Source of the DNA: a virus
Direction: 5' to 3' (one strand)
Virus record (IMG/VR): IMGVR_UViG_3300028146_000012
Span: 1 to 57,801 of that record
Length of the DNA: 57,801 bases
Shown here: in pieces, positions 1-57,801 of the stretch
How positions within the stretch are numbered: position 1 is the first letter of the stretch
How the letters are laid out: each line of letters starts with the position of its first letter
Notes under the pieces: model-generated
Told to the model about the DNA's origin: nothing
The model's input: only the letters and a program-made list of their open reading frames with translations
The model's database searches: none
Translations under genes and position numbers: made by a program

Positions 1-201
1 TTGAGCATCTTTGAATTTCTTATCGGAAAATGCTCCTGTCTCATATATAATATGGCCATTTTCTAGCTTAATGAAAGTATCATTAACGCCTACGAGCGTG
101 CCCGCATAAATATAATTCATACAAAACACAGTAATTGTTTCGCCCATAAGAGCTACTAGTCCTTCTCCTGCTACTTCTTCTACCTTAACTAATTTTTTCA
201 T
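1..201 (-). CDS. Hypothetical small protein, partial (runs off the left edge)
   Basis: Only the first 67 residues are present; the 3' end lies outside the window. The start ATG (complement of 199-201) has an AGGAGG ribosome site about five bases upstream. The start overlaps the last 17 bases of the helicase gene, so the two are probably translationally coupled as the end of a four-gene minus-strand operon. The visible protein is beta-rich, with no signal peptide or membrane segment. I do not recognise the family. The gene is supported by the ribosome site, the open frame to the edge and the tight operon spacing. Confidence 0.7.
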   Translation of the reverse strand, partial: MKKLVKVEEVAGEGLVALMGETITVFCMNYIYAGTLVGVNDTFIKLENGHIIYETGAFSDKKFKDAQ

Positions 202-1213
202 CTGGCCTCCTATTTAAATTCAACTTTAAAGGCATCACTTCGTATTCGTCAAGTAAATACTTCTTTTGTGCGCTGTAGTGTCTCATAAGAAAACGGTGGC
301 TCCTATCCTTCAATATAATCACCTTGGCAGACTCTTTGTCTGGATAGTTTCTAACACTGCGGCCTACCTGCTGCATGAATTGACTTTTTGCTTTACCGCC
401 TCCAGCTATAATTACATATTCACATGGTTTTGTATCGATTCCCTCGCCAAGTATGCCAGTAGTGCCTATAAGTATCTTTATTTCTCCTGCATTGAAAGCT
501 CTTATATAGTCCCTGGATTCGTCGTCCTCGCCAGATACGAATGGAAAGCCAGTCATTTCCGCGAGTATCTTGCCGTGGATTACTTCTCTCACCAAGCACA
601 GCGCCGGCCTGTTTAGCCTGCCTAGCAGAGCGCCTATCATGAGATTCCTGATCTCATTATGGACTACTAGCTGGTCATAGACTTCGCGGTACGTAACTGC
701 GTCTGTATCTTGTTTAGGAATTTCTAGATAATAAGCCTCAATGGGGACTATATAATGATTTCTTATAGCAGCTCTGTAGCTAAGTTTATAGATGACCTGG
801 CCACATATCGCCTCAAATAATAAGGTCTCTTCTGCGTCGTTTCTAAAGGGAGTAGCGGTTAGCATAAACCTGTAATAGATGCCGTTCCAGTTATGCTTAT
901 TAAGCCTGTGGTACGTCTTGGCTGCGGCATGGTGTGCCTCATCAAGGATAAGGACAGAGAATTGCGCGGTGAGGCTGCTAAGGGCCCTAGAATCGATATT
1001 CTCAACTCGTACATTCTTCAATCCAGATAGTGTATATTGCATCTGGCGTTTGATCTCCAGAGTAGGAACTACCACTAGCGTAGGGAGATCCAAAGCCTCT
1101 ATAATAAGTCGCGCTACATGGCTTTTGCCTGTGCCCGTTGGCATTTCTATTATACCTCGATGATGCTTTAAGGCAGCGCTTACTGCTTTTAATTGATCAG
1201 GATAGGGCTTCAT
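185..1213 (-). CDS. UvsW-type SF2 DNA helicase, motor half of a split gene
   Basis: ATP-dependent superfamily 2 helicase motor. Visible motifs in order: a Q-like start (YPDQLKAV), Walker A (TGTGKS, near residue 27), DEAH box (LDEAHHA), motif III (LTATPFRND), motif V (GEGIDT) and motif VI (QQVGRSVRN). Phage helicases of this type act on recombination and replication forks. They normally carry an N-terminal domain of about 85 residues; here that domain is a separate gene at 1421-1681. This gene begins directly at the motor (MKPYPDQ). Its start lies inside the end of the intervening 75-residue ORF (17-base overlap) and has no strong ribosome site, so it probably depends on coupled translation. 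Family assignment is strong. That the two halves work together is inferred. Confidence 0.92.
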   Translation of the reverse strand: MKPYPDQLKAVSAALKHHRGIIEMPTGTGKSHVARLIIEALDLPTLVVVPTLEIKRQMQYTLSGLKNVRVENIDSRALSSLTAQFSVLILDEAHHAAAKTYHRLNKHNWNGIYYRFMLTATPFRNDAEETLLFEAICGQVIYKLSYRAAIRNHYIVPIEAYYLEIPKQDTDAVTYREVYDQLVVHNEIRNLMIGALLGRLNRPALCLVREVIHGKILAEMTGFPFVSGEDDESRDYIRAFNAGEIKILIGTTGILGEGIDTKPCEYVIIAGGGKAKSQFMQQVGRSVRNYPDKESAKVIILKDRSHRFLMRHYSAQKKYLLDEYEVMPLKLNLNRRPDEKIS

Positions 1214-1424
1214 CGGGTATTCTGAATATAATGCGCTCTAGCCTAGAGCATTTAAACTCTTCGCTTTCCTTAAATATTTCAATCGGAAGACGCGTATCAT
1301 CTTTAGTTGCGGTGCCGGCTGAGTCATACACATAATTACAATAGGCTTTATTATCAACAATTCTATTAATTCTATATATGATAAGTCTGTCGCCTATCTT
1401 AAACCAGTACATTTTACCTATCAT
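1197..1424 (-). CDS. Small SH3-like protein with LERIIF tail, inserted between the helicase halves
   Basis: A 75-residue protein starting with an FKIGD-type strand, as in several other small proteins of this window, and ending in SRLERIIFRI plus six residues. It overlaps the helicase N-domain gene by four bases (ATGA) and the helicase motor gene by 17 bases. The split therefore keeps all three frames tightly packed and translation continuous. It belongs to the C-terminal tag family described under findings (other members at 1869, 2677, 29599, 31253, 33915, 34671, 35618 and 36153). No catalytic motif is visible. It behaves like an inserted cargo gene; whether it can move or has a role with the helicase is unknown. 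Confidence 0.8.
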   Translation of the reverse strand: MIGKMYWFKIGDRLIIYRINRIVDNKAYCNYVYDSAGTATKDDTRLPIEIFKESEEFKCSRLERIIFRIPDEALS

Positions 1425-1681
1425 GGTTTTACTCGTAAGTCATTGATTTTATGTGATATTTTATTACTATCTAGCCAAAGAATTACTCTATTAAGCAATC
1501 CTGATGGGAAGCCGCCTTTCTTGTCTAAAAGGCTGCGCCTCTTCTGACCATACTTAGAGAAAAAGCTGCTCTTACCACCTACAATGTAGCTAAGCTCTGA
1601 TTTCAGTGCCTTTTCCTCGGCTGCATTAAGGCCTTGGATTTGGCTGTAGCTGTTATCGATAGTTACAGTAACGTTAGACAT
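1421..1681 (-). CDS. N-terminal domain of the split UvsW-type helicase
   Basis: An 86-residue protein matching the N-terminal domain that precedes the motor in phage SF2 helicases: a beta start (VTVTIDNSYS), then a K.ELSY segment, a KYG..RR.L..K.G.FPSGL stretch and an ending at DLRVKP. In unsplit relatives the next residues would be the YP.QL.A motor start, which here opens the gene at 1213. I chose the start at 1681 (MSNVTV) over the upstream frame extension because homology-like sequence begins there. The ribosome site is weak. It is the first gene of the minus-strand operon and probably supplies the DNA-binding part in trans to the motor protein. Confidence 0.8.
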   Translation of the reverse strand: MSNVTVTIDNSYSQIQGLNAAEEKALKSELSYIVGGKSSFFSKYGQKRRSLLDKKGGFPSGLLNRVILWLDSNKISHKINDLRVKP

Positions 1682-1703
1682 AACTAACCATATCAAACTA
1701 TTT

Positions 1704-1732
1704 TCATTAAAACAAGAAATAACTCTTGACAA
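1704..1732 (-). promoter_or_regulatory. Candidate sigma70-like promoter for the helicase operon
   Basis: On the minus strand TTGTCA (complement of 1727-1732) and TAATGA (complement of 1704-1709) are separated by exactly 17 bases, pointing at the start codon at 1681. The -35 box overlaps a plus-strand TTGACA at 1726-1731 (17-base spacer to TACATC at 1749), so divergent promoters may compete. The -10 box is imperfect. Confidence 0.4.
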
Positions 1733-1755
1733 GCGAAAACCCATGCAGTACATCT

Positions 1756-1780
1756 AATGCATATGCGTTTGCATTTTTTT
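1756..1780. promoter_or_regulatory. Dyad in the divergent intergenic region (operator or weak terminator)
   Basis: AATGCA and TGCATT face each other across an eight-base centre and are followed on the plus strand by a T run. The stretch also contains the palindrome GCATATGC. It lies between the helicase operon and the rightward operon. It could be an operator for both directions or a weak terminator. The sequence does not decide. Confidence 0.35.
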
Positions 1781-1834
1781 AATGTTTTTTGTCTCAAGTA
1801 CTGGATATGCTGCTGATAATGCTTAATGCAGTGC

Positions 1835-1863
1835 TTGATTTCTTAAAAAGCCTATGCTAAAAT
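1835..1863 (+). promoter_or_regulatory. Sigma70-like promoter predicting a leaderless transcript
   Basis: TTGATT, a 17-base spacer and TAAAAT end five bases before the ATG at 1869. Transcription would begin at or within a base or two of the start codon. No Shine-Dalgarno sequence precedes the ATG. The same arrangement is seen before 9075 and 27407, and nearly so before 29919. Confidence 0.55.
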
Positions 1864-1868
1864 GAACT

Positions 1869-2129
1869 ATGGAATTTAAAGTAGGACAACTATATCTCAC
1901 GCCAATGTCATCATCAATGTTCTATGAGAACTGTGTTGTAAGGATTACTGATGTGACAGACACTAGAATACAATATAAATATATTAGCAGCAAATATAGC
2001 AGCGTGCGCGGTATTAATTTAGATCATTCTCATTCAAAATCTATCGAGGTAGCAAAATGGCTTACCCTAATAGATACAAAACTAGAAAAAATTATTTATG
2101 GTGTTGACATTTCCTCGGAAGAAGAGTAA
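1869..2129 (+). CDS. Small SH3-like protein with LEKIIYG tail
   Basis: An 86-residue protein opening with EFKVGQLY, a short beta-barrel-like start shared with the genes at 33915 and 36153, and closing with TKLEKIIYGV plus an acidic tail. It is the first gene of the rightward operon, directly downstream of a sigma70-like promoter, and is followed by an intrinsic terminator at 2152. No signal peptide, membrane segment or catalytic motif is visible. It is a member of the C-terminal tag family. Function unknown; position next to a strong promoter suggests early, high-level expression. Confidence 0.8.
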   Translation: MEFKVGQLYLTPMSSSMFYENCVVRITDVTDTRIQYKYISSKYSSVRGINLDHSHSKSIEVAKWLTLIDTKLEKIIYGVDISSEEE

Positions 2130-2151
2130 CCTAACTATATCTTCGTCGACC

Positions 2152-2181
2152 GCCCCGGGCGTCCCCATCCCGGGGCTTTTT
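2152..2181 (+). terminator. Intrinsic terminator abutting the next gene's ribosome site
   Basis: A perfect 8 bp GC stem (GCCCCGGG with CCCGGGGC, nine-base loop) is followed at once by five T. The T run touches the GGAGGA ribosome site of the ClpP-like gene at 2190. I see no promoter between them, so this is more likely an attenuator that lets part of transcription through than a full stop. Confidence 0.85.
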
Positions 2182-2189
2182 GGAGGAAT

Positions 2190-2690
2190 ATGAAATTAGA
2201 TAGGACTATTCATATACGAGGAGAAATAACAGAAGATGCGTTCATCGCATTTCGCAAAAAAGTCCTTGCGCGCAGAAAAGAAAGTAAAAAGCCAGTCGAG
2301 GTGATACTTACGTCTGGTGGAGGAGATGCCTATGCCGCTCTTGCATTCCATGACTTCATTTCTCATCTGGATGTTGATATTCATATACATGCCACTGGGC
2401 TGGTCGCTAGTGCTGCTGTTCTTATCCTTGCTGCTGGCCATCGTCGCACTATGAGTGCTAATAGTTGGGTTATGTGTCATGAAGACCAGCCTACCTACGA
2501 AGCCGAGGCTCGAGTAACCCAGCTAGAAAGAGATGTAGCACATTCCAGGCGGCTTGAAAACCAATGGAATGATTTACTTGCTTTCAGCACCAACGCGAGT
2601 AAGACTAAATGGGAAGACATACATAAGATAGAGACTTATCTTAATGCTAGGGATTGCCAAGCACTAGGACTTATCGATGATATCATTTAA
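2190..2690 (+). CDS. ClpP-family serine protease
   Basis: 166 residues with the ClpP/crotonase fold pattern. The substrate strand is TSGGGDAY. The nucleophile Ser74 sits in ATGLVASAA and the general base His97 in VMCHEDQ, 23 residues later (25 in E. coli ClpP). A candidate Asp155 lies in the C-terminal helix before GLIDDI. No signal peptide, so it acts in the cytoplasm. Phage ClpP-like proteins often serve as head maturation proteases, but those sit beside the portal; this one lies in the early region, which favours another role. No phage ClpX or ClpA is visible, so it would need a host or other unfoldase. GGAGGA precedes the ATG. Confidence 0.88.
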   Translation: MKLDRTIHIRGEITEDAFIAFRKKVLARRKESKKPVEVILTSGGGDAYAALAFHDFISHLDVDIHIHATGLVASAAVLILAAGHRRTMSANSWVMCHEDQPTYEAEARVTQLERDVAHSRRLENQWNDLLAFSTNASKTKWEDIHKIETYLNARDCQALGLIDDII

Positions 2691-2892
2691 AATCGGCGAT
2701 ATAGCAGTGTGTAATTGCGGTAGATGCGATTACAATATCTTAAAAATTTATGCTATCATAGACCAAGAAGTAATTGCTGATGAATTATTGGGCTATAAAA
2801 GGCGCCGCGGATCTTTCGACATATCATTATTAGAGCCCGCAAACTTATCGAAATTAGAAAAAATTATTTATGGAGTCTACGATGCCGAGTAG
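2677..2892 (+). CDS. Small SH3-like protein with LEKIIYG tail
   Basis: 71 residues. It starts with SFKIGD, contains a CNCGRC cluster near residue 13 that could bind a metal, and ends in SKLEKIIYGVYDAE. Its start lies inside the last codons of the ClpP-like gene and its end overlaps the next gene, so it is part of a tightly coupled operon. The codons for the tail (TATGGAGTC) also supply the GGAG ribosome site of the next gene. Member of the C-terminal tag family. Function unknown. Confidence 0.78.
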   Translation: MISFKIGDIAVCNCGRCDYNILKIYAIIDQEVIADELLGYKRRRGSFDISLLEPANLSKLEKIIYGVYDAE

Positions 2893-3307
2893 ACTAACAA
2901 TACTCACCGCAATACTAATAGCAGTATTGTTCTTTGCGCTAGGACAGTTCACGGCGCGCTCTAAAACGACTACAGCGGACAAAAAAGTCGATGAAGTAAA
3001 AAACGTTAGTACGAAACAAAATGAAACCATCACTGAAGTCAAAAAGCCAGATGGTACCGTAACAACAGTCACTACTATAAATACAACGCAAGACACTATC
3101 GACAAAGTAGACACTCGCGTCTTAATGAAGATCGCGCCAGTACAGCCTAAATACAACGTGTCACTACTCGCAGTTACGACTATCCACAACCCATTTGCAG
3201 CGCCGTCTTATGGGCTAAGTATATCAAAAGAGTTCATCGGACTGAGAGTCAGTACGTTCGGACTAACTAATGGTACGTTTGGCGTCGGAATTGGTGTTGA
3301 TTTTTAA
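2882..3307 (+). CDS. Membrane-anchored protein with external threonine-rich segment
   Basis: 141 residues from the ATG at 2882, chosen because a GGAG site lies six bases upstream; an ATG at 2870 has none. Residues 6-24 form one hydrophobic segment (signal anchor). A polar, charged, Thr- and Val-rich stretch (about 28-85) follows, then a Gly-rich beta-like C terminus ending in GVGIGVDF. The order suggests an N-in inner-membrane protein exposed to the periplasm. It could be a spanin-like or superinfection-exclusion protein, but no specific motif shows this. Confidence 0.72.
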   Translation: MPSRLTILTAILIAVLFFALGQFTARSKTTTADKKVDEVKNVSTKQNETITEVKKPDGTVTTVTTINTTQDTIDKVDTRVLMKIAPVQPKYNVSLLAVTTIHNPFAAPSYGLSISKEFIGLRVSTFGLTNGTFGVGIGVDF

Positions 3308-3549
3308 TGGCAAAATACGATAACTTCGTTATAGTGTTAGATGACCCTAGAGACGCGGACTACTTAGAAATAGGTATGTACATAGTTTGGATAGATCGCA
3401 GGGAAGGTGCGATAGGATTTTCAGATATCAGTAATAACCCTATGTCAGTTACATGGCATAAATTTATATGGAAGTGCAGAAAAACTCTGCGAAAGGCATT
3501 TAGATGGATTACAAAGCCCTGGAACAAAAAATCATTAACTCATACGTAG
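3307..3549 (+). CDS. Hypothetical protein
   Basis: 80 residues in the operon between the membrane protein and the gene before recA. The first half is acidic with a VIVLDD strand; the C-terminal third is basic and tryptophan-rich (KFIWKCRKTLRKAF), which could contact nucleic acid or membrane. It starts directly at the stop of the previous gene and overlaps the next by 46 bases. No family recognised. Confidence 0.6.
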   Translation: MAKYDNFVIVLDDPRDADYLEIGMYIVWIDRREGAIGFSDISNNPMSVTWHKFIWKCRKTLRKAFRWITKPWNKKSLTHT

Positions 3550-3893
3550 AAGGCGTTACAACACAACAAGCCGAGAATCTAGCCGGTGAGTTCCTTGAGG
3601 CTCAGATTAAGGCTTCTGAAGAGCTCAAACAGCTCGACCTAAATGCACGACTACTTAAATCTCTAGTAAAACAAACCAGAGCAGAAGTCTTCGTTAGAGA
3701 GGCTACTACGCCAGAGAAGAAGCCATCCGATACACTACTTACGGCGCTAGTTGACAAAGATTTGAAAGTATCTGCTGAACAAGGTGCATTTGATGAAGCC
3801 GAAGTAGATAGAGATGAACTTTACAGGATGTTTTCTATATTCCAGAATGCCCATCTACATTTCCGCGCTATAGCGAAAGGCAAGTTTGAGTGA
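3504..3893 (+). CDS. Hypothetical protein upstream of the recombinase
   Basis: 129 residues, mostly helical and charged, without signal peptide or cysteine clusters. Its last codon overlaps the GTG start of the RecA-like gene (GTGA), so the two are translationally coupled. Phages with UvsX-like recombinases often encode a small helical mediator nearby. A mediator role (UvsY-like) is a guess from position only; no sequence signature was seen. Confidence 0.7.
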   Translation: MDYKALEQKIINSYVEGVTTQQAENLAGEFLEAQIKASEELKQLDLNARLLKSLVKQTRAEVFVREATTPEKKPSDTLLTALVDKDLKVSAEQGAFDEAEVDRDELYRMFSIFQNAHLHFRAIAKGKFE

Positions 3894-4786
3894 AATTTGA
3901 TATAAACACTATTATAGCTGAAGTTCAAGAGCATTATAAAAAAGATAAAAAAGCGCAAGATATGGTCGTTAGCGGAAATGCTTTAAAAAAAGTATATACA
4001 GAGAGGGACGGTATACCGCTGCACGAAAGTAGTATTATAGCAAATATGTTAGAAATACCATGCGTGCCTTATAATAAAATAATACAGCTCGCTGGTGATT
4101 CTGATGTTGGTAAGTCGACGGAAGCAAGTCAGGTTATGGCATCAGCACAGAAATCAGATCATTTAGTTATATGTGAAGACACTGAAGATAAATTTGATTC
4201 CAATAGATACGACACAAGATTTGGCGGAGATTCTAAAAGTACAGTTTTAATAAAAACTAACGAAATTCTACAAGGCGGCGAAAAAATACGCAAAACTGTT
4301 ATAGCGACTAAAACTAAATATCCAGACACTAAAATTTTAATTGTTATAGATTCTGTAGGAGGCGGGCAGTCTAGAGCACATGCCGAATTAGAATTGGATA
4401 GCGAAAAGCATGCCCAGCCAGGCCAGGACGCTAAAGAAAATAGCCGATTAATGAAAATGTTAGTGGCGTTGATAAACAAGTATCCTGATTCAATAGCTAT
4501 ACTATTGGTAAATCAAGTGTATACAAAAATGGGATTCATGCAACACGGGGATCAAGAAAACGGAGGTAAAAAAGTATACTTCCATTCTTCTGCTATTATA
4601 AGACTTAAGCGAATAAAAGTATTAACAAAAGTAATTAAAGGCCGAAAGAAAAAGTATGGTATTATAACAAAAGCCGTGGTTACTAAAAATCATTTAAGTC
4701 AGACAGATATGTCAATACACGAACTAGATTTTGAAATAACAGCTAATGGAGTAGGAATAAGTGCTGAACAATCAGATTCTGACTAA
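3890..4786 (+). CDS. RecA/UvsX-like recombinase
   Basis: 298 residues. Walker A is GDSDVGKS (residues 69-76) and Walker B ILIVID (149-154), followed by SVGGGQSRA, and a LLVNQVY strand matches the region before DNA-binding loop 2. Proteins of this family form filaments on single-stranded DNA and catalyse strand exchange. The GTG start overlaps the stop of the preceding gene. Downstream come an inserted HNH gene and then the SbcD- and SbcC-like nuclease genes, so this is a recombination module. Shorter than bacterial RecA; the usual C-terminal domain is missing, as is common in phage versions. Confidence 0.88.
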   Translation: MKFDINTIIAEVQEHYKKDKKAQDMVVSGNALKKVYTERDGIPLHESSIIANMLEIPCVPYNKIIQLAGDSDVGKSTEASQVMASAQKSDHLVICEDTEDKFDSNRYDTRFGGDSKSTVLIKTNEILQGGEKIRKTVIATKTKYPDTKILIVIDSVGGGQSRAHAELELDSEKHAQPGQDAKENSRLMKMLVALINKYPDSIAILLVNQVYTKMGFMQHGDQENGGKKVYFHSSAIIRLKRIKVLTKVIKGRKKKYGIITKAVVTKNHLSQTDMSIHELDFEITANGVGISAEQSDSD

Positions 4787-5306
4787 AAAATGCTGCCGAT
4801 GTAAGTTTATTAAAGCATTAGACTGCTTTAATTTTGCCGCTCGCGGTCTTTATAAGAAGCATACAATATGCAAAAAATGCAAGGCCTTGTATATGAGAGA
4901 CTATGCAAAAAGCGGTAAATTAAAAGTGAGTGTTGAAAAATATAAGGCCTCTGATAAAGGACAGAAAAAGATTAAAGACTATAGACGATCAGATAGGAAT
5001 AAAGAACTACAAAGGGAGTATTGTCAATCCCCGAAAGGGGCGCTGTGTAGAGTAAATAGATTAGCAAAGTATCGAGCGCATAAAACAAACGCATTGCCTT
5101 CTTGGGCAGATGAAAAAGAAATACGGCTAATATATAAAAACTGTCCTGCCGGACTCGAAGTAGATCATATTATACCGCTGCAAGGTGAGCTAATAAGCGG
5201 ATTGCACGTGCCATGGAATATGCAATATTTAACACGCAGCGAAAACGCCAGGAAATCTAATTCGTTTGATGGTACGTACGATAACAATGGATGGCGCAAT
5301 GAGTAA
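4761..5306 (+). CDS. HNH homing endonuclease, free-standing
   Basis: 181 residues. The N terminus carries two CxxC pairs (CCRCK and CKKC) that form a zinc ribbon. The C-terminal catalytic part is VDHIIPLQG followed by ISGLHVPWN and a closing ENARKSN, the H-N-H triad. It is closely related in this motif to the HNH gene at 39088. It sits between recA and the SbcD-like gene and overlaps both. The GTG start is supported by an AGGA site just upstream and by the need to keep the zinc ribbon. It is a mobile gene with no structural role; it cuts alleles lacking it to spread. Confidence 0.88.
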   Translation: MLNNQILTKKCCRCKFIKALDCFNFAARGLYKKHTICKKCKALYMRDYAKSGKLKVSVEKYKASDKGQKKIKDYRRSDRNKELQREYCQSPKGALCRVNRLAKYRAHKTNALPSWADEKEIRLIYKNCPAGLEVDHIIPLQGELISGLHVPWNMQYLTRSENARKSNSFDGTYDNNGWRNE

Positions 5307-6339
5307 GCCAATCGCAGTCTTGATATCCGATATTCACTATAATCTCAATACGCTTTCACTAGCAGACGCGGCAATGCGGCAAGCAATCGCTAAATCAAAC
5401 AAGTTACAAATACCGCTAGTAGTAGCCGGAGATTTGCATGACTCAAAAGCTAATCTGCGCGCAGAATGCATAAATACAATGATTGAGACGTTTAAACTTT
5501 GTAAGCAAAGATGCTATGTAATGATCGGAAATCATGACAAAATAAATGAAAAAAGCGAGACTCACGCACTTAATTTCCTGGGTCCTGAAGCTACTAATGC
5601 GGCCAATAATCCACAGTATGAGAAAGTAGTACTGGTCAATAAAAGGTTTTATATACCAGGGCTTGCTACGTTGATTCCCTATCAGCATGATTTAAATGAA
5701 TTGCGAAGTCAATTAAAGACTGCGCTTACGGACGATACGATTATAATGCATCAAGGATTGGCAGGCACTGATTCAGGCGAATATATTCAAGATAAGACAG
5801 CTATAACACTGAATGATGTAGCGGGACTGCGTATAATTAGTGGACATTATCATGCAAGACAGACAATCGACCTCACTAGAGGCGGTAAGTGGGATTATAT
5901 TGGAAATCCGTACACATTGAATTTCGCAGAATCGAATGATCCAGAGAAAGGCTTCCAAATCTTGTACAATGACGGCAGCCTTGAATTCGTGCCGACTAAT
6001 CTCAGAAAACATATCGTATTAAACTGTCAAATAGGCTATTCAAGAGAAGGCGGCGCGGTATTGATTCCAGACGAAAGCATAGCGTTTAATGATAAAAATA
6101 TTCTATGGGTAAAAATGACTGGAACAAAGGAAGAACTTGCTGACTGGCCTAAAGAGCGCATAAGCAGAGTTATAATGCATAAAAACTTTAAACTCGATTT
6201 AATCCCTACAGACGAGGTATGTCAGCCTAAACCCGCACATAATCTAACACTGCCCCAGCAACTCGATGAAATCATTGATAAATTACAAGTAGCTACAGAT
6301 AGAAAGCAGAAGCTTAAAGAGTTGTGGAAGGAGCTATGA
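5299..6339 (+). CDS. SbcD/Mre11-like nuclease subunit (T4 gp47-like)
   Basis: 346 residues from the ATG at 5299 (MSKPIAVLISDIH); the frame extends upstream but the family begins here. Metallophosphoesterase motifs in order: SDIHY, GDLHD, GNHD and the late SGHYH. With the SbcC-like ATPase immediately downstream (ATGA overlap) it should form an MR-type complex that resects DNA ends and feeds the RecA-like recombinase. Both subunits in one operon match T4 gp46/gp47. Confidence in family high; exact polarity of resection not visible. Confidence 0.9.
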   Translation: MSKPIAVLISDIHYNLNTLSLADAAMRQAIAKSNKLQIPLVVAGDLHDSKANLRAECINTMIETFKLCKQRCYVMIGNHDKINEKSETHALNFLGPEATNAANNPQYEKVVLVNKRFYIPGLATLIPYQHDLNELRSQLKTALTDDTIIMHQGLAGTDSGEYIQDKTAITLNDVAGLRIISGHYHARQTIDLTRGGKWDYIGNPYTLNFAESNDPEKGFQILYNDGSLEFVPTNLRKHIVLNCQIGYSREGGAVLIPDESIAFNDKNILWVKMTGTKEELADWPKERISRVIMHKNFKLDLIPTDEVCQPKPAHNLTLPQQLDEIIDKLQVATDRKQKLKELWKEL

Positions 6340-7961
6340 AAATCCTAAGCGTGTATGCAGAGAATTTTGCTAGTTACGAAAAACTGGAATTCTCCTTTGA
6401 TGACAAAGGTTTAGTGCTCATACATGGCGCTACAGGCAGCGGCAAGAGCACACTTTGCGATGTAATCCCTTGGATTCTATTCGGTATTACAGCAAAGAAT
6501 GGTAAAGCAGATGATGTAATTAGCTGGAATGGCGGCAATACACATGGAATGCTTGTCGTACGGGCTGGCGATAAAGATATGTGTATAAAAAGGCATCGTG
6601 GCAATAATAACGATTTAGCTTACTGGATTCTAAATGATGACATAGATGCCAACATAGCTGTAAAAAGAGGAAAGGATATCAACGATACGCAGAAGTTTAT
6701 AAATCAATTCTTAGGCCTTGACGCTGATCTCTATCTAGCAGGAGCGTACTTCCACGAATTCAGTCAAACAGCACAGTTCTTTACCACAACAGCTAAGAAC
6801 CGCAGAGAGATTACAGAGCAGCTAGTAGACTTAAGTCTACCAACGAAACTCCAAGAAAAAATCAAAGATCAAACAAAGATAAACACCATTGAAATCAATA
6901 CCCTGAACAACAATTTATTTACATTAAACGCTAAACTAGAGTTACTACAGGAATCCGCTAAAGAAGCCAAAAACAGTAATGCAATCTGGGCGCATGAACA
7001 GAGTAATCGCATATCAACAATAGAAATGAAGCGAGATACATTTGAAATCACTAGATCCCATAAAGTAAAGGCTGTAGAAGCAGAATTAGACACAATTAAG
7101 TTCAATCCTCCTATTACTTATGATATAGAACTACAAAAACTCCAGAAATCTATTCCTCCTGAATCTGTGCCGTGCGAGACATGTGGCATGCCTAAAGCTA
7201 ATGCTGAAAGACAAGAAATACTTAATGAAATTGCTGAATTGAAGCTCCAGAAACAAAATAATTCTATGCAACTGAAATCCCATCATGACCTCACAGTTAA
7301 ACTAAACGAAATTAAAGACCAAGAAAACCCATATGAAAATCAGTTAATTGAAGTCAAACACCAAGTAAACCCCCATTCCGATATACTTACAAGACTAAGC
7401 AGAGACATAAGCAAAAACAATGCATTACTAGATAATGCGATTAAAACAGAAAAAGAATTAAAGGACTCCCAACTAAATCTAGAATTACTTAGCGATGCAG
7501 TAATGATGTTTCGATCAGAACTAGTTAGAACTACAGTGAAATACTTAGAAGCTACGACAGTATCGCATTTAAGAGACTTCTTTGAAGGGGAAATCACAGT
7601 AGAGCTCGATATTCAAGACCGCGATAAGCTAGATATATCAATACGGAAAAACGGAAATGAGTGCAGCTATACGCAGCTCAGTAAAGGTCAGCGTCAGATG
7701 CTGAAGTTGTGTTTTGGGGCGGCGGTTATGGAATGCATACAACGGCATCATGCCCTCGAATTCAATCAGTTGTTTTTCGATGAGGCACTAGACGGCTTAG
7801 ACGATACGAATAAACTTCGTGCAGTTAAAATGCTAGAGACTTTGGCGTCTCGCCGTGATACAGTATACCTTGTTGAGCATTCAGAAGGCGTTAAGGCGCA
7901 TATAGATCAGAAATACTTCGTGGAGCTCATAGACGGGAAAAGTATAGTATGCCTAGCTTAA
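6336..7961 (+). CDS. SbcC/Rad50-like ATPase (T4 gp46-like)
   Basis: 541 residues from the ATG at 6336, preceded by GAAGGAG. Walker A is GATGSGKS (31-38). Coiled coils flank a zinc hook CETC (280-283). The ABC signature region is LSKGQRQ, Walker B is QLFFDEALDGLDD and the H-loop is VEHSE. The coiled coils are short compared with bacterial SbcC (about 1,000 residues), as in phage versions. It partners the SbcD-like protein encoded just upstream. ATP-driven opening and closing of the zinc-hook dimer controls access of DNA ends to the nuclease. Confidence 0.92.
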   Translation: MKILSVYAENFASYEKLEFSFDDKGLVLIHGATGSGKSTLCDVIPWILFGITAKNGKADDVISWNGGNTHGMLVVRAGDKDMCIKRHRGNNNDLAYWILNDDIDANIAVKRGKDINDTQKFINQFLGLDADLYLAGAYFHEFSQTAQFFTTTAKNRREITEQLVDLSLPTKLQEKIKDQTKINTIEINTLNNNLFTLNAKLELLQESAKEAKNSNAIWAHEQSNRISTIEMKRDTFEITRSHKVKAVEAELDTIKFNPPITYDIELQKLQKSIPPESVPCETCGMPKANAERQEILNEIAELKLQKQNNSMQLKSHHDLTVKLNEIKDQENPYENQLIEVKHQVNPHSDILTRLSRDISKNNALLDNAIKTEKELKDSQLNLELLSDAVMMFRSELVRTTVKYLEATTVSHLRDFFEGEITVELDIQDRDKLDISIRKNGNECSYTQLSKGQRQMLKLCFGAAVMECIQRHHALEFNQLFFDEALDGLDDTNKLRAVKMLETLASRRDTVYLVEHSEGVKAHIDQKYFVELIDGKSIVCLA

Positions 7962-8218
7962 GTAAACTTTTTACGCGCAAGCAAATCGACGCTATGCGCG
8001 AAGAGTTAATCGCTAAGCACGGCGATAAATGCGCGATATGCGGCAAGCTATCATCAGAATTTAAGAAACGACTTAGCGTTGACCATAATCATCGCACTGG
8101 CCAAATACGCGGCCTCCTCTGCTTCAAATGTAATAAATTCCTTGTAGGACGCCACAGTCTTACTTCGGCTTGGCAAGTCTATGACTATCTATTGAAATTT
8201 GACCCTAAAGGCGGATAA
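7949..8218 (+). CDS. Endonuclease VII-like HNH nuclease
   Basis: 89 residues. Zinc-binding CAICG and CFKC pairs flank the ββα-metal core VDHNHRTG followed by IRGLLC, the pattern of T4 endonuclease VII (gp49). It overlaps the SbcC-like gene. Because it sits in a recombination operon and lacks the extra N-terminal domain seen in the similar genes at 25692 and 37255, it may be a true Holliday-junction resolvase rather than a homing enzyme. It is shorter than gp49 (157 residues), so a homing origin is not excluded. Confidence 0.82.
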   Translation: MPSLSKLFTRKQIDAMREELIAKHGDKCAICGKLSSEFKKRLSVDHNHRTGQIRGLLCFKCNKFLVGRHSLTSAWQVYDYLLKFDPKGG

Positions 8219-8347
8219 GTGAATAAAAAGAAAAAACTTAAAAAATCAAAATGCAGACATAAATATGAGCGGTACGCTGATTATATGGGAACTTATTATA
8301 TCTGTAAAAAGTGCAATAAATGGGAAGACAATGAAAAAAGTCTATAA
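8219..8347 (+). CDS. Tiny zinc-ribbon-like protein
   Basis: 42 residues starting with a GTG directly after the previous stop. Lysine-rich N terminus, then CRH and CKKC pairs about 20 residues apart that could hold one zinc ion. The end overlaps the following phosphoesterase gene by 17 bases. Small zinc ribbons of this kind are common in phage operons. Function unknown. Confidence 0.6.
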   Translation: MNKKKKLKKSKCRHKYERYADYMGTYYICKKCNKWEDNEKSL

Positions 8348-9026
8348 AAAGATACTCGTACTACCAGACGCACATGCCCCTTGGGTTAACTGGCAAGCCT
8401 TAAAACAGGCCTACCGCTGGCGTCTCAAGCACAAGCCGGACCTAGTGGTCTGCCTTGGTGACATCACAGACCAAAAGATATGGTCTAATTGGCCGAAAGA
8501 CACTGACGACGTAAGCCCTAGTGACGAATTCATCCAAGCCGAGAAGTGTCTCAAAAAGCTACATAAATGGTTTCCTAAGATGACGATTATACGCGGTAAT
8601 CATGATACCAGGATACTTAGAAAGGCAGTAGAGGCCGGCGTACCATCTCAAATGTTTAGAGACGTAGACGAGGTATTCGCATTCAAGGGCTGGACCTGGA
8701 TAAAGCAAAACAAGAAGCTTGTAATAGATACTATACGCGGCCCTATATTATTCGTGCACGGCGATGAGCAAGGTGGCACCGTAGCGCAGAAGTCTAGAAT
8801 CCTAGGAATGTCAGTCATTCAGGGGCATACCCACAAAACCAGCATTACATACACAAGCACGCTTAAAGGCACTATATTCGGCGCTGAAATGGGGTGCATA
8901 ATGGACACGGAATCTAAGGCCGCTAAATACGCAGCCGCTAACCCTGTAGGCTCTAGTGTAGGATTTGGTGTGGTGAAATACGGCGTGCCTTATTTCATCG
9001 ACTACGTAGAAGGCATGAAAGTCTAA
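8331..9026 (+). CDS. Calcineurin-like metallophosphoesterase
   Basis: 231 residues from the ATG at 8331; an upstream extension reads through the zinc-ribbon gene in another frame and is not credible. Motifs: PDAHAPW, LGDITD, RGNHD, FVHGDE and QGHTHKT, the full set of metal ligands of the family. Unlike the SbcD-like protein it has no Rad50 partner and is shorter, so it is probably a stand-alone phosphatase, nuclease or phosphodiesterase. It closes the recombination operon, 13 bases before the promoter for the transglycosylase gene. Confidence 0.88.
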   Translation: MKKVYKKILVLPDAHAPWVNWQALKQAYRWRLKHKPDLVVCLGDITDQKIWSNWPKDTDDVSPSDEFIQAEKCLKKLHKWFPKMTIIRGNHDTRILRKAVEAGVPSQMFRDVDEVFAFKGWTWIKQNKKLVIDTIRGPILFVHGDEQGGTVAQKSRILGMSVIQGHTHKTSITYTSTLKGTIFGAEMGCIMDTESKAAKYAAANPVGSSVGFGVVKYGVPYFIDYVEGMKV

Positions 9027-9039
9027 TTATGAGACGACT

Positions 9040-9068
9040 TTGACAGGCCGATTCTAGCCTGTTATACT
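9040..9068 (+). promoter_or_regulatory. Strong sigma70-like promoter with an internal dyad operator
   Basis: TTGACA, a 17-base spacer and TATACT, six bases before the ATG at 9075. A perfect inverted repeat, ACAGGC (9043-9048) and GCCTGT (9057-9062), fills the spacer and overlaps the -35 box, the place a repressor would bind. The transcript would be leaderless. It would drive the transglycosylase and the nucleotide-metabolism genes after it. Confidence 0.8.
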
Positions 9069-9074
9069 AGGTTC

Positions 9075-9485
9075 ATGATATCTGCATTATTCGTTGCGCT
9101 ATCGCTGCAGTACGGCTTGCCTTCTGGGCTTCTTAGCTCTCTTTGCTATGTTGAGTCTAAGTATAAAGTCGAGGCAGTACACCACGATGATGGCGGAGAA
9201 GACAGTATAGGGATCTGTCAAATAAAATACAGCACAGCAAAAGCACTGGGCTTTAAAAGTACGCGCACAGCGTTATTCGATCCAAAGACTAATATTAAAT
9301 ATGCAGCAATATACTTAAAACATCAAATTTCTCGATATAATTCTATACAACGCGGAGTAATTGCGTATAATAGGGGAAATGCCAGGTCCATTAGAACATC
9401 CAAATATCAGCAAAAAGTTTTTAGGAGATGGGATGAATATAAATCCAGGCGATCATGTAGTCTGCATAGATGCAACAGGGACTAG
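9075..9485 (+). CDS. Lytic transglycosylase (SLT family), probable endolysin
   Basis: 136 residues with the goose-lysozyme-like SLT fold. Catalytic Glu in CYVESKY, then DSIGICQIK and VIAYNRGNA, the three classic motifs. It cleaves the glycan between MurNAc and GlcNAc. The N terminus is moderately hydrophobic but has no clear cleaved signal. It stands far from the candidate holins at 53866 and 54078 and has its own strong promoter, so it might act early (for example in wall remodelling) rather than as the only lysis enzyme. The C-terminal 30 residues are basic and read over the start of the next gene. Confidence 0.85.
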   Translation: MISALFVALSLQYGLPSGLLSSLCYVESKYKVEAVHHDDGGEDSIGICQIKYSTAKALGFKSTRTALFDPKTNIKYAAIYLKHQISRYNSIQRGVIAYNRGNARSIRTSKYQQKVFRRWDEYKSRRSCSLHRCNRD

Positions 9486-10065
9486 ACTTACAACTAATAC
9501 TATCTATAAAGTATGGGCAGTATTGAAAGACGGCAAATACATAGCACTAACTTTAGGCGGCGGAGTTTATTATCCAAGCGACATTTTCATACGCTGTCCT
9601 GTGATACCATTCAAAGGGCAGCCACCAGAAGAAATACCGCTCAGCGAAACTGCTATTACATCTTCTGCAGAACTAGTCATTACACCTGCAGAGCTAGTTA
9701 CACCTAAAATGACTCTACCGACAGACTCAAAGACTCGCAAAGAATACCCGATGATGATGGGATGTATTCGGTATTTTCCGGCAGCGCTTGCTGGAGTGTC
9801 TAATACAAGTAAACGAGGCAACGATAAGCATAACTTAGGGGAAGAGCTCCACCACGCCAGGGGAAAGTCCATGGATCACGGAGACTGTATTTTACGTCAC
9901 CTGATCGATGTTCAGGACTTACTAGCCGCTATGGACAGAGGCGAAAATAAAACACCAGCGCAGGTTTTAGAAGAAGTAAATCAAATGGCGTGGCGAGCAT
10001 TGGCTTATTCGCAGGAGCTACATGAGCGTTTCGGAGCGCCAATGGCGCCAGGAGCTAAAAAATGA
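9433..10065 (+). CDS. SH3-like domain fused to a dATP/dGTP diphosphohydrolase-like domain
   Basis: 210 residues from the ATG at 9433, chosen for the AGGAG site eight bases upstream. Residues 1-55 resemble a small beta barrel (NINPGDHVVC). The C-terminal half (about 105-205) matches the all-helical DUF5664 / dATP-dGTP diphosphohydrolase N-terminal family. Visible conserved parts are YFPAALAGVS, a KHNLGEELHHARG segment and DCILRHLIDV, with acidic and His residues that would bind Mg and nucleotide. The family includes MazZ of 2-aminoadenine phages. No PurZ or DatZ is visible here, so a plain dNTP-pool role is more likely. The linker between the domains is Pro/Thr-rich. Confidence 0.75.
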   Translation: MNINPGDHVVCIDATGTRLTTNTIYKVWAVLKDGKYIALTLGGGVYYPSDIFIRCPVIPFKGQPPEEIPLSETAITSSAELVITPAELVTPKMTLPTDSKTRKEYPMMMGCIRYFPAALAGVSNTSKRGNDKHNLGEELHHARGKSMDHGDCILRHLIDVQDLLAAMDRGENKTPAQVLEEVNQMAWRALAYSQELHERFGAPMAPGAKK

Positions 10066-10427
10066 AAATAATTAAAAAGCCGCCTAGACCATTTGACGTT
10101 GATAACACTTTGGTATTCCCGTTATCTGCTAATATGCCAGGACCTAAGGTAGAAATCTATGATGCTATTACGCAGAACTTCTTGACAATGACTGCAAATG
10201 AGTCCATGATAAGGCTTATGCAAGAAGAAAAACATCGTGGAGGGCATATCATAGTGTGGAGTAGAGGCGGACAAGAATGGGCTTCTAATGTGGTAGAAGC
10301 TTTGCATCTTACTAGAGTAGTTGACACAGTAATGGAGAAGCCGCTAGTATACTATGATGATTTAGACGTATCTGAATGGATGAAAGATAGAGTTTATATT
10401 CCGCCAACAGTAGGTTATAAGAAATGA
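10062..10427 (+). CDS. HAD-superfamily phosphatase
   Basis: 121 residues. Motif I is FDVDNTLV (DxDxT/N), motif II lies in IIVWSRGG and motif III is an EKPLVYYDDLD stretch with the lysine and acidic pair. This is a compact, cap-less HAD protein, as in phage 5'-nucleotidase and polynucleotide phosphatase relatives. It overlaps the diphosphohydrolase gene by four bases, which fits a shared role in nucleotide or DNA-end metabolism. Substrate not visible. Confidence 0.8.
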   Translation: MKIIKKPPRPFDVDNTLVFPLSANMPGPKVEIYDAITQNFLTMTANESMIRLMQEEKHRGGHIIVWSRGGQEWASNVVEALHLTRVVDTVMEKPLVYYDDLDVSEWMKDRVYIPPTVGYKK

Positions 10428-10498
10428 GTGCATTTGATTTTGTCATGGGATTCTGCATGATAACATTAGTACTTTATTATGTGAGAGCAGAGAAATGA
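10424..10498 (+). CDS. Single-span membrane micropeptide
   Basis: 24 residues, almost entirely one hydrophobic helix (from FDFVMGFCM to VLYYV), ending in RAEK. Start and stop overlap both neighbours by four bases (ATGA), so it lies in a coupled operon. Too short for family assignment. Confidence 0.5.
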   Translation: MSAFDFVMGFCMITLVLYYVRAEK

Positions 10499-10665
10499 CT
10501 AATAAACAAAGAAAAGAAGTAGCGTTTATACTGACTAAGATGATTAAAGCAATAATCGCATTAGATGCTAAAATTGATAATTTAGAAAGAGAAATTGAAC
10601 AAAAACAAAGGAGTAAAAATGGCATTCGAAGAAGTAGTAAGTCTAGACGCAGCGGTGACTGTTAG
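10495..10665 (+). CDS. Small coiled-coil protein
   Basis: 56 residues. Residues 2-40 form a charged amphipathic helix with heptad spacing (ALDAKIDNLEREIEQK). The last 16 residues read out of frame through the start of the SSB-like gene and are Arg/Ser-rich, so the ordered part ends near residue 40. Its codons hold the AAGGAG ribosome site of the next gene. Function unknown. Confidence 0.5.
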   Translation: MTNKQRKEVAFILTKMIKAIIALDAKIDNLEREIEQKQRSKNGIRRSSKSRRSGDC

Positions 10666-11203
10666 TCTAGGAAAACTTAATAAGAAAACAGGTCGAAAAG
10701 ACCCGGCGACAGTCGAGGGGTATTATCTCGGAGCTCGTGAAGTCGATACTAAGCTCGGCAAGTCTTCGATTCACTTCTTTAAGTTCCAGCCTAGCAGCGA
10801 AAATAAAGAGTCGAATGAAAAGTTGGCTGCTGCATACCGATCACTAGGTATAGGACCTGGCGAAAATGTAGGTGTGTGGGGCACAGGAGACCTCAACAAA
10901 AAACTCAAGACTATTCGTGTCGGCACCATGACTAAAGCTGAGTTCGTTGGTATGACGCCCACGCCTAAGGGCGATATGCGTTCATTCAAAGTAGCTAAAG
11001 ACAAACTAAACACAATTGAGGTCGAGCTCAATGCATCTGCTCCAGTCGAATACGCAGAGGAAGAGCAAGACGATGAAGATGTCGACAATGTTGAGGCTAA
11101 TGATTCTTATCAAGATGACTATCAGCCGCAACAAGTCCAACTTTCGGCAGCAGAACGCGCCCAGAAAGTACAGGCGCTTTTGAATAAGAACAAGAAGAAG
11201 TAA
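10619..11203 (+). CDS. Probable single-stranded DNA-binding protein
   Basis: 194 residues from the ATG at 10619 (AAGGAG seven bases upstream). An N-terminal beta-rich domain of about 130 residues is followed by an acidic stretch (EEEQDDEDVD) and a short basic C terminus. This OB-domain-plus-acidic-tail layout is typical of phage SSBs such as T4 gp32 and T7 gp2.5. It lies directly before the primase-helicase and polymerase. Sequence similarity to a known SSB family is not obvious by eye, so the call rests on layout and position. Confidence 0.6.
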   Translation: MAFEEVVSLDAAVTVSLGKLNKKTGRKDPATVEGYYLGAREVDTKLGKSSIHFFKFQPSSENKESNEKLAAAYRSLGIGPGENVGVWGTGDLNKKLKTIRVGTMTKAEFVGMTPTPKGDMRSFKVAKDKLNTIEVELNASAPVEYAEEEQDDEDVDNVEANDSYQDDYQPQQVQLSAAERAQKVQALLNKNKKK

Positions 11204-11207
11204 TCCA

Positions 11208-13016
11208 GTGGCCGATATGATCTATCGGCTCATTGCGCCTTCATGGGCCGTAAATTTAAAGAAGACAATGGAAGGTCGGTTTAATTCTGCCGACCTAAAG
11301 TCTTTAAACGAGCAGGGATACAATGTTTACTACTTTCCTAACCCTCCTGATAGTTTTGATGGTTCTAAGCCAGTAGACGGCAGCCAGATCACTTCATTTC
11401 ATGAAGTCTTTGTCGATATGGATCTCAAGGACGGCACATACGAGTCTAAAGATGCATTCATAGATACAATATTAGCCGCTGAACTACCGCCTACGCGCAT
11501 AGTTGACTCTGGCCATGGCGTGCATGTTTATTGGAAGGTAACTAACCTTGACGTTATGAGCTATTTACGATTCCAGCGTAGATTGTGCCGACTATTCAAT
11601 ACAGATGAAGCCGTAAGCAAGATAGCACAGCTCATGCGTCTGCCAAATACCTGGAACACTAAGGCTAAAGAGTATACACCGTGTGTCTTAGTAGCAGAGA
11701 CCGATAATATATATACAGCAGAAGAATTCGATAAACTCTTGCCGTCGATAACAAAAGAAGATGAGAACTATTGTAAAGTCCATCACGACAAGACATACGG
11801 GCTAGCAGAACACATATCTGTGTCAGAGGAAATCCCCGCTAAGTTCGGCGAGCTAATACTGAACAATGCCGAAGTAAAAAGTCTTTGGATTGGGCCGACA
11901 AATGATAGAAGCAGCAACGATTTTAGATTAGGGCATCTCATGTTCGCTGCAGGTTTTACCGAAAGCGAAGCTATGGCAGTCTTAGCGCAATCAGCCAAAG
12001 CCCTGCAGCGCGCTCCTGTACACAGGATTAGCTATGCAAAGAATATCGTAGACAAGATATGGACGTTCGAAGCTGCGCCTGAAGCAGAGAAGATCTCAGC
12101 GCCTACCAGCGTGCGCGATATCCTTGTGAGACCTAAGACGGCTAACGGCGTGCGTATACCTACTTGGAAGTACATAGACGACACCGAAGCAGGTTTTCGA
12201 ACTGGCCAGGTATTAGGGCTTGTAGCAGGTTCAGGAGTTGGTAAGACTACAATGGCGCTAAACATATTCCTCGGCTTTGTAGAATCAAACCCAGACTTAG
12301 AGCATTTCTTCATACCGCTGGAGCAACCGGACAGAGAGATCGCGGAGCGTTGGGCAGCTATGTGCGGTGAAAAAAAGCACCTATATGATAAAGTCCACGT
12401 AATTAGCAATTACGACGATAGCGGAGCATTTAAAGACTTATCCTTAGAAGACATAAAACAGCAAATCCTCGCATTCAACACTACGGGTAAGAAAGTCGGC
12501 TGTGTAGTTATTGACCATATCGGCGTACTGTGCAATAATAATAAACTAGGCATCGAAGAAGGATTGAAAGGCATTTGCAAGGCAATGAAAGGATTTGCAA
12601 TGGAAACTAATACATTCTTGATTATGCAATCCCAGACATCTCGCGAAAAAGCAGGCATAGGCGATCTTGAGATAAATAAGGATGCCGCTTTCGGCACTAG
12701 CGCCTTTGAGAACTTCTGCGACTATCTAATAACCCTATGGCAGCCTTTGAAACGAGTATATACAAAAGGCGCGCCTACAATTCTTAGCTATAAATTCTGC
12801 AAGATCCGCCATAAGAAACAAGGCAAGGATTGTATTCAGGAAGACACACCATACTCAGTGTTCTTCGATCCTGAATCGCAGCTTATACGAGAACTCACCG
12901 AATCAGAAGAGAAGAGTTTGAGTTACTGGGTAGGACAGGCAACTGCTAAACGCAAACTAGACCGTAAAACAGACGTGGTGAATTATACATCAATTAAGTG
13001 GAATAATGACATTTGA
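11208..13016 (+). CDS. Primase-helicase (AEP-type PrimPol fused to RecA-like helicase)
   Basis: 602 residues. The N-terminal half carries archaeo-eukaryotic primase motifs: VFVDMDL (near 67-72), then SGHGVHVYW (near 100). The C-terminal half is a DnaB/RecA-fold helicase with Walker A GSGVGKT (near 340), Walker B VVIDHIG (near 433) and a following FLIMQSQTS strand. It would unwind the fork and prime the lagging strand, doing the work of T7 gp4 with a different primase fold. The start is GTG at 11208 or ATG at 11217; neither has a strong ribosome site. Just after the SSB-like gene. Confidence 0.85.
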   Translation: MADMIYRLIAPSWAVNLKKTMEGRFNSADLKSLNEQGYNVYYFPNPPDSFDGSKPVDGSQITSFHEVFVDMDLKDGTYESKDAFIDTILAAELPPTRIVDSGHGVHVYWKVTNLDVMSYLRFQRRLCRLFNTDEAVSKIAQLMRLPNTWNTKAKEYTPCVLVAETDNIYTAEEFDKLLPSITKEDENYCKVHHDKTYGLAEHISVSEEIPAKFGELILNNAEVKSLWIGPTNDRSSNDFRLGHLMFAAGFTESEAMAVLAQSAKALQRAPVHRISYAKNIVDKIWTFEAAPEAEKISAPTSVRDILVRPKTANGVRIPTWKYIDDTEAGFRTGQVLGLVAGSGVGKTTMALNIFLGFVESNPDLEHFFIPLEQPDREIAERWAAMCGEKKHLYDKVHVISNYDDSGAFKDLSLEDIKQQILAFNTTGKKVGCVVIDHIGVLCNNNKLGIEEGLKGICKAMKGFAMETNTFLIMQSQTSREKAGIGDLEINKDAAFGTSAFENFCDYLITLWQPLKRVYTKGAPTILSYKFCKIRHKKQGKDCIQEDTPYSVFFDPESQLIRELTESEEKSLSYWVGQATAKRKLDRKTDVVNYTSIKWNNDI

Positions 13017-13197
13017 AGAATATAAAAATAATTTAACTGGACTGCTAGTATGGTGCCCGGACGACTACTTAAAAATTTTGTATGAGAGACACGTATTAAA
13101 CATTTTCTTTGATGAATGCAAAAGAGTATTAAATGCTAAATGTGATTCGCGACTTACAGGGTTTGAGAAATATTATCAAATACCTAGAAAATTTTGA
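13006..13197 (+). CDS. Hypothetical small protein overlapping the polymerase start
   Basis: 63 residues, start overlapping the helicase stop region and last 65 bases overlapping the polymerase gene in another frame. Helical, with several aromatic residues. The codons carry the only ribosome site (AAAGAG) for the polymerase start, so it may simply be a coupling peptide. No family recognised. Confidence 0.45.
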   Translation: MTFEEYKNNLTGLLVWCPDDYLKILYERHVLNIFFDECKRVLNAKCDSRLTGFEKYYQIPRKF

Positions 13198-15199
13198 GTA
13201 TGTAGCTTTTGATATAGAGACTACAGGACTATCAAAGCACGATGAAATCATAGGCATTTCTATATGCGCCGAAGAAGATAAAGCGTTTTATGTAATTTTG
13301 GCAGAATGGGATAAAAACCTACAGAAGCTGATTTACAATGATCTCGTTAAATTCGAACTAGATCTGCTCTTGCATGCGCTTAAATCTAAGCATCTTATTG
13401 CGCATAACGGAATATTCGATTGCATGATGATAGAGGCCTGTGAAAAGATAAGACTAATAGAAAGTTTACATACGGATACTATGATAGCTGCTCATCTTTT
13501 AAACGAAAACCGCGGAGTAGGATTGAAAGACCTTGCTACTACGATGTATGGCGAAAGTGCCGCAGAAGAACAAAAGCTAATGAAAGAAAGTATCATAGCT
13601 AATGGCGGTAGTGTCACAAAAACCAAATACGAGTTATATAAAGCCAACTCTATGTTAATAGGCAAATACGGAGCTAAAGACGCACTATTGACCTATAAAC
13701 TCTTTACAGACCTAGTACCTGAACTATATGAGCAAGGTTTAGATAAATTCTTCTATGAAGACGAATCAATGCCTTTATTGCGTACAGCTACATATGATCT
13801 AAACACTACAGGCCTTATGGTAGACAACGCTAAGCTCATACAGCTAGAGAAGACCTTGAAAGCAGAGTGCGCAGAAGCAAAGGCCTTTATCTACCGCGAG
13901 ATACAACAATACATAAAGGATAAGCCTAAATTCAATGTAGAAGCACCACAGCAGCTATCATGGCTGCTATTCGGTCAACTAGGACTTGAATTCAATATCC
14001 TTACGAAAACAGGCAAGATAGTTTGTAAAGAAATGGGACTTAGACTTCCTTATACCAAAGTCGCTAAGCGAGACTTCATTGATATTTGCCTGCGCGACCA
14101 AGGCAAGCCGTATGCTCTAGGCGGCACGGTGAACGGTAAAGAGATAAAGCCTAAGCTAATAAAAGCACCATGGGCTTATATAGTCGCAGATAAAAATACT
14201 CTTAAGAAAGTCGCGCATCGGTTTAAATGGATAGAGTCGCTGTTAGAGTATAAGCGCAAAAAGAAACTCTTGAATACATATATAAAGGCTATAAAAACTA
14301 GAACTCAATACGGTATATTACAACCTAGCTTTTTACAAGCGGGCACGACTTCTGGGCGATACTCTAGCAAGATGCCCAATTTACAAAATTTGCCTAGAGA
14401 CGATAAGCGCATAAAAGACTGCTTCATTGCTAGGCCCGGCCATGTATTTGTATCAGCAGATTTCAGCCAACTAGAGCCCAGAGTGTTTAGTTATTACAGT
14501 CAAGAGCCGAAACTTATGAATGCGTTTAATGGCGAAAGCGATTTCTATAGTGTCGTAGGCATAGATATATTCGATAAACACGATGCGCTGCCAATCAAAG
14601 AAGGACGTTCAGATGCTTTTGGGGTTAAATACAAAAAACTTCGCGATATATCTAAGACCATTACCTTAGCTCGCGCATACGGTGCGACACCATTCCAACT
14701 AGCTCCTGCTACAGGTAAATCAATTGATGATACAGCAGAAGACCTTGCTAGACTAGATGAGAGATTTCCAGGTATTAAAAAGATGATGCTAGAAGCACAC
14801 GAACTAGCTAAGACCAAAGGCTATGTAGAGAGTCTGTTCGGACGTAGGCGTCATATCCCAGATGCCATGAAAATTCCTAAACTTTATGGCAATCAGGACC
14901 ACGCGGACCTCCCCTATGAGGCTCGAAGCCTATTAAACCTAGCCTGTAACCATAGAATCCAATCTACTGGTGCGTCTTTATGTAACAGAGCCATGATAGC
15001 ATTTTATAGTAATATCAAGGACTTAGGTCTAGATTGCAAGATCGTATCTCAAATCCATGACGAGATAGTAGTTGAATGTCAAGAAAAAGATGCAGAAAAT
15101 GTAAGTTTGCTCTTGCGCAATGCAATGGAGTGTACTAATATGATACATGGACTTGACTTAGAAGCAATTCCAAGGATTACTAAAACTCTTGCTAAATGA
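13133..15199 (+). CDS. Family A DNA polymerase with 3'-5' exonuclease
   Basis: 688 residues. Exonuclease motifs: VAFDIETTGL (Asp27, Glu29), LIAHNGIFD and YGAKDALLTY. Polymerase motif A is ADFSQLEPR (near 442), motif B is RDISKTITLARAYG (near 502-515) and motif C is QIHDEIVVE (near 640). No 5'-3' exonuclease domain and no thioredoxin-binding insert. In motif B the residue matching E. coli Phe762 is leucine. This is the replicative enzyme, preceded by primase-helicase and SSB. Leu at this position is known from a large group of viral PolA sequences and from apicoplast polymerases. Confidence 0.93.
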   Translation: MLNVIRDLQGLRNIIKYLENFEYVAFDIETTGLSKHDEIIGISICAEEDKAFYVILAEWDKNLQKLIYNDLVKFELDLLLHALKSKHLIAHNGIFDCMMIEACEKIRLIESLHTDTMIAAHLLNENRGVGLKDLATTMYGESAAEEQKLMKESIIANGGSVTKTKYELYKANSMLIGKYGAKDALLTYKLFTDLVPELYEQGLDKFFYEDESMPLLRTATYDLNTTGLMVDNAKLIQLEKTLKAECAEAKAFIYREIQQYIKDKPKFNVEAPQQLSWLLFGQLGLEFNILTKTGKIVCKEMGLRLPYTKVAKRDFIDICLRDQGKPYALGGTVNGKEIKPKLIKAPWAYIVADKNTLKKVAHRFKWIESLLEYKRKKKLLNTYIKAIKTRTQYGILQPSFLQAGTTSGRYSSKMPNLQNLPRDDKRIKDCFIARPGHVFVSADFSQLEPRVFSYYSQEPKLMNAFNGESDFYSVVGIDIFDKHDALPIKEGRSDAFGVKYKKLRDISKTITLARAYGATPFQLAPATGKSIDDTAEDLARLDERFPGIKKMMLEAHELAKTKGYVESLFGRRRHIPDAMKIPKLYGNQDHADLPYEARSLLNLACNHRIQSTGASLCNRAMIAFYSNIKDLGLDCKIVSQIHDEIVVECQEKDAENVSLLLRNAMECTNMIHGLDLEAIPRITKTLAK

Positions 15200-15205
15200 G
15201 GTACA

Positions 15206-15586
15206 ATGACAAAACTAAAACTCTTATTGAAACAAATCTTGGCTTATCTGCCTAGCCGGCTTCCAGTAGGGCTTACAGAAATGCATAAGTTCATGGACGA
15301 CGTAATCGAGATCTCAGGAAAGTTCGCAGACACAGACTCAATGAAGTTCGCGATTTCATCTATGGTGTTGCGCCTAGACTCTACTACATCAAGGGTCAGC
15401 AAACAATACTTTGCAAGAGCATTAAGAAAGGCCGCAGCGAATCAAGTCGTAAGCGTGATTCTTAATGACATCAAAGAAGCGCAGGCAGCAGCGATTGCTG
15501 AAGCAAATAAATTAGATAAACAAGCCGAAGCCACGGCGACACCGCAGGATACCGCAAGTGGCCAAACCAACGCTCCGACAGCTTAA
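15206..15586 (+). CDS. Hypothetical protein
   Basis: 126 residues, seven bases after the polymerase stop. Basic N-terminal helix (KLKLLLKQIL), a helical middle with an Arg/Lys-rich patch and a low-complexity Ala/Thr/Gln tail from about residue 90. No signal peptide. No family recognised. Position between replication and packaging genes. Confidence 0.68.
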   Translation: MTKLKLLLKQILAYLPSRLPVGLTEMHKFMDDVIEISGKFADTDSMKFAISSMVLRLDSTTSRVSKQYFARALRKAAANQVVSVILNDIKEAQAAAIAEANKLDKQAEATATPQDTASGQTNAPTA

Positions 15587-15983
15587 AGAGATCTGGTACA
15601 AAAAGCTTAAAGACAAAGGCTTTAAGGATATCGAGCAAGACGAGTACAACCTTAAGCGCTGGTCGAGTGAGTTCGTAAGGCATAATCACAATATAGATAA
15701 TAAAGAGATCAGTGTACGACCAAAAAACAGCCGGCAGAAAAAAGATGAATTCGAAGGCAAAAGAGATTACTACTATTACGCAGAACACTTCCTTAATGAC
15801 TATAAATTTAAATCAGAGCGAGATAGAATTATCTGGGAATACCATATCAATGGCATTAGCGCTCCTAACATATCTAAACTCCTAAAGAAAGTTAAAATCA
15901 ACATAAGCATCACCACGGTGCGTGTAATCACAAAGAAACTCCGAAAAACAATGAAAGAATTTTACTTCAATGACAAACAATGA
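15558..15983 (+). CDS. Helix-turn-helix protein, possible small terminase subunit
   Basis: 141 residues starting at a GTG inside the previous gene's end. Strongly basic, with a C-terminal segment (about 95-130) that reads as a resolvase/sigma-like helix-turn-helix (NGISAPNISKLLKK then TTVRVITKKLRK). Small terminase subunits bind DNA by such motifs and are usually encoded just upstream of TerL; no better candidate is visible before TerL at 17191. A transcription regulator is the alternative. Confidence 0.65.
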   Translation: MAKPTLRQLKEIWYKKLKDKGFKDIEQDEYNLKRWSSEFVRHNHNIDNKEISVRPKNSRQKKDEFEGKRDYYYYAEHFLNDYKFKSERDRIIWEYHINGISAPNISKLLKKVKINISITTVRVITKKLRKTMKEFYFNDKQ

Positions 15984-16395
15984 GTTCTCAGAATTATATG
16001 ATATCAGGGATTACCAGCAAAGCGATAAGAATTTCGTTTTAGCGACCTTTTTACGCGGAGTGTATTATGGTAATAGCTGGTTTTCAGGGATTCGAAAAGA
16101 TATCTTCATGGATAACTATAAGAGAGTAGCTGAGTTTGCTATCGACTCTGGTAGAGTAGCGATAAAGGTCGCAAGCCTTAAAGAAGATCCTGATATAATC
16201 ATCGGCTATAGTATATTAAGCGCTGATTATCAAGCAATTTCATGGGTTTATATTAAAAAGGCGTGGCGACTCAAGGGAATTGCGAGAAGTCTCGTACCAA
16301 AGCATCCTAAATACGTAACACACTTATCGCAAATAGGTATGGATCTTATGAAAAAACTTCCTGGAACAGAATACAATCCTTTTTATGGCGGCTGA
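15970..16395 (+). CDS. GNAT-like acetyltransferase
   Basis: 141 residues with the GNAT order: an IRDYQQSD start, a strand pair IIIGYSIL then AISWVYIKK, and an acetyl-CoA-binding-like segment AWRLKGIARSLV (R-x-x-G-x-A form). Such genes occur beside terminase genes of many podoviruses, where their target is unknown. It overlaps the preceding gene and ends one base before the next. A second GNAT-like gene is at 44301. Confidence 0.72.
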   Translation: MTNNEFSELYDIRDYQQSDKNFVLATFLRGVYYGNSWFSGIRKDIFMDNYKRVAEFAIDSGRVAIKVASLKEDPDIIIGYSILSADYQAISWVYIKKAWRLKGIARSLVPKHPKYVTHLSQIGMDLMKKLPGTEYNPFYGG

Positions 16396-16593
16396 ATGGG
16401 AATAGATCAATTAAGTTCAGGCGCGCTATATAATGCATCAAATTCAGGTTTAGGAGGCGCACAGAATTCAGGTATATCTGCGCAAAATGCAGCGGCGTGG
16501 CCACAAGATTCTAGGTTGTGGTCGGCTTTAATAGAGAAGCAATTAATGGATGATTTCATCAAACAATGTCAAGAAATAAAGGAGAAAAAATGA
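16396..16593 (+). CDS. Hypothetical small protein
   Basis: 65 residues starting directly after the previous stop. The first half is Gly/Ser/Ala/Asn-rich and probably disordered; the second half is an amphipathic helix (LWSALIEKQLMDDF). No family recognised; it sits in the packaging operon. Confidence 0.62.
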   Translation: MGIDQLSSGALYNASNSGLGGAQNSGISAQNAAAWPQDSRLWSALIEKQLMDDFIKQCQEIKEKK

Positions 16594-16853
16594 TGTCTAA
16601 GTACTTTAAAACCAAAAAGGTAAAACTAGATGCGTCTGCGCCAGAGCCGAGAAAGCTAGAAGAGATTACTAAAGACCTTAACAATGAATGTTGGGCTTTA
16701 GGGCAATTAGAATACCAAGTATATGTGCTGCAGCAAGAAGCAGAACGCAAAAATAAGAAAATTCAAGAACTTAACTACGAAGGCGCGCGCCGCAAAGATC
16801 TCGATACAAAAGCTTCTGTGAAAGAGGAGACAACAGATGTCACGAAAAATTAA
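16590..16853 (+). CDS. Small coiled-coil protein
   Basis: 87 residues; AAGGAG precedes the ATG. A basic start, then a long amphipathic helix (about 28-65, from LEEITKDLNN to KNKKIQEL) typical of a coiled coil, and a charged tail. The tail's codons hold the GAGGAG ribosome site for the next gene. Position in the packaging block suggests a virion assembly helper. Function unknown. Confidence 0.65.
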   Translation: MMSKYFKTKKVKLDASAPEPRKLEEITKDLNNECWALGQLEYQVYVLQQEAERKNKKIQELNYEGARRKDLDTKASVKEETTDVTKN

Positions 16854-17061
16854 AGAGGCTACAATGCTAGCCCCTATTCACACGGTGAAATCTGGACATA
16901 TTAAGAAAGAGCTTAGCCTGAAAGATAGCCCTACTCATAAAGCCATGAAATCTATTTATTATAATGAAGAGCAGGGCACAGTAGAACTCGTCGTAAAGGC
17001 ATCTGGTGAAACTATACTAATTCCTTACACTAACTTCAGTCATCTCGTCCCTGGTGAGTAA
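16837..17061 (+). CDS. Hypothetical small protein
   Basis: 74 residues from the ATG at 16837; an ATG at 16864 with AGAGG five bases upstream is an equally good start. The body is a small beta fold (GTVELVVKASGETILIPY) reminiscent of single-barrel proteins. The stop overlaps the start of the next small gene by one base. No family recognised. Confidence 0.62.
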   Translation: MSRKIKEATMLAPIHTVKSGHIKKELSLKDSPTHKAMKSIYYNEEQGTVELVVKASGETILIPYTNFSHLVPGE

Positions 17062-17216
17062 TGCTTAGGTACAAACATGATTTCTATAATATGCCTAAAT
17101 CAGAAGCTAGGCGCATTATCAATGGTCTGTTAGAAGACTATTATGCCTCAGGACGCACCATAAGAGTATTTGCGCCTAAGAAGACCAGGAATGCCAGACG
17201 TAAAACTAAGATCTAA
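17061..17216 (+). CDS. Small basic protein before the terminase
   Basis: 51 residues, start overlapping the previous stop (TAATG). A helical first half with an Arg pair and a strongly basic C terminus (KKTRNARRKTK) that could bind DNA. It overlaps the start of the terminase gene. Function unknown; a packaging helper is possible from position only. Confidence 0.55.
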   Translation: MLRYKHDFYNMPKSEARRIINGLLEDYYASGRTIRVFAPKKTRNARRKTKI

Positions 17217-18642
17217 ATCCCCTAAAGCAGATTCGCCGCCCAAAACTGATAAGGGTCAATACTATAATCCTTATGATAAACTTAGGGTTACTAGTATGTT
17301 TCCGCAGCAAGATGCGTTTATTAGCGACAAGTCGAGGTACATAGCCGCACAATGTAGTCGCAGAGCTGGTAAGTCAAATGGATTGGCGCTGCGTTTCTTT
17401 CATACAATGAATAAATACCCAGGTAGTGCGTGTATTTATTTAGCGCTTACGCGAGATTCAGCTAAAGACATTATGTGGCCTGTGTTGCAAGAACTCAATG
17501 ATAAGCATGAGCTAGGCTGCATATTTACAGAGTCTAAACTCACAATGAGTCACCCTAATGGATCTAAGCTAACTCTATATGGTGCCGATATGCCCAACTT
17601 CATACGCCGTCTTAAAGGACAGAAATCACCTGGGATAGGATTAGACGAGGCACAGGACTTCGGTACTCACTTAGAAAGCCTATTAAATGACGTACTAACT
17701 CCGATGCTAGTAGACTATAAAGATTCGTGGTTAGCTGTTACAGGCACGCCGGGCCCAGTACCACAAGGCTATTACTTCGAAATCACAAACAATAAACGCT
17801 TCGGTTTTAGTACGCATTATTGGACTCTTCTTGATAATCCATATGTTCCGGATCCACAAACATTCATAGATGAGATGATTAAAAAGAATGAATGGGGGCC
17901 TGATCACCCAACCCTTCGCAGGGAATGGCGCAATGAATGGGTGCTAGACACAGAAAGCCTCTGGATCAGGTATAAAAAAGAAGTCAATGATTTCGATACT
18001 TTACCTGCGCATATAAATAAATGGAACTATATCTTTGGTATAGACGTGGGATTCAAGGACGCCGATGCCATAGCCGTGTTGGCGTGGTCCGAAGCCTGCA
18101 AAGAAACATATCTAGTAGAAGAAGTCATAACTGATAAGCAAGACATTACAGCTCTGGCAGAACAAATCAAAGAGCTAGAAAAGAGATACAAACCCGACAA
18201 GATGGTAATAGATGAAGGCGGACTAGGACTTAAAGCCGCAGAAGAAATAAGGAAACGCCATCTCATCCCAGTCCAGTCAGCAGATAAGAAGCTAAAAGCC
18301 GAAAACGTCGGTATATTAAACGACGAGCTGCGCCTTGGTCGCTTTAAAGCCAAATCGAACTCACGATTCGCACAAGATAGCTATATGATTCAAATCGATT
18401 GGCTTCATAGCCGCCCAGATAAGATCATAATAAAGAAAGAACCTCATAGTGATATTATAGATAGTGTGTTATATGCATTTCGTGAATCCTATGCATTTAC
18501 GCATCAACCAGAGCTTAAAAAACCTAAATATGGCACTAAAGAATATGCAGACGCAGAACACGACGCAATGTGGGAACGTGAATTAGAAGGCCATAAACAA
18601 GCCGAATCCTACCAGAAATGGCTTGAAGGAGAAGAAAACTAG
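17191..18642 (+). CDS. terL: Terminase large subunit
   Basis: 483 residues from the ATG at 17191 (a TTG at 17170 is an alternative). ATPase: Walker A-like SRRAGKS (near 56-62), Walker B GLDEAQDF (near 150) and coupling motif VTGTPGP. RNase H-like nuclease: FGIDVGFKDADA (near 283), MVIDEGG (near 340) and DIIDSVLYAF (near 422) supply the metal ligands. It cuts concatemers and pumps DNA into the prohead through the portal. It is followed by a late-promoter motif at 18647 and then the portal block. Confidence 0.94.
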   Translation: MPDVKLRSKSPKADSPPKTDKGQYYNPYDKLRVTSMFPQQDAFISDKSRYIAAQCSRRAGKSNGLALRFFHTMNKYPGSACIYLALTRDSAKDIMWPVLQELNDKHELGCIFTESKLTMSHPNGSKLTLYGADMPNFIRRLKGQKSPGIGLDEAQDFGTHLESLLNDVLTPMLVDYKDSWLAVTGTPGPVPQGYYFEITNNKRFGFSTHYWTLLDNPYVPDPQTFIDEMIKKNEWGPDHPTLRREWRNEWVLDTESLWIRYKKEVNDFDTLPAHINKWNYIFGIDVGFKDADAIAVLAWSEACKETYLVEEVITDKQDITALAEQIKELEKRYKPDKMVIDEGGLGLKAAEEIRKRHLIPVQSADKKLKAENVGILNDELRLGRFKAKSNSRFAQDSYMIQIDWLHSRPDKIIIKKEPHSDIIDSVLYAFRESYAFTHQPELKKPKYGTKEYADAEHDAMWERELEGHKQAESYQKWLEGEEN

Positions 18643-18646
18643 TACT

Positions 18647-18661
18647 TTATCGCATATATAG
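18647..18661 (+). promoter_or_regulatory. Late promoter motif, copy A
   Basis: TTATCGCATATATAG, five bases after the terminase stop and 15 bases before the GTG at 18676. It is identical to copy C at 44712 over 20 bases when the preceding GTACT is included. Copies B (36373) and D (51271) differ at one to two central positions. GTACT and AGTAC flank it as an inverted repeat. Proposed to drive the portal-scaffold-capsid block. Confidence 0.65.
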
Positions 18662-18675
18662 TACCTGAGGTGCCC

Positions 18676-18933
18676 GTGCTTCCATTTCTCAAGAACAAGC
18701 AAAAAGAAGCCGCAGTTTCAACACCCATAACAATAAACAGAAAATCCGATAAACCTAAAGAAAATCAAGTATATGATATGGCTATACGCGCATGCGCAGA
18801 GCATATGATTACTGAAATACAAGCAAATGACGCAGACGGCGTGGCAGATGCAATGAGATCGGCATTTGAGATCTTAGAAACATTGCCGCATGAAGAAATC
18901 CCTCATAGTTATGAAAACCAAAAGGAAGACTAA
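18676..18933 (+). CDS. Hypothetical structural-block protein
   Basis: 85 residues from the GTG at 18676, which has GAGG five bases upstream; a GTG at 18670 is an alternative. Basic N terminus, then a helical segment (VYDMAIRACAEHMITEI) and an acidic C terminus. First gene after late-promoter copy A. Small helical proteins at this place are common in podoviruses, but I do not recognise a family. Confidence 0.7.
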   Translation: MLPFLKNKQKEAAVSTPITINRKSDKPKENQVYDMAIRACAEHMITEIQANDADGVADAMRSAFEILETLPHEEIPHSYENQKED

Positions 18934-19310
18934 TGTCCCAGCAAAATCAAACACTTACTGCTACTAATCTCGGCACTACGACATTGAATATCCAAAACAC
19001 TGATACATACACAATTGCAACAACGCTACAGTGTCCTAACATCGTGCCGTCAGCCACACAAGGCGCAGGCGGTGGCGCAGGTACTGGTACAGGCGGCGGC
19101 ACGCAGGTGGCATCTCAAGTAGTTATTACAGTGAAACAAAACGGCACTACTAAGGCGACATCATCTGCAGGCGCTAAAGGCCTTACAGTACCCGGTCTTG
19201 CATGCACTGCAGGCGATACTATTACAGTAATATTATCGTCTAGCCTAAGCCAAGACAAGCAGCCAAATGCAGTCCAAGCCACTATTGCTTTAAGCGAAGG
19301 ACCGGAATAA
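18933..19310 (+). CDS. Beta-rich decoration-like protein, paralog 1 of 3
   Basis: 125 residues: Thr/Ser-rich beta strands, a Gly-rich linker near residue 48 and a C-terminal block CTAGDTITVILSSS. The same block recurs in the genes at 53175 (CAAGDTITVAVTSS) and 53497 (CVSGDVISFVLTSS), with similar spacing to a QG or EG ending. All three look like a small jelly-roll or Ig-like virion surface domain. This copy is in the head block, the others at the end of the tail block. Probably a head decoration or fibre protein. Confidence 0.72.
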   Translation: MSQQNQTLTATNLGTTTLNIQNTDTYTIATTLQCPNIVPSATQGAGGGAGTGTGGGTQVASQVVITVKQNGTTKATSSAGAKGLTVPGLACTAGDTITVILSSSLSQDKQPNAVQATIALSEGPE

Positions 19311-20779
19311 TGCCTTTAATACATAAAGCCTCAAAAAAGGCGTTTCAAAAAAACGTAGAGACAGAAATGAAAGCGCATCCAGGTAAAGAAAACCGCGCTC
19401 AGAACTTGGCTATTAGTTATAGCGTACAGCGTCAAGCCAAGAAAAAAAAGAAAGCCTCAGGCGGTACCGTTGAATCAGGTAGCCGTGACATGAATATGGC
19501 CTACGGCGGCAGCGCAGATGAAGGACCATCCGAAAAAGCCAATCAAATGGGCGTTAATAAAATAGTACCTAATTATGACAGAGAACATAACGAAGTAAAA
19601 CACGGGCAGTCTGAAGCAAGATATGGCAATAAAAGAGACAAACATCGACAAACATTAGAAGAACTCCGCTCGATGCCCAAGCCAAAACTAGCAGAAGGCG
19701 GTGAGATCTCAGCAAAAACTGAGAAACGTCCTATGCCAGATAACCGTTATAACGATAGTAAGAACATCTCAGATAATTCAGGCGATAAGCCATTGAAAGA
19801 ATCAGGCTGGACCGATACTCCTACAGAACGCCAAGCCAAGGCAAACGATATCCGAGGCCGCACACAGAAGGTTAAACACCCTAAGATGGTGAAATCAGAC
19901 ATCCTTCAAGTTCGCCTACGCGATGAAGAAGACGACCTACAAGACTTAACCGCTCCATCTAGTCCAGCAGACGAGCCCGCGACATGGCACGATGAAGAAG
20001 ACGCCAAGAAGCGCGGCGAAGGCCCTGAGAAACAAACCGCACACTCTACAGGCAAGCAAGTCATGGCTAAAGGCGGCAAGGTCGAGTCTTCTGACTATGA
20101 CCATTCCGACCCTAATGCCGACACAGACAGCTTTAAAGATGATACGCCATCAGAAGATGAAGGCGAGGAAATGGCTCGTCACCACGAAGAAGAATACCAG
20201 CGCCAGACGTCTGGTAATCCCGATATGGCTAAGCCGCATAATGACTATCAAACCGACCCATATGACGGCATAGACGACTCAGAACATCCAGAAGATTATG
20301 TAACCGAAGCAGCATCTGCTTACGCAGACGGCGGTGAGGTAGACGACGGACAGCCTGAACCAGAAGAAGACGAAGAACATCATGACTCTATAGCAGCCGC
20401 TATTATGGCGAATCGCGACAGAATGAAGAACGAGATCGACTCAGGCAGCCAAGACATGAATCTTGCAGTGAAATACGCCGAAGGCGGCGAAATCACTAAG
20501 GAAAGAGGCGACATCCTATCAGAAGGCGCTACAGACTCAGATGACTCAAGCCAAGTCGATCTCCGCAGAAATGCAGAAGAAGACCAAAACCACGAAGATC
20601 AGCTAAGCTTTAAAGCCCTAGAAAAGGAAAACTACAGTGAATCCGATGGGTTAGATGATCTTGACTACAATAGCGACAGCAAAGGCGATACAGAAGAAGA
20701 CGAGACCTCAGACGAACACGATATGGTAGACAGCATACGCAAAAAGATGCGCCCTAAGTGGAAGCTTTCTGAGACGTAA
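19310..20779 (+). CDS. Large acidic disordered virion-type protein with AxGG motifs
   Basis: 489 residues, mostly charged and low in hydrophobic residues, so probably disordered. N-terminal 55 residues are basic (KASKKAFQKN, KKKKKAS). The rest is acidic with six short repeats of the form (L/M/Y)A.GG or SGG: KASGGTV, MAYGGSA, LAEGGEI, MAKGGKV, YADGGEV and YAEGGEI. The same motif occurs in the proteins at 44757 and 46166. It lies between a decoration-like gene and the portal. It may be a packaged internal protein or a portal-associated assembly factor. Confidence 0.75.
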   Translation: MPLIHKASKKAFQKNVETEMKAHPGKENRAQNLAISYSVQRQAKKKKKASGGTVESGSRDMNMAYGGSADEGPSEKANQMGVNKIVPNYDREHNEVKHGQSEARYGNKRDKHRQTLEELRSMPKPKLAEGGEISAKTEKRPMPDNRYNDSKNISDNSGDKPLKESGWTDTPTERQAKANDIRGRTQKVKHPKMVKSDILQVRLRDEEDDLQDLTAPSSPADEPATWHDEEDAKKRGEGPEKQTAHSTGKQVMAKGGKVESSDYDHSDPNADTDSFKDDTPSEDEGEEMARHHEEEYQRQTSGNPDMAKPHNDYQTDPYDGIDDSEHPEDYVTEAASAYADGGEVDDGQPEPEEDEEHHDSIAAAIMANRDRMKNEIDSGSQDMNLAVKYAEGGEITKERGDILSEGATDSDDSSQVDLRRNAEEDQNHEDQLSFKALEKENYSESDGLDDLDYNSDSKGDTEEDETSDEHDMVDSIRKKMRPKWKLSET

Positions 20780-20905
20780 TTGGACACCGATAGTTTTTAT
20801 TTGCTCCTAGCATTCATTTGTTTCGCAATTGGATTCCTAGGACTTCTAAGCAGCCTGAAAATAGAGCCAGAAGATGATAGTAAAAGACCTAAAGACCCTA
20901 GATAA
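20780..20905 (+). CDS. Single-span membrane peptide
   Basis: 41 residues from a TTG overlapping the previous stop. Residues 6-26 form one hydrophobic helix (YLLLAFICFAIGFLGLL); the C terminus is charged. The end overlaps the next gene by 32 bases. Holin-like in shape, but the lysis genes are elsewhere, so this is only a description. Confidence 0.5.
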   Translation: MDTDSFYLLLAFICFAIGFLGLLSSLKIEPEDDSKRPKDPR

Positions 20906-21131
20906 GCTCATAAAGATGTGCAAAAAGCAAGGACTGACTGGTATCAGGGTAGGCAACATAGAGTTTAACCTCGAGCCTATCAAACCGTCTAGAGTAGAGC
21001 CTATAGCACCAGAAGCAGCCATCCGCGTACCTAAGTTCAATGGCAGCCTAGAGCCAGACAAAATCGACACAGATGAGCTCACAGAAGAGCAACTCCTTAA
21101 CTGGAGCGTTAAAGAAGAGCCTGGAACTTAA
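20874..21131 (+). CDS. Hypothetical protein
   Basis: 85 residues: a helical basic N terminus (DLKTLDKLIKMCKKQG), a short strand (GIRVGNIEF) and a Pro/Glu-rich acidic tail. Lies directly before a micropeptide gene and the portal. The gene order in the block and overlap with both neighbours support it. No family recognised; small proteins at this place may aid portal or head assembly. Confidence 0.68.
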   Translation: MIVKDLKTLDKLIKMCKKQGLTGIRVGNIEFNLEPIKPSRVEPIAPEAAIRVPKFNGSLEPDKIDTDELTEEQLLNWSVKEEPGT

Positions 21132-21274
21132 TGAAAAGCGTTAATAACTCTTTCCGCGACCCTTATCCTTGTAAAGCATCTTGCTGCGGCGGCTCATTTA
21201 ACACTTTTTTGAACTATCTGCATGAATGGTATCAATACTGGGGCTTTTATTTAACACACGGTAATGGCGACTAA
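21131..21274 (+). CDS. Cys- and aromatic-rich micropeptide
   Basis: 47 residues. Three cysteines (PCKASCCGG) and a run of aromatics (YLHEWYQYWGFY). Start and stop overlap both neighbours by one base (TAATG), so it is translated in the portal operon. Function unknown. Confidence 0.5.
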   Translation: MKSVNNSFRDPYPCKASCCGGSFNTFLNYLHEWYQYWGFYLTHGNGD

Positions 21275-23181
21275 TGAAAGTCACGAATAAGCCTGCGAAT
21301 AAGTCGCAAATAACCTTTAAAACCCGCCCAGATTTAGATAGCATGACGTTAACCGCATGGTGGGATGAGAAAAACCCAGACAAAGCAGCTATGTATCTGC
21401 TTACATCTGCGGCTTATTTAAAAGAATCTCAGAATTACAGGTATAAGCAAGCTGCTATCTATGCGAGATTATATGGGAATCAGAGTTTATATGCTTTTGC
21501 TGGGTCCAATATCAATAAAATGGACCAAACGAAAGGGCTTCCGCAAGAAAGGCCGACATTCAATCTCATTCAAAGTGTCACTGACACGCTGGTGTCTCGC
21601 CTTTCACAGAGTCGCCCTAGTCCTGTATTCCTCACAGATAATGGGAACTATAAGCAACGGACCTTATCGAAAAAACTCAATAACTTCACCCAAGGTGAGT
21701 TTTATCAAACTGATGCTTATGAAAAAGCCACTACCGCCCTCAGAGACGCCTTAGTCCAAGGCACGGGTGTATTGCATACATATGAGACACCAGACCATAA
21801 AGTAGGCCTTGAGCGTGTTCTCTTAACTGAACTCCTTATAGACCCGAATGAAGCAATGTACGGCGAGCCTAGGCAGCTCTACCGCTTAAAACTCGTGGAT
21901 AGGGAGGTACTTAAAGCTAACTTCCCGAAATTTAAGGCGAAATTAGACATAGCTGCCAAAGGCTATCCAGACAACTCAACTGAGACCTCAAAGACCGTAT
22001 CTGACCTTATCATGGTAGTAGAAGGCTGGCACCTCCGATCAGGTGAGAACATGAGAGACGGCAGACACACATTGGCATGTAGCTCAGGCTTTTTGCTAGA
22101 CGAGGAGTACACCAAGGACCGCTTCCCGTTCTCTTTTATTCACTACAGCCCCCGCCTCCTAGGCTTTTGGAGCCAAGGAATTGCAGAACAGCTAATGGGC
22201 ACGCAGATGGATCTGAACTCAATCTTGTTCACTATATCAAAAGCAATTAAACTCGTAGGAGTGCCCCGTGTATTCCAAGAAGAAGGCTCAAAGATATCTA
22301 CGGCTGCACATAACAATGAAATCGGTGTCATTGTTAAATACCGAGGTACGAAGCCGGAATACGAAGTCGCGCCATGCAATGCACCAGAACTTTACGCCGA
22401 GCGCGATAAATTAATCGCATATGGGTACCAACAATGCGGTGTCTCGGCACTCCAAGCGTCTAGTCAAAAGCCTCAAGGCCTTGACTCTGGTGAAGCTATC
22501 CGTACGTACGATGACATATCTACAGATCGCTTTGCTACTCTTTCTCGCCGCTACGATAATTTATTCATTGACCTTGCTTATCAAATAGTTGATCTTGCTA
22601 AGGATATCGCAACTGAGCAAGGCTCCTATCAAACAGTTTATCCCAATAAAGACGGTACTCGCGAGATCGACCTGCCTCATGCCGAACTCGTAGATGATCC
22701 ATTTATCATCCAGTGTTTTACGCAGTCCAGTTTGCCTAAAGACCCTGCAGGCCGCCTAGCTAAGATAACAGAAATGGTTCAGGCGGGAATGATTACAGTC
22801 CAGGAAGGTCGCAGACTCCTTGACTACCCAGACCTTGAGCAAATCGAGAAGCTAGCAAACGCAGCAGAAGAGCGCATATTCCAGGTATTAGACGATATAA
22901 TCGATACTGGTAAGTACACTCCGCCCGATCCATTCATGAATCTCGACCTAGCAACTCAACTTACTACGCAATACATAAACCTCTATAGCCAAGCAAAGCT
23001 AGAGGAATCTAAGTGTCAGAAACTACGTGACTTTTTTACGCAAGTCCAGACGCTTAAGCAAGCCGCAATGCCGCCGCCGATGCCAGCACAGGCAGGCGCA
23101 GCGCCGCAGGCAAGCCCTCAAGCTCCGCCACAATCACCATTGATACCGAACAGCCCCAACCCTCAAGGCCCAACTCAATAG
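21274..23181 (+). CDS. Portal protein
   Basis: 635 residues. Size, position (after terminase, before scaffold and capsid) and sequence style match podoviral portals. An N-terminal helical part (SAAYLKESQNYRYKQ) leads to a central stem region with VSRLSQSRP and a QGTGVLHTYE segment. A DPNEAMYGEP crown-side strand follows, and the C terminus is Pro/Gln/Ala-rich and flexible (PPPMPAQAGAAPQAS). The dodecameric ring at one capsid vertex docks the terminase and later the tail adaptor. Confidence 0.85.
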   Translation: MKVTNKPANKSQITFKTRPDLDSMTLTAWWDEKNPDKAAMYLLTSAAYLKESQNYRYKQAAIYARLYGNQSLYAFAGSNINKMDQTKGLPQERPTFNLIQSVTDTLVSRLSQSRPSPVFLTDNGNYKQRTLSKKLNNFTQGEFYQTDAYEKATTALRDALVQGTGVLHTYETPDHKVGLERVLLTELLIDPNEAMYGEPRQLYRLKLVDREVLKANFPKFKAKLDIAAKGYPDNSTETSKTVSDLIMVVEGWHLRSGENMRDGRHTLACSSGFLLDEEYTKDRFPFSFIHYSPRLLGFWSQGIAEQLMGTQMDLNSILFTISKAIKLVGVPRVFQEEGSKISTAAHNNEIGVIVKYRGTKPEYEVAPCNAPELYAERDKLIAYGYQQCGVSALQASSQKPQGLDSGEAIRTYDDISTDRFATLSRRYDNLFIDLAYQIVDLAKDIATEQGSYQTVYPNKDGTREIDLPHAELVDDPFIIQCFTQSSLPKDPAGRLAKITEMVQAGMITVQEGRRLLDYPDLEQIEKLANAAEERIFQVLDDIIDTGKYTPPDPFMNLDLATQLTTQYINLYSQAKLEESKCQKLRDFFTQVQTLKQAAMPPPMPAQAGAAPQASPQAPPQSPLIPNSPNPQGPTQ

Positions 23182-23194
23182 CTAAGGAACTGAA

Positions 23195-23476
23195 ATGATT
23201 AGTTATATCAAGTATTTGTATGCAGAGTTTCGTAAATTCTTACTGGTGCATTCTTATAGGCATTTTAAAGAAAGAGAAAATTGGATGAAGCTAGCACACA
23301 ACGCAACTAAAGATGACGGATGCTGTGTTACTACAATACCTATGTCTCATCTAGAAAAAATAGATGAAGATAATGGGACTTTTTATGGGCAGATTAAAAA
23401 ATCTGAAGACTATAAAATCGCTTTAGCTTCTGGCCGCGCATACATAACTGTAAGAATTCTTCCTCACGCAAACTAA
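23195..23476 (+). CDS. Hypothetical protein
   Basis: 93 residues between portal and scaffold, with TAAGGA before the ATG. N-terminal half is aromatic and basic (YIKYLYAEFRKFLLV), C-terminal half mixed with a CCVTTI segment and an acidic patch. Not recognised. The AT-rich codon use differs slightly from portal and scaffold, so it may be a late arrival. Confidence 0.62.
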   Translation: MISYIKYLYAEFRKFLLVHSYRHFKERENWMKLAHNATKDDGCCVTTIPMSHLEKIDEDNGTFYGQIKKSEDYKIALASGRAYITVRILPHAN

Positions 23477-23486
23477 GGAGTCATAA

Positions 23487-24533
23487 ATGAAGATAATCCC
23501 ATCAGGCAGCACGCCGCCTATTATTCAACAAACTACAGCCAATACAGCCGCAGCATCAGAAGCAAAGGCAAGGGCAGTCGCAGTATTGCAAGGTAAAGCA
23601 CCTGCCCAAGGTCAAGCCCAGGAAACGCCTGTAGCTAACCCTAATGCTATCTCAGCAGAGGAATTATCGGCTATAACGAAACCTGCAGCAGACCCCACTA
23701 CTACCCCACAGGCCGAAGCCGCTGCGCCCGCCACAGAGGCGCCTAAAGCCCCAGAACAGCCAGACAAGGCGAGCCAGGAATGGGCTAAACTCGCCCGCCA
23801 AGAGCGCCAACTCCGCCAAAAGGCTAAAGAACAGGACCAAAAGTTCCGCCAGCGCGAAGAAGCTATCAAGGCTAGAGAAGCCGAAGCAAGCTCAAAAGCC
23901 GATTTATACCAAAAAGGATATGTCAGTTATGACAAGCTCAAAAACGATCCGCTAGGTGTACTTGGCGAGGCAGGAGTTAGCTACGATGAGATCGCAAATC
24001 AGATAATCAACCCATCTAAGATCGATCCCCGCCTTCAAGCCCATATCGATAAACTCCAAGCTAAGATTGAAAGCCTCGAGAAAGCCACTATGGAAGGCAA
24101 CGAACGCGTCACGAAACAGCAACAAGACAGCTATAACGCAGCAGTGAAGCAAATCGAAATGGACGTGCGTAACTTAGTGAAATCAGACCCGAATTTCGAA
24201 ACAGTAGCAAAGACTAACTCTACTAAAGATGTAGTAGAGCTAATCACCAAGACTTATGAAAAAGACGGCATTCTGCTAACCGTAGAAGAAGCCGCTAACG
24301 AGGTAGAGAACTACCTTATCGATGAAGCAATGAAATTAACTCGTATTGAAAAGATTAAGCGCAGACTCCAGCCTACGGCCAATAGTACTGAAGTCAAGAA
24401 GACAGCGCAAACCGCAGACACAAAAGGGAATGCTCAATCCCAAATGAAAACCTTGACTAACGCCGTATCTAGTACTCGGAAGCTGAGTGCAAGAGAGCGC
24501 GCTTTGTTAGCATTTCGAGGTGAGCTTAAATAG
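23487..24533 (+). CDS. Scaffold protein
   Basis: 348 residues, directly before the capsid gene. An Ala/Pro-rich start, a long charged helix (about 90-130, from EWAKLARQER to REEAIKAREA), a middle with short strands, a second coiled coil (IDKLQAKIESLEKA) and a basic C terminus (STRKLSARERALLAF). This is the standard layout of a tailed-phage scaffold, whose basic C terminus binds the capsid protein during prohead assembly. No protease domain is fused. Confidence 0.82.
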   Translation: MKIIPSGSTPPIIQQTTANTAAASEAKARAVAVLQGKAPAQGQAQETPVANPNAISAEELSAITKPAADPTTTPQAEAAAPATEAPKAPEQPDKASQEWAKLARQERQLRQKAKEQDQKFRQREEAIKAREAEASSKADLYQKGYVSYDKLKNDPLGVLGEAGVSYDEIANQIINPSKIDPRLQAHIDKLQAKIESLEKATMEGNERVTKQQQDSYNAAVKQIEMDVRNLVKSDPNFETVAKTNSTKDVVELITKTYEKDGILLTVEEAANEVENYLIDEAMKLTRIEKIKRRLQPTANSTEVKKTAQTADTKGNAQSQMKTLTNAVSSTRKLSARERALLAFRGELK

Positions 24534-24583
24534 GATGAATAGGGATTGGCCTTATTCACCAAAACTTAATTAAAGGAAATACA

Positions 24584-24676
24584 ATGGCAGCAGTATATGC
24601 TAATAGTAGCAATCAAATCGCTGCGCTAAAAGAATTGTATACCGACGATAAAGAGTACATGAAGGATCTTGTCTAT
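24584..24676 (+). CDS. Major capsid protein, exon 1 (residues 1-31)
   Basis: First exon of the major capsid protein. The ATG has AAAGGA ten bases upstream. The frame reads to YMKDLVY and would hit a stop three codons later (TAG at 24686) in the intron. The protein family continues at this point with a K-x-NPFLAL sequence, which is found at 25395. The exon's last six bases GTCTAT pair with GTAGAC in the intron, with the U.G pair typical of a group I 5' splice site, so I place the boundary after 24676. Joined exons give about 432 residues. Confidence 0.85.
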
Positions 24677-25394
24677 AAAAATTTGTAGACGTTAAACTGA
24701 GCAAAATCGGTGGAGCCTAAAGCCTTGACAGCTAAGGTAATACCGAGGTAAGATAGTAGGTAAAGAACACTATCCACCGTAACGCGTAGAATGAGAAACT
24801 AATGAACTGCATAGTATGCGAGAAAAAACTGAGAAAAGATAATACTATAGGCACTTGTCGTGCTCATAGAGGTTTATCGCCAGTACGTCGCGCATATGAG
24901 AAATCTTGGCAACAAGATCACTCCGAACAGTATGTAGAAGCTAAAAAGCAATGGGGTAAAAGGAATCCTAAGTATTTTGTAGATTATCGAAATAAAGACA
25001 TTTCTAAGAAAATAGCGCATAATTTGCGCGTTAGAATTAGACATGCCATTAATCGCGGATCTGCAATTAAAAACTTAGGTTGTACTGTACCTGAGCTTTT
25101 GGCGCATTTAGAAGCTAAGTTTGCTAAAGGAATGACTTGGCAAAACTATGGTAAATGGCACGTTGACCACATACTGCCATTATCTAGTTTTGATTTGACA
25201 AATCCTGAGCAGCTTAAGCGGGCTTGCCATTATAGCAATTTACAGCCGCTATGGGGCGCGGATAATATCCGTAAACATGCGAAATTAGACTATCATTCCA
25301 AGAGTGCTTAGCACACAAATGTGTGATGATGTACGCTGAGCTTACAGGAAACTGTAAGAAGTAGAGGATAAAAAGCCTTTACGATAACAGACTG
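24677..25394 (+). mobile_element. Group I intron 1 in the capsid gene
   Basis: 718 bases. P1: exon GTCTAT (24671-24676) with GTAGAC (24685-24690), U.G at the splice site. P10: TTT (24682-24684) with the exon 2 start AAA. The terminal G is 25394. Core-like blocks flank the HNH ORF: a GCGTAGA stretch before it and GGATAAAAAGCCT plus ACGATAACAGA after it, both also present in intron 2. Removal joins LVY to KENPFLAL in frame, as expected of the capsid protein. The class is inferred; a full fold was not computed. Confidence 0.85.
24802..25311 (+). CDS. HNH homing endonuclease in intron 1
   Basis: 169 residues. An N-terminal CIVCEKK pair and CRAH suggest a zinc site. The catalytic part is WHVDHILPLSSFD with a following NLQPLWGADNIRK, the H-N-H pattern of group I intron endonucleases. 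It lies in a peripheral loop of the intron and would cut intronless capsid genes to spread the intron. The start ATG has only a weak ribosome site, as is common for intron ORFs that are kept at low expression. It is of a different HNH subfamily from the one in intron 2. Confidence 0.88.
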   Translation: MNCIVCEKKLRKDNTIGTCRAHRGLSPVRRAYEKSWQQDHSEQYVEAKKQWGKRNPKYFVDYRNKDISKKIAHNLRVRIRHAINRGSAIKNLGCTVPELLAHLEAKFAKGMTWQNYGKWHVDHILPLSSFDLTNPEQLKRACHYSNLQPLWGADNIRKHAKLDYHSKSA

Positions 25395-25454
25395 AAAGAA
25401 AATCCCTTCCTAGCTCTTGTTCCCAAAGACGAAAGCCCTGATGGCTTCGCGGGT
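25395..25454 (+). CDS. Major capsid protein, exon 2a (20 codons)
   Basis: Reads KENPFLALVPKDE then SPDGFAG, the conserved N-terminal region of this capsid family. It follows the terminal G of intron 1 at 25394. The next codon after GGT (25452-25454) is an in-frame TAA. The family sequence resumes 33 bases later in the same frame as KYIPVPLEYG. The exon end CGCGGGT forms a seven-pair P1-type helix with downstream GCCCGCG. Confidence 0.82.
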
Positions 25455-25487
25455 TAAAATACTTGCCCGCGTCTAGAGGCGCAATTG
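25455..25487 (+). other. 33-base core-less group I intron-like element
   Basis: The element begins with an in-frame TAA and interrupts the conserved capsid sequence between FAG and KYIPV. P1: exon CGCGGGT (25448-25454) with GCCCGCG (25465-25471), ending in the U.G pair that marks group I 5' splice sites. P10: ATACTT (25459-25464) with AAGTAT at the next exon start (25488-25493). The last base is G (25487). Its 3' part TCTAGAGGC resembles the 3' arm of the terminal hairpin of intron 2 (TCTAGACTC). Everything needed to define the splice sites is present; the catalytic core (P3-P9) is not. A real internal deletion, trans-acting splicing, ribosome bypass and an assembly loss all remain open. Confidence 0.75.
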
Positions 25488-25517
25488 AAGTATATTCCAG
25501 TGCCTCTGGAATACGGT
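25488..25517 (+). CDS. Major capsid protein, exon 2b (10 codons)
   Basis: Encodes KYIPVPLEYG, in the same frame as exon 2a but separated by the 33-base element with a stop codon. It ends at GGT; AATACGGT (25510-25517) pairs over eight bases with GCCGTATT (25525-25532), the P1 of intron 2. At 30 bases it is one of the shortest exons one would find in a phage gene. Confidence 0.8.
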
Positions 25518-26182
25518 GAAGGTTGCCGTATTTAAATCGACCAAAAACGGTGAATGCTGAAATGCAAATACCGTGCTAAGCTGAAAAACTAAAGAATTTC
25601 AGCCAGTGTAGAGCGTAGACCTTGACAACTGCCAAAAACAAGGGCAGAATAAAATAGGTCCAAGAGTGGTTGACAATCAAAAGGATTGAAAATGTACGCC
25701 GAACTTGAGCAAAAAGTTTGTAAGCAGTGCGGAAAACCTAAGCCCTTAAGTGAGTTTAGATTTCGCACAAGGAAAGGACGTAGCAAAGGCACATATGAAA
25801 GTTATTGTAAGAAATGTGAATACGATAACAATAAAATATGGGCCGCTGCTAATAAAGAGAAACGCAAAGATTCAGAATTTGAGAGAAATCTTAAGCGCAA
25901 GTTTAATATGACTCGAAAAGACTATGACGCGATTCTTTTAGCGCAAGGAAATAAATGTGCTATATGTCCGAAGCCTAGATCACTAAGCGGTAAAGCATTG
26001 GCAGTAGATCATTGTCATACTACGTTAGCGATACGAGGACTCCTTTGTAATGAATGTAATACAGCTATTGGTCTTTTCACTGAGAGCATAGAAATATTAC
26101 AATCTGCAATTGCTTATCTCACTAAGTTCAAGAAGTTAGGATAAAAAGCCTAACGATAACAGAGTCTATCTAGACTCACTTG
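25518..26182 (+). mobile_element. Group I intron 2 in the capsid gene
   Basis: 665 bases. P1: AATACGGT with GCCGTATT (eight pairs, U.G at the splice site). P10: GGTT (25521-25524) with exon 3 start AACC (26183-26186). The terminal G is 26182, preceded by a hairpin GAGTCT/AGACTC (26162-26177). Core-like blocks GCGTAGA and GGATAAAAAGCCT plus ACGATAACAGA match intron 1. Removal joins LEYG to NPMGRS in frame. The HNH gene's stop lies inside the 3' core, as in T4 introns. Confidence 0.88.
25692..26144 (+). CDS. Endonuclease VII-like HNH homing endonuclease in intron 2
   Basis: 150 residues from the ATG at 25692 (AAGGA nine bases upstream). N-terminal zinc ribbon (CKQCGK and CKKC), then a basic linker, then CAICPKP, the catalytic VDHCHTT and IRGLLCNEC. 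The catalytic half is of the same type as the free-standing genes at 37255 and 7949, so these probably share an origin. It would promote homing of intron 2. Confidence 0.88.
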   Translation: MYAELEQKVCKQCGKPKPLSEFRFRTRKGRSKGTYESYCKKCEYDNNKIWAAANKEKRKDSEFERNLKRKFNMTRKDYDAILLAQGNKCAICPKPRSLSGKALAVDHCHTTLAIRGLLCNECNTAIGLFTESIEILQSAIAYLTKFKKLG

Positions 26183-27298
26183 AACCCCATGGGTCGTTCG
26201 CATACATTCTCGAATGCGCAAAACCAACAGACAGCGACTAGTCTCGTATCGTACTTCGTGTACGTAATCCAAGACTACCAGCTTGTCACTATCACTAACC
26301 TCCTAATGGAACAGACTAAGACAAATGCAGGCGCATTCGTTGATGCTGCAAAACTCCAAATGGATGGTGGTTTTAGAAACATTACGAACAACATCGCATT
26401 TGAATTGTTCAACGATGGTACGGCAACTCGTGGTGCCTCGACTTCGGCTTCTACGCAGTCTGGCACAACCGTAGGCGGCACAGTATTGCCTCTTACGAAT
26501 GCACAGAACATCGTACAGTTCGAAGTAGGCCAGCTCCTAGTCGCTTCTAGCACTCCCGGCGGCGCTCCGTCTACAGATACAGTCCTAGTGACTGCAGTAG
26601 ACCGCGCTAACGGTATCGTAACAGGCACAGCTTCGGCTGGTAGCTTGAGCGGTAACTGGGCTATCGGCACAGGCAGTGCATACTTGACCGTATCTGGAGA
26701 CCTTCCGGCAGCCGGCGCGTCGAATACAGGCAGTTTCTTGGCTCTTTCGGGCCTTGCAGCTTGGATTCCGACGACTACGCCGAGCACATCGGATAGTTTC
26801 TGGGGTGTAAATCGTAGTGCAGACCCGACTCGTCTTGCAGGCTTGCGTTATAACGCGACTAGCCAGACGATTGAGGAAGGTATTACGAATGCACTGGCAT
26901 TCACTAACCGTGAAGGCGGCAAACCAGACCTTTGCATCATGGACTTTGCTTCATATGCAGCGCTGGTTAACGCTCTTGGCGCGAAAGTCCAGTACGTCCA
27001 GGTAAACCACGATGAAGTAGAAGTAGCTTTCGAAGGTATTACGTTTCAATCTGCGTATGGCAGAGTTACAATCCTTGCCGACAGATCTTGTCCACCCACT
27101 ACAGCATACCTATTAACCATGGCGACTTGGAAGTTGCGCAGCCTTGGAAAGGTTCCGCATATACTCACCTACGGTATGGAAGGTTTGGAAGGCTTGAGGG
27201 TCGGCAACGCTGACGCGCTCGAGATCAGGATCGGCTACTATGGTAACCTCATTTGTTCCGCTCCCGGATTTAATTGTGTCGTGCAGCTTTCAAGCTAG
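26183..27298 (+). CDS. Major capsid protein, exon 3
   Basis: 371 codons. Starts NPMGRSHTFSNAQ, the conserved continuation of the family, and has no start codon of its own with a ribosome site (the frame could begin at a TTG in the intron). The body carries a P-domain-like start, an insertion of beta-rich sequence (about residues 60-140 of the exon) and a C-terminal A-domain-like part (LLTMATWKLRSLGK). The HK97-like fold is inferred from position and style. A terminator follows at 27328. Confidence 0.85.
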   Translation, partial: NPMGRSHTFSNAQNQQTATSLVSYFVYVIQDYQLVTITNLLMEQTKTNAGAFVDAAKLQMDGGFRNITNNIAFELFNDGTATRGASTSASTQSGTTVGGTVLPLTNAQNIVQFEVGQLLVASSTPGGAPSTDTVLVTAVDRANGIVTGTASAGSLSGNWAIGTGSAYLTVSGDLPAAGASNTGSFLALSGLAAWIPTTTPSTSDSFWGVNRSADPTRLAGLRYNATSQTIEEGITNALAFTNREGGKPDLCIMDFASYAALVNALGAKVQYVQVNHDEVEVAFEGITFQSAYGRVTILADRSCPPTTAYLLTMATWKLRSLGKVPHILTYGMEGLEGLRVGNADALEIRIGYYGNLICSAPGFNCVVQLSS

Positions 27299-27327
27299 CG
27301 ATATCATTAATATAATCTAGACAGCCT

Positions 27328-27355
27328 AAGGCCAAGGACAACCTTGGCCTTTTTT
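27328..27355 (+). terminator. Intrinsic terminator after the capsid gene
   Basis: A 10 bp stem, AAGGCCAAGG with CCTTGGCCTT, a four-base loop ACAA and a T run. It closes the head gene block and separates it from the accessory island. Confidence 0.92.
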
Positions 27356-27371
27356 ATTTAAAAGTAATACC

Positions 27372-27400
27372 TTGTAATTCTAATTAAAACGTGATACCTT
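27372..27400 (+). promoter_or_regulatory. Weak sigma70-like promoter before the VSR-like endonuclease
   Basis: TTGTAA, a 17-base spacer and TACCTT, ending six bases before the ATG at 27407. The -10 box is poor. The gene has no ribosome site, so a leaderless transcript is the likely form, as at 1869 and 9075. Confidence 0.35.
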
Positions 27401-27406
27401 TAAATC

Positions 27407-28669
27407 ATGAGAACTACATGGACTCTCCAAAAAATAACAGAAGCTGCTAGTAAATGTAAGAATAGGCGTGAACTTCAGACTAAGTTCATAGGAGCATATA
27501 AAGCTGCTGCTAGACTGGACATATTACATGAACTTTATCCTGACTATGCACAAATTCAATGGACGGATGAAATGCTTAAAGCAGAAGCATCTAAGTATAA
27601 AAGTAGAGGTGCCTTTGCAGCTAACTCATCAAGTGCTTATGTAATAGCCAGGAAACGCGGTTTACTTGACATTATATGTCCACCCAAAATAAGTAGAACA
27701 CACACTAGGGAAAGCCTTACAAAATTAGGAAAACAATATAAGACTAGAACAGAATTCGCCAGAAAAGACCCAGGTGCATATAGTTCAGCACAGCGCGCTG
27801 GTCTGTTGAATGAAGTATGTCCGCCCAACATAGGCGGTACATCACAAGGTGAAGCGGAACTATTAGAATTCCTCAGATCCTTAATATCTGATTTCATAAA
27901 AAAGAAATTTAGCAATGATTATGAGTTGGATTGCTATTCAGATAGCCTTAAGCTAGGTATTGAATATAATGGGCTATATTGGCACAGCGATGCCAATCCT
28001 AAAATGTTTCCTTCTTACCACGTTAAGAAAACAAAGTACTTCGAACAGCAGGGCATACGAGTTATTCATATATGGGAACACGAATGGACAGCACGCAAAA
28101 CCCAAGTAAAAAACTATCTTCAATCTGCCTGTAGAGTAAATACAGTTCGCTTGGGCGCTAGGAAATGTGAATTTAAAGAAATACCAGCACAGCAAGCCAG
28201 AGAATTCATACAAAATGCCCACATACAAGGCAAGCCTAATCATGTAGCCTTGGCAATCGGCTGTTTCTATAAAGAGCAACTAATAGCAGCTGCCAGTTTC
28301 GGGAGACATCACAGAGACAGCACAGCAAACTACGTTCTTAATAGATTCTGCTGTTTGCCGGGGTATACAGTATCTGGCTGTCTTGCAAAGATGTCTAAGC
28401 TTGCTGCCAATAAACTAGGGCCTTTGATATCGTGGGCAGATTACTGCAAAAGTCAGGCTGGTGGTTATATAGCGGCTGGATGGATAAAAGTCAGGACTTT
28501 AAAACCAGATTATTTCTATACAGACAAACGCGGCGGCGTGATAAGTAAGCAAGCCAGAAAGAAATCTCATGTTGATACGCCTCAAAGTATGACAGAATCA
28601 GAGCACGCTAAGCTAGATGGCTTGCATAGAATCTGGGATTGTGGCAAAATAGTACTAATATTTAAATAA
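27407..28669 (+). CDS. VSR-like (EDxHD-type) homing endonuclease
   Basis: 420 residues. N-terminal half: repeated helical DNA-binding units (SKCKNRRELQTKF, SKYKSRGAFAANS and GKQYKTRTEFARK, each followed by a SAY.IA/SAQ helix), like NUMOD or recognition helices. The nuclease core is around 170-230: LGIEYNGLYWHSD, then KYFEQQGIRVIHIWEHEW, which is the very-short-patch-repair fold used by I-Bth0305I-type homing enzymes. C-terminal part about 180 residues, unassigned. It stands directly after the capsid terminator, so it probably entered as a mobile gene near the intron-rich capsid gene. Confidence 0.82.
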   Translation: MRTTWTLQKITEAASKCKNRRELQTKFIGAYKAAARLDILHELYPDYAQIQWTDEMLKAEASKYKSRGAFAANSSSAYVIARKRGLLDIICPPKISRTHTRESLTKLGKQYKTRTEFARKDPGAYSSAQRAGLLNEVCPPNIGGTSQGEAELLEFLRSLISDFIKKKFSNDYELDCYSDSLKLGIEYNGLYWHSDANPKMFPSYHVKKTKYFEQQGIRVIHIWEHEWTARKTQVKNYLQSACRVNTVRLGARKCEFKEIPAQQAREFIQNAHIQGKPNHVALAIGCFYKEQLIAAASFGRHHRDSTANYVLNRFCCLPGYTVSGCLAKMSKLAANKLGPLISWADYCKSQAGGYIAAGWIKVRTLKPDYFYTDKRGGVISKQARKKSHVDTPQSMTESEHAKLDGLHRIWDCGKIVLIFK

Positions 28670-28686
28670 ATATAAAGGAGAATAGC

Positions 28687-28938
28687 ATGGGCTGGTGGAA
28701 AATAGATAACGTACAAAACGGCGGAATTGATTGGAATTTTAACAGCGGAAGCAATACTATAAATGCTGTGCCTGGGAAGCATTCTCCTGATCATTGGTAT
28801 AATGGAGACGGACCGGCAGATGAGATGGAGTCCTGCATAGAGCGCATAACGAAGCTGTATAAGAAAGCATGGAAGCGCAAGCCGACTAAAGAAGAACTAC
28901 AAGCAGTTTTTAATTTCGTTGTTAATTCTGAGGAGTAG
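28687..28938 (+). CDS. Hypothetical protein (WWKID type)
   Basis: 83 residues with AAGGAG before the ATG. An N-terminal Trp/Asn/Gly-rich segment (WWKIDNVQNGG then a second part ending VPG), a DGPADEMESCI motif and a C-terminal helix with KPTKEELQAVFNF. I have a general impression of similar small proteins in phages and bacteria, without known function. Confidence 0.7.
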   Translation: MGWWKIDNVQNGGIDWNFNSGSNTINAVPGKHSPDHWYNGDGPADEMESCIERITKLYKKAWKRKPTKEELQAVFNFVVNSEE

Positions 28939-28940
28939 CT

Positions 28941-29204
28941 ATGAAAAAGGCGAAAAAACTCAACTTCCACGGTGCGACCCAATGGGCATCTCTCGGTAAA
29001 TACTACGGATTTCCGGACTGTTGCATAGATGAATTCGTGAGCTTCGCGGTTACAGGATATCCTAATCGCAGTAAAAAACGTAAGTTCCATGGTACAGGCT
29101 ATGTGCCTTGTAAGCACTGCGATAAACATCTATCAGAGCAAGCATTAGCCGATATAATTAATCTTAGACGCACATGCACAGACGATTTCCCAAATAGAGA
29201 TTAG
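28941..29204 (+). CDS. Cysteine/histidine-rich small protein
   Basis: 87 residues, two bases after the previous gene, with GAGGAG upstream. A FPDCC pair, then CKHC within a KxxCKHCDKHL segment, and several His. Likely metal-binding. No family recognised. It belongs to the small-gene accessory block. Confidence 0.68.
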   Translation: MKKAKKLNFHGATQWASLGKYYGFPDCCIDEFVSFAVTGYPNRSKKRKFHGTGYVPCKHCDKHLSEQALADIINLRRTCTDDFPNRD

Positions 29205-29206
29205 CC

Positions 29207-29235
29207 TTGACTCTACCCGAACAAGTCCATAAACT
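29207..29235 (+). promoter_or_regulatory. Sigma70-like promoter for the alanine-repeat operon
   Basis: TTGACT, a 17-base spacer and TAAACT. Start of transcription would be near 29242, followed at once by a GGAGG ribosome site and the ATG at 29252. The TTG at 29207 is therefore part of the -35 box and not a start codon. Confidence 0.65.
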
Positions 29236-29251
29236 CAAGATAGGAGGATAC

Positions 29252-29602
29252 ATGCAATCACCAGATGCTTATTTAGTGGCGGAAATAAACGAATTAAAAA
29301 ACAAACTGCTGATAGCAGTCGAAGCTCTCGAATTTTATCGAGACAAACACAATTTCAGTCTTTATGACGCCGTGGACATGACTGACAATTGGATCGGTGA
29401 GTTGACTCCATGCAAGATTAGTCCAATAGGCGCAGTTGCCAAAAAAGCTTTAGATAAAATCAAATCTAATAAGACGGAAGCGCTAACTTTAGCCATAATC
29501 AATGACGCCAATAGCTGTGCAACCTGTGGACGAAAGTTTACCCCGGAAAATATAAATTGTGGCGGAGACTGCCTGGAGTGTATGCTGGAGTTTGAAACAT
29601 GA
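29252..29602 (+). CDS. Zinc-finger-like small protein
   Basis: 116 residues from the ATG at 29252, with a perfect GGAGG site. A helical N terminus (AYLVAEINELKNKLLIAVEAL) and a C-terminal Cys cluster: CATCG, then C, and CLEC, which would hold one zinc. Overlaps the alanine-repeat gene by four bases. Function unknown. Confidence 0.7.
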   Translation: MQSPDAYLVAEINELKNKLLIAVEALEFYRDKHNFSLYDAVDMTDNWIGELTPCKISPIGAVAKKALDKIKSNKTEALTLAIINDANSCATCGRKFTPENINCGGDCLECMLEFET

Positions 29603-29877
29603 ATAACGATAACTACAGATTTGCAGTCATATGGAAATCTAAAGGCGGCGTCAGCATAAAAGAATTTGTGGATAAAGCCAACGCAGCCGACAGCGCAGCC
29701 CACGCAATCAACAGCGCAGCCTACGCAGCCCACAGCGCAGCCTACGCAGCCCGCAGTGCAGCCCACGCAGCTCGTCGCGCGACCTACGACGATAAAATAA
29801 AGCAATACTATGATGTTTTATGCGAGATGCTAAAGAACTTGTCTCGACTTGAGAAAATTATTTTTAATATTCTCTAA
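29599..29877 (+). CDS. Alanine-repeat protein with LEKIIF tail (copy 1)
   Basis: 92 residues. N-terminal 25 residues form a small beta unit (YRFAVIWKSKGG). Then about 33 residues of alanine repeats (SAAYAAHSAAY type), and a C-terminal module DDKIKQYYDVLCEMLKNL followed by SRLEKIIFNIL. The last module is nearly identical in the genes at 34671 and 35618. The repeat should form an amphipathic or all-Ala helix. Member of the C-terminal tag family. Function unknown. Confidence 0.8.
   Translation: MNNDNYRFAVIWKSKGGVSIKEFVDKANAADSAAHAINSAAYAAHSAAYAARSAAHAARRATYDDKIKQYYDVLCEMLKNLSRLEKIIFNIL
29680..29775 (+). repeat. Hexamer-based GCAGCC repeat coding for alanine units
   Basis: About 96 bases built from GCAGCC separated by six-base variable codons, in frame with the protein at 29599. 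Copy number differs from the repeats at 34874 and 35821, so length change by slippage is likely, always in frame. Confidence 0.8.
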
Positions 29878-29880
29878 AGT

Positions 29881-29909
29881 TTGACTGAGATTTGCCGATA
29901 AGCTATTAT
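29881..29909 (+). promoter_or_regulatory. Sigma70-like promoter close to a start codon
   Basis: TTGACT, a 17-base spacer and TATTAT, nine bases before the ATG at 29919. The predicted transcript start leaves only about three bases of leader, upstream GAGGG falling at or before the start of the RNA. It would drive the MoxR-VWA genes. Confidence 0.6.
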
Positions 29910-29918
29910 AGAGGGAAT

Positions 29919-30140
29919 ATGAAAACTAAGAGTTTTTGGATATTCACAATAGGCATTAACGGTAATGATTATGACGGCGAAAACGGTTATATTTATTTTG
30001 ACATATACAGAATAGGGCATATAGGACTTTGGCTTGTTTCTAAAGAACGCCTGATATATTATGGGGTGCCTAGACTCACAATAGACTTTTATTTCCACAG
30101 ATTTTTGATTAACTGGTATAACAAAAGGAGAGCAAAATGA
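29919..30140 (+). CDS. Hypothetical aromatic-rich small protein
   Basis: 73 residues from the ATG at 29919. Tyr/Phe/Ile-rich with short strands and a Gly/Asp/Asn loop (GINGNDYDGENGY). No signal peptide is clear. Overlaps the MoxR-like gene by four bases, so it is the leader gene of that operon. No family recognised. Confidence 0.65.
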   Translation: MKTKSFWIFTIGINGNDYDGENGYIYFDIYRIGHIGLWLVSKERLIYYGVPRLTIDFYFHRFLINWYNKRRAK

Positions 30141-31252
30141 ATATCAAGGACTTTAAAGAGAGTTTGGATTATATGTTCAAAGCAGAACTCACGCCCTTCG
30201 TATGGGGTCATGCCGGAATTGGCAAGACCGAGAGCATTAGGCAGGTCGCTAAAGACTTTGGCTATCACTTCTTTGCGCTCTATCTCGGTACAATGTCAGA
30301 TCTTGGTGATATCCTAGGTCTGCAGGAATTCGTTAAGAATAGCGACGGAACGAAGTCTACGGCGTTTGCTATCCCGCAGTGGCTTAAGCAAGCCATCCAG
30401 TATTGTGAAGATCATCCTGAGTCAGGCGCAATCATATTCCTCGATGAATTTAATCGCGCCCGCCGAGATATTATGAATGGAATGTTCTCGCTGGCATTAG
30501 ATAAGACATTTCACACACTTAAGCTTCCAAAGAACTGCCATATAGTTGCAGCAGGTAATCCGCCTACAGATGAGTACTTCACTACAGACGTAGATGAGAC
30601 TGCACTTATGGCTCGTTTCGTACATATCAAGCTTGAGCCATCAATACAGGAATGGGTAGAATATGCCAAAAGCAGCGAAATCGATGCAAATCTAATCGGC
30701 TTTATTCAAGATCAGCCGAGTCTTCTTGAAGAAAAACGAACTGAATTCCCGCTGCCGATTAAAGTCGACCGCAGGGCGTATTCTAGATTAAACAAGCTCT
30801 TTAAACTCAATACCCCCCAGCATCTCATGGAATCGTTGATGCCCGGCATTATTGGTTTGGAGCGCACGGTAGCGTATAAGCAATACTTAAAAGAAATCGA
30901 TAAACCACTGACAGGCGAGCAAGTCCTGAAGCACGAGCGACCCGATCTCATCGAAAAATGGAGTAATCCCGATAACGTAGCAGCTAGTTTCTTGAACATT
31001 ACATGCGATAACCTTGTAGAATTGCTCACTAAACGCAACACCACTAAGTATTTATTGACATCAGCAGAAAAGAGTAACTTCATGTGGTTCCTTAATACTG
31101 TGCCAAAAGATATTAGCTACCGCGTATTCCATGCATTGGTGACCACACAGAATGCATTATTCAAGAACTTCCATACAGATGAGCTATATGCAAAGCAAAT
31201 AGCAGAACTTGCGCTGTCTGCGAAAGGTACTTTAGATAAAGAGGCTAAATAA
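30137..31252 (+). CDS. MoxR-family AAA+ ATPase
   Basis: 371 residues. Walker A GHAGIGKT (24-31), Walker B IIFLDE (99-104), sensor 1 in IVAAGNPP and a following LMARFVHIKL arginine-finger-like segment. MoxR AAA+ proteins form hexamers that remodel or activate partners, usually with a VWA-domain protein encoded next to them; such a gene follows at 31588. In bacteria these pairs assemble enzymes or act in stress and membrane processes. AAGGAG precedes the ATG. Uncommon in small phages. Confidence 0.88.
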   Translation: MNIKDFKESLDYMFKAELTPFVWGHAGIGKTESIRQVAKDFGYHFFALYLGTMSDLGDILGLQEFVKNSDGTKSTAFAIPQWLKQAIQYCEDHPESGAIIFLDEFNRARRDIMNGMFSLALDKTFHTLKLPKNCHIVAAGNPPTDEYFTTDVDETALMARFVHIKLEPSIQEWVEYAKSSEIDANLIGFIQDQPSLLEEKRTEFPLPIKVDRRAYSRLNKLFKLNTPQHLMESLMPGIIGLERTVAYKQYLKEIDKPLTGEQVLKHERPDLIEKWSNPDNVAASFLNITCDNLVELLTKRNTTKYLLTSAEKSNFMWFLNTVPKDISYRVFHALVTTQNALFKNFHTDELYAKQIAELALSAKGTLDKEAK

Positions 31253-31479
31253 ATGAAAGTCGGAAGTATATTGTATAACACAAGAACTAATAAATACTAC
31301 ATCGTTTCGCATATATATATAAGCGAAAACCCCAACACTACTTTAAAGTTATAGAATTAAGTAGTAACGAACCTAGCGATCCATGGAAGGAGCGAGAGGT
31401 GGGCGCGTGTGTGGGCAACGTGTGGGAAAAAACAGGAGAAGCTACTCTTCTAGAAAGGATAATATATGGAATTGATTGA
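31253..31479 (+). pseudogene. Tag-family gene with a frame break (possible -1 programmed frameshift)
   Basis: From the ATG at 31253 (AAAGAGG upstream) the frame reads MKVGSILYNTRTNKYY to ISENP and stops at 31354. The -1 frame continues from the same point as QHYFKVIELSSN and ends in TLLERIIYGID, the tail of the C-terminal tag family. The shift falls at the heptamer A AAC CCC (31327-31333), a canonical slippery form XXXYYYZ. The joined product (about 75 residues) matches the family's usual layout and is close to the protein at 36153. Either a working frameshift site, a recent mutation or a base-count error in a C run. Confidence 0.65.
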
Positions 31480-31597
31480 TATTATATACACTATAAGACA
31501 TTGGTTTGCACCTTATTATCTCGCAAGCAAGAATACTGAGGGCTGGTCAAAAGAATATAAGAGATTCGTTGCAGAAAAGAGGCGGAAATGGAACTAA
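31466..31597 (+). CDS. Small hydrophobic/basic peptide
   Basis: 43 residues whose ATG lies in the tag codons of the previous gene. Hydrophobic start (LIDIIYTIRHWF), then a basic C terminus (VAEKRRKWN). Overlaps the VWA gene by 10 bases and carries its ribosome site. Function unknown; may be only a coupling peptide. Confidence 0.45.
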   Translation: MELIDIIYTIRHWFAPYYLASKNTEGWSKEYKRFVAEKRRKWN

Positions 31598-32748
31598 AAA
31601 ACAAGGATGCGATAAGCCAAGCGATTATTAATTTATTCAATTCTGAGCGGTTCTATGCGGAACTCATATGTCAAATGCGTAGGGTTGTGTCGAGCCACAT
31701 ACCTAGGGCCGGCGTTTGTATTCGCGATCAAATCGAACTCCATATCAATCCAGAGTTCTTTGAAAATCTGCCAATAAAAAAGAGAGTCGCTGTGCTGAAG
31801 CATGAATGCGAGCATATCTTGCGGGACCACATAGGCCGCGCAAAAGAGCTTGCTCCTGAGATCTATGACGGCAAAAATAAGGCTTTAGAAGACAATATAT
31901 TGAGCAGCATGAAGCATAAAACATTGAATGTTTCAATGGATCTCGCGATCAATGGGATTATGCAAGATCTTCCAGAAGACGGAGTTTTCCCTAAGCAATT
32001 CGATCTTGAGAGCGGCCAGACAATGGAATGGTATCTCGCTAAGCTTAAAGACGATCCTAAAGCCAAAGAACTCATGGAATTCGATGGACATGAATTATGG
32101 AGTGAGTCGGAAGGCGACAAAGAGATTATTAAAGAGAAGATTAGACAAGCCGCTAATAAAGCTGCCAGGATTGCGCGAAGCGCAGGTAAGATGACCGCAG
32201 ACCAAGAACTCCTAGTATCTGAATTAAACAAAGCAACGGTGAATTGGCGCCAGCAATTGAAACGATTCGCGGCACGCACCATAGAGACCGCAATAGATAC
32301 AAGTAAAAAGAAAAGGAATCGTCGGTATGGTATTATGTTTCCTGGCACAGTAAAGACTGAAACCCTCCACATAGGCGTTGCTATAGATACCTCGGGCAGC
32401 GTATCGGACGAATCATTGAAGCAGTTCATGAGTGAAATTGGTAACATAGCAAAGTATGCCAAGGTTACAGTAATCGAAGCAGATACCGAGATTAAGAATA
32501 GCTATATATATGATCCTAAAAAGAAATACAAGGTTGCAGGTCGCGGCGGCACTGCTTATAAGCCTGCATTTGACTTCTTTAATGATAAAAAGAATACAGT
32601 AGATTCTGTTATTTACTTCGGCGACGGAGATTGTTACGATACAGAGAGATTAGTTAAGCCTAAATATCCTGTATTATGGGCTTTAGTAGGAAATCAGCCG
32701 CCTCCAACGACGTTTGGTAATGTCATTAGAATAGAGGTAAAAGAATAA
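31588..32748 (+). CDS. VWA-domain protein with HExxH metallopeptidase-like domain (DUF2201 type)
   Basis: 386 residues. The N-terminal domain holds HECEH (72-76), the HExxH zinc motif of the DUF2201 putative metallopeptidase domain. A long helical middle follows. The C-terminal VWA-like domain has the MIDAS motif DTSGS (Asp267, Ser269, Ser271) after IGVAI. This is the normal partner of a MoxR ATPase, encoded 335 bases upstream. Whether the HExxH is catalytic in this family is unknown. GAGGCGG precedes the ATG. Confidence 0.88.
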   Translation: MELKNKDAISQAIINLFNSERFYAELICQMRRVVSSHIPRAGVCIRDQIELHINPEFFENLPIKKRVAVLKHECEHILRDHIGRAKELAPEIYDGKNKALEDNILSSMKHKTLNVSMDLAINGIMQDLPEDGVFPKQFDLESGQTMEWYLAKLKDDPKAKELMEFDGHELWSESEGDKEIIKEKIRQAANKAARIARSAGKMTADQELLVSELNKATVNWRQQLKRFAARTIETAIDTSKKKRNRRYGIMFPGTVKTETLHIGVAIDTSGSVSDESLKQFMSEIGNIAKYAKVTVIEADTEIKNSYIYDPKKKYKVAGRGGTAYKPAFDFFNDKKNTVDSVIYFGDGDCYDTERLVKPKYPVLWALVGNQPPPTTFGNVIRIEVKE

Positions 32749-33311
32749 TGATTGTAGGACAAAGATTTGGTAATTTAGTAGTCATAGAAAAGTTAACTTC
32801 ATTAGAAACTTATAGATCTTGGGTTATGTGCCTGTGTGATTGTGGCAACAAGCATAAAGTTATAATCAGTAATTTGAAAGGAGGCAGCGTAAAATCTTGC
32901 GGCTGTTTTCGCAAAGAAAAAACAGATAAAATGGCTAAAGGCAACAAATGGAAACAAATTCCTAAAGGCGAATCAGGTTTTAAAGCTATTTATAGAACTT
33001 ATATCAGAAATGCTAAAAATAGAAACCTTGACTTTGAGCTAGCTCCTGATGAATTTAAGGTTTTGATAACTAAAAACTGTCATTATTGCAATAGACCTCC
33101 ATCCAACACTTCTCGTAAAGATCACAATGAATGGTCTGTTTTCATGTACAACGGATTAGACAGAGTAGACCAAACTAAAGGATATACTAAAGATAATGTT
33201 CTGCCTTGCTGCAAAAGAGATAACTATATACGCAATACATTTCTAACAGTGGAAGAAACAGAAGTTGCAGTAAAAGCGATAGAAGAATTTAGAGCTAAAA
33301 AATGCGACTAG
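32748..33311 (+). CDS. HNH homing endonuclease with AP2-like N-terminal part
   Basis: 187 residues, start overlapping the VWA stop (TAATG). N terminus GQRFGNLVVIEKL with CLCDCGN and SCGC, a zinc-binding, DNA-binding unit common in phage HNH proteins. C-terminal catalytic part: CHYCNRPP, NGLDRVDQTKGYT and NVLPCCKRDNYIRN. A free-standing mobile gene between the VWA and subtilase genes. Confidence 0.85.
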   Translation: MIVGQRFGNLVVIEKLTSLETYRSWVMCLCDCGNKHKVIISNLKGGSVKSCGCFRKEKTDKMAKGNKWKQIPKGESGFKAIYRTYIRNAKNRNLDFELAPDEFKVLITKNCHYCNRPPSNTSRKDHNEWSVFMYNGLDRVDQTKGYTKDNVLPCCKRDNYIRNTFLTVEETEVAVKAIEEFRAKKCD

Positions 33312-33922
33312 TAATCCTTATCTTACTGATATCGAGTATCTCCTCTGCGCAACTCCGAGTCGCAGTTATAGACTCAGGAACAGACATGGAATTAGTTGAT
33401 GCGCCATTCTGCGAGATTCCTTTACCAGACGCCAGTAACATAAAGCACGGGACTTCAATAGTAGATTTAATTGCAAAAAATGCAGGAGATGCTGATTATT
33501 GTATTTATTCATTTCGTATTGCTGAGCCTAGATTTAATCTCAAGAAATATTTAAATACATTGAAATATTTAACTAAAATACATGTCGATGTTTTAAATCT
33601 AAGTATAGAAGGAACGATATACAGTAAAACCGAGGCAATCCTCATAAAACAACTATTAAATCAAGGAGTTACGATTATTGCTGCTGCAGGAAATGATGGA
33701 ATTAAACTCACTAAACATAACTGCAAAATCTATCCTGCATGTATTGACCCTAGAATAGTCGTAGTAGGAAGCTATAATAAATTCAGTAATACAGGAGACA
33801 GGATTGACATTAAAACTAATAGAGATCATGGATGCGTAGGCGGGATTTGTCTTACGGGCACAAGTCAAGCCACTGCGGTAGAAACAGGTAGATTCATAGA
33901 GTTCTTGGATAAACATGAATAA
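33302..33922 (+). CDS. Secreted compact subtilisin-like serine protease
   Basis: 206 residues. Signal peptide (about 1-16, LVILILLISSISSA). The catalytic triad is visible: Asp24 in AVIDSGTD, His49 in KHGTSI and Ser188 in TGTSQATA, with the oxyanion Asn131 in AAAGNDG. This is a complete but very short subtilase (typical S8 domains are 250-300 residues) with no propeptide. Exported, so it should act in the periplasm or outside. Rare in phages. Neighbours are a mobile HNH gene and a tag-family gene. Confidence 0.85.
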   Translation: MRLVILILLISSISSAQLRVAVIDSGTDMELVDAPFCEIPLPDASNIKHGTSIVDLIAKNAGDADYCIYSFRIAEPRFNLKKYLNTLKYLTKIHVDVLNLSIEGTIYSKTEAILIKQLLNQGVTIIAAAGNDGIKLTKHNCKIYPACIDPRIVVVGSYNKFSNTGDRIDIKTNRDHGCVGGICLTGTSQATAVETGRFIEFLDKHE

Positions 33923-34157
33923 ATTCAAAGTTGGCGATATTTTAAAAGTAGTTGTGGAGGGCACATACGACGCACTCGCATATAATCAAATTCATGTAGT
34001 ACTTAAAACGCAAGGTATGAATTGCTTTACTCAAATACAACATAAAAGTTTACACAGCAATGATTTAGGCTGGGTAGAGGGATGGTTTGAGAAAATTGGA
34101 GAAGTTGACACGGAATTAGAAAGAATCATTTATGGTATTAAGGAAAATGAAAAGTAA
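33915..34157 (+). CDS. Small SH3-like protein with LERIIYG tail
   Basis: 80 residues: KFKVGDILKVV start, a mixed middle with two cysteine-free strands and the ending TELERIIYGIKENEK. Overlaps the subtilase gene by eight bases and converges with the minus-strand gene at 34138. Member of the C-terminal tag family, closest in layout to the gene at 1869. Function unknown. Confidence 0.78.
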   Translation: MNKFKVGDILKVVVEGTYDALAYNQIHVVLKTQGMNCFTQIQHKSLHSNDLGWVEGWFEKIGEVDTELERIIYGIKENEK

Positions 34158-34383
34158 TTACTATTTTTCTGTCGATTAAAGTCTGACCTATATAAACTCC
34201 GCTACCGATATAGTACTTCACAGTGTCTGGAACAGGCTTTTGAATGTCTTTCAAGATCTTATCGATGCCTTCATTAGCTCCCGTGTATTTAAGGTAAGCG
34301 TCCATTGATTTCTGTGTCGATGCGCCTTTACTCGCAGCTCCTGCACAGACTAATAGCATAAATAATGCGACATTAGTCTCCAA
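34138..34383 (-). CDS. Small exported protein
   Basis: 81 residues from a TTG (complement 34381-34383). Residues 5-17 are a hydrophobic signal (ALFMLLVCAGAAS) with an Ala-rich cleavage region. The mature part has a helical stretch and a beta C terminus (YYIGSGVYIGQTL then VITFHFP). An ATG 24 bases further in would still keep a short signal. Its end overlaps the tail codons of the plus-strand gene at 33915. No family recognised. Confidence 0.65.
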   Translation of the reverse strand: METNVALFMLLVCAGAASKGASTQKSMDAYLKYTGANEGIDKILKDIQKPVPDTVKYYIGSGVYIGQTLIDRKIVITFHFP

Positions 34384-34585
34384 TAATCACCATATTCGGA
34401 TAATCCAGACTATTAACAGGTCTATCGGAATCATCAAAAACAATGAGAATATCCGGCATTCCGCGACCAAAATATTCAATCTTGATGATCTCGCCAGTTC
34501 TATGGCTATCCCTATCGTAAACATGAATACCAGGATAGAGGTGATTAGGATCGACAGAATTAAGTCTCTTATTGTTCTCATACAT
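34373..34585 (-). CDS. Hypothetical small protein
   Basis: 70 residues on the minus strand, ending inside the start of the exported-protein gene (11-base overlap). A KOW/SH3-like order of strands (GIHVYDRD, TGEIIKIEYFG, DILIVFDD). A perfect TATAAT lies three bases before the ATG, which is too close for a normal leader. The overlapping hydrophobic frame is less likely because this frame has balanced soluble composition. Function unknown. Confidence 0.6.
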   Translation of the reverse strand: MYENNKRLNSVDPNHLYPGIHVYDRDSHRTGEIIKIEYFGRGMPDILIVFDDSDRPVNSLDYPNMVIIGD

Positions 34586-34603
34586 CTCATTATAATACCA
34601 TAT

Positions 34604-34632
34604 TTGAAAATAAATGTAAATAATGCTAAAGT
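34604..34632 (+). promoter_or_regulatory. Sigma70-like promoter for the alanine-repeat pair
   Basis: TTGAAA, a 17-base spacer and TAAAGT in the divergent gap. The start of RNA would be near 34639, followed by an AGGAGG site and the ATG at 34671. On the other strand TATAAT (complement of 34589-34594) faces the minus-strand genes. Confidence 0.55.
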
Positions 34633-34670
34633 ATTTCTAAGAATGCCCGATATAAATGCAGGAGGCATTA

Positions 34671-35261
34671 ATGGCTAAAAAAATAGACTATTACAAAAAA
34701 ATAGAAGAATTGATATATAAAACGCCAAAGCCTATATATGTTGCTTTTGCAATTCATTGTGCAAGAGATGTCCTAGTCACCATCAAAGACGAGAAACTCT
34801 ATAGCGACTGCTATAACGCCCTTGCTGTCGTAGAAGCCTTCAACCAAGGCCTAACCACACAAGTCGAAGTCGAAGCAGCCTACGCAGCCATCAACGCAGC
34901 CTACAGCGCAGCCTCCAGCGCAGCCTCCAGCGCAGCCAACAGCGCAGCCTACAGCGCAGCCATCAACGCAGCCTACGCAGCCATCAACGCAGCCTACAGC
35001 GCAGCCTCCAGCGCAGCCAACAGCGCAGCCTACAGCGCAGCCTCCAGCACAGCCAACGCAGCCTACAGCGCAGCCTACAGCGCAGCCTCCAGCGCAGCCA
35101 ACAGCGCAGCCCACGCAGCCAACAGCGCAGCCTATGCAGCTTGCGTAGCCTCCAACGCAGCCAACGATGATAAGATAAAGCAATACTATGGTGTTTTATG
35201 CGGAATGCTAAGGAATTTAACGAAACTCGAACGAATTATATTTAATGTGGAGGAATTATGA
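34671..35261 (+). CDS. Alanine-repeat protein with LERIIF tail (copy 2)
   Basis: 196 residues from the ATG at 34671 (AGGAGG upstream; a start 15 bases earlier is possible but has no site). Residues 1-70 form a helical head (YYKKIEELIYKTPKP, then FAIHCARDVL). About 97 residues of (A/S/N/Y)-Ala repeats follow (SAASSAANSAAY type). The C-terminal module is DDKIKQYYGVLCGMLRNL and then TKLERIIFNVEEL. Head and tail are nearly the same as in the gene at 35618, so the two arose by a recent duplication. The Cys in LCGML is conserved in all three copies. Confidence 0.85.
   Translation: MAKKIDYYKKIEELIYKTPKPIYVAFAIHCARDVLVTIKDEKLYSDCYNALAVVEAFNQGLTTQVEVEAAYAAINAAYSAASSAASSAANSAAYSAAINAAYAAINAAYSAASSAANSAAYSAASSTANAAYSAAYSAASSAANSAAHAANSAAYAACVASNAANDDKIKQYYGVLCGMLRNLTKLERIIFNVEEL
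34874..35163 (+). repeat. Long GCAGCC-based repeat array (alanine repeats)
   Basis: About 290 bases of GCAGCC units separated by six-base variable codons (AACAGC, TACAGC, TCCAGC, ATCAAC). Because units are six bases the opposite strand is also open (Cys/Gly-rich), but that frame is only a shadow. Larger-scale repeats (for example of AACAGCGCAGCCTACAGC) indicate past slippage or unequal exchange. Confidence 0.85.
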
Positions 35262-35455
35262 AAGCAAAAGCAATAAAATTATATCCAGATGAGAATGGAG
35301 TGTACAGAATGCAACACTTCTATCGCGATAACGTACAAGCAATGTTCGACCATATGCATAACATGATTAATACGTATGGCAAAGAGCAAGTCGCATATAT
35401 TATCCGCGATTTAATTGCGGCGGGGGTATTCAATGACGACAATCAAGAAAATTGA
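35258..35455 (+). CDS. Hypothetical small protein
   Basis: 65 residues between the two alanine-repeat genes; GGAGG precedes the ATG within the previous gene's tail codons. Helical with MQHFYRDNVQAMFDHM and VAYIIRDLIAAG. No family recognised. Confidence 0.68.
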   Translation: MKAKAIKLYPDENGVYRMQHFYRDNVQAMFDHMHNMINTYGKEQVAYIIRDLIAAGVFNDDNQEN

Positions 35456-35618
35456 AACTTCTAGGTATGTGATATTACTGGAAGAAACCGAAGATAATAG
35501 ATATGTAGTTCGCTATAAGCGGTCAACTATGGAGAACTACTCATATCTTAGCTTCCAAGACTTTAAGTTTGCAAGCCAAGTCTTCGATAACTCATTGATT
35601 GACTTAGAGGGGCATTAA
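35433..35618 (+). CDS. Hypothetical small protein
   Basis: 61 residues from the ATG at 35433, with GGGGG upstream. A small beta-type protein (KKIETSRYVILLEETEDN, then VVRYKRST). Overlaps the previous gene by 23 bases and the next by one base. Function unknown. Confidence 0.66.
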   Translation: MTTIKKIETSRYVILLEETEDNRYVVRYKRSTMENYSYLSFQDFKFASQVFDNSLIDLEGH

Positions 35619-36085
35619 TGGCTAAAACTATAAACTATTACAAAAAAATAGAAGAGTTGATATCTAAAACTCCAAGGCCTATATACATTGCTTTTGCAAT
35701 CCATTGTGCAAGAGATGTCCTAACCAACATCAAAGATGAGAAGATCTATAGCGAATGCTATAATGCATTAGCTATTACAGAAGCCTTCAACCAAGGCCTA
35801 GCCACACAAGCCGAAGTCGAAGCCGCTTACAGCGCAGCCTACAGCGCAGCCAACGCAGCCCACGCAGCCAACGCAGCCTACAGCGCAGCCTACAGCGCAG
35901 CCAACGCAGCCCGCAGCGCAGCCTACAGCGCATACTACGCAGCCCACAGCGCAGCCCACGCAGCCAACGCAGCCTACAGTACAGCTTACGATGATAAGAT
36001 AAAGCAATACTATGGTGTTTTATGCGGAATGCTAAGGAATTTAACGAAACTCGAACGAATCATCTTTAATGTGGAGGGATTATGA
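35618..36085 (+). CDS. Alanine-repeat protein with LERIIF tail (copy 3)
   Basis: 155 residues, TAATG overlap with the previous gene and AGAGGGG upstream. The head (YYKKIEELISKTPRP, FAIHCARDVL, ALAITEAFNQG) and tail (DDKIKQYYGVLCGMLRNL then TKLERIIFNVEGL) match copy 2. The repeat is shorter (about 57 residues). The duplicated unit seems to include the genes between, or those were inserted later. Member of the C-terminal tag family. Confidence 0.85.
   Translation: MAKTINYYKKIEELISKTPRPIYIAFAIHCARDVLTNIKDEKIYSECYNALAITEAFNQGLATQAEVEAAYSAAYSAANAAHAANAAYSAAYSAANAARSAAYSAYYAAHSAAHAANAAYSTAYDDKIKQYYGVLCGMLRNLTKLERIIFNVEGL
35821..35987 (+). repeat. GCAGCC-based repeat array (alanine repeats)
   Basis: About 167 bases of the same six-base pattern as at 34874, in frame with the gene at 35618. 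Confidence 0.82.
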
Positions 36086-36165
36086 AGATTACCTACGATC
36101 AAAAAGTCTACTTTATTGCAATAATTGCATGTTTTATTGCTGTAGGGTTGATGTGGCTGAAGTAA
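36082..36165 (+). CDS. Single-span membrane micropeptide
   Basis: 27 residues: a short polar start and one hydrophobic helix (YFIAIIACFIAVGLMW) ending in LK. GGAGGG precedes the ATG, which overlaps the previous stop. Translated before the tag-family gene at 36153, whose start lies in its last codons. Confidence 0.55.
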   Translation: MKITYDQKVYFIAIIACFIAVGLMWLK

Positions 36166-36368
36166 AAGTAGGCCAATTATATAGATTTGGTCCTAGATAC
36201 TATGTAATAGTAGAAACAAAGCCTCATATAAGATTTCGCTATTTAGATGAAGATTTTGTTCGCCCTTTAGATGGAGGAAGCGCCTACATTGAATTAATAC
36301 TTAGAGATACCCTTATTTCAGATAATCCTACCTTATTAGAAAAAATCATATACAGCATACCTATCTAG
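36153..36368 (+). CDS. Small SH3-like protein with LEKIIYS tail
   Basis: 71 residues from a GTG at 36153 with AGGG upstream; the frame extends further but reads through the micropeptide. EVKVGQLYRF start, strands YYVIVETKPHIRFRYL, and the ending TLLEKIIYSIPI. Last gene of the accessory island, just before the late-promoter copy B and an inverted repeat. Member of the C-terminal tag family. Confidence 0.75.
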   Translation: MAEVKVGQLYRFGPRYYVIVETKPHIRFRYLDEDFVRPLDGGSAYIELILRDTLISDNPTLLEKIIYSIPI

Positions 36369-36372
36369 CATA

Positions 36373-36387
36373 TTATCGCATAGATAG
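36373..36387 (+). promoter_or_regulatory. Late promoter motif, copy B
   Basis: TTATCGCATAGATAG, matching copies A and C except for one base. It lies in an 8 bp inverted repeat (CCTATCTA 36360-36367 with TAGATAGG 36381-36388). The gene it serves starts at 36494, after a long structured leader. Confidence 0.62.
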
Positions 36388-36493
36388 GACTTGAGATTAC
36401 CTCTAGCCCTTCCCTAGATGCCAGCCACAGCTATAGGTGAGATCGCGGCTATTAGCCTCTACGATCATAGCGTGGCTAAAAAGAGGTATTTTC
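36388..36493 (+). promoter_or_regulatory. Structured leader hiding the ribosome site
   Basis: About 106 bases between the late motif and the ATG at 36494. TACCTCT (36398-36404) is the exact complement of AGAGGTA (36482-36488), which contains the ribosome site. AGCC (36405-36408) then pairs with GGCT (36474-36477). The closed form would block translation. It could be a translational switch or a structure opened by a protein. No known riboswitch class is recognised. Confidence 0.5.
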
Positions 36494-37231
36494 ATGGCAA
36501 ATCGTAATTGGTCCAATGGCGGTCGTCTTTGGATTCCCCACACTTCTCCAGTACTTATAGACTGTAACTTCGTAGTAGACTCTACGAACGGCAACGGCCT
36601 AGGCATCAGAAGCCTTAAAGGTCCGATGGTGCAGAACGTATTTATGCATACTACGTCGACCCCCGGTGCAGGCAACTCTAACCCATCAAGCCCTAACGTA
36701 GTTGTGACGAATCCAAATCCAGCATCCGGTACGATTATAGTGCAGTTCCAGGATAACTATAACCGGAGCTTTTCAGGCTGTAATGCAATCGTAAGCCCTA
36801 TCGGTAGCTCTACAAAGGTTGATAACTCAGCACTTACAATTGGCGTAGCTTATACGATTATCGTGCCTGGCAACTCAACGCTTGCTCAAATGCAATCTAT
36901 TGGACTTCCAATCGGTTTGTCTAACACAGTAGGCACTACATTCATAGCCACTGCAGTAGGTATCTCTGGTGAAGCCAATACATCGACTACACGAGTAGCT
37001 CCAGCAGCAGACGCAGGCTCTGGTATATTCTCTATTGAGACGGTGGGTGATCCAAATCAGTCTTTGTCTCCGAATCCTTCAGCAAATCAAGGTTTTGGCG
37101 GACAGATCATCCTTCAATGCCGTAAAGATAGCTCAAGCGATGCACCAACAGTAGCTGCGCCAGCAGATGGCAGTGTAATCAGCCTGTGTTTTTACTTATC
37201 GAATTCTTCGGTACAGGTTGCAGGGGAATAA
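36494..37231 (+). CDS. Virion protein (decoration or fibre type)
   Basis: 245 residues from the ATG at 36494. Starts NRNWSNGGRLWIPH, continues with SPVLIDCNFVVDST and Ser/Thr/Gly/Val-rich strands, and ends LCFYLSNSS. I recognise this general type as a common structural protein of podoviruses, probably an outer head or head-fibre protein. It is the first gene of the second late block. The codon usage resembles the capsid genes. Confidence 0.72.
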   Translation: MANRNWSNGGRLWIPHTSPVLIDCNFVVDSTNGNGLGIRSLKGPMVQNVFMHTTSTPGAGNSNPSSPNVVVTNPNPASGTIIVQFQDNYNRSFSGCNAIVSPIGSSTKVDNSALTIGVAYTIIVPGNSTLAQMQSIGLPIGLSNTVGTTFIATAVGISGEANTSTTRVAPAADAGSGIFSIETVGDPNQSLSPNPSANQGFGGQIILQCRKDSSSDAPTVAAPADGSVISLCFYLSNSSVQVAGE

Positions 37232-37254
37232 GCTCCTAAAATCAAGGAGTTAGT

Positions 37255-37710
37255 ATGGCTAGACCAGCCAAAACAATCTGCGAAAAGCACAATATGTCGC
37301 GCGTATTTTATCCAAGAATACGCGATGGTATATTGGGTCGTGAGTCTTATTGCAAACAATGTGATAAAGAACGTCGACCTAAATATAAACACAAACAATC
37401 ACAATACCGCCAAAAATGGCGCAATGAATCTGGCGGTAAAGAAACAGAAAAAAACGCATTTTTACTTCGAACATACGGCATTACTTTAAACGAATTCAAT
37501 ATTATGCGTCGAGATCAAAATTATAAATGCGCTATTTGTACGCGGCATGAATCTGAATTTAAAACAGGACTTCATGTAGATCATATACACGGCACTAAAA
37601 TAGTTCGAGGTTTACTGTGTGGAGATTGCAATAAAGCGTGCGGCTTATTGCAAGAAAATCCAGAAATAGCATTAAAAGCAGCTAGTTACATAGTTATGAA
37701 GGGCAATTAA
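37255..37710 (+). CDS. Endonuclease VII-like HNH homing endonuclease, free-standing
   Basis: 151 residues with AAGGAG upstream. N-terminal zinc-ribbon half (C and CKQC), then a basic region, then CAICTRH, the catalytic VDHIHGT and VRGLLCGDC. Same type as the intron 2 enzyme. It sits between two virion genes as a mobile insertion. Confidence 0.86.
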   Translation: MARPAKTICEKHNMSRVFYPRIRDGILGRESYCKQCDKERRPKYKHKQSQYRQKWRNESGGKETEKNAFLLRTYGITLNEFNIMRRDQNYKCAICTRHESEFKTGLHVDHIHGTKIVRGLLCGDCNKACGLLQENPEIALKAASYIVMKGN

Positions 37711-37711
37711 T

Positions 37712-38782
37712 ATGGCTGGAGCGCCAGGAATCCCACAAGGATTTATAGCCCAAACTGCCAACATGGTAAATCTCATTTCGTGGGATTTATCTGCTGGTGC
37801 GACTAGCTACCTCGTACAGCGCAGCCTTGATAATGTAACATATACGCCATTAGTGACTATATCAGGCAGTCCTCTAGCTACAAGCTACCTAGACACAGCA
37901 GTGACATCAGGCATCCAATACTGGTATATTGTGGCCGCGTCGAGCACAGGGGGGACGAGTTCTTATACCAATCCGCAAACAGTTACTCCAGCGCCAACAG
38001 GTGAATGGAGTTTAGGCGCATTGCGGCAAGCAGCACAGCAACGCGCAGACAGAGTGAATAGCCAATTCGTTACTACGCAGGAATGGAATAGTTACATAAA
38101 ACAGGCTATGTTTGAGCTATATGACTTACTCGTGACGTGCTATGAGGACTACTTCCTAGCAACACCCCTACAGTTCACAGCCGATGGGGTTACATTCCAA
38201 TATCCACTGCCTAATGGAGTTAACTCGTATTTCAATGGTATTACACTTCAACCAGGTTATATCGCACCGCCATTCTATAAAATCATGGGAGTAGATCTTG
38301 CGCTTAATAATGCTAATAATAGCTATGTTACTATTAATAAATTTAATTTTATTGATCGTAACAGGTTTGTTTACCCCAACACTGCTTCCACTATCTATGG
38401 TGTGTTTAATCTTCAATATAGGGTACTTGGCAACGTCCTGGAGTTTATACCTACACCATCGGGCGGACAAGGCATCCGAGTCTGGTATATCCCAAGAATG
38501 ACTGAGCTTTTAACCGACACTGATACCACGGACTTCGGTATTTCAGGCTGGCAAGAATATGTCATCGTACGTGCAGCTAAATACGCTTTAGACAAGGAAG
38601 AATCAGACACTACGATATTGACTCAAGAGATTGCATTCCTTAAACAGCGTATAGAAGAGACCGCCAGTAATAGAGATGCAGGACAGCCTGATAGGATTTC
38701 TGATACCCGCTCAGGCAACGGCGGTAATTGGGGCAGCGGCGGCTATGGTAGTGGTTTTAATGGCGGCACGGCGGGTTTTTGA
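37712..38782 (+). CDS. Head-tail adaptor with an N-terminal fibronectin type III domain
   Basis: 356 residues. Residues about 3-95 read as an Fn3 domain (NLISWDLSAGATSYLVQR, then ITY-type strands and YWYIVAAS). The rest matches podoviral adaptor proteins that bind the portal (LRQAAQQRADRV, EWNSYIKQAMFELYDLL, then YPLPNG and LEFIPTP). The C terminus is Gly-rich (GGNWGSGGYGSG). The Fn3 domain would lie on the outside of the neck. Confidence 0.78.
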   Translation: MAGAPGIPQGFIAQTANMVNLISWDLSAGATSYLVQRSLDNVTYTPLVTISGSPLATSYLDTAVTSGIQYWYIVAASSTGGTSSYTNPQTVTPAPTGEWSLGALRQAAQQRADRVNSQFVTTQEWNSYIKQAMFELYDLLVTCYEDYFLATPLQFTADGVTFQYPLPNGVNSYFNGITLQPGYIAPPFYKIMGVDLALNNANNSYVTINKFNFIDRNRFVYPNTASTIYGVFNLQYRVLGNVLEFIPTPSGGQGIRVWYIPRMTELLTDTDTTDFGISGWQEYVIVRAAKYALDKEESDTTILTQEIAFLKQRIEETASNRDAGQPDRISDTRSGNGGNWGSGGYGSGFNGGTAGF

Positions 38783-38791
38783 TGGTGTCAA

Positions 38792-39088
38792 ATGGCTGAA
38801 CTAGCACAAAAACTTACCCTTCCGCAAATGCAAACGAAGTGGGCTTCGCAACTCAACCCTTTGTTATCAAAAGAGATTACTAAAGGGCAGCTCCTCCAGG
38901 ATATTGTGTTAATCAACGGTAAGACCGTAGTGAATCATAAGCTAGGCCGTCCGCTAATAGGGTATTGGGTAGTATTGAAGAATGCAGCAGCGGAGATATA
39001 CGACAGCCAGGATACGAATCAGATGCCTCAGTTAACCCTAGTACTTAACTCTAACGCAGCGGTCACTGTATCGCTATGGGTTTTCTGA
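38792..39088 (+). CDS. Small tail/neck protein
   Basis: 98 residues. A helical N terminus and a beta C terminus with VNHKLGRPLIGYWVV, AAAEIYDSQDTN and AAVTVSLWVF. This type of small protein is frequently encoded next to podoviral adaptor and fibre genes. Function unproven; it may be a structural or host-recognition protein. Confidence 0.72.
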   Translation: MAELAQKLTLPQMQTKWASQLNPLLSKEITKGQLLQDIVLINGKTVVNHKLGRPLIGYWVVLKNAAAEIYDSQDTNQMPQLTLVLNSNAAVTVSLWVF

Positions 39089-39507
39089 TGAAAAACTGTA
39101 CTCACAGAGATTGCGTGCAAATAAATCCTCAGCCGTTTAGCAATTTTAACAAACATCCTCAAATGAATGATGGATATGGCTCTAATTGCAAAATGTGTCA
39201 GCGGCGTTTAAATAAAGCATCCACTAAAAAATGGAAGAAAAATAATCCGGGAAAAGCAGCTAGTTATCAAATGAAACGATATGCAGCTAAGTTGCAAAGA
39301 ACTCCTAAGTGGTTGACTGAAGAACAACTAAAAGAAATACAGCAGTTTTATATGAATGCAGAATATCTAACTAATTATACAAAAATAAAATTTGAAGTAG
39401 ATCATATAATTCCGCTTCAAGGTGAAAATATTAGCGGCTTACATGTGCCATCTAATCTTCAATTAATAACAGCAGAAGAAAACGTACGAAAACATAATAA
39501 GTGGTAA
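39088..39507 (+). CDS. HNH homing endonuclease, free-standing
   Basis: 139 residues from the ATG at 39088, which overlaps the previous stop (TGATG). N-terminal Cys/His pairs including CKMC, a basic middle, then the catalytic VDHIIPLQG, ISGLHVPSN and ENVRKHN. Closely similar to the HNH at 4761. It separates the small tail gene and the Gly-rich fibre gene. Confidence 0.87.
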   Translation: MKNCTHRDCVQINPQPFSNFNKHPQMNDGYGSNCKMCQRRLNKASTKKWKKNNPGKAASYQMKRYAAKLQRTPKWLTEEQLKEIQQFYMNAEYLTNYTKIKFEVDHIIPLQGENISGLHVPSNLQLITAEENVRKHNKW

Positions 39508-39512
39508 TGCTA

Positions 39513-41090
39513 ATGGCAAATACAATCAGTCCTAATATGAGTCTTGTCGTACCAGCAGTAGGCAATGAAGCCGGCCCGACCTATGCCTTCGATGTAAACA
39601 CAAGCCTAACGCTTATAGATCAGCACGACCATAGCCCCGGTAAAGGCGTTAGGATTACTCCAGCCGGTATAAATATAAACGCGACATTGAATTTCAACAA
39701 CAACACAGCTGCGAATCTCGCAAGCCTATCGATGATACCACAGGGATCGCCTACATCGAATGTCGATTCTATTTCAACCTCAGCGGTATCTGGTATTGCA
39801 GAACTATGGTATACGGATAGTAACGGAACGCAAACCCAGATTACGAGTAACGGCACAGTAAATGCAACAGTAGCAAGCGTTTCAGGCCTTACATACAATA
39901 TCATAGCGGCCAGTACTTGGGCATTCAACCAAGCCCAAAGCAGCCTGCCTACAACGCCTGCTAACCTCTCTATTGGCAGCTTAATCCTACAGCCAAATGT
40001 AGCAAGCACGACTGTCAGCACGGAGCTTGTGCCGCCTAGTTCTGGGAATTACACGATTGGCCTGCCTGTGCCACAGACGGAAGGCTATACAGGCGTGCCG
40101 AATTTCGTCACTATGGATCAGTCTGGACAGCAGACTAATACATACTTCCTAGACAACACAACGTTGAATGCATCTGGTAATGCAGTACAAGTCAAGCCTG
40201 GCGGCATAACCACTACTCAGATCAGCTCTTCAGCCGGCATTCTTAAGACCCAGCTCGCCGCATCGGCTTTCGAGTGGGATAGCCAAGCCATTACGACTTC
40301 CGGCACGTTCACAGTACCCACGGGCGTGAACTTCTTGCTCGTTGAAGGTTGTGGTGGTGGTGGCGGCGGAGGAGGAGGCGGCGGAGCGAATAACTTTGCT
40401 GGCGGCGGCGGAGCCGGTGGCGCAGGAGCAACACCTCAGATCATACCGCTTACTGTAACTCCAGGCGCTAGCCTTACAGTTACTATAGGCGCGGGCGGAG
40501 CTGGAGGCGGCGGTGCAGGCGGCAGTACAGGAACTCTAGGTACGAAAGGCTCGGACGGTACGGAGTCTTCAATAGCTAACGGCGCAACTATCATAGCTCT
40601 TTTCGGAGCAGGTGCGGGCGGACTCGGCGGCACAGGCGGTAACGCCAACAACCCTAATAATGCCTCGCCTAATACTTCATGGAGTGCAACTACTTATGCA
40701 GGATACGCAGCAAGCGCAACACTCGGCGGAGGCGGAGGGGTTGGCGAGACAGCAGGCGGCGGGAATAACGGCGGCGACGCTGGTGTAAACCTCTTTACTG
40801 CACTACATGCCACGAAAGGCTCGGCAGGGACTGTAGCTGGAGGCACGGCATCCGGCGGAGGCGGCGGCGGAGGCGGCAGCGGTTACGCAGCAGGCGGTAA
40901 CGGCGGTAACGGCGGATCTTCTTCTGGAGCTAACGGATCAAATGGTACGGCTGCAGTATCAACGCATTATGGCGCAGGCGGTGGCGCAGGCGGCGGCGGC
41001 GGCAAAAACGGCGGCTCGAACTTCTCAGGCGGTAATGGCGCGGCAGGTGCGGGCGGCCAAATCATTATTTACTGGCAAACGAATAGCTAA
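39513..41090 (+). CDS. Tail fibre/adhesin with glycine-rich tip domain
   Basis: 525 residues. The N-terminal 250 residues are beta-rich with QHDHSPGKG and QLAASAFEW motifs found in phage fibre genes. The C-terminal half is a series of Gly-rich runs and (A/G/N)-Gly-Gly blocks, ending in QIIIYW. Such polyglycine arrays pack as type II helices in the distal adhesins of T-even type phages (gp38 of S16) and as collar fibres elsewhere. This is the best candidate for a receptor-binding protein. The run composition is easily changed by recombination. Confidence 0.8.
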   Translation: MANTISPNMSLVVPAVGNEAGPTYAFDVNTSLTLIDQHDHSPGKGVRITPAGININATLNFNNNTAANLASLSMIPQGSPTSNVDSISTSAVSGIAELWYTDSNGTQTQITSNGTVNATVASVSGLTYNIIAASTWAFNQAQSSLPTTPANLSIGSLILQPNVASTTVSTELVPPSSGNYTIGLPVPQTEGYTGVPNFVTMDQSGQQTNTYFLDNTTLNASGNAVQVKPGGITTTQISSSAGILKTQLAASAFEWDSQAITTSGTFTVPTGVNFLLVEGCGGGGGGGGGGGANNFAGGGGAGGAGATPQIIPLTVTPGASLTVTIGAGGAGGGGAGGSTGTLGTKGSDGTESSIANGATIIALFGAGAGGLGGTGGNANNPNNASPNTSWSATTYAGYAASATLGGGGGVGETAGGGNNGGDAGVNLFTALHATKGSAGTVAGGTASGGGGGGGGSGYAAGGNGGNGGSSSGANGSNGTAAVSTHYGAGGGAGGGGGKNGGSNFSGGNGAAGAGGQIIIYWQTNS

Positions 41091-44000
41091 TGGCTCTAAC
41101 TAAGCAGCCTTTCTCATTGAATTTCATGAAAGGAATGGACACAAAAACAGATCCATTCCAAATCCCTATGGATTCGTTTACGCTTTTAACGAATTCTGTA
41201 TTTACAACTCTTGGTAGACTCACGAAACGTAATGGCTTCCAAAGTATTACAAGTCTACCAAACGCGCTACAAACAAATCTCACGACTCTTAATGATAATC
41301 TAATCGCAACAGGCACAGATCTCTATGCTTTCAATGCTGACGCCAATCAATGGCTTAATAAAGGCATAGTTCAACCTGTTCAGCTCTCTACGAATACGAT
41401 TACTAGGACATCTACATCACAGTCTAGCTCAGATGCCGCCGTAGCGTCCAATAATCTAGTATGTACGGTCTATAATGATAGCAATGGAAGCGCATACTAT
41501 CAGATCTCAGATTCAGTTACAGGCCAACAGATAATCCCTAGAGTGAAATTAGAAGCAACAGCAGTTAATCCCAGAGCGTTTGTACTAGGGAATTACTTCA
41601 TAGTAGTTTACATGGCAACAGTCGGTACACCAAGCCTTAGGTATGTCGCAATACCATTAGTGAATGTCCAGGCGCCTAGAGCCGCCGCTACGTTTAGTTC
41701 CTCAGTATCAGCGATAACTGATGGATATGACGGAATAGTAATAAATAATTCCTTATTTATATCATGGTCGTCGTCTTCATCGTCGATCCGTACTGGGTTT
41801 ATAACATCTGCATTAATCGTGTCTTCATCTGTATCTAATACGACTTCTGGTGTTACATCGCTTGTAAGCCTAGCAAATGACTTAACAAACAGCAGACTTT
41901 ACGTAACGTATTACTCTAACGGCACTATAGATAGTATTAGTTATAATTATGCCCTTGCGCAGCAGATGACCACAACCACGGACGTAACCGCTGCTAATAT
42001 CGCCACCCTTACCAGTGTATTTTTGAGTGGAATCCTCTATGTATTCTATGAAACAACGAATCTAGTAACGCAATTAAACAGCACAGATCAGAACTTTATA
42101 TCTGGAGTGCAAGTAACGCCTCCAATAGGCGCCGGAACAGGCACTCCAGGATCTCCATATGTAATTCTTAGGTCTCTAGGATTGGCATCTAAAGCATTCA
42201 TTCAATATCAATACATAATCAACAACGAGCCAAACATTGTTGTTACGTCGAATGTACTTCCAGGGCTGCCCGCCAACCAATACACTGTTATTAGCTCAAC
42301 GATTTACATGCTAACGGCATATGGTGAGCCTGCAACGCCTGCTCCTCCATCCGTACCTACAACGCCGCCTACATCTAATGAGCCTACTTACTTTTTAATT
42401 GACAGTACAGGTCAGATATATATGCGGCTAGCCTTCGCTAATGGCGGCGGCTACGAGACTACACAAGTCTTATCAAATGTATCGTTTTTAAATGGTTCTT
42501 GGTATGTCTCATATCTCTATAAGGACTTACTCACTACAGTGAATAAAGGTACTGCGACTGGCCTTCCATCTGCTGCTATATACACACAGACAGGCGTAAA
42601 TCTCGCGACTTTCAGTATTAATGCAACCCAACAATACTCAAGCGAAATCGCAGGCAGCCTGCATCTCACAGGCGGAATGCTTTGGCAATACGACGGCGTA
42701 GCGCCTATAGAGCATAACTTCCATGTATGGCCTGAAGATCAAGCAGGCGCATGGTCCACTACTGGCGGTAGTATACACGCTCAACCAGACGGCGCTACTA
42801 ATACGAATGCCTATTGGTATGAATTTACATATGAATGGACAGATGCGACTGGTAATCTCCATCGATCTGCACCTAGCATTCCAGTCCCTATAACGACGAC
42901 AGGTTCTGGTACGACCGGCAGTATTACTTTTCATGTACCTACGCTTCGGCTGACATCGAAACAACCAAACCCAATAGAGGTTGCAGCAGGCGCGCCCGTA
43001 ACTAATCCTATCCGTATTGTTGGATATCGTTGGAGTGTAGCGCAGCAAGTATATTACCAATTCACTAGCATTCAAAATCCTGTGTTGAATGACCCAACTA
43101 TGGACTACGTAACTATAGTCGATACATCTGCAGATGCTTCTATATTAGGGAATGCAATCCTGTATACAACTGGCGGCGTTGTAGAAGATATCGCAGCCCC
43201 AGCATCTGTTGCATCTACGTTATTCAATAACAGGCTTTGGCTTGTTGATGCAGAAGATAGAAACTTGCTGTGGTATTCAAAACAAGTAATCGAAGCCGTA
43301 CCAGTAGAAATGTCAGACTTATTGACTATTTACGTTGCTCCTACATCTGGCGCACAAGGGTCGACAGGCGAGATTACGGCTTTAGCTCCAATGGATGATA
43401 AACTCGTGATCTTTAAGCGAGATGCAATCTATTACATTAATGGTATTGGTCCTGACAATACAGGAGCAAACAGCCAATACTCAGACCCGATATTCATTAC
43501 GTCTGCAGTAGGCTGTAATAATCCTAATTCCATAGTATTGATGCAAAACGGATTGATGTTCCAATCAGATAAAGGCATTTGGCTATTAGGTCGAGATCTC
43601 TCTACGAACTACATTGGTGCGCCAGTAGAGGCTTATAACAATCTGACTGTTATGTCTGCGCAAAGTATTCCAGCTACAAACCAAGTCCGATTCATAATGA
43701 ATGAAAATATTACATTGATGTACGACTATTACGTAAATCAATGGGGAAAGCACACTAATATTTCAGCTATATCGGGTACTCTCTATCAGAACTTCCAAAC
43801 GTATTTAAATGAGTTCGGCTCGGTATTTCAAGAAACACCAGGTGTGTTCGTAGATGGCGCAGAGCCTGTGCTTATGAGTCTCACTACGGCATGGATAAAC
43901 ATGGCGGGGCTCCAAGGCTATGAACGGTTCTATTTTGGCTATCTCCTAGGTACATACTTCACGCCGTTTACATTGGACGTACAGCTTGCCTATGACTACA

Positions 44001-44329
44001 ACCCAAGTCCGATCCAGAACATCACAGTGCGTCCTGATAACTATTCTCTGCCGTGGGGCGGCGAGGCACAGTGGGGATCTGGAGCGAGTTGGGGTTCTGG
44101 TACTAGTCCTAGCTCTGGGAGCGGCGGCACAGCCAACGTATTCGAGGCACGATTCTTCCCTCAATTCCAGAAATGCGAGTCATTCCAAGTAACTATAAAC
44201 GAAGTCTATGATCCAACGATAGGCGCAGCAGCAGGACAAGGCTTATCACTTTCAGGTTTGAATTTAATCGTTGGTATGAAAAAAGGCTACAGAACACAAC
44301 GTGCTTCAAGAAGTTTTGGCAGAAATTAA
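41090..44329 (+). CDS. Large tail hub/nozzle protein
   Basis: 1,079 residues, directly after the fibre gene (start overlaps its stop). Beta-propeller-like repeats of about 40-60 residues, for example FNNRLWLVDAEDRNLLWYS, DDKLVIFKRDAIYYI and NGLMFQSDKGIWLLGRDL, as in P22 gp10/T7 gp12-type tail proteins. It ends in an acidic and Gly-rich C-terminal part (WGSGASWGSG). It should build the tail tube or nozzle that closes the portal and carries fibres. Confidence 0.82.
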   Translation: MALTKQPFSLNFMKGMDTKTDPFQIPMDSFTLLTNSVFTTLGRLTKRNGFQSITSLPNALQTNLTTLNDNLIATGTDLYAFNADANQWLNKGIVQPVQLSTNTITRTSTSQSSSDAAVASNNLVCTVYNDSNGSAYYQISDSVTGQQIIPRVKLEATAVNPRAFVLGNYFIVVYMATVGTPSLRYVAIPLVNVQAPRAAATFSSSVSAITDGYDGIVINNSLFISWSSSSSSIRTGFITSALIVSSSVSNTTSGVTSLVSLANDLTNSRLYVTYYSNGTIDSISYNYALAQQMTTTTDVTAANIATLTSVFLSGILYVFYETTNLVTQLNSTDQNFISGVQVTPPIGAGTGTPGSPYVILRSLGLASKAFIQYQYIINNEPNIVVTSNVLPGLPANQYTVISSTIYMLTAYGEPATPAPPSVPTTPPTSNEPTYFLIDSTGQIYMRLAFANGGGYETTQVLSNVSFLNGSWYVSYLYKDLLTTVNKGTATGLPSAAIYTQTGVNLATFSINATQQYSSEIAGSLHLTGGMLWQYDGVAPIEHNFHVWPEDQAGAWSTTGGSIHAQPDGATNTNAYWYEFTYEWTDATGNLHRSAPSIPVPITTTGSGTTGSITFHVPTLRLTSKQPNPIEVAAGAPVTNPIRIVGYRWSVAQQVYYQFTSIQNPVLNDPTMDYVTIVDTSADASILGNAILYTTGGVVEDIAAPASVASTLFNNRLWLVDAEDRNLLWYSKQVIEAVPVEMSDLLTIYVAPTSGAQGSTGEITALAPMDDKLVIFKRDAIYYINGIGPDNTGANSQYSDPIFITSAVGCNNPNSIVLMQNGLMFQSDKGIWLLGRDLSTNYIGAPVEAYNNLTVMSAQSIPATNQVRFIMNENITLMYDYYVNQWGKHTNISAISGTLYQNFQTYLNEFGSVFQETPGVFVDGAEPVLMSLTTAWINMAGLQGYERFYFGYLLGTYFTPFTLDVQLAYDYNPSPIQNITVRPDNYSLPWGGEAQWGSGASWGSGTSPSSGSGGTANVFEARFFPQFQKCESFQVTINEVYDPTIGAAAGQGLSLSGLNLIVGMKKGYRTQRASRSFGRN

Positions 44330-44726
44330 AGTCTACCCATTTAAAGTGTCTAAACACTTAGAATTACTGCAAGAAATGCTGCATTCACAGCAATATGATT
44401 CGCCTATACTAGGTTCTTCAATACCTAAAATAGGATATATCGCAATGCTAGGCGATCAGCCATTAGCAGCAGGCTTTCTAAGAAGAGTTGAGTGTGATGT
44501 CGTAGCGCAGATAGACGGACTTACAAGCAATAAGGCATTCGGCAGTATACTTAGACATAAAGCCATTGATATGGTTGTAGATCAGATAATCCTTGAAGCT
44601 AAATCAATGAAAATCCAAGGCATTATAGCATTTACTAAAGAGATTAGTGTAATTAATCGTGCAAAACAACGGAATTTCTCGGTTTTATCTGAAATCGTTA
44701 TTTCTTGTACTTTATCGCATATATAG
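44301..44726 (+). CDS. GNAT-like acetyltransferase, second copy
   Basis: 141 residues from a GTG overlapping the tail gene. Strand order as in GNAT proteins (YIAMLGDQPLAAGFL, then VAQIDGLTSN) and C-terminal SVINRAKQRNF. It is not closely related to the gene at 15970. The last codons contain late-promoter copy C. Role of phage acetyltransferases in the tail block is unknown. Confidence 0.65.
   Translation: MLQEVLAEIKVYPFKVSKHLELLQEMLHSQQYDSPILGSSIPKIGYIAMLGDQPLAAGFLRRVECDVVAQIDGLTSNKAFGSILRHKAIDMVVDQIILEAKSMKIQGIIAFTKEISVINRAKQRNFSVLSEIVISCTLSHI
44712..44726 (+). promoter_or_regulatory. Late promoter motif, copy C
   Basis: TTATCGCATATATAG, identical to copy A, with 20 shared bases including GTACT before it. 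It overlaps the last codons of the preceding gene and lies 30 bases before the TTG start at 44757. Leader contains GGCT and AGCC that could form a short stem. Confidence 0.65.
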
Positions 44727-44756
44727 GCTCGAAGATTTAGCCGAACGGAGTGACTT

Positions 44757-46166
44757 TTGGGTTTTGTAGGTGGTCTTCTCGGTACAGCAGGCGGTGCATT
44801 TGGCACAGGCGCAAACGTAACTAATCCTCAAGCTCAGATTCAGCCTACCACGGCAGCACAAGCCAATACAGCATATACAGGCACTCAAGACGCCCTTACA
44901 CAGCAACAAAACCTTTTAAACGCAATCCAAGCCCAAAACGGATTACAGAATCAAAGTCAGATCTACGGCCAACTCCAAAATATAGCATCTGGTCAAGGTC
45001 CTAATCCCGCCCAATCCATGCTTAACCAAGCAACCGGCCAAAACGTTGCTAATCAGGCTGCATTAATGGCCGGCCAACGCGGTTCAGGAGCCAATGCCGG
45101 TCTTATGGCGCGCCAAGCAGCACAGCAAGGCGCTGCAACTCAGCAGCAAGCCGTAGGTCAAGGTGCGACAATGCAAGCCCAACAGGCTTTAGGTGCTATT
45201 GGGCAGGCCGGACAGCTCGCAAATCAACAAGCCGCAAATCAGATAGGCGCTACCAGCGCAGTTACTGGCGCGCAAATGGGCGAGCAAAATCAATTACTCA
45301 ATGCAATCCAAGGCCAGAATTCTACGAATGCACAGCTCAGCGGAGCGCAGGCCGGTCTCGCTAATACCCAAATGCAAGGCCAACAAAACCTTTTAGGTAA
45401 TATTACAGGCGGGATAGGATCTGCATTAGGATTAGCAGAAGGCGGCAGAGTAATGGCAGCTAATGGCCTTTACGCCGATACTTCTACTGATAACTTCGAT
45501 ACTGCAACGCAGCCAACAGCACAAGCCGCTCCAATAGCAGCGCCCGCAGCTCCTTCTGCACCAACGATATCATCTGCCGCTACCCCAGCATCTACTGTTG
45601 GCAAGCATTTCTTTTCTCAAAACCAAAGCGCTAAGACTCCGCTAACCGGCATGTCTCTTGCAGGCAATGCAATAGGACAAGGCATTGGTAAAGGGCTGAA
45701 ATCTTTATTTGGGAATTCTAATACACCAGGTGCAGATGCTGCTTTCAAAGCTTTTGATAATGATAATTCCGTCCATTCCCAAGATCTCGTTACGCCAGGT
45801 ACAACGAGTACTCCCGCAACGTATACAAACGCTCCAGGCGGTGGCGCGCTAGACGTTACAGATCAAACCAAGATGGCGCACGGCGGTAAAGTAAAGGCGC
45901 TAGTTAGCCCCGGCGAAATCCGTATACATGCAAAAGACGTAAAGAAAGTAGCCGAAGGCAAGAAATCACCGCTTAAAGGCGAGAAAATACCTGGTAAACC
46001 CAAAGTCGGCGGCGCTAAGAACTCTTATGCAAATGATACGGTGCCTAAGACTTTGAATGAAGGCGATATTATCCTTCCGCGTAGTGTTACACAAGCAAAG
46101 CACCCACATTGGGCCGCCCATAAATTCGTTCAAGATATAATGATGCAAAAACATCGGAAGAAATAA
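44757..46166 (+). CDS. Internal virion/ejection protein 1
   Basis: 469 residues from a TTG, supported by CGGAG six bases upstream. Gln/Ala/Asn/Gly-rich helical region (about 30-210), a Pro/Ala/Thr linker (about 240-280) and a C-terminal domain with VSPGEIRIH, PGKPKVGG, NDTVPKTLNEGDIILPRSV. This ending is common in podoviral internal proteins. AxGG motifs: LAEGGRV and MAHGGKV. First of three ejection genes, as in T7 gp14-16-like blocks. Confidence 0.75.
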   Translation: MGFVGGLLGTAGGAFGTGANVTNPQAQIQPTTAAQANTAYTGTQDALTQQQNLLNAIQAQNGLQNQSQIYGQLQNIASGQGPNPAQSMLNQATGQNVANQAALMAGQRGSGANAGLMARQAAQQGAATQQQAVGQGATMQAQQALGAIGQAGQLANQQAANQIGATSAVTGAQMGEQNQLLNAIQGQNSTNAQLSGAQAGLANTQMQGQQNLLGNITGGIGSALGLAEGGRVMAANGLYADTSTDNFDTATQPTAQAAPIAAPAAPSAPTISSAATPASTVGKHFFSQNQSAKTPLTGMSLAGNAIGQGIGKGLKSLFGNSNTPGADAAFKAFDNDNSVHSQDLVTPGTTSTPATYTNAPGGGALDVTDQTKMAHGGKVKALVSPGEIRIHAKDVKKVAEGKKSPLKGEKIPGKPKVGGAKNSYANDTVPKTLNEGDIILPRSVTQAKHPHWAAHKFVQDIMMQKHRKK

Positions 46167-48538
46167 TGGCTAATATTAAGCTAGATTTCTCTAAAATGCG
46201 CCATGTAAAATCTGATAAAGACACTACTACGCTTAAGCATAAAACAGATGGGCATGAAATAACCCTTGTGCATAAAGCCTTAAGCCCAGACAATCAGCAA
46301 CGCTTAATGGCATTGGCTGGTATAGCAAAGTCAGCCGCAACACCACAAGAAGCCGACCAAATGGCGCATAAAATGGCAACAGGCGGTACGGCTCCTACAC
46401 AGCATATCTCAGAAGTAGAAAGCAAAGGCGTAGACGCGGCTTCTGCTCTTCAGAATCAACGGATTACGGATAGTTCATCTGCTCCTGTAGATCCCAACGA
46501 AGACGCAAAGTATCAAGCAATGATGCAGCACCTTGCTCAACCTTCTCCTACCCCAGGACCAGCGCCTCAAGCAAAAGGCGGTGAGATAAAGAAGACGGAA
46601 AATACGCTTGATTACTCTAAAATTAAGAAAAAGCCATATGGCGGCGATACACAGTCCACAATAGATTATTCAGGCTTTAAAGAAGACCAACGTAAAAAAG
46701 ATCTTGATGATAAATACAAGAAATACGCCGAAGGCGGCAGCACTGAGACATGCATGGCATGCGGCGGAAGTATGCGTAAAGCCTATGCAACTTCAGATCA
46801 GCCGGTATCTCAAGATGACAGCGCACCCGAAGTCCCTACGAATCTAGATCCAAAGTCTGCTGGAGTGCCTACTTCAGTGCCAAACTACCGAGATCCACAG
46901 CAAGCCGCTAAAGAACCATTTAAAGACGAGAATTCAGAAACTGCTAGGACTAAAGAAGTCTATAATCGCATGGTTAGCAACGTCGTGCCTAAAGGTATGA
47001 CGGCTCCTATATCTCTTGCACAATTCCATGGTGATCAGCCGCCTGCACAGTTCAACGGGCAGACTTATATGAATGCCCAAAAAGAAGTCCAGAACGAACA
47101 AGCCATGAACGCTGCTGCTGTATCTGGCCAACAACAAAATATCATTAAAGAAAATCAAGCCCGTATAGCAGCAGGTCTTGCTCCTTTACCAATTCCTGAC
47201 ATCCCAAATGGACCTCAAGTTCCTGGTACGCCCGAGAATCCGCCTCAGCCAAACGCTATTAATCCATCTGGACAGCCCGTAGACACGGCAGACGACGCCA
47301 CGCAGAACATGCTTGCATTGTCGAATAAAGGCTTTCAGAATCAAATGGCGGGTATTAAAGGCACTGCGCAAGCCCAAGAAGCCCAAGCTGCCGCTAACTC
47401 TCAGATCTACGATACGCAAGCCAAAGCAGAACAGAACATCCTTAATAACTACCAAGACGCCTATCACAGTATTGATGGTGAAATGGATGCAATCCGCAAT
47501 GATATCGCTAACAACCATATCTCACCCGAGCAGTACTGGACGGGCGATAAAGACGGCAACGGTAGCCACAGTAAGATAGCAACAGGCATCGGCATGATCC
47601 TTGCAGGGTTTAACCCAACAAACCGTCCTAATGCCGCTATTGACTTCCTGAAATTCAACATGGAGCAGAATCTCAAAGCCCAAGTCCAGGAAATGTCTAA
47701 GAAGCAAAACGTACTTACATCGCTACAGAATAAATTCCATAATATGCGCGATACAATGGACTTTGCTAGGCTTACTAATGCTCAAATGGCAATAGCTCAA
47801 CTTGGCAAGGCAGCGGCAAACGCAACAGGCGGACCTAATGGTTTGGCTGCTAATGCTGCGAAACAAGCCCAAGGTGTACTCCAAGTCCAATATGCTCCAT
47901 TACAGCAGCGTATAGCGATGTCCCAGACTATGATGCACATGGCCGCACAGCCGACAGGCGATCCAGACATGGAAGTCGCACAGGCTACTAAAATGGCTAG
48001 GTATGCAACTGCTTTGGGCGATACCCAAATGGCAAAACAATGGCAAGATGCAACAGTCCCGGGCGTAGGTGTTACTAGGAACCTCGCCCCTGTGCCAGAC
48101 GCCGTTAAAACACAGATTGCAACACATAAAACCGTAAGCGATATAATGAATCAAGCCCTTGAGATAGCTAAACAACCTATCCCTACCAATCCTACTGAGT
48201 ATGCAAAGTATGAAGCCCGAGCATCTACTCTCCAAGGGCAGCTCATTGGTATGGTAAAACAAGCCCAACACGATGGTGTTTATAAGCCATCAGAAGCTGA
48301 ATTCTTAACGAGTCAAATAGGTGGAAGCCCTGGCTCAGTATTCCGTAGTCTCAGCGCAATTCCTAAGATCCAAGAACTCCAAGAAGTCAAGCAAAATGAG
48401 TATAACAATCTTCTTCAGACATATAATCTGCCGACTCGTCAATTACCGAGGGCCAATACAGCGCCAGAACAAACCAAAACGGTTAACGGCGTGACTTATA
48501 AGCGTGGACCTAATGGCGAAGCCATTCGAGTACCTTAA
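46166..48538 (+). CDS. Internal virion/ejection protein 2
   Basis: 790 residues. An N-terminal region with AxGG repeats (MATGGTA, QAKGGEI, YAEGGST) and CMACGG, a Pro/Asn linker (about 310-370), and a long Gln/Ala-rich helical region from about 380 on, with coiled-coil heptads (IKGTAQAQEAQAAANS). Size, order and composition match podoviral ejection proteins that leave the capsid ahead of the DNA. No enzyme motif visible. Confidence 0.72.
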   Translation: MANIKLDFSKMRHVKSDKDTTTLKHKTDGHEITLVHKALSPDNQQRLMALAGIAKSAATPQEADQMAHKMATGGTAPTQHISEVESKGVDAASALQNQRITDSSSAPVDPNEDAKYQAMMQHLAQPSPTPGPAPQAKGGEIKKTENTLDYSKIKKKPYGGDTQSTIDYSGFKEDQRKKDLDDKYKKYAEGGSTETCMACGGSMRKAYATSDQPVSQDDSAPEVPTNLDPKSAGVPTSVPNYRDPQQAAKEPFKDENSETARTKEVYNRMVSNVVPKGMTAPISLAQFHGDQPPAQFNGQTYMNAQKEVQNEQAMNAAAVSGQQQNIIKENQARIAAGLAPLPIPDIPNGPQVPGTPENPPQPNAINPSGQPVDTADDATQNMLALSNKGFQNQMAGIKGTAQAQEAQAAANSQIYDTQAKAEQNILNNYQDAYHSIDGEMDAIRNDIANNHISPEQYWTGDKDGNGSHSKIATGIGMILAGFNPTNRPNAAIDFLKFNMEQNLKAQVQEMSKKQNVLTSLQNKFHNMRDTMDFARLTNAQMAIAQLGKAAANATGGPNGLAANAAKQAQGVLQVQYAPLQQRIAMSQTMMHMAAQPTGDPDMEVAQATKMARYATALGDTQMAKQWQDATVPGVGVTRNLAPVPDAVKTQIATHKTVSDIMNQALEIAKQPIPTNPTEYAKYEARASTLQGQLIGMVKQAQHDGVYKPSEAEFLTSQIGGSPGSVFRSLSAIPKIQELQEVKQNEYNNLLQTYNLPTRQLPRANTAPEQTKTVNGVTYKRGPNGEAIRVP

Positions 48539-51270
48539 TGGATTTCGATAGCTTGCAGGCAGACCCTGCTCCAGTTGCGTCACCACAACAGCCTACTAAT
48601 CAACCACAGAGCTTTGATTCTCTTAAAGATGACTCTGAAACATACGGGACACCAGGGCAGCAACTCCAAACAGGCGCAGAAAGCATTGCTAAGGGACTGT
48701 TAGGTCCTGTCGCTCCGTGGTATGAAACCCATCTCATGGGCGTTCCAGCGAAAGAAATCCTAGCCAGACAGAAAGCCAATCCAGTAACTGCTGGAGTAGG
48801 CGAGGCAGCAGGCTTAGGCGCAGGCATGCTTACAGGGACAGGCGAGGCCGCTGTAATGACTAAGGCGGGTGAGCTAGGTCTAGAAGGCCTTGGACTCACT
48901 ACGAAAGCCGGCGAAGCCGCAGGCATTGCACATAAAATTGGCTCATCTACAGTACAACAAGCTATAGAGATGGGCGTATTAGCTGGTTCCGATGAAACAT
49001 CTAAACTAATCCTCCAAGATCCTAATACATCGGCAGAATCTGCAGTCGCTAATATCGGTATTGGCACACTTTTAGGCGGAGCATTTGGTGCTACTGGAGC
49101 TATGGTAAGTCCTTTATGGAAGGCAACGTTAGGGCCTAAGCTTGAAGAGCTCATGAATGCTGTTACTAACCAAGTAAACGGCAAGTCCATGATAGCCTTG
49201 TCAGAAGGCATTGGGAAGGATCTCGAGACATTAGGTGTTGCGCCTACTGCACTACAACGTGCAGATCTGGCAGATACGCCTTTCGTGAATCGTAATGTCG
49301 CTAATTTAATTCGAGCTGAGAACTCCGATATGCTCGCCGAGCGTGAAGCTTTAAAACAATCCGTTGCTGAATCCGTAGTAAAGCCGTTAGGCTCTACAAT
49401 GGAAGACATGCGTGTATATGATAACGATGAAGCCGGCAGACAAATCGCAAACGCAGTGAATGATCGCATAAAAACTACGTTTCAGCCTTTATGGCGGGAT
49501 ATGGATGAGCGAGACAGGATTGCATCGATGCTGACTACATCAGATGATTCTAAACTCGCATTAATGGACAGATTACGTGAACGTGGCGTAACGGACTTCG
49601 CTCCGATGTCGCCGCATGCCGACCTGTTCTATGATGCAGGCGAGCGCCAACTCTCATTTAAAACAATTGCTGACTTCGATAAATATGACTCTGAACTTCG
49701 TAGTAATCTCAATAAAGCCCAACGTGCCGGCGATTTCGAGCAAGCCAAGGCATTTTCTACTATTCGCAACACCCTTAAAGACTATAAAAACCAAGTAATA
49801 CAGGCATCTGCTGCAGGCGCAGAACAGTCAGGACTGAAAGGCGCCACAGAAGCCGGTGAGAATCTTATCGCTCAGCGTAATGCATTGAATAAACAGTATG
49901 CAATGGCTGAAGGCGTACGTGAAGAGCTCGGTGATCATTTTAATATCTCTTCAAGGAATTCCAGAGATTTCATGAAACAACTCGATGAGAATATGACACC
50001 TGAACAAGTCCTTAAGAAATTCTCTATTAAGAACAATATGAATGGTGCGAAGTTCCTGCAAGACAACTTCCCCGAAGCCTTTCAGGAAGTCATTAAAAAT
50101 GAACGCCGTGCAGTACTGAAGCCTGCTATTAACTCAGGGGATGAGGATGCTCCTATAAATGTAAAGAAACTAGGATCGATTATAGAGAAAGCCAAAGCTG
50201 GTAAAGACAACTATTTAAAGACTATTCTACCGCAAGACTTCCTTGATAAAGCAGAAGCAGGCGGCAGAGTATTACAACAAATGACTAGCCCTAAAGATAG
50301 CGGCACTCCTGCAGGCATGTGGGGCATAGTGAAGCATCTCGGCGGATCTGCATTAGGAGCGGCAGGACTGCTTATGGGGCATAGCCCGCTTGCATACGTA
50401 GTAGCTGGTGAGGCGGCGGCGCGTCTCGGCAAAGAAGGCCCAGAAGCCGCTAGACTTGCATTCCTTCGATACATAGGATCTACAGAGCCTATCAGCGCGC
50501 CTGGCTTTAAAGCCATGGCTAGCTTCATTAGTGGAGTCCAGAAAAACCAAGATGTACTAGCTACTGCAGTAAAGAATACACTCAAACCAGGTGCGATGGT
50601 AATAGCAGCAAATGCTCTTCCTGGCAGCAAAGACAGAGATAGACTTGAAAAAGCTTTAAATAAAGTCCAGAACTCACCAGATCAGTTCACTCAAGGCCAG
50701 AATACAGAGCTCGGCCATTATATGCAACAGCATCAGCAAGCCATGTCGGCAACGCAGACACGGATTGCACAGTATTTACAAACACTTAAACCTAAGACTA
50801 ACCAGCCTGGCGTTCTAGATCGTGAAGTCCCTGCAAGTTCAGCAGATAAAACTAGATATGCTAGAGCTCAAGACATCGCTATTAATCCGAACATAGTACT
50901 TGCAAAAGTCAAGAATGGAACATTACAGACATCTGATATCCAAGACTTAAATTCGATGTATCCAGGCCTTTATAATCAAATGATGCAAAAACTCACGAAT
51001 GAGATGGGCAGCGTATCTGCCGATAAAGGCGCACTTCCATATAAGACCAGAATGAGTCTGAGCTTATTCCTAGGCAGTCCATTAGACAGTACAATGCAGC
51101 CTATGTCGATTCAAGCCGCACAGGCCTCACTCCAGCCCCAACAGCCGCCAGAGCCTCAAGGCAAGTCTAGAAAGGTGACTAAAGAAGCCGGCAAAGGCCT
51201 TCAGAAAGGCGCTGCTAAATATCAAACACCTGATCAAGCCGCCGAGGCTGATAGGACTTCCCGTGACTGA
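48538..51270 (+). CDS. Internal virion/ejection protein 3
   Basis: 910 residues. Two FDSL(Q/K).D repeats near the N terminus, a Gly/Ala hydrophobic region (about 70-190) able to enter membranes, then a long charged helical part and a Pro/Gln-rich, basic C terminus. The largest of the ejection set and likely the protein that crosses the envelope. No transglycosylase motif seen, unlike T7 gp16. The late-promoter copy D begins one base after its stop. Confidence 0.72.
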   Translation: MDFDSLQADPAPVASPQQPTNQPQSFDSLKDDSETYGTPGQQLQTGAESIAKGLLGPVAPWYETHLMGVPAKEILARQKANPVTAGVGEAAGLGAGMLTGTGEAAVMTKAGELGLEGLGLTTKAGEAAGIAHKIGSSTVQQAIEMGVLAGSDETSKLILQDPNTSAESAVANIGIGTLLGGAFGATGAMVSPLWKATLGPKLEELMNAVTNQVNGKSMIALSEGIGKDLETLGVAPTALQRADLADTPFVNRNVANLIRAENSDMLAEREALKQSVAESVVKPLGSTMEDMRVYDNDEAGRQIANAVNDRIKTTFQPLWRDMDERDRIASMLTTSDDSKLALMDRLRERGVTDFAPMSPHADLFYDAGERQLSFKTIADFDKYDSELRSNLNKAQRAGDFEQAKAFSTIRNTLKDYKNQVIQASAAGAEQSGLKGATEAGENLIAQRNALNKQYAMAEGVREELGDHFNISSRNSRDFMKQLDENMTPEQVLKKFSIKNNMNGAKFLQDNFPEAFQEVIKNERRAVLKPAINSGDEDAPINVKKLGSIIEKAKAGKDNYLKTILPQDFLDKAEAGGRVLQQMTSPKDSGTPAGMWGIVKHLGGSALGAAGLLMGHSPLAYVVAGEAAARLGKEGPEAARLAFLRYIGSTEPISAPGFKAMASFISGVQKNQDVLATAVKNTLKPGAMVIAANALPGSKDRDRLEKALNKVQNSPDQFTQGQNTELGHYMQQHQQAMSATQTRIAQYLQTLKPKTNQPGVLDREVPASSADKTRYARAQDIAINPNIVLAKVKNGTLQTSDIQDLNSMYPGLYNQMMQKLTNEMGSVSADKGALPYKTRMSLSLFLGSPLDSTMQPMSIQAAQASLQPQQPPEPQGKSRKVTKEAGKGLQKGAAKYQTPDQAAEADRTSRD

Positions 51271-51285
51271 TTATCGCAATTATAG
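51271..51285 (+). promoter_or_regulatory. Late promoter motif, copy D
   Basis: TTATCGCAATTATAG, matching the other copies at all but two central positions. It begins directly after the ejection gene's stop and lies 15 bases before the ATG at 51301, with AAGGAG in between. Confidence 0.62.
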
Positions 51286-51300
51286 AACCCAAGGAGCTTT

Positions 51301-51675
51301 ATGTCCCGCCCTATTATAAGACCCAACCAAGTAATAACTAACGGTGATATGAGTCAAGCAACTATCATATCAAAACCAAACATCATAGATAATATCTCAT
51401 TGATTTCATACGATATTTCATGGTCTGGTACTTCACCTGTAGGCGTAATGTCCGTGCAAGTGTCTAATACCTACTCGCTGAATGTAGACGGCACTGTGAA
51501 TAATGCAGGGAACTGGACTACGCTGACGTTAAGTGCTGCTACGAATGTGTCTGGCAATACAGGCAATGGCGGCATAGATGTCGATGTAACGGGATTTTAT
51601 GCAATCCGCCTTGTATACACCAAGACATCGGGTACTGGTACAATGAATGCAGTCGTAAATGCAAAGGTGACGTAA
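51301..51675 (+). CDS. Small beta-rich virion protein
   Basis: 124 residues with GGAG upstream. Ig-like strand pattern (ISLISYDISWSG, VSVQVSNTYS-type, FYAIRLVYTKTSG) and frequent Gly/Asn/Thr. Similar small proteins are found next to fibre genes in many phages. Probably a head or tail decoration protein, or a fibre component. Confidence 0.7.
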   Translation: MSRPIIRPNQVITNGDMSQATIISKPNIIDNISLISYDISWSGTSPVGVMSVQVSNTYSLNVDGTVNNAGNWTTLTLSAATNVSGNTGNGGIDVDVTGFYAIRLVYTKTSGTGTMNAVVNAKVT

Positions 51676-53162
51676 TGGCTGACAATTTCTACGCAAAATA
51701 TTCAGGTGTAGGCGGCGGTGGCGGCGGAGTTACTAGTCTTAACTCATTGACTGGGGCACTAACTCTTATAGGTGCTGGCGGTATTACTATTACTCCGTCT
51801 GGCAGCAACATCACGATTACAGGCGCAGGATCTGCTTTCGCTAATCAAAGTCTGTCGAATCTTACTAGTCCCACAGCTATTAATCAGAACTTACTGTCTG
51901 CGGCAAACGGAACATTGAACTTAGGCTCTTCTTCTAATATGTGGTTGAATGCTGGTATATACCATTTATTGTATGATACAGGCGGGGGCAGCGGCGTTGC
52001 AATTGATATCGGCGGACAGCATATCAATGATACTTCTGGAAGTATATCTGTAGATTGGCAAAATCGGATGCTAAAAGACCCTTCTGGGGGTTCTGCGCTT
52101 AATTGGAATCTACGACAGCTCCTGAATAGTGGAGTTGCTTTAATCGATTGGAGTCTATCAGGCGGCCAGCCTCTTCTATTAGGTACAATTAACGAAACAA
52201 GCACTACTAATAGTTCAGGTGTTACGATATCTACTGGCACTACTGTAGACGGTAATAGCGGCAGTATATCTATATCTCCCGGTTCTGTTTCAGGCACAGG
52301 AACGGCCGGAAGCGTTACAATAACAGATGGAACTGGAAGATCAGAAGTATTTATAGATCCTAGTGCAGGTGTTTTGTTGTTTGATAATGCAGGAGGACAG
52401 GCTGCTTCTTTTTCAACTACATCTAGAATCTTACAAGATAATTCCCAAATAGCATCTCTGGATTTCAATAGCCGTTCTCTTATGTGGACGGACGGCACAA
52501 CTAAGATCTTGGACTGGTCTGGACTCGGAACTAGTCCTTCTGGCGTGTCTTTTTCTGTGTGGCTTGCTGGTCCTACTGGCATGTCTGGGGCATCTACTCC
52601 TTTAGCGCTTGAGACATCTAATGCTACTACAAGCGGCAGCGGCCTTATCAATATACAAACAGGAACCGTTGCAGGTCCGTCGTCTCTTGGTCCTACTGGC
52701 AGCGTAAACATCAGAACGGGCGCTAATACTGATCCTAGCGGCGGAACGGCATCAGGCGATGTAAATATAACGACAGGAGCCGTTGCTGGATCAGGATCCA
52801 GTGGAAGCGTAAATCTGACCCCAGGCACTAATTCTGGGACAGGCGGAGGCGGAGCTGTAGGCATCACTGCTGGCGGAGCAACCGATGCCGGCGCATCTGC
52901 AGGTGCCGTGAATATAAATGGCGGCAATAACTCAGGAAATTCAGCTAATTCAGGCAACGTAGTTATCTTTGATGGTAATGGAGTTGCTGGTATTGCAGCA
53001 CAGGCAAGCACAGGCGGCGTAATCGTAAGCGGTAACTTCATGAAACTTCCTTTAGCTGCGTCTGATCCTACCGCGCCTCAAGGCGCTGTATATTTCAATA
53101 CAGTATTTAATAAAATCAAGGTATTTAACGGCACGACTTGGGAAACAGTAACTAGTGCATAA
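51675..53162 (+). CDS. Tail fibre/spike-like protein
   Basis: 495 residues. N-terminal SLNSLTGALTLIGAGG and ITITPSGSNITITG, the typical link of phage fibres. A long repetitive beta region follows with (S/T)G(S/T) blocks and GSVNI-type repeats (SGSVNL, TGSVNI, GDVNI, GAVNI). It ends in GAVYFNTVFNKIKVFNG, the usual end of fibre proteins. The repeated units of about 20 residues suggest a beta-helix or triple-stranded shaft. Confidence 0.78.
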   Translation: MADNFYAKYSGVGGGGGGVTSLNSLTGALTLIGAGGITITPSGSNITITGAGSAFANQSLSNLTSPTAINQNLLSAANGTLNLGSSSNMWLNAGIYHLLYDTGGGSGVAIDIGGQHINDTSGSISVDWQNRMLKDPSGGSALNWNLRQLLNSGVALIDWSLSGGQPLLLGTINETSTTNSSGVTISTGTTVDGNSGSISISPGSVSGTGTAGSVTITDGTGRSEVFIDPSAGVLLFDNAGGQAASFSTTSRILQDNSQIASLDFNSRSLMWTDGTTKILDWSGLGTSPSGVSFSVWLAGPTGMSGASTPLALETSNATTSGSGLINIQTGTVAGPSSLGPTGSVNIRTGANTDPSGGTASGDVNITTGAVAGSGSSGSVNLTPGTNSGTGGGGAVGITAGGATDAGASAGAVNINGGNNSGNSANSGNVVIFDGNGVAGIAAQASTGGVIVSGNFMKLPLAASDPTAPQGAVYFNTVFNKIKVFNGTTWETVTSA

Positions 53163-53174
53163 AGTTGAGGATTA

Positions 53175-53495
53175 ATGAATACACAAACTTCAAGCGTAAT
53201 AAACGGATTAACTACGGACTCATGCAAAATACCGGCAGCCGGTAATTACTCAATTACTACTAGGACGACGATGGGCCCTGGCTCCGGTATTGTAGTCACG
53301 ATCACTCAGTCAGGCAGCGCAAGTCAGACATATACATCTGCTACAACATCATCGCAGTCGCCTGATACTCAGGTAACAGGTAAGTTTAACTGCGCAGCAG
53401 GCGATACGATTACAGTAGCAGTCACGTCCAGCGCTACAGCAGATCAGCCGCCGAGTCTCGTTAAAACTGAAATAAACTTAAGGCAAGGAGCCTAG
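53175..53495 (+). CDS. Beta-rich decoration-like protein, paralog 2 of 3
   Basis: 106 residues. The C-terminal block CAAGDTITVAVTSS with a following QPPSLVKTEI matches the proteins at 18933 and 53497. No signal peptide. Adjacent to paralog 3 (two bases apart), so the pair is a tandem duplication. Likely an exposed virion domain. Confidence 0.72.
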   Translation: MNTQTSSVINGLTTDSCKIPAAGNYSITTRTTMGPGSGIVVTITQSGSASQTYTSATTSSQSPDTQVTGKFNCAAGDTITVAVTSSATADQPPSLVKTEINLRQGA

Positions 53496-53496
53496 T

Positions 53497-53862
53497 ATGT
53501 CGACTATCGTAATACCGAATTTCAATACTCAAAAGACTATGGCAGGCCTAAACACCTATACGTACACCATCGTAAACACTGCGCTACATACATGTCGCAT
53601 GATGGTATCGCATCATCAAGCATCGAATCTCACGGCATCTATAACACAGTCCGGCAGCGTTAGTGCCACGCTTGCAACTGTAACAGTTCAGCCTGTTGCT
53701 TTGCCTAACAGCACAGGCCAATCCAGCGTAATTCTAACCGTAGTTGCGAACTGTGTATCTGGTGATGTAATCTCATTTGTATTGACTTCATCTAATGCAA
53801 ACGATCAGCAGCTAAACAATGTTAAAACTGATATGATCGTAACGCAGGGGCTTACGCCTTAA
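53497..53862 (+). CDS. Beta-rich decoration-like protein, paralog 3 of 3
   Basis: 121 residues with CVSGDVISFVLTSS and a closing NNVKTDMIVTQG, parallel to paralogs 1 and 2. AAGGAG precedes the ATG. More diverged in its N-terminal half (TYTYTIVNTALHTCRM). Confidence 0.72.
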   Translation: MSTIVIPNFNTQKTMAGLNTYTYTIVNTALHTCRMMVSHHQASNLTASITQSGSVSATLATVTVQPVALPNSTGQSSVILTVVANCVSGDVISFVLTSSNANDQQLNNVKTDMIVTQGLTP

Positions 53863-53865
53863 TTT

Positions 53866-54081
53866 ATGGATGATCAGGCTAGAACTGATATAGCTGTCAT
53901 TAAAACTGATATATCAACTATCAAAGTTGATTTACAGGCTCACATGCTCCGTACCAAGCTTTTAGAAGAACAAGTCGAGCCGATGCGAAATATCATGATA
54001 TCAATGCATAGTTTTTATCGGCTTCTTAAGGTAATCGCAGTATTGGCTGCTATAGCTGAGGGTTTCCGGTTGATACGATGA
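53866..54081 (+). CDS. XhlA-like holin or lysis accessory
   Basis: 71 residues: an amphipathic coiled-coil N terminus (IAVIKTDISTIKVDL, KLLEEQVEPMRN) followed by one hydrophobic helix (LLKVIAVLAAIAEGF) and a short basic end. This is the layout of XhlA-type hemolysin/holin partners. It overlaps the next membrane gene by four bases. Confidence 0.7.
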   Translation: MDDQARTDIAVIKTDISTIKVDLQAHMLRTKLLEEQVEPMRNIMISMHSFYRLLKVIAVLAAIAEGFRLIR

Positions 54082-54269
54082 AGCATATCCGCGAAATGTT
54101 TGGTGAAACAGGAGATATCTCTATGATGAGAGTCCTGTGCTTCATGAGTATGTGTACAGCAATCATACTTGCATTCATTGGTAAAGATGCGGAAGTACTG
54201 GTGTTTGTAGGTGCGGCATTCGGCGGCAAAGTCGGCCAGAAAATCATTGAAGTAACCGGCGAGAAATGA
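54078..54269 (+). CDS. Candidate holin
   Basis: 63 residues with two hydrophobic segments (MRVLCFMSMCTAIILAFI and LVFVGAAFGG) and a charged C terminus (KIIEVTGEK). With the XhlA-like gene upstream it forms a probable lysis pair. The transglycosylase at 9075 or a muralytic gene outside the window would be the enzyme. Confidence 0.7.
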   Translation: MKHIREMFGETGDISMMRVLCFMSMCTAIILAFIGKDAEVLVFVGAAFGGKVGQKIIEVTGEK

Positions 54270-54281
54270 AACGAGTTCACA

Positions 54282-54917
54282 ATGAAATTAATTCTTATAG
54301 CTAGTATTTTATTTTTTTTTAATGCGGCTTATGCTAAAGATAAAACAACAAATATTTTTTTAACGGAACGCAATACCGTTTCTTTGAGCACAGAAATGAA
54401 TCTGTCATCTATAGATACGCTCATTAACGCAATGGTTATGAAAAGAATTAGTTTACCGGCTGAAAGTATGCTTTATCTGCTCATAGTATCTATTGGCGGA
54501 GAAGTACGCACTATAGATCCGGTACTTAAAATGGCCTCGGAGCTTCCCAACATAGCAGTAATATGTAAATACTGCGCCAGTGCTGCGGGCTCGCTGTTTG
54601 TGCGATTTCCTGGGCCTAAATACGTAATTAAAAAATCTGTTGCTATGTTTCATCATGATGCGCTAGTTAGATTTACAGCAGATATGGTGGATAATGTAAA
54701 AATGCTGCAAACATTCAAGCAAGAATCTAAGGAATTCGATCAGCAAATAGCAGATGCCATGGGCATGGAACTAAAAGATTATGAAGTGAAAATCAAAGAA
54801 AAAGACTGGGATATTTCAGGATTTGATATCATAAAAATAGATAGGTATGTAACTTCTGCTAATATAACATGCGACGCGGATGCGCTAGCCATGTATCCCG
54901 ACACGTGCTCTCAGTAA
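54282..54917 (+). CDS. Exported ClpP-like protease
   Basis: 211 residues. Signal peptide 1-18 (LILIASILFFFNAAYA). ClpP/crotonase pattern: VSIGGEV strand, nucleophile Ser100 in CASAAGS and base His124/125 in MFHHD (24-25 residues later). A long charged helix follows, as in ClpP handle regions. Unlike ClpP it would fold in the periplasm, where there is no ATP-driven unfoldase. C-terminal region with two Cys pairs (ANITCDAD, PDTCSQ) may form a disulfide. It overlaps the converging zincin gene by seven bases. Confidence 0.8.
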   Translation: MKLILIASILFFFNAAYAKDKTTNIFLTERNTVSLSTEMNLSSIDTLINAMVMKRISLPAESMLYLLIVSIGGEVRTIDPVLKMASELPNIAVICKYCASAAGSLFVRFPGPKYVIKKSVAMFHHDALVRFTADMVDNVKMLQTFKQESKEFDQQIADAMGMELKDYEVKIKEKDWDISGFDIIKIDRYVTSANITCDADALAMYPDTCSQ

Positions 54918-55378
54918 GTAATAGGTTTATTCTCTACCAAAGCCTTTACATATTCAGTTTCATTCGCTTCTAAATTCATCCCTTCTTCAAGATTAAATAC
55001 TGCCGGGTACATAATGCTAAGCGGCTGCCCTGTATATGGATTAACTTCCGGTATATGTCCTAAATTTAAGACACAATGGCCTAATTCATGAAATACAAGC
55101 TGCTCTTTAAGGATATCGACGTTCTCAATGCTAGCCCAGTACACAGGATCTATCCTTATCTCGGCTTGATAGTCATCTTTTATGCATTCACCAACAAAGT
55201 TATCTGCCTCAATTAAAGTAGTAAAGCCTGCAGTAATGAAATTCGGATCGCGACCAGTCTCGGCTTTAAACCTATCGAAGTAAACCTGGATTTTAGGGTC
55301 TACGCCGCCGAACATCGCTATGTTTGAATAGAATGCACATCTAACTAATAATAGAGATAAAGCAATGATTAGTCGCAT
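54911..55378 (-). CDS. Exported zincin metallopeptidase-like protein
   Basis: 155 residues. A hydrophobic signal (LIIALSLLLVRC) whose Cys at 14 could carry lipid, though the residue before it (Arg) is not a normal lipobox. HELGH with a further His seven residues later (HELGHCVLNLGH), then a Met-turn-like SIMYP, as in metzincin-type bacterial lipoproteins. The gene converges on the ClpP-like gene. It would act in the periplasm. Confidence 0.75.
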   Translation of the reverse strand: MRLIIALSLLLVRCAFYSNIAMFGGVDPKIQVYFDRFKAETGRDPNFITAGFTTLIEADNFVGECIKDDYQAEIRIDPVYWASIENVDILKEQLVFHELGHCVLNLGHIPEVNPYTGQPLSIMYPAVFNLEEGMNLEANETEYVKALVENKPITY

Positions 55379-55408
55379 TCAGCCTTGGTTGTGGGTGAGT
55401 TAGTTTTA

Positions 55409-55648
55409 TCAGCCTATAATGTCCATCAAGCTTTGGTGCTCCTCGTGAGTTCTAGTCACACTAATTGAGCAGGTGTACCGATTTTGTCCACAACTACACA
55501 TGGGCGCTTCAAGCCCAGCGTAGTCTTTGTTTACGAAAGGGATTGTTGCGGCCATTTCCTTGCCACATGAGTCGCAGGCCTTCGTTATCATAGAAAGCTC
55601 TGGGTACTGCTTTATCCAATCTTGTGCGGATACTTGTGGATACAACAT
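55409..55648 (-). CDS. Zinc-ribbon protein
   Basis: 79 residues with CDSCG and CSCGQ pairs about 27 residues apart, giving one zinc site. No helical DNA-binding part is obvious. Upstream of it on the minus strand lie about 180 bases (55649-55832) in which I see no credible gene or promoter. Confidence 0.65.
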   Translation of the reverse strand: MLYPQVSAQDWIKQYPELSMITKACDSCGKEMAATIPFVNKDYAGLEAPMCSCGQNRYTCSISVTRTHEEHQSLMDIIG

Positions 55649-55832
55649 GCTCGCCTTTTTAACAGTTTGATTTTTTCATTTTTTAGAGTCAGTTGTTGTG
55701 TCAGCATAAACAATCATAGCCAACCCAAAAATACATAACCTTGGCTTTTCATATACCTCTTATTGCTTTTTAAGCAGTAATTTTCATAGATAAAAATACA
55801 GTCGCACTCGACATCGTACCAGACTTCTTCTC

Positions 55833-56195
55833 TCATTCTTTAGCACCAGCTTCGGGAGCAGGAACACTAAGCTCATTTGCTCGTTTAAAAAACTTCTCGG
55901 CTTCTTTAGTGTCGCGCCAACCAAATGGGAGTTTGCTATAGCAGCTATGATTATAGCCCGAACCAGGCAAATGGCCCGCCGAACTGTGGTCCCAGTAGGC
56001 TGCTTCAACGGTTGGCAACAGTTTGGCGGCCACGTCTTTTAGTTCATCGATCATCTTATTCTGGGCTAGGAGGCGATCTGCGCATTCTTTCCAAATAATT
56101 ATGCATGAAATTAGTTCATATCTATCGCGACTAAAAAGGTCTTTTGAATCGAGACCTAATGACAAAAGCTTATCTTCAATTGCCTCTCTAGTCAC
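55833..56195 (-). CDS. Hypothetical protein
   Basis: 120 residues. Helical N-terminal half (RYELISCIIIWKECADRLL, then KMIDELKDVAAKLL) and a His/Gly/Ser segment (WDHSSAGHLPGSGYNHSC) near residue 70. Start overlaps the stop of the previous gene. Not recognised. Codon usage is somewhat GC-richer than in the left part of the window. Confidence 0.66.
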   Translation of the reverse strand: MTREAIEDKLLSLGLDSKDLFSRDRYELISCIIIWKECADRLLAQNKMIDELKDVAAKLLPTVEAAYWDHSSAGHLPGSGYNHSCYSKLPFGWRDTKEAEKFFKRANELSVPAPEAGAKE

Positions 56196-56419
56196 TTCTC
56201 ACCACCTGCTTTGAGGGCAGTATGCCTAGCCTCTGCAACTTTTTTACGGTCATAGTCATCTGTCGCTTTTCTTTCATATGTTAGACAAAAAATAAAGTCG
56301 CACTTCACGCATATGTAATCGGACCCGGCATAATAGTCTCCTGGGCCGTCCTCATTCATAACAGTTTTTTGCCAACATGATGGGCAGAAGTATTCGGTTG
56401 TCGAATATGTGTCACTCAT
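56192..56419 (-). CDS. Zinc-ribbon protein
   Basis: 75 residues from the ATG at 56419, chosen because GGAG lies six bases upstream and because the longer frame reads through the previous gene. CPSC and CVKC pairs, about 24 residues apart. Overlaps both neighbours. Function unknown. Confidence 0.68.
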   Translation of the reverse strand: MSDTYSTTEYFCPSCWQKTVMNEDGPGDYYAGSDYICVKCDFIFCLTYERKATDDYDRKKVAEARHTALKAGGEK

Positions 56420-56795
56420 CCTGTGCTCCAGCTTGTTGAGCAGTTGGTCTCGTCGTCTGGCCATTGGCCGACGGCTGATTTTCTGATTTTATGCTGTAAT
56501 ACATAAATGGAAATTGCTGATGCTCTTTGCCGGGGTTTTTGATTTTACCAGTAAGAACATCGGCACAATCCCAGTAATGGCCAGGCCCGCAATCTTTCGG
56601 ATAGGCAAGCCCAGCGCCACAGCCATTGCATCTTGCGGCGGCAGAATAGACCAGCTCATCCGGCGTAAAAACTGGGTTTTCTTTAATGCGTTTATCAAAA
56701 GCGGCGCGCTGTTCATCGTGATACGCATTGATGGTGTTTTGCGCCGATTCTTTTGCCTTTACGGCCTCGTCGTACTCTGCTTTTGAAATTGTCAT
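56412..56795 (-). CDS. Hypothetical Cys-rich protein
   Basis: 127 residues. N-terminal helix, then CNGCGAGLAYPKDCG and a further C close by, likely one zinc site, and a Gln/Pro/Ser-rich tail. No family recognised. Part of the terminal minus-strand operon of small genes. Confidence 0.65.
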   Translation of the reverse strand: MTISKAEYDEAVKAKESAQNTINAYHDEQRAAFDKRIKENPVFTPDELVYSAAARCNGCGAGLAYPKDCGPGHYWDCADVLTGKIKNPGKEHQQFPFMYYSIKSENQPSANGQTTRPTAQQAGAQDE

Positions 56796-56812
56796 TTCAC
56801 TACTCCTGCGTC

Positions 56813-57058
56813 TTAGGCTTGTGTGACGCTTTTAAAAAGTCTCGCAAAACTTGTTTGATAACCGGCCCGCCGCCAAGCCTTGTATTGAGCGACCGATTCA
56901 AACCGTTGAACTTCATATTGCACGACACGCAACTCGCGGTACCATTGCCCGGTGCATTGATGTGTCCAGGCATAAAGACCTAAATATTTTCGTCGACAAA
57001 AAAGATCGTGCCGCCATTCTAACCATGTTTTGCCGTAAGCCTTGTTTTTTCTACTCAT
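56813..57058 (-). CDS. Hypothetical basic aromatic protein
   Basis: 81 residues, Arg/Trp/Tyr-rich (KTWLEWRHDLFCRRKYLGLY), start three bases before the end of the DUF5675 gene's stop. GAGG upstream. Not recognised. Confidence 0.58.
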   Translation of the reverse strand: MSRKNKAYGKTWLEWRHDLFCRRKYLGLYAWTHQCTGQWYRELRVVQYEVQRFESVAQYKAWRRAGYQTSFARLFKSVTQA

Positions 57059-57059
57059 T

Positions 57060-57461
57060 TCATATTGCCTCGAAGTCAGTTATTGTAAGTATAAAGCTAT
57101 CTACATCTTTTTTCAAGTCCATAAAAGCCTCGAATGTCTTTTTAGAATGCATTATCATGTCACCATTCCGCTCACTCCCCAACAATATACAACCATCGCT
57201 ATCGTGGTTATAGTTTCCTATATGTATGAGTATACCAGTAACGATGCTACCTTTGAAATCAGGTACATTCTGTAGCTCAAAAGTCGCATACGGTAATCGA
57301 TTAGGCGCGTGGCGAACGCAGGTATAAGTACCTGCAGCGACTTTCGGCATGCAGTTATAGCTATGCTCAAGCGTAACTGCGATTTGCTTATTGTTTTCAT
57401 CATATAGCATACCGAATATGCCGTCTAATGTCCATTTATTGCGCTTAAGTGTGCAGTTCAT
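57060..57461 (-). CDS. DUF5675-family protein
   Basis: 133 residues with GGAG upstream. Pattern of the DUF5675 family: TLDGIFGMLYDENN, VTLEHSYN, KVAAGTYTC then GILIHIGNYNHDSDGCILLG. In this family an IHxGN...DxxGC(I/V) core is conserved; relatives occur beside lysis or tail genes of phages. Enzymatic role unproven. Two genes follow and one precedes it in the operon. Confidence 0.85.
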   Translation of the reverse strand: MNCTLKRNKWTLDGIFGMLYDENNKQIAVTLEHSYNCMPKVAAGTYTCVRHAPNRLPYATFELQNVPDFKGSIVTGILIHIGNYNHDSDGCILLGSERNGDMIMHSKKTFEAFMDLKKDVDSFILTITDFEAI

Positions 57462-57780
57462 TAAAACTCCTATTGTTTTTCTTGTCTATGAGGGCGCATT
57501 CTTGCTGACCCCACATAGACGGAGGCATTCCAATGATTTCTGCCCATTTAGGCAGTTCTGATATACTGAATTTAAACACAAACTCATCGCCCTCAGTTAC
57601 ATGGCCGGGTCTCTTAATGCGCTGAAATCTACAGACACGCGCTACGCAAGTACTTGAATTGTATGAGAAAATCTGACCATAGGCTCCAAATATAGACGAT
57701 TCCTGTGTGATCTTATGGGTAAGAGCTTCTATAGCACCTATTTTATCGCCTTTTATTAACCATTCATGGGAGTGTTTCAT
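57445..57780 (-). CDS. Hypothetical protein at the right edge
   Basis: 111 residues from the ATG at 57780. The frame remains open upstream through GGGGTC-type repeats to the window end, so a longer start cannot be excluded. Mixed alpha/beta with VARVCRFQRI and a C-terminal helix. Overlaps the DUF5675 gene by 17 bases. Not recognised. Confidence 0.62.
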   Translation of the reverse strand: MKHSHEWLIKGDKIGAIEALTHKITQESSIFGAYGQIFSYNSSTCVARVCRFQRIKRPGHVTEGDEFVFKFSISELPKWAEIIGMPPSMWGQQECALIDKKNNRSFNELHT

Positions 57781-57801
57781 ACCGACCACGACCCCGACCC
57801 C

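Follow-up and report, generated by a model that had tools for sequence, protein, structure and literature searches.

Core-less mini-introns and a candidate shared group I core in phage major capsid genes

In the usual account of the origin of the spliceosome, a group II self-splicing RNA was divided into a separate catalyst and dependent introns that lack a core. Short, stop-bearing insertions with hairpins also occur in coding sequence in the T4 gene 60 bypass and the yeast mitochondrial byp elements, and the group III introns of Euglena plastids are short, have apparently lost their catalytic core and seem to rely on outside help. For group I RNA, a separate catalyst with dependent introns has so far been realised only in the laboratory. 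In engineered trans-excision-splicing ribozymes and spliceozymes, a group I core recognises a foreign segment through P1 and P10 and cuts it out (PMC4094466).

The window analysed here is the whole stretch of 57,801 nucleotides of the IMG/VR virus record IMGVR_UViG_3300028146_000012, and all parts of its capsid gene described below lie on the plus strand. When a profile of the capsid N-terminus was aligned with the DNA in spliced mode, without splice-site preference, breaks in the major capsid gene fell at 24676/25395, 25454/25488 and 25517/26183, which recovered to the base the first and last of these borders, as given in the original prediction. All three insertions were bordered by a U before the 5' break and a G at their own end, letters that the alignment had not requested. 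The gene is interrupted at codons 31, 51 and 61, in agreement with the earlier claim of three insertions within 31 codons. The joined 5' exons agreed with the uninterrupted relative L001 at 85 of 87 amino acids, and L001 presents three empty sites matching the three insertions of the window.

The spliced alignment, together with the identity to L001, thus delimits exon 1 (24584..24676, 31 codons), and the alignment also defines exon 2a (25395..25454, 20 codons), the 3' end of which, GCGGGT, is the P1 strand of the following short insertion. Between the second and third insertions lies a micro-exon of 10 codons (25488..25517, KYIPVPLEYG), and exon 3 (26183..27298) contributes 371 codons and the stop. 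The encoded product is an SU10-like major capsid protein, as judged from matches of exon 3 to SU10_MCP and phrog_9953, with capsid_maj_Podo just under the cut-off, and it found no match among 50,697 phage records. A mechanical ORF call returned only the last 372 codons, starting from the TTG at 26180 within intron 2, just as had been anticipated for gene callers. Just 3' of the capsid gene lies a free-standing 420-aa ORF (27407-28669), which is homing-endonuclease-like (phrog_3339, 4e-75) and combines a Mom-like C-terminal part with a MTES_1575-type nuclease match.

The two long insertions, intron 1 (24677..25394) and intron 2 (25518..26182), have the anatomy of IA-like group I introns without a P2. 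In both, P1 is perfect and places U.G at the 5' splice site, and the last intron base is G; P1 is GTCTAT/GTAGAC in intron 1 (24671-24676 with 24685-24690) and ATACGGT/GCCGTAT in intron 2, where the micro-exon strand 25511-25517 pairs with P1' at 25525-25531. P10 of intron 2 comprises 4 bp (AACC/GGTT; P10' 25521-25524 with 26183-26186), and that of intron 1 is a weak helix of 3 bp (AAA/TTT). The borders put forward earlier from P1, P10 and the reading frame agree with those of the spliced alignment.

The Rfam group I model RF00028, suggested earlier as a check on both introns, gave no match to either of them, even at E = 5 or 10, and we therefore built our own alignment of 26 related cores, which came from capsid genes on IMG/VR contigs. 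Compensatory changes were detected in P3, P4, P5, P6, P7 (which forms a pseudoknot with P3), P7.1 and P8. In this alignment, 92.1% of the cells were paired, versus 70.0% after shuffling, and two-sided changes numbered 238 versus 72, values as high being reached in none of 500 shuffles. Furthermore, the 26-core model (class A model) detected intron 1, which lies outside the training set and has its core split by its ORF, with E = 4e-11 and 8e-7. Judged by this covariation, introns 1 and 2 carry a genuine group I core, which bears out the original prediction of two complete introns, and the core of intron 2 extends from P3 to P7' (25535..25704; P3 5' strand, 25537-25542). We read the Rfam miss as limited sensitivity of RF00028, a match to which is a detection aid and not a defining feature of group I. 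The classical R and S sequences are present in some relatives (L041, L052), and a second core class, mostly ORF-less, was also found (L027, L074, L140). ORF-less introns of ~200 nt with cores of this second class occur late in the capsid gene, near codons 327-407, of L026, L127, L132 and L140, where they are not accompanied by short insertions. During the search for relatives, a 16-base core tag gave many matches that look like chance, and was replaced by a longer pattern; a C. difficile match (L446) was rejected as an IStron, as it is an intron in a prophage tape-measure gene.

Each of the two introns encodes an endonuclease-like protein. The ORF of intron 1 (24802..25311), situated in P7.1/P7.2, matched only weak HNH/endonuclease VII models (phrog_1035, 1e-11; weak Pfam HNH) and has relatives in L034 and L026, whereas that of intron 2 (25686..26144), situated in P9, is of the endonuclease VII (HNH) type (PF02945 Endonuclease_7, 1.2e-23; phrog_2633). 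The two ORFs matched different models and showed no significant similarity to each other, consistent with the earlier description of unrelated HNH genes. Homing-endonuclease-like ORFs of the endonuclease VII/HNH type, together with uninterrupted alleles among relatives, are features of homing introns.

The third insertion (25455..25487), hereafter called the mini, consists of only 33 nt and begins with an in-frame TAA directly after the last exon codon. It contains no catalytic core, just a P10' (25459-25464, ATACTT), a P1' (25465-25470, GCCCGC) and a tail (25472-25482, TCTAGAGGCGC), before the terminal G at 25487. The guide ATACTT.GCCCGC, that is P10' plus P1', is complementary to the ligated exons (p = 0.001), the proposed junctions being GCGGGT joined to AAGTAT for the mini and AATACGGT joined to AACCCC for intron 2. 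The tail pairs with a docking strand in the micro-exon (25500-25510; p about 0.001), immediately before the P1 strand of intron 2. In the minimum-energy fold obtained at this site in the window, the P1 of the mini (7 bp), the docking helix (11 bp) and the P1 of the core intron (9 bp) follow each other with no unpaired base between them (z = -4.64; 0 of 200 shuffles). The mini thus has the borders and the guide, complementary to the ligated exons, that characterise a group I intron, but we do not class it as one on its own because it has no catalytic core. The original prediction had treated introns 1 and 2 as self-contained and the mini as an aside; the introns are indeed complete, but the aside has to be revised, since the tail of the mini docks flush at the P1 of intron 2, which has no P2. 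Taken together, these findings point to a core-less intron that is tied to intron 2 by the docking helix. No mini was found for intron 1.

Minis recur among related phages. A survey of 148 distinct related capsid genes, which are related by descent so that the counts are not independent, comprised 102 uninterrupted genes, 12 with cores only, 34 with both cores and minis, and none with minis alone. The minis are mostly 30-59 nt in length and occupy about nine codon sites. Like the mini of the window, they follow a U and end in a G, although the search did not demand these letters. All 27 minis of the first tally break the frame or hold an in-frame stop (26 with a stop). The guide is located near the 5' border; its 3' half pairs with the 5' exon to form P1, with U.G at the border, and its 5' half pairs with the 3' exon to form P10. 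Against dinucleotide shuffles, the complementarity of the guide was significant at p<=0.012 in 23 of the 27 minis, and the other four need a bulged P1. In the sample searched with a motif detector, convincing minis were confined to capsid genes of this phage group, and the best scores outside capsid genes were about 50, equal to the shuffled maximum. In L509 (about 3200-3290), a stop-bearing insert of just 6 nt, TAACTG, stands between GGT and AAATAT and is followed by a 14-nt micro-exon; its guide TATTTGCCAGC is found, in this single case, inside the following core intron, adjoining P3. If it is removed as proposed below, this insert is possibly among the shortest introns known.

We then compared the tails of the minis with the exons of the same genes. 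The tail pairs with exon sequence ahead of a core intron downstream of the mini. In most cases, 6-8 nt separate the paired segment from the 5' splice site of that intron, a spacing equal to the length of the P1 of that intron, and this flush docking is kept over distances from 20 nt to more than 1 kb and across no fewer than 13 combinations of mini site and core site. When the tails of 33 minis were compared with shuffled tails, docking was significant at p<0.05 in 27 and at p<0.01 in 22. The own core was fitted better than any foreign core by 20 of the 33, and some tails fitted foreign docking exons equally well as their own. The two minis of L074 do not share a core: each has one of the gene's two cores as its partner, and one of them reaches it past the other mini. 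The mini of L066 skips a nearer core that possesses its own P2, to dock by 9 bp, flush, to a core more than 1 kb away, past another intron. In a second, more distant clade, L508 and L511 share the same mini guide but have different tails; each tail docks flush to its own core by 10 bp, and the two cores lie at different codons. The specificity of docking is not absolute, because the tail of L511 also scores well on the L508 exon. Furthermore, in the minis at codon 46, one pair of the docking helix was seen as AU, UA and GC, a compensatory change. At L031 4238-4275 and 4388-4992, the mini (codon 22) showed no good dock to the only core of the gene (codon 59); its tail would suit a core at codon 30, which is absent from the L031 gene.

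The docking helix stands in the position of P2, the hairpin that otherwise lies between P1 and P3. Within the first core class, P2 was absent from all 27 docked cores and present in 14 of the 16 undocked capsid cores (27:0 versus 2:14), as scored by eye from the sequences; automatic classification mixed up the hairpins of P1 with those of P2, and filtering by GNRA loops proved reliable only to a degree. Two cores depart from this pattern in having neither P2 nor a docked mini, namely that of L031 and that of intron 1 in the window. Cores that lack P2 and have no mini were also seen in other genes, so the rule holds in one direction only. In four cyanobacterial contigs (L445, L447, L450 and L457), cores of the same class, again lacking P2, occupy a single conserved site in a cyanobacterial gene, where no mini was found. 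The borders, the core and the P1 and P10 pairings can be read directly from the sequences and their comparison, and so can the docking helix, the preference of this helix for one core and the correlation with P2.

That the mini is excised, which core would catalyse this and in what order the steps would run, we infer as set out below. It is quite probable that the core of intron 2 removes both the mini and itself. The mini would contribute P1 and P10 together with one half, the 5' strand, of a substitute P2, and P3-P9 would come from intron 2 downstream. The guide of the mini would form P1 with the 5' exon, placing U.G at the splice site, and P10 with the first bases of the micro-exon, while the tail would pair with the exon flush against the P1 of intron 2, thus creating the helix that replaces P2. 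The core of intron 2 would then act on the P1 of the mini, with attack after GGU, and the terminal G of the mini would serve as the 3' splice site, so that GCGGGU is joined to AAGUAU. Afterwards, the same core would remove intron 2 through the P1 of intron 2 itself. A point against this scheme is that the 3' splice site of a normal group I intron follows the core, whereas in this scheme it would sit within the loop closed by the substitute P2. In more general terms, we regard it as rather likely that these genes harbour a natural group I spliceozyme, in which core-less, guide-only introns, down to the 6-nt intron of L509 with its guide inside the core intron, are excised by one nearby core that also excises itself.

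Other explanations of the minis were weighed against these observations. Simple readthrough of the stops fails, because 15 of the 27 minis are not a multiple of three. Translational bypass, in which the ribosome would stop, skip the hairpins and resume downstream, fits the in-frame stops in 26 of the 27 minis as well as the hairpins that flank the gap in the window; matching take-off and landing codons were found in none of the 27, however, and the U and G at the borders, the P1/P10 complementarity, the obligatory downstream core and the flush docking over long distances would all be left unexplained, which makes bypass very unlikely. Since many phages encode RNA ligases, a protein endonuclease might instead cut out the minis for a phage ligase to seal, the resemblance to group I guides being secondary; the U.G at the 5' border, the terminal G and P10 are nevertheless group I signatures, and the link to P2-less cores would have no explanation, so that we consider protein excision highly improbable.

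Excision could also proceed in trans, by the core of an intron that has already been freed or by whatever group I core the cell contains, with the docking helix only aiding the folding of its neighbour. Engineered group I ribozymes do excise short segments in trans (PMC4094466), and the mini of L031, with its poor dock to the sole core, would be accommodated, but each tail is fitted to one particular core of the same transcript and every gene with a mini has such a core; we thus take trans excision to be unlikely. Finally, the introns might be two ordinary group I introns beside a defective insertion, as would arise from a broken allele or an assembly error. The mini does place a stop codon in an essential gene, but the same architecture recurs in 34 distinct genes on many contigs, with intact, conserved micro-exons and compensatory changes, and this reading is barely credible; assembly error was rejected on account of the same recurrence.

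As for the origin of the shared-core arrangement, we tentatively suggest that an intron may first have been inserted at the site of the mini by its homing endonuclease, and that the core may later have shifted downstream, leaving behind a mini that would keep the endonuclease target interrupted. The distribution of the ORFs suggests, as a lead, that each endonuclease family belongs to one target site, which is interrupted by either a core or a mini. The endonuclease family of intron 2 is found in cores at codon 51 of L008, L096, L103, L116 and L510, and the window has its core at codon 61 and its mini at codon 51. Likewise, L007 and L010, where the mini is at 22, have a family similar to those of cores at codons 20-25. 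L034 shares the family of intron 1; its mini is at 30, and the core of intron 1 is at 31. L100 and L060 mirror the pattern at 46-48; L018, L031 and L509 do not fit it.

By their sequence features, introns 1 and 2 are of a known kind, and the novelty lies in the core-less, apparently core-dependent mini-introns; a search of the open-access literature returned neither a natural core-less group I intron nor a precedent for a natural spliceozyme. If the shared-core reading is true, group I introns have taken the step to a separate catalyst with dependent introns in nature too, and the system is small enough for tube tests with natural matched pairs; short 'errors' in phage genes that bring in a stop codon or shift the frame can then be introns overlooked by gene callers and Rfam. 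Like T4 gene 60 and the byp elements, the minis are stop-bearing hairpin insertions, but they have no matched take-off and landing codons, and show group I borders, guides and dependence on a core intron instead. With the Euglena group III introns they share the apparent loss of the core and the apparent reliance on outside help; those introns, however, belong to the group II lineage, reside in organelles and have no known helper, whereas the minis are of group I type, reside in phages and have a candidate helper core in the same transcript.

The phage group IA introns with HNH genes (for example the IA2 intron of the Pf-WMP3 DNA polymerase, PMC3428280; T4 td and nrdB) are like introns 1 and 2 in their core layout with P7.1/P7.2, and the U.G at the 5' site, the terminal G and an HNH-type ORF in a peripheral loop are likewise shared; P10 also belongs to this layout, with a candidate pairing of 4 bp in intron 2 and a weaker one of 3 bp in intron 1. 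In the stretches of T4 and Pf-WMP3 that were searched, the class A model (R1) gave no match to the introns. Each of these known introns removes nothing but itself, whereas intron 2 of the window has no P2 and appears coupled to a separate, core-less mini. Tandem group I introns with exon skipping (PMC10136302) similarly place two introns around a short exon in one transcript, but both are complete, while here one is core-less and has a P10 which suggests that the micro-exon is kept. The spliceozymes resemble the proposed removal of the mini in that a core excises a foreign segment recognised through P1 and P10 (PMC4094466); they are, however, engineered, carry the guide in the ribozyme and have no docking helix in place of P2, whereas in the phage genes the guide is mostly in the mini and, in L509, in the core intron.

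What the first reader, a model, noticed from the sequence alone, without database searches (positions are those of the whole stretch)
25448..25493. Core-less group I intron-like element (33 bases) inside the capsid gene
The conserved capsid sequence runs FAG, then 33 bases starting with TAA, then KYIPVPLEYG in the same frame. I placed these borders from the protein family before looking at RNA. They coincide with a seven-pair P1 helix (CGCGGGT with GCCCGCG, U.G at the splice site), a six-pair P10 helix (ATACTT with AAGTAT) and a terminal G. Its 3' part matches the last hairpin arm of intron 2. All the substrate elements of a group I intron are there, but not the catalytic core. The capsid protein is essential, so something must remove or bypass the element: splicing by another core in trans or by the adjacent intron 2 core, or ribosome bypass (GGT then stop then hairpin recalls T4 gene 60). 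A core supplied in trans to a natural mini-intron would be new.
Basis: partly seen in the sequence, partly recalled or inferred. Interest (0 to 1): 0.95.

Follow-up and report, generated by a model that had tools for sequence, protein, structure and literature searches.

The report
Mini-introns sharing one ribozyme core
A 33-letter insert in a phage capsid gene carries all the splice-site signals of a self-splicing group I intron but none of its catalytic machinery, and about 30 related phages carry similar mini-introns that appear to be cut out by the ribozyme of a neighbouring full intron, an arrangement not known from nature.

Summary
In about 125 SU10-like capsid genes from IMG/VR I found 35 short inserts (30-62 nt, eight sites, 30 genes). 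They interrupt the frame, always start after a U and always end in G. Each has a P1 helix matched to its own exon, and P10 pairs directly beside P1 in nearly all. None contains a core. All lie upstream of a full group I intron in the same gene; none occurs in some 90 genes without a full intron (Fisher p=4e-18 in the main set). A third helix, X, pairs the mini-intron's tail with the exon directly abutting P1 of one particular downstream intron (combined p=4e-22), sometimes skipping a nearer intron. In the window the minimum-energy fold gives P1-mini, X and P1-full as three abutting hairpins. Topologically P1-mini plus X replace P1-P2 of that intron, and partner cores nearly always lack their own P2. 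Best explanation: one core removes two introns, the mini and itself. Ribosome bypass, assembly loss and pseudogene are disfavoured. Splicing was not shown; no RNA data were available. No natural precedent was found; engineered 'spliceozymes' are the closest analogue.

The parts
24584..24676 (+). capsid (SU10-like MCP) exon 1
   Evidence: spliced alignment
24677..25394 (+). intron 1, full group I intron (718 nt) with HNH/endonuclease VII-like ORF 24802-25308; not the partner of the mini-intron
25395..25454 (+). capsid exon 2a (KENPFLALVPKDESPDGFAG); last 7 nt 25448-25454 are the 5' strand of P1-mini
25455..25487 (+). core-less mini-intron (33 nt): 4-nt leader with in-frame TAA, P10 strand, P1 strand (guide), X strand, AATT, terminal G
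25459..25464 (+). P10 strand ATACTT (pairs 25488-25493)
25465..25471 (+). P1-mini guide strand GCCCGCG (pairs 25448-25454)
25472..25482 (+). helix X 5' strand TCTAGAGGCGC (pairs 25500-25510)
25488..25517 (+). 30-nt exon 2b (KYIPVPLEYG): P10 partner 25488-25493, X partner 25500-25510, P1-full 5' strand 25511-25517
25518..26182 (+). intron 2, full group I intron (665 nt) lacking P2; proposed shared core; its guide GCCGTAT at 25525-25531
   Evidence: core helices P3, P4, P6, P7, P7.1, P8
25537..25712 (+). catalytic core segment of intron 2 (P3 to P7), aligned with 8 relatives
   Evidence: 92.8% of cells paired, covariation above all 500 shuffles
25686..26144 (+). intron 2 ORF, endonuclease VII-like HNH (homing endonuclease candidate)
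   Evidence: Pfam PF02945 E=1e-23; PHROG 2633 E=1e-37
26183..27298 (+). capsid exon 3 with stop
   Evidence: Pfam SU10_MCP PF17236 E=1e-6; PHROG 9953 major head protein

Best explanation
The 33-nt element is a non-autonomous group I mini-intron. Shown in sequence: it holds the 5' splice site with its guide (P1), P10 and a terminal G, but no core; its tail pairs with the short downstream exon (helix X) right beside P1 of intron 2. Inferred: intron 2's core, which has no P2 of its own, first uses P1-mini plus X in place of a P1-P2 domain. Exogenous G attacks after U25454; the freed exon end attacks after G25487, aligned by P10, which is a kissing contact between the P1-mini loop and the X loop. 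The mini leaves with half of X, the core switches to its own P1 and removes intron 2. X thus tethers the mini to one particular core, and may hold that intron back until the mini is gone. One ribozyme core therefore removes two introns from one mRNA.
For: 35 mini-introns in 30 genes with no exception to U|...G| (L272 needs a synonymous border choice; L431). P1 93% paired against 55% when guides are permuted among elements and 83% (maximum 90%) when permuted within a site; P10 97% against 48% and 82% (maximum 91%). All minis lie upstream of a full group I intron, Fisher p=3.8e-18. Helix X: 22 of 26 at p<0.05, combined p=4e-22, usually ending 5-8 nt (most often exactly 7) from the partner's 5' splice site. 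X picks out a partner across intervening introns: L065 pairs 10 bp beside a 202-nt intron, past a P2-bearing intron (p=0.005 against 0.62); L076 has two minis with two different cores. Minimum-energy folds of 30 mini-plus-intron regions show P1-mini in 28, X in 28 and P1-full in 30. Out-of-sample genes found by core or by distant capsid fit: L272, L336, L271, L276 and L431. L330 carries a 6-nt insert (TAACTG) whose P1/P10 guide lies inside the downstream intron beside its core, so that intron holds two guides; a close relative, L378, lacks the insert. Spliced genes are open and constrained (window dN 0.03, dS 1.35). Cores are true group I.
Against: No RNA or protein data: splicing is not demonstrated. 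X is weak or absent for L031 and L220, for the MKD mini of L005/L006 and for the first mini of L336; the ESP mini of L271 sits before a P2-bearing intron. P2-less cores also occur without a mini (window intron 1, L321, L304, cyanobacterial RNR introns), so lack of P2 is not specific. How the mini's terminal G reaches the guanosine site of the core was not modelled. Genes are related, so p-values overstate independence.
Confidence: 0.87

Rival explanations
1. Programmed ribosome bypass (like T4 gene 60 or the byp elements of Magnusiomyces mitochondria): the ribosome hops over the insert.
For: Stop codon just after the border, hairpins, short length, essential gene; resembles gene 60 superficially.
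Against: Take-off and landing triplets match in 0 of 20 elements. Inserts fall in several codon phases; phase-1 inserts at DLV|Y restore the conserved Tyr only by splicing. Bypass gives no reason for U|..G|, P10, obligatory company of a group I intron or pairing with that intron's P1 region.
Confidence: 0.03
2. Core supplied in trans: any free group I intron RNA of the phage (or intron 1) removes the mini intermolecularly, without a fixed cis partner.
For: P1-mini with P10 and X forms a self-contained substrate module; engineered group I ribozymes remove introns in trans (PMC4094466).
Against: All minis lie upstream of a full intron in the same gene, none in genes without one; X matches one particular downstream intron.
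Confidence: 0.07
3. Decayed relic: leftover of a full intron whose core was lost, in a gene that is dead or tolerates the insert.
For: Full introns occupy the same site (FAG|KYI) in L008, L035, L040, L216, L220 and L230.
Against: Guides track exon changes within sites; spliced genes are open and under strong purifying selection; the same 33-nt element is kept in distant phages.
Confidence: 0.02
4. Assembly or sequencing artefact: a full intron was collapsed by the assembler.
For: Metagenomic contig, reads not available.
Against: 35 comparable elements in contigs from many metagenomes, with covarying helices that use nearly every base of the insert.
Confidence: 0.01

Closest known systems
Group I spliceozymes (Amini, Olson and Muller 2014, PMC4094466), engineered
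   Same: A group I ribozyme recognises two splice sites of a core-less short intron (64-100 nt) and removes it
   Different: Engineered from Tetrahymena and acting in trans; the 3' site is held by P9.2 of the ribozyme. Here natural, apparently in cis, the mini carries its own guide, and its tail pairs with exon beside the core intron's P1
Autonomous phage group IA introns with HNH ORFs (T4, SPO1, Twort type)
   Same: U at 5' site, terminal G, P1, P10; the partner cores here are of this type
   Different: The mini has no P3-P9 core
Exon skipping between group I introns (Twort orf142; SIOphi polymerase, PMC11878797)
   Same: Parts of two introns in one transcript can cooperate
   Different: There each intron has a core and a whole exon is lost; here the small exon is kept, as P10 pairs with its start, and one intron has no core
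Split (trans-spliced) group I introns of mitochondria (own knowledge)
   Same: Intron parts from different places assemble
   Different: There one intron in pieces on separate RNAs; here two complete excision events on one RNA with one core
byp elements of Magnusiomyces mitochondria and T4 gene 60 (own knowledge)
   Same: Short stop-containing inserts in coding genes
   Different: Bypassed by ribosomes with matching take-off and landing codons, which are absent here
Faustovirus capsid gene introns (PMC6247863)
   Same: Capsid gene with many introns, AA/TG borders, some without recognised group I core
   Different: Introns there are 396 nt or longer; not mini-introns

Membership tests
Autonomous group I intron | 5' exon ends in U and intron ends in G | tested here: met
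   33 of 33 (L272 with a synonymous border) plus 2 of 2 in L431
Autonomous group I intron | P1 with U.G at the splice site and P10 | tested here: met
Autonomous group I intron | Own catalytic core (P3-P9) | tested here: not met
   elements of 30-62 nt are fully used by P10, P1, X and the 3' end
Autonomous group I intron | Splices (RNA evidence) | not testable with these tools
   no RNA data available
Group I intron (partner intron 2 and relatives) | P3, P4, P6, P7 and P8 core helices with covariation | tested here: met
   92.8% paired, 20 pairs with double changes, 0 of 500 shuffles; slid versions 27-41%. Rfam finds nothing even at E<=1
Translational bypass element | Matching take-off and landing codons | tested here: not met
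   0 of 20
Translational bypass element | Insert retained in mature mRNA | not testable with these tools
   no RNA data
Spliceozyme-like removal by another intron's core | A group I core outside the element is always available | tested here: met
   33 of 33 minis upstream of a full intron; L431 likewise
Spliceozyme-like removal by another intron's core | Physical link between element and that core | tested here: met
   helix X beside the partner's P1, combined p=4e-22; partner choice across introns
Spliceozyme-like removal by another intron's core | Excision depends on that core | not testable with these tools
   needs in vitro splicing with a core mutant
Split trans-spliced group I intron | Intron halves on separate transcripts | tested here: not met
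   mini and core lie in one gene on one strand

The most novel reading that the evidence does not exclude
A natural one-core, two-intron system: core-less group I mini-introns, each with its own guide and a tether helix to one particular downstream ribozyme, are widespread in the capsid genes of SU10-like phages. In the extreme case (L330) the mini-intron is 6 nt and its guide has moved into the ribozyme-bearing intron. This would be a living parallel, within group I, of the step from self-splicing introns to introns that depend on a shared splicing RNA.
Probability: 0.82. Interest if true: 0.97.

Novelty: categorically new. Interest (0 to 1): 0.95.

Why it matters
Every group I intron I know of from nature brings its own catalytic core. 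If one core serves other, core-less introns, this is the logic of the spliceosome (dependent introns, shared catalytic RNA) reached independently by group I ribozymes. It gives a natural, testable model of how self-splicing introns lose autonomy. It shows a 33-nt (perhaps 6-nt) self-describing intron, supplies natural parts for ribozyme engineering, and warns that annotated 'frameshifted' or 'stop-containing' phage genes may be spliced.

Tried and rejected
Ribosome bypass (codon match 0 of 20). Assembly loss (recurrence in many metagenomes). Rfam search for known RNAs (no hit), so core helices were shown by covariation instead. The first full-length spliced alignment lacked residue deletions and gave false introns; corrected. 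The pattern GGATAAAAAGCCNNNNCGATAACA mostly hit loci without this core. The phages collection holds no capsid relative and only one weak core match. The idea that a P2-less core always implies a mini is rejected: L321, L304, RNR introns and window intron 1 are P2-less without one. The Faustovirus capsid introns were considered as a precedent and rejected on length. L276's second 'mini' is an alignment artefact at a contig end; the short pieces called in L234/L281 are also artefacts around a P2-bearing intron. L336's first mini was first placed one base off.

Full report
The window is an IMG/VR virus record of 57,801 bases. Its capsid gene (exon 3 matches SU10 major capsid protein, PF17236, and PHROG 9953) is split into four exons. 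Two interruptions are full introns (718 and 665 nt) with endonuclease VII-like HNH reading frames. The third is the 33-nt element of the finding, at 25455-25487.

Observation. Borders set by protein alignment alone coincide with U|...G|, a 7-bp P1 and a 6-bp P10 strand directly 5' of the guide; none of 2000 shuffles scored as high.

Relatives. Scans with capsid proteins and with the intron core gave about 125 distinct capsid genes. A spliced aligner written for this purpose found 35 short inserts in 30 genes: 30-62 nt, many not a multiple of three, at eight sites from residue 22 to residue 413. All have U|...G| borders. P1 pairs 93% of positions against 55% when guides are permuted among elements and 83% (maximum 90%) when permuted only among elements at the same site. 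P10 pairs 97% against 48% and 82% (maximum 91%). Guides therefore track silent changes in their own exon. Examples at TDD|KEY are CTCTTT with AAAGAG, TTCTTT with AAAGAA and TCCTT with AAGGA.

Company. In the main set all 29 genes with a mini also have a full group I intron, against 10 with a full intron and no mini and 69 with neither (Fisher p=3.8e-18). All 33 minis lie upstream of a full intron (the one flagged exception is an alignment artefact in L276). In the later sample L431 has two minis, each upstream of a full intron, and the genes without introns have none. That the full introns are group I was shown by P3, P4, P6, P7, P7.1 and P8: 92.8% of cells paired, covariation above all 500 shuffles, slid versions 27-41%. 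A second type of about 200 nt has P3, P7 and P8 of the group I kind. Rfam detects neither.

Third helix. The mini's tail pairs 8-13 bp with the short exon (combined p=1.8e-18). Restricted to the 21 nt next to P1 of the downstream intron, 22 of 26 are at p<0.05 and the combined p is 4e-22; the exon strand usually ends 7 nt from the 5' splice site, which is the length of P1. In the window it is TCTAGAGGCGC with GTGCCTCTGGA; in L245/L246, where the rest of the mini is the same, it is AGGTATAGG with CCTGTACCT, so the only variable part of the element covaries with the exon. X also identifies the partner. The L065 mini ignores the neighbouring P2-bearing intron (p=0.62) and pairs 10 bp beside a later 202-nt intron (p=0.005). 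The two minis of L076 pair beside two different cores. The minimum-energy fold of the window region gives P1-mini, X and P1-full as abutting hairpins. In 30 mini-plus-intron regions from the set, P1-mini appears in 28, X in 28 and P1-full in 30.

Topology. The guide strand of P1-mini runs directly into X, and the other strand of X runs into P1 of the full intron and so into the core. P1-mini plus X are therefore arranged like P1 plus P2 of an ordinary intron, with the mini's 3' splice site in the 'P2' loop and P10 as a kissing contact between the two loops. Class A cores placed right after a mini lack their own P2 (leader 29-39 nt), whereas cores in genes without minis mostly carry it (48-52 nt). 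The mini at L065, followed by a P2-bearing intron, pairs with a P2-less core further on. L271 remains an exception. P2-less cores without a mini also exist (window intron 1, L321, L304, cyanobacterial RNR introns), so lack of P2 permits sharing but does not require it.

Extreme case. In L330 (the same contig as L350) the insert is 6 nt, TAACTG, between FAG and KYIPV. The following intron's leader holds two guides: its own, and TATTTGCCAGCG beside the core, which matches the FAG splice site (7 bp) and the KYI exon (P10). L378, nearly identical in capsid protein, has no insert there. This is the clearest sign that a core serves a second intron.

Mechanism. Shown: anatomy, covariation, obligatory company, partner-specific tether, constrained open gene after removal (dN 0.03, dS 1.35 against L002). 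Inferred: two-step group I transesterification at the mini by the partner core, before that intron removes itself. Not shown: any RNA product.

Evolution (inference). Full introns occupy the same site (FAG|KYI) in other phages, so minis may be introns that lost their core once a neighbour could serve them. They may also keep homing endonucleases out of an occupied site. Neither was tested.

Literature. No natural core-less group I intron was found in the held library. Engineered spliceozymes do the same job in trans. Twort and SIOphi exon skipping and Faustovirus capsid introns differ as listed. Most subscription papers and preprints are not held, so absence from the literature is not proven.

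Noticed in passing
L330 reverse strand about 3274-3345 (same contig as L350): 6-nt insert TAACTG in the capsid gene with its guide inside the following intron, which therefore carries two guides.
   Followed up: partly
L076 4920-5990; L065 4660-6012: Interleaved partnerships: minis pair beside cores that are not their nearest neighbour, across another intron.
   Followed up: partly
L005/L006, mini at MKD|LVY (52 nt): Mini-intron with weak P1 (5 bp) and an 8-bp pairing (GACCAGAG with CTCTGGTC) that does not lie next to any core; partner unclear.
   Followed up: partly
window 24677-25394: Intron 1 has a P2-less core of the same class but no mini was found upstream.
   Followed up: partly
L341, L342, L344, L348 (cyanobacteria); L343, L345, L346, L349 (Bacilli MAGs): The same core class sits in ribonucleotide reductase genes (after GLNPCG) of cyanobacteria and apparently in tRNA genes of Bacilli.
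   Followed up: no
L271 10571-10860; L431 6084-6390: Second hot spot for a mini plus 200-nt intron near the 3' end of the capsid gene (RIG|YYG then APG or CSA|PG).
   Followed up: partly
window 27407-28669: ORF right after the capsid gene with weak similarity to a Mom-family domain and a REase-like domain; possibly a free-standing endonuclease or modification gene.
   Followed up: no
window 30137-32748: MoxR-like AAA ATPase followed by a 386-aa ORF that looks like a vWA/metallopeptidase-like partner.
   Followed up: no
ESP|DGF minis with exon GAGAGTCC (L003, L076, L218, L226, L271): A recurrent U-U mismatch at the fourth P1 position, kept in five phages.
   Followed up: no
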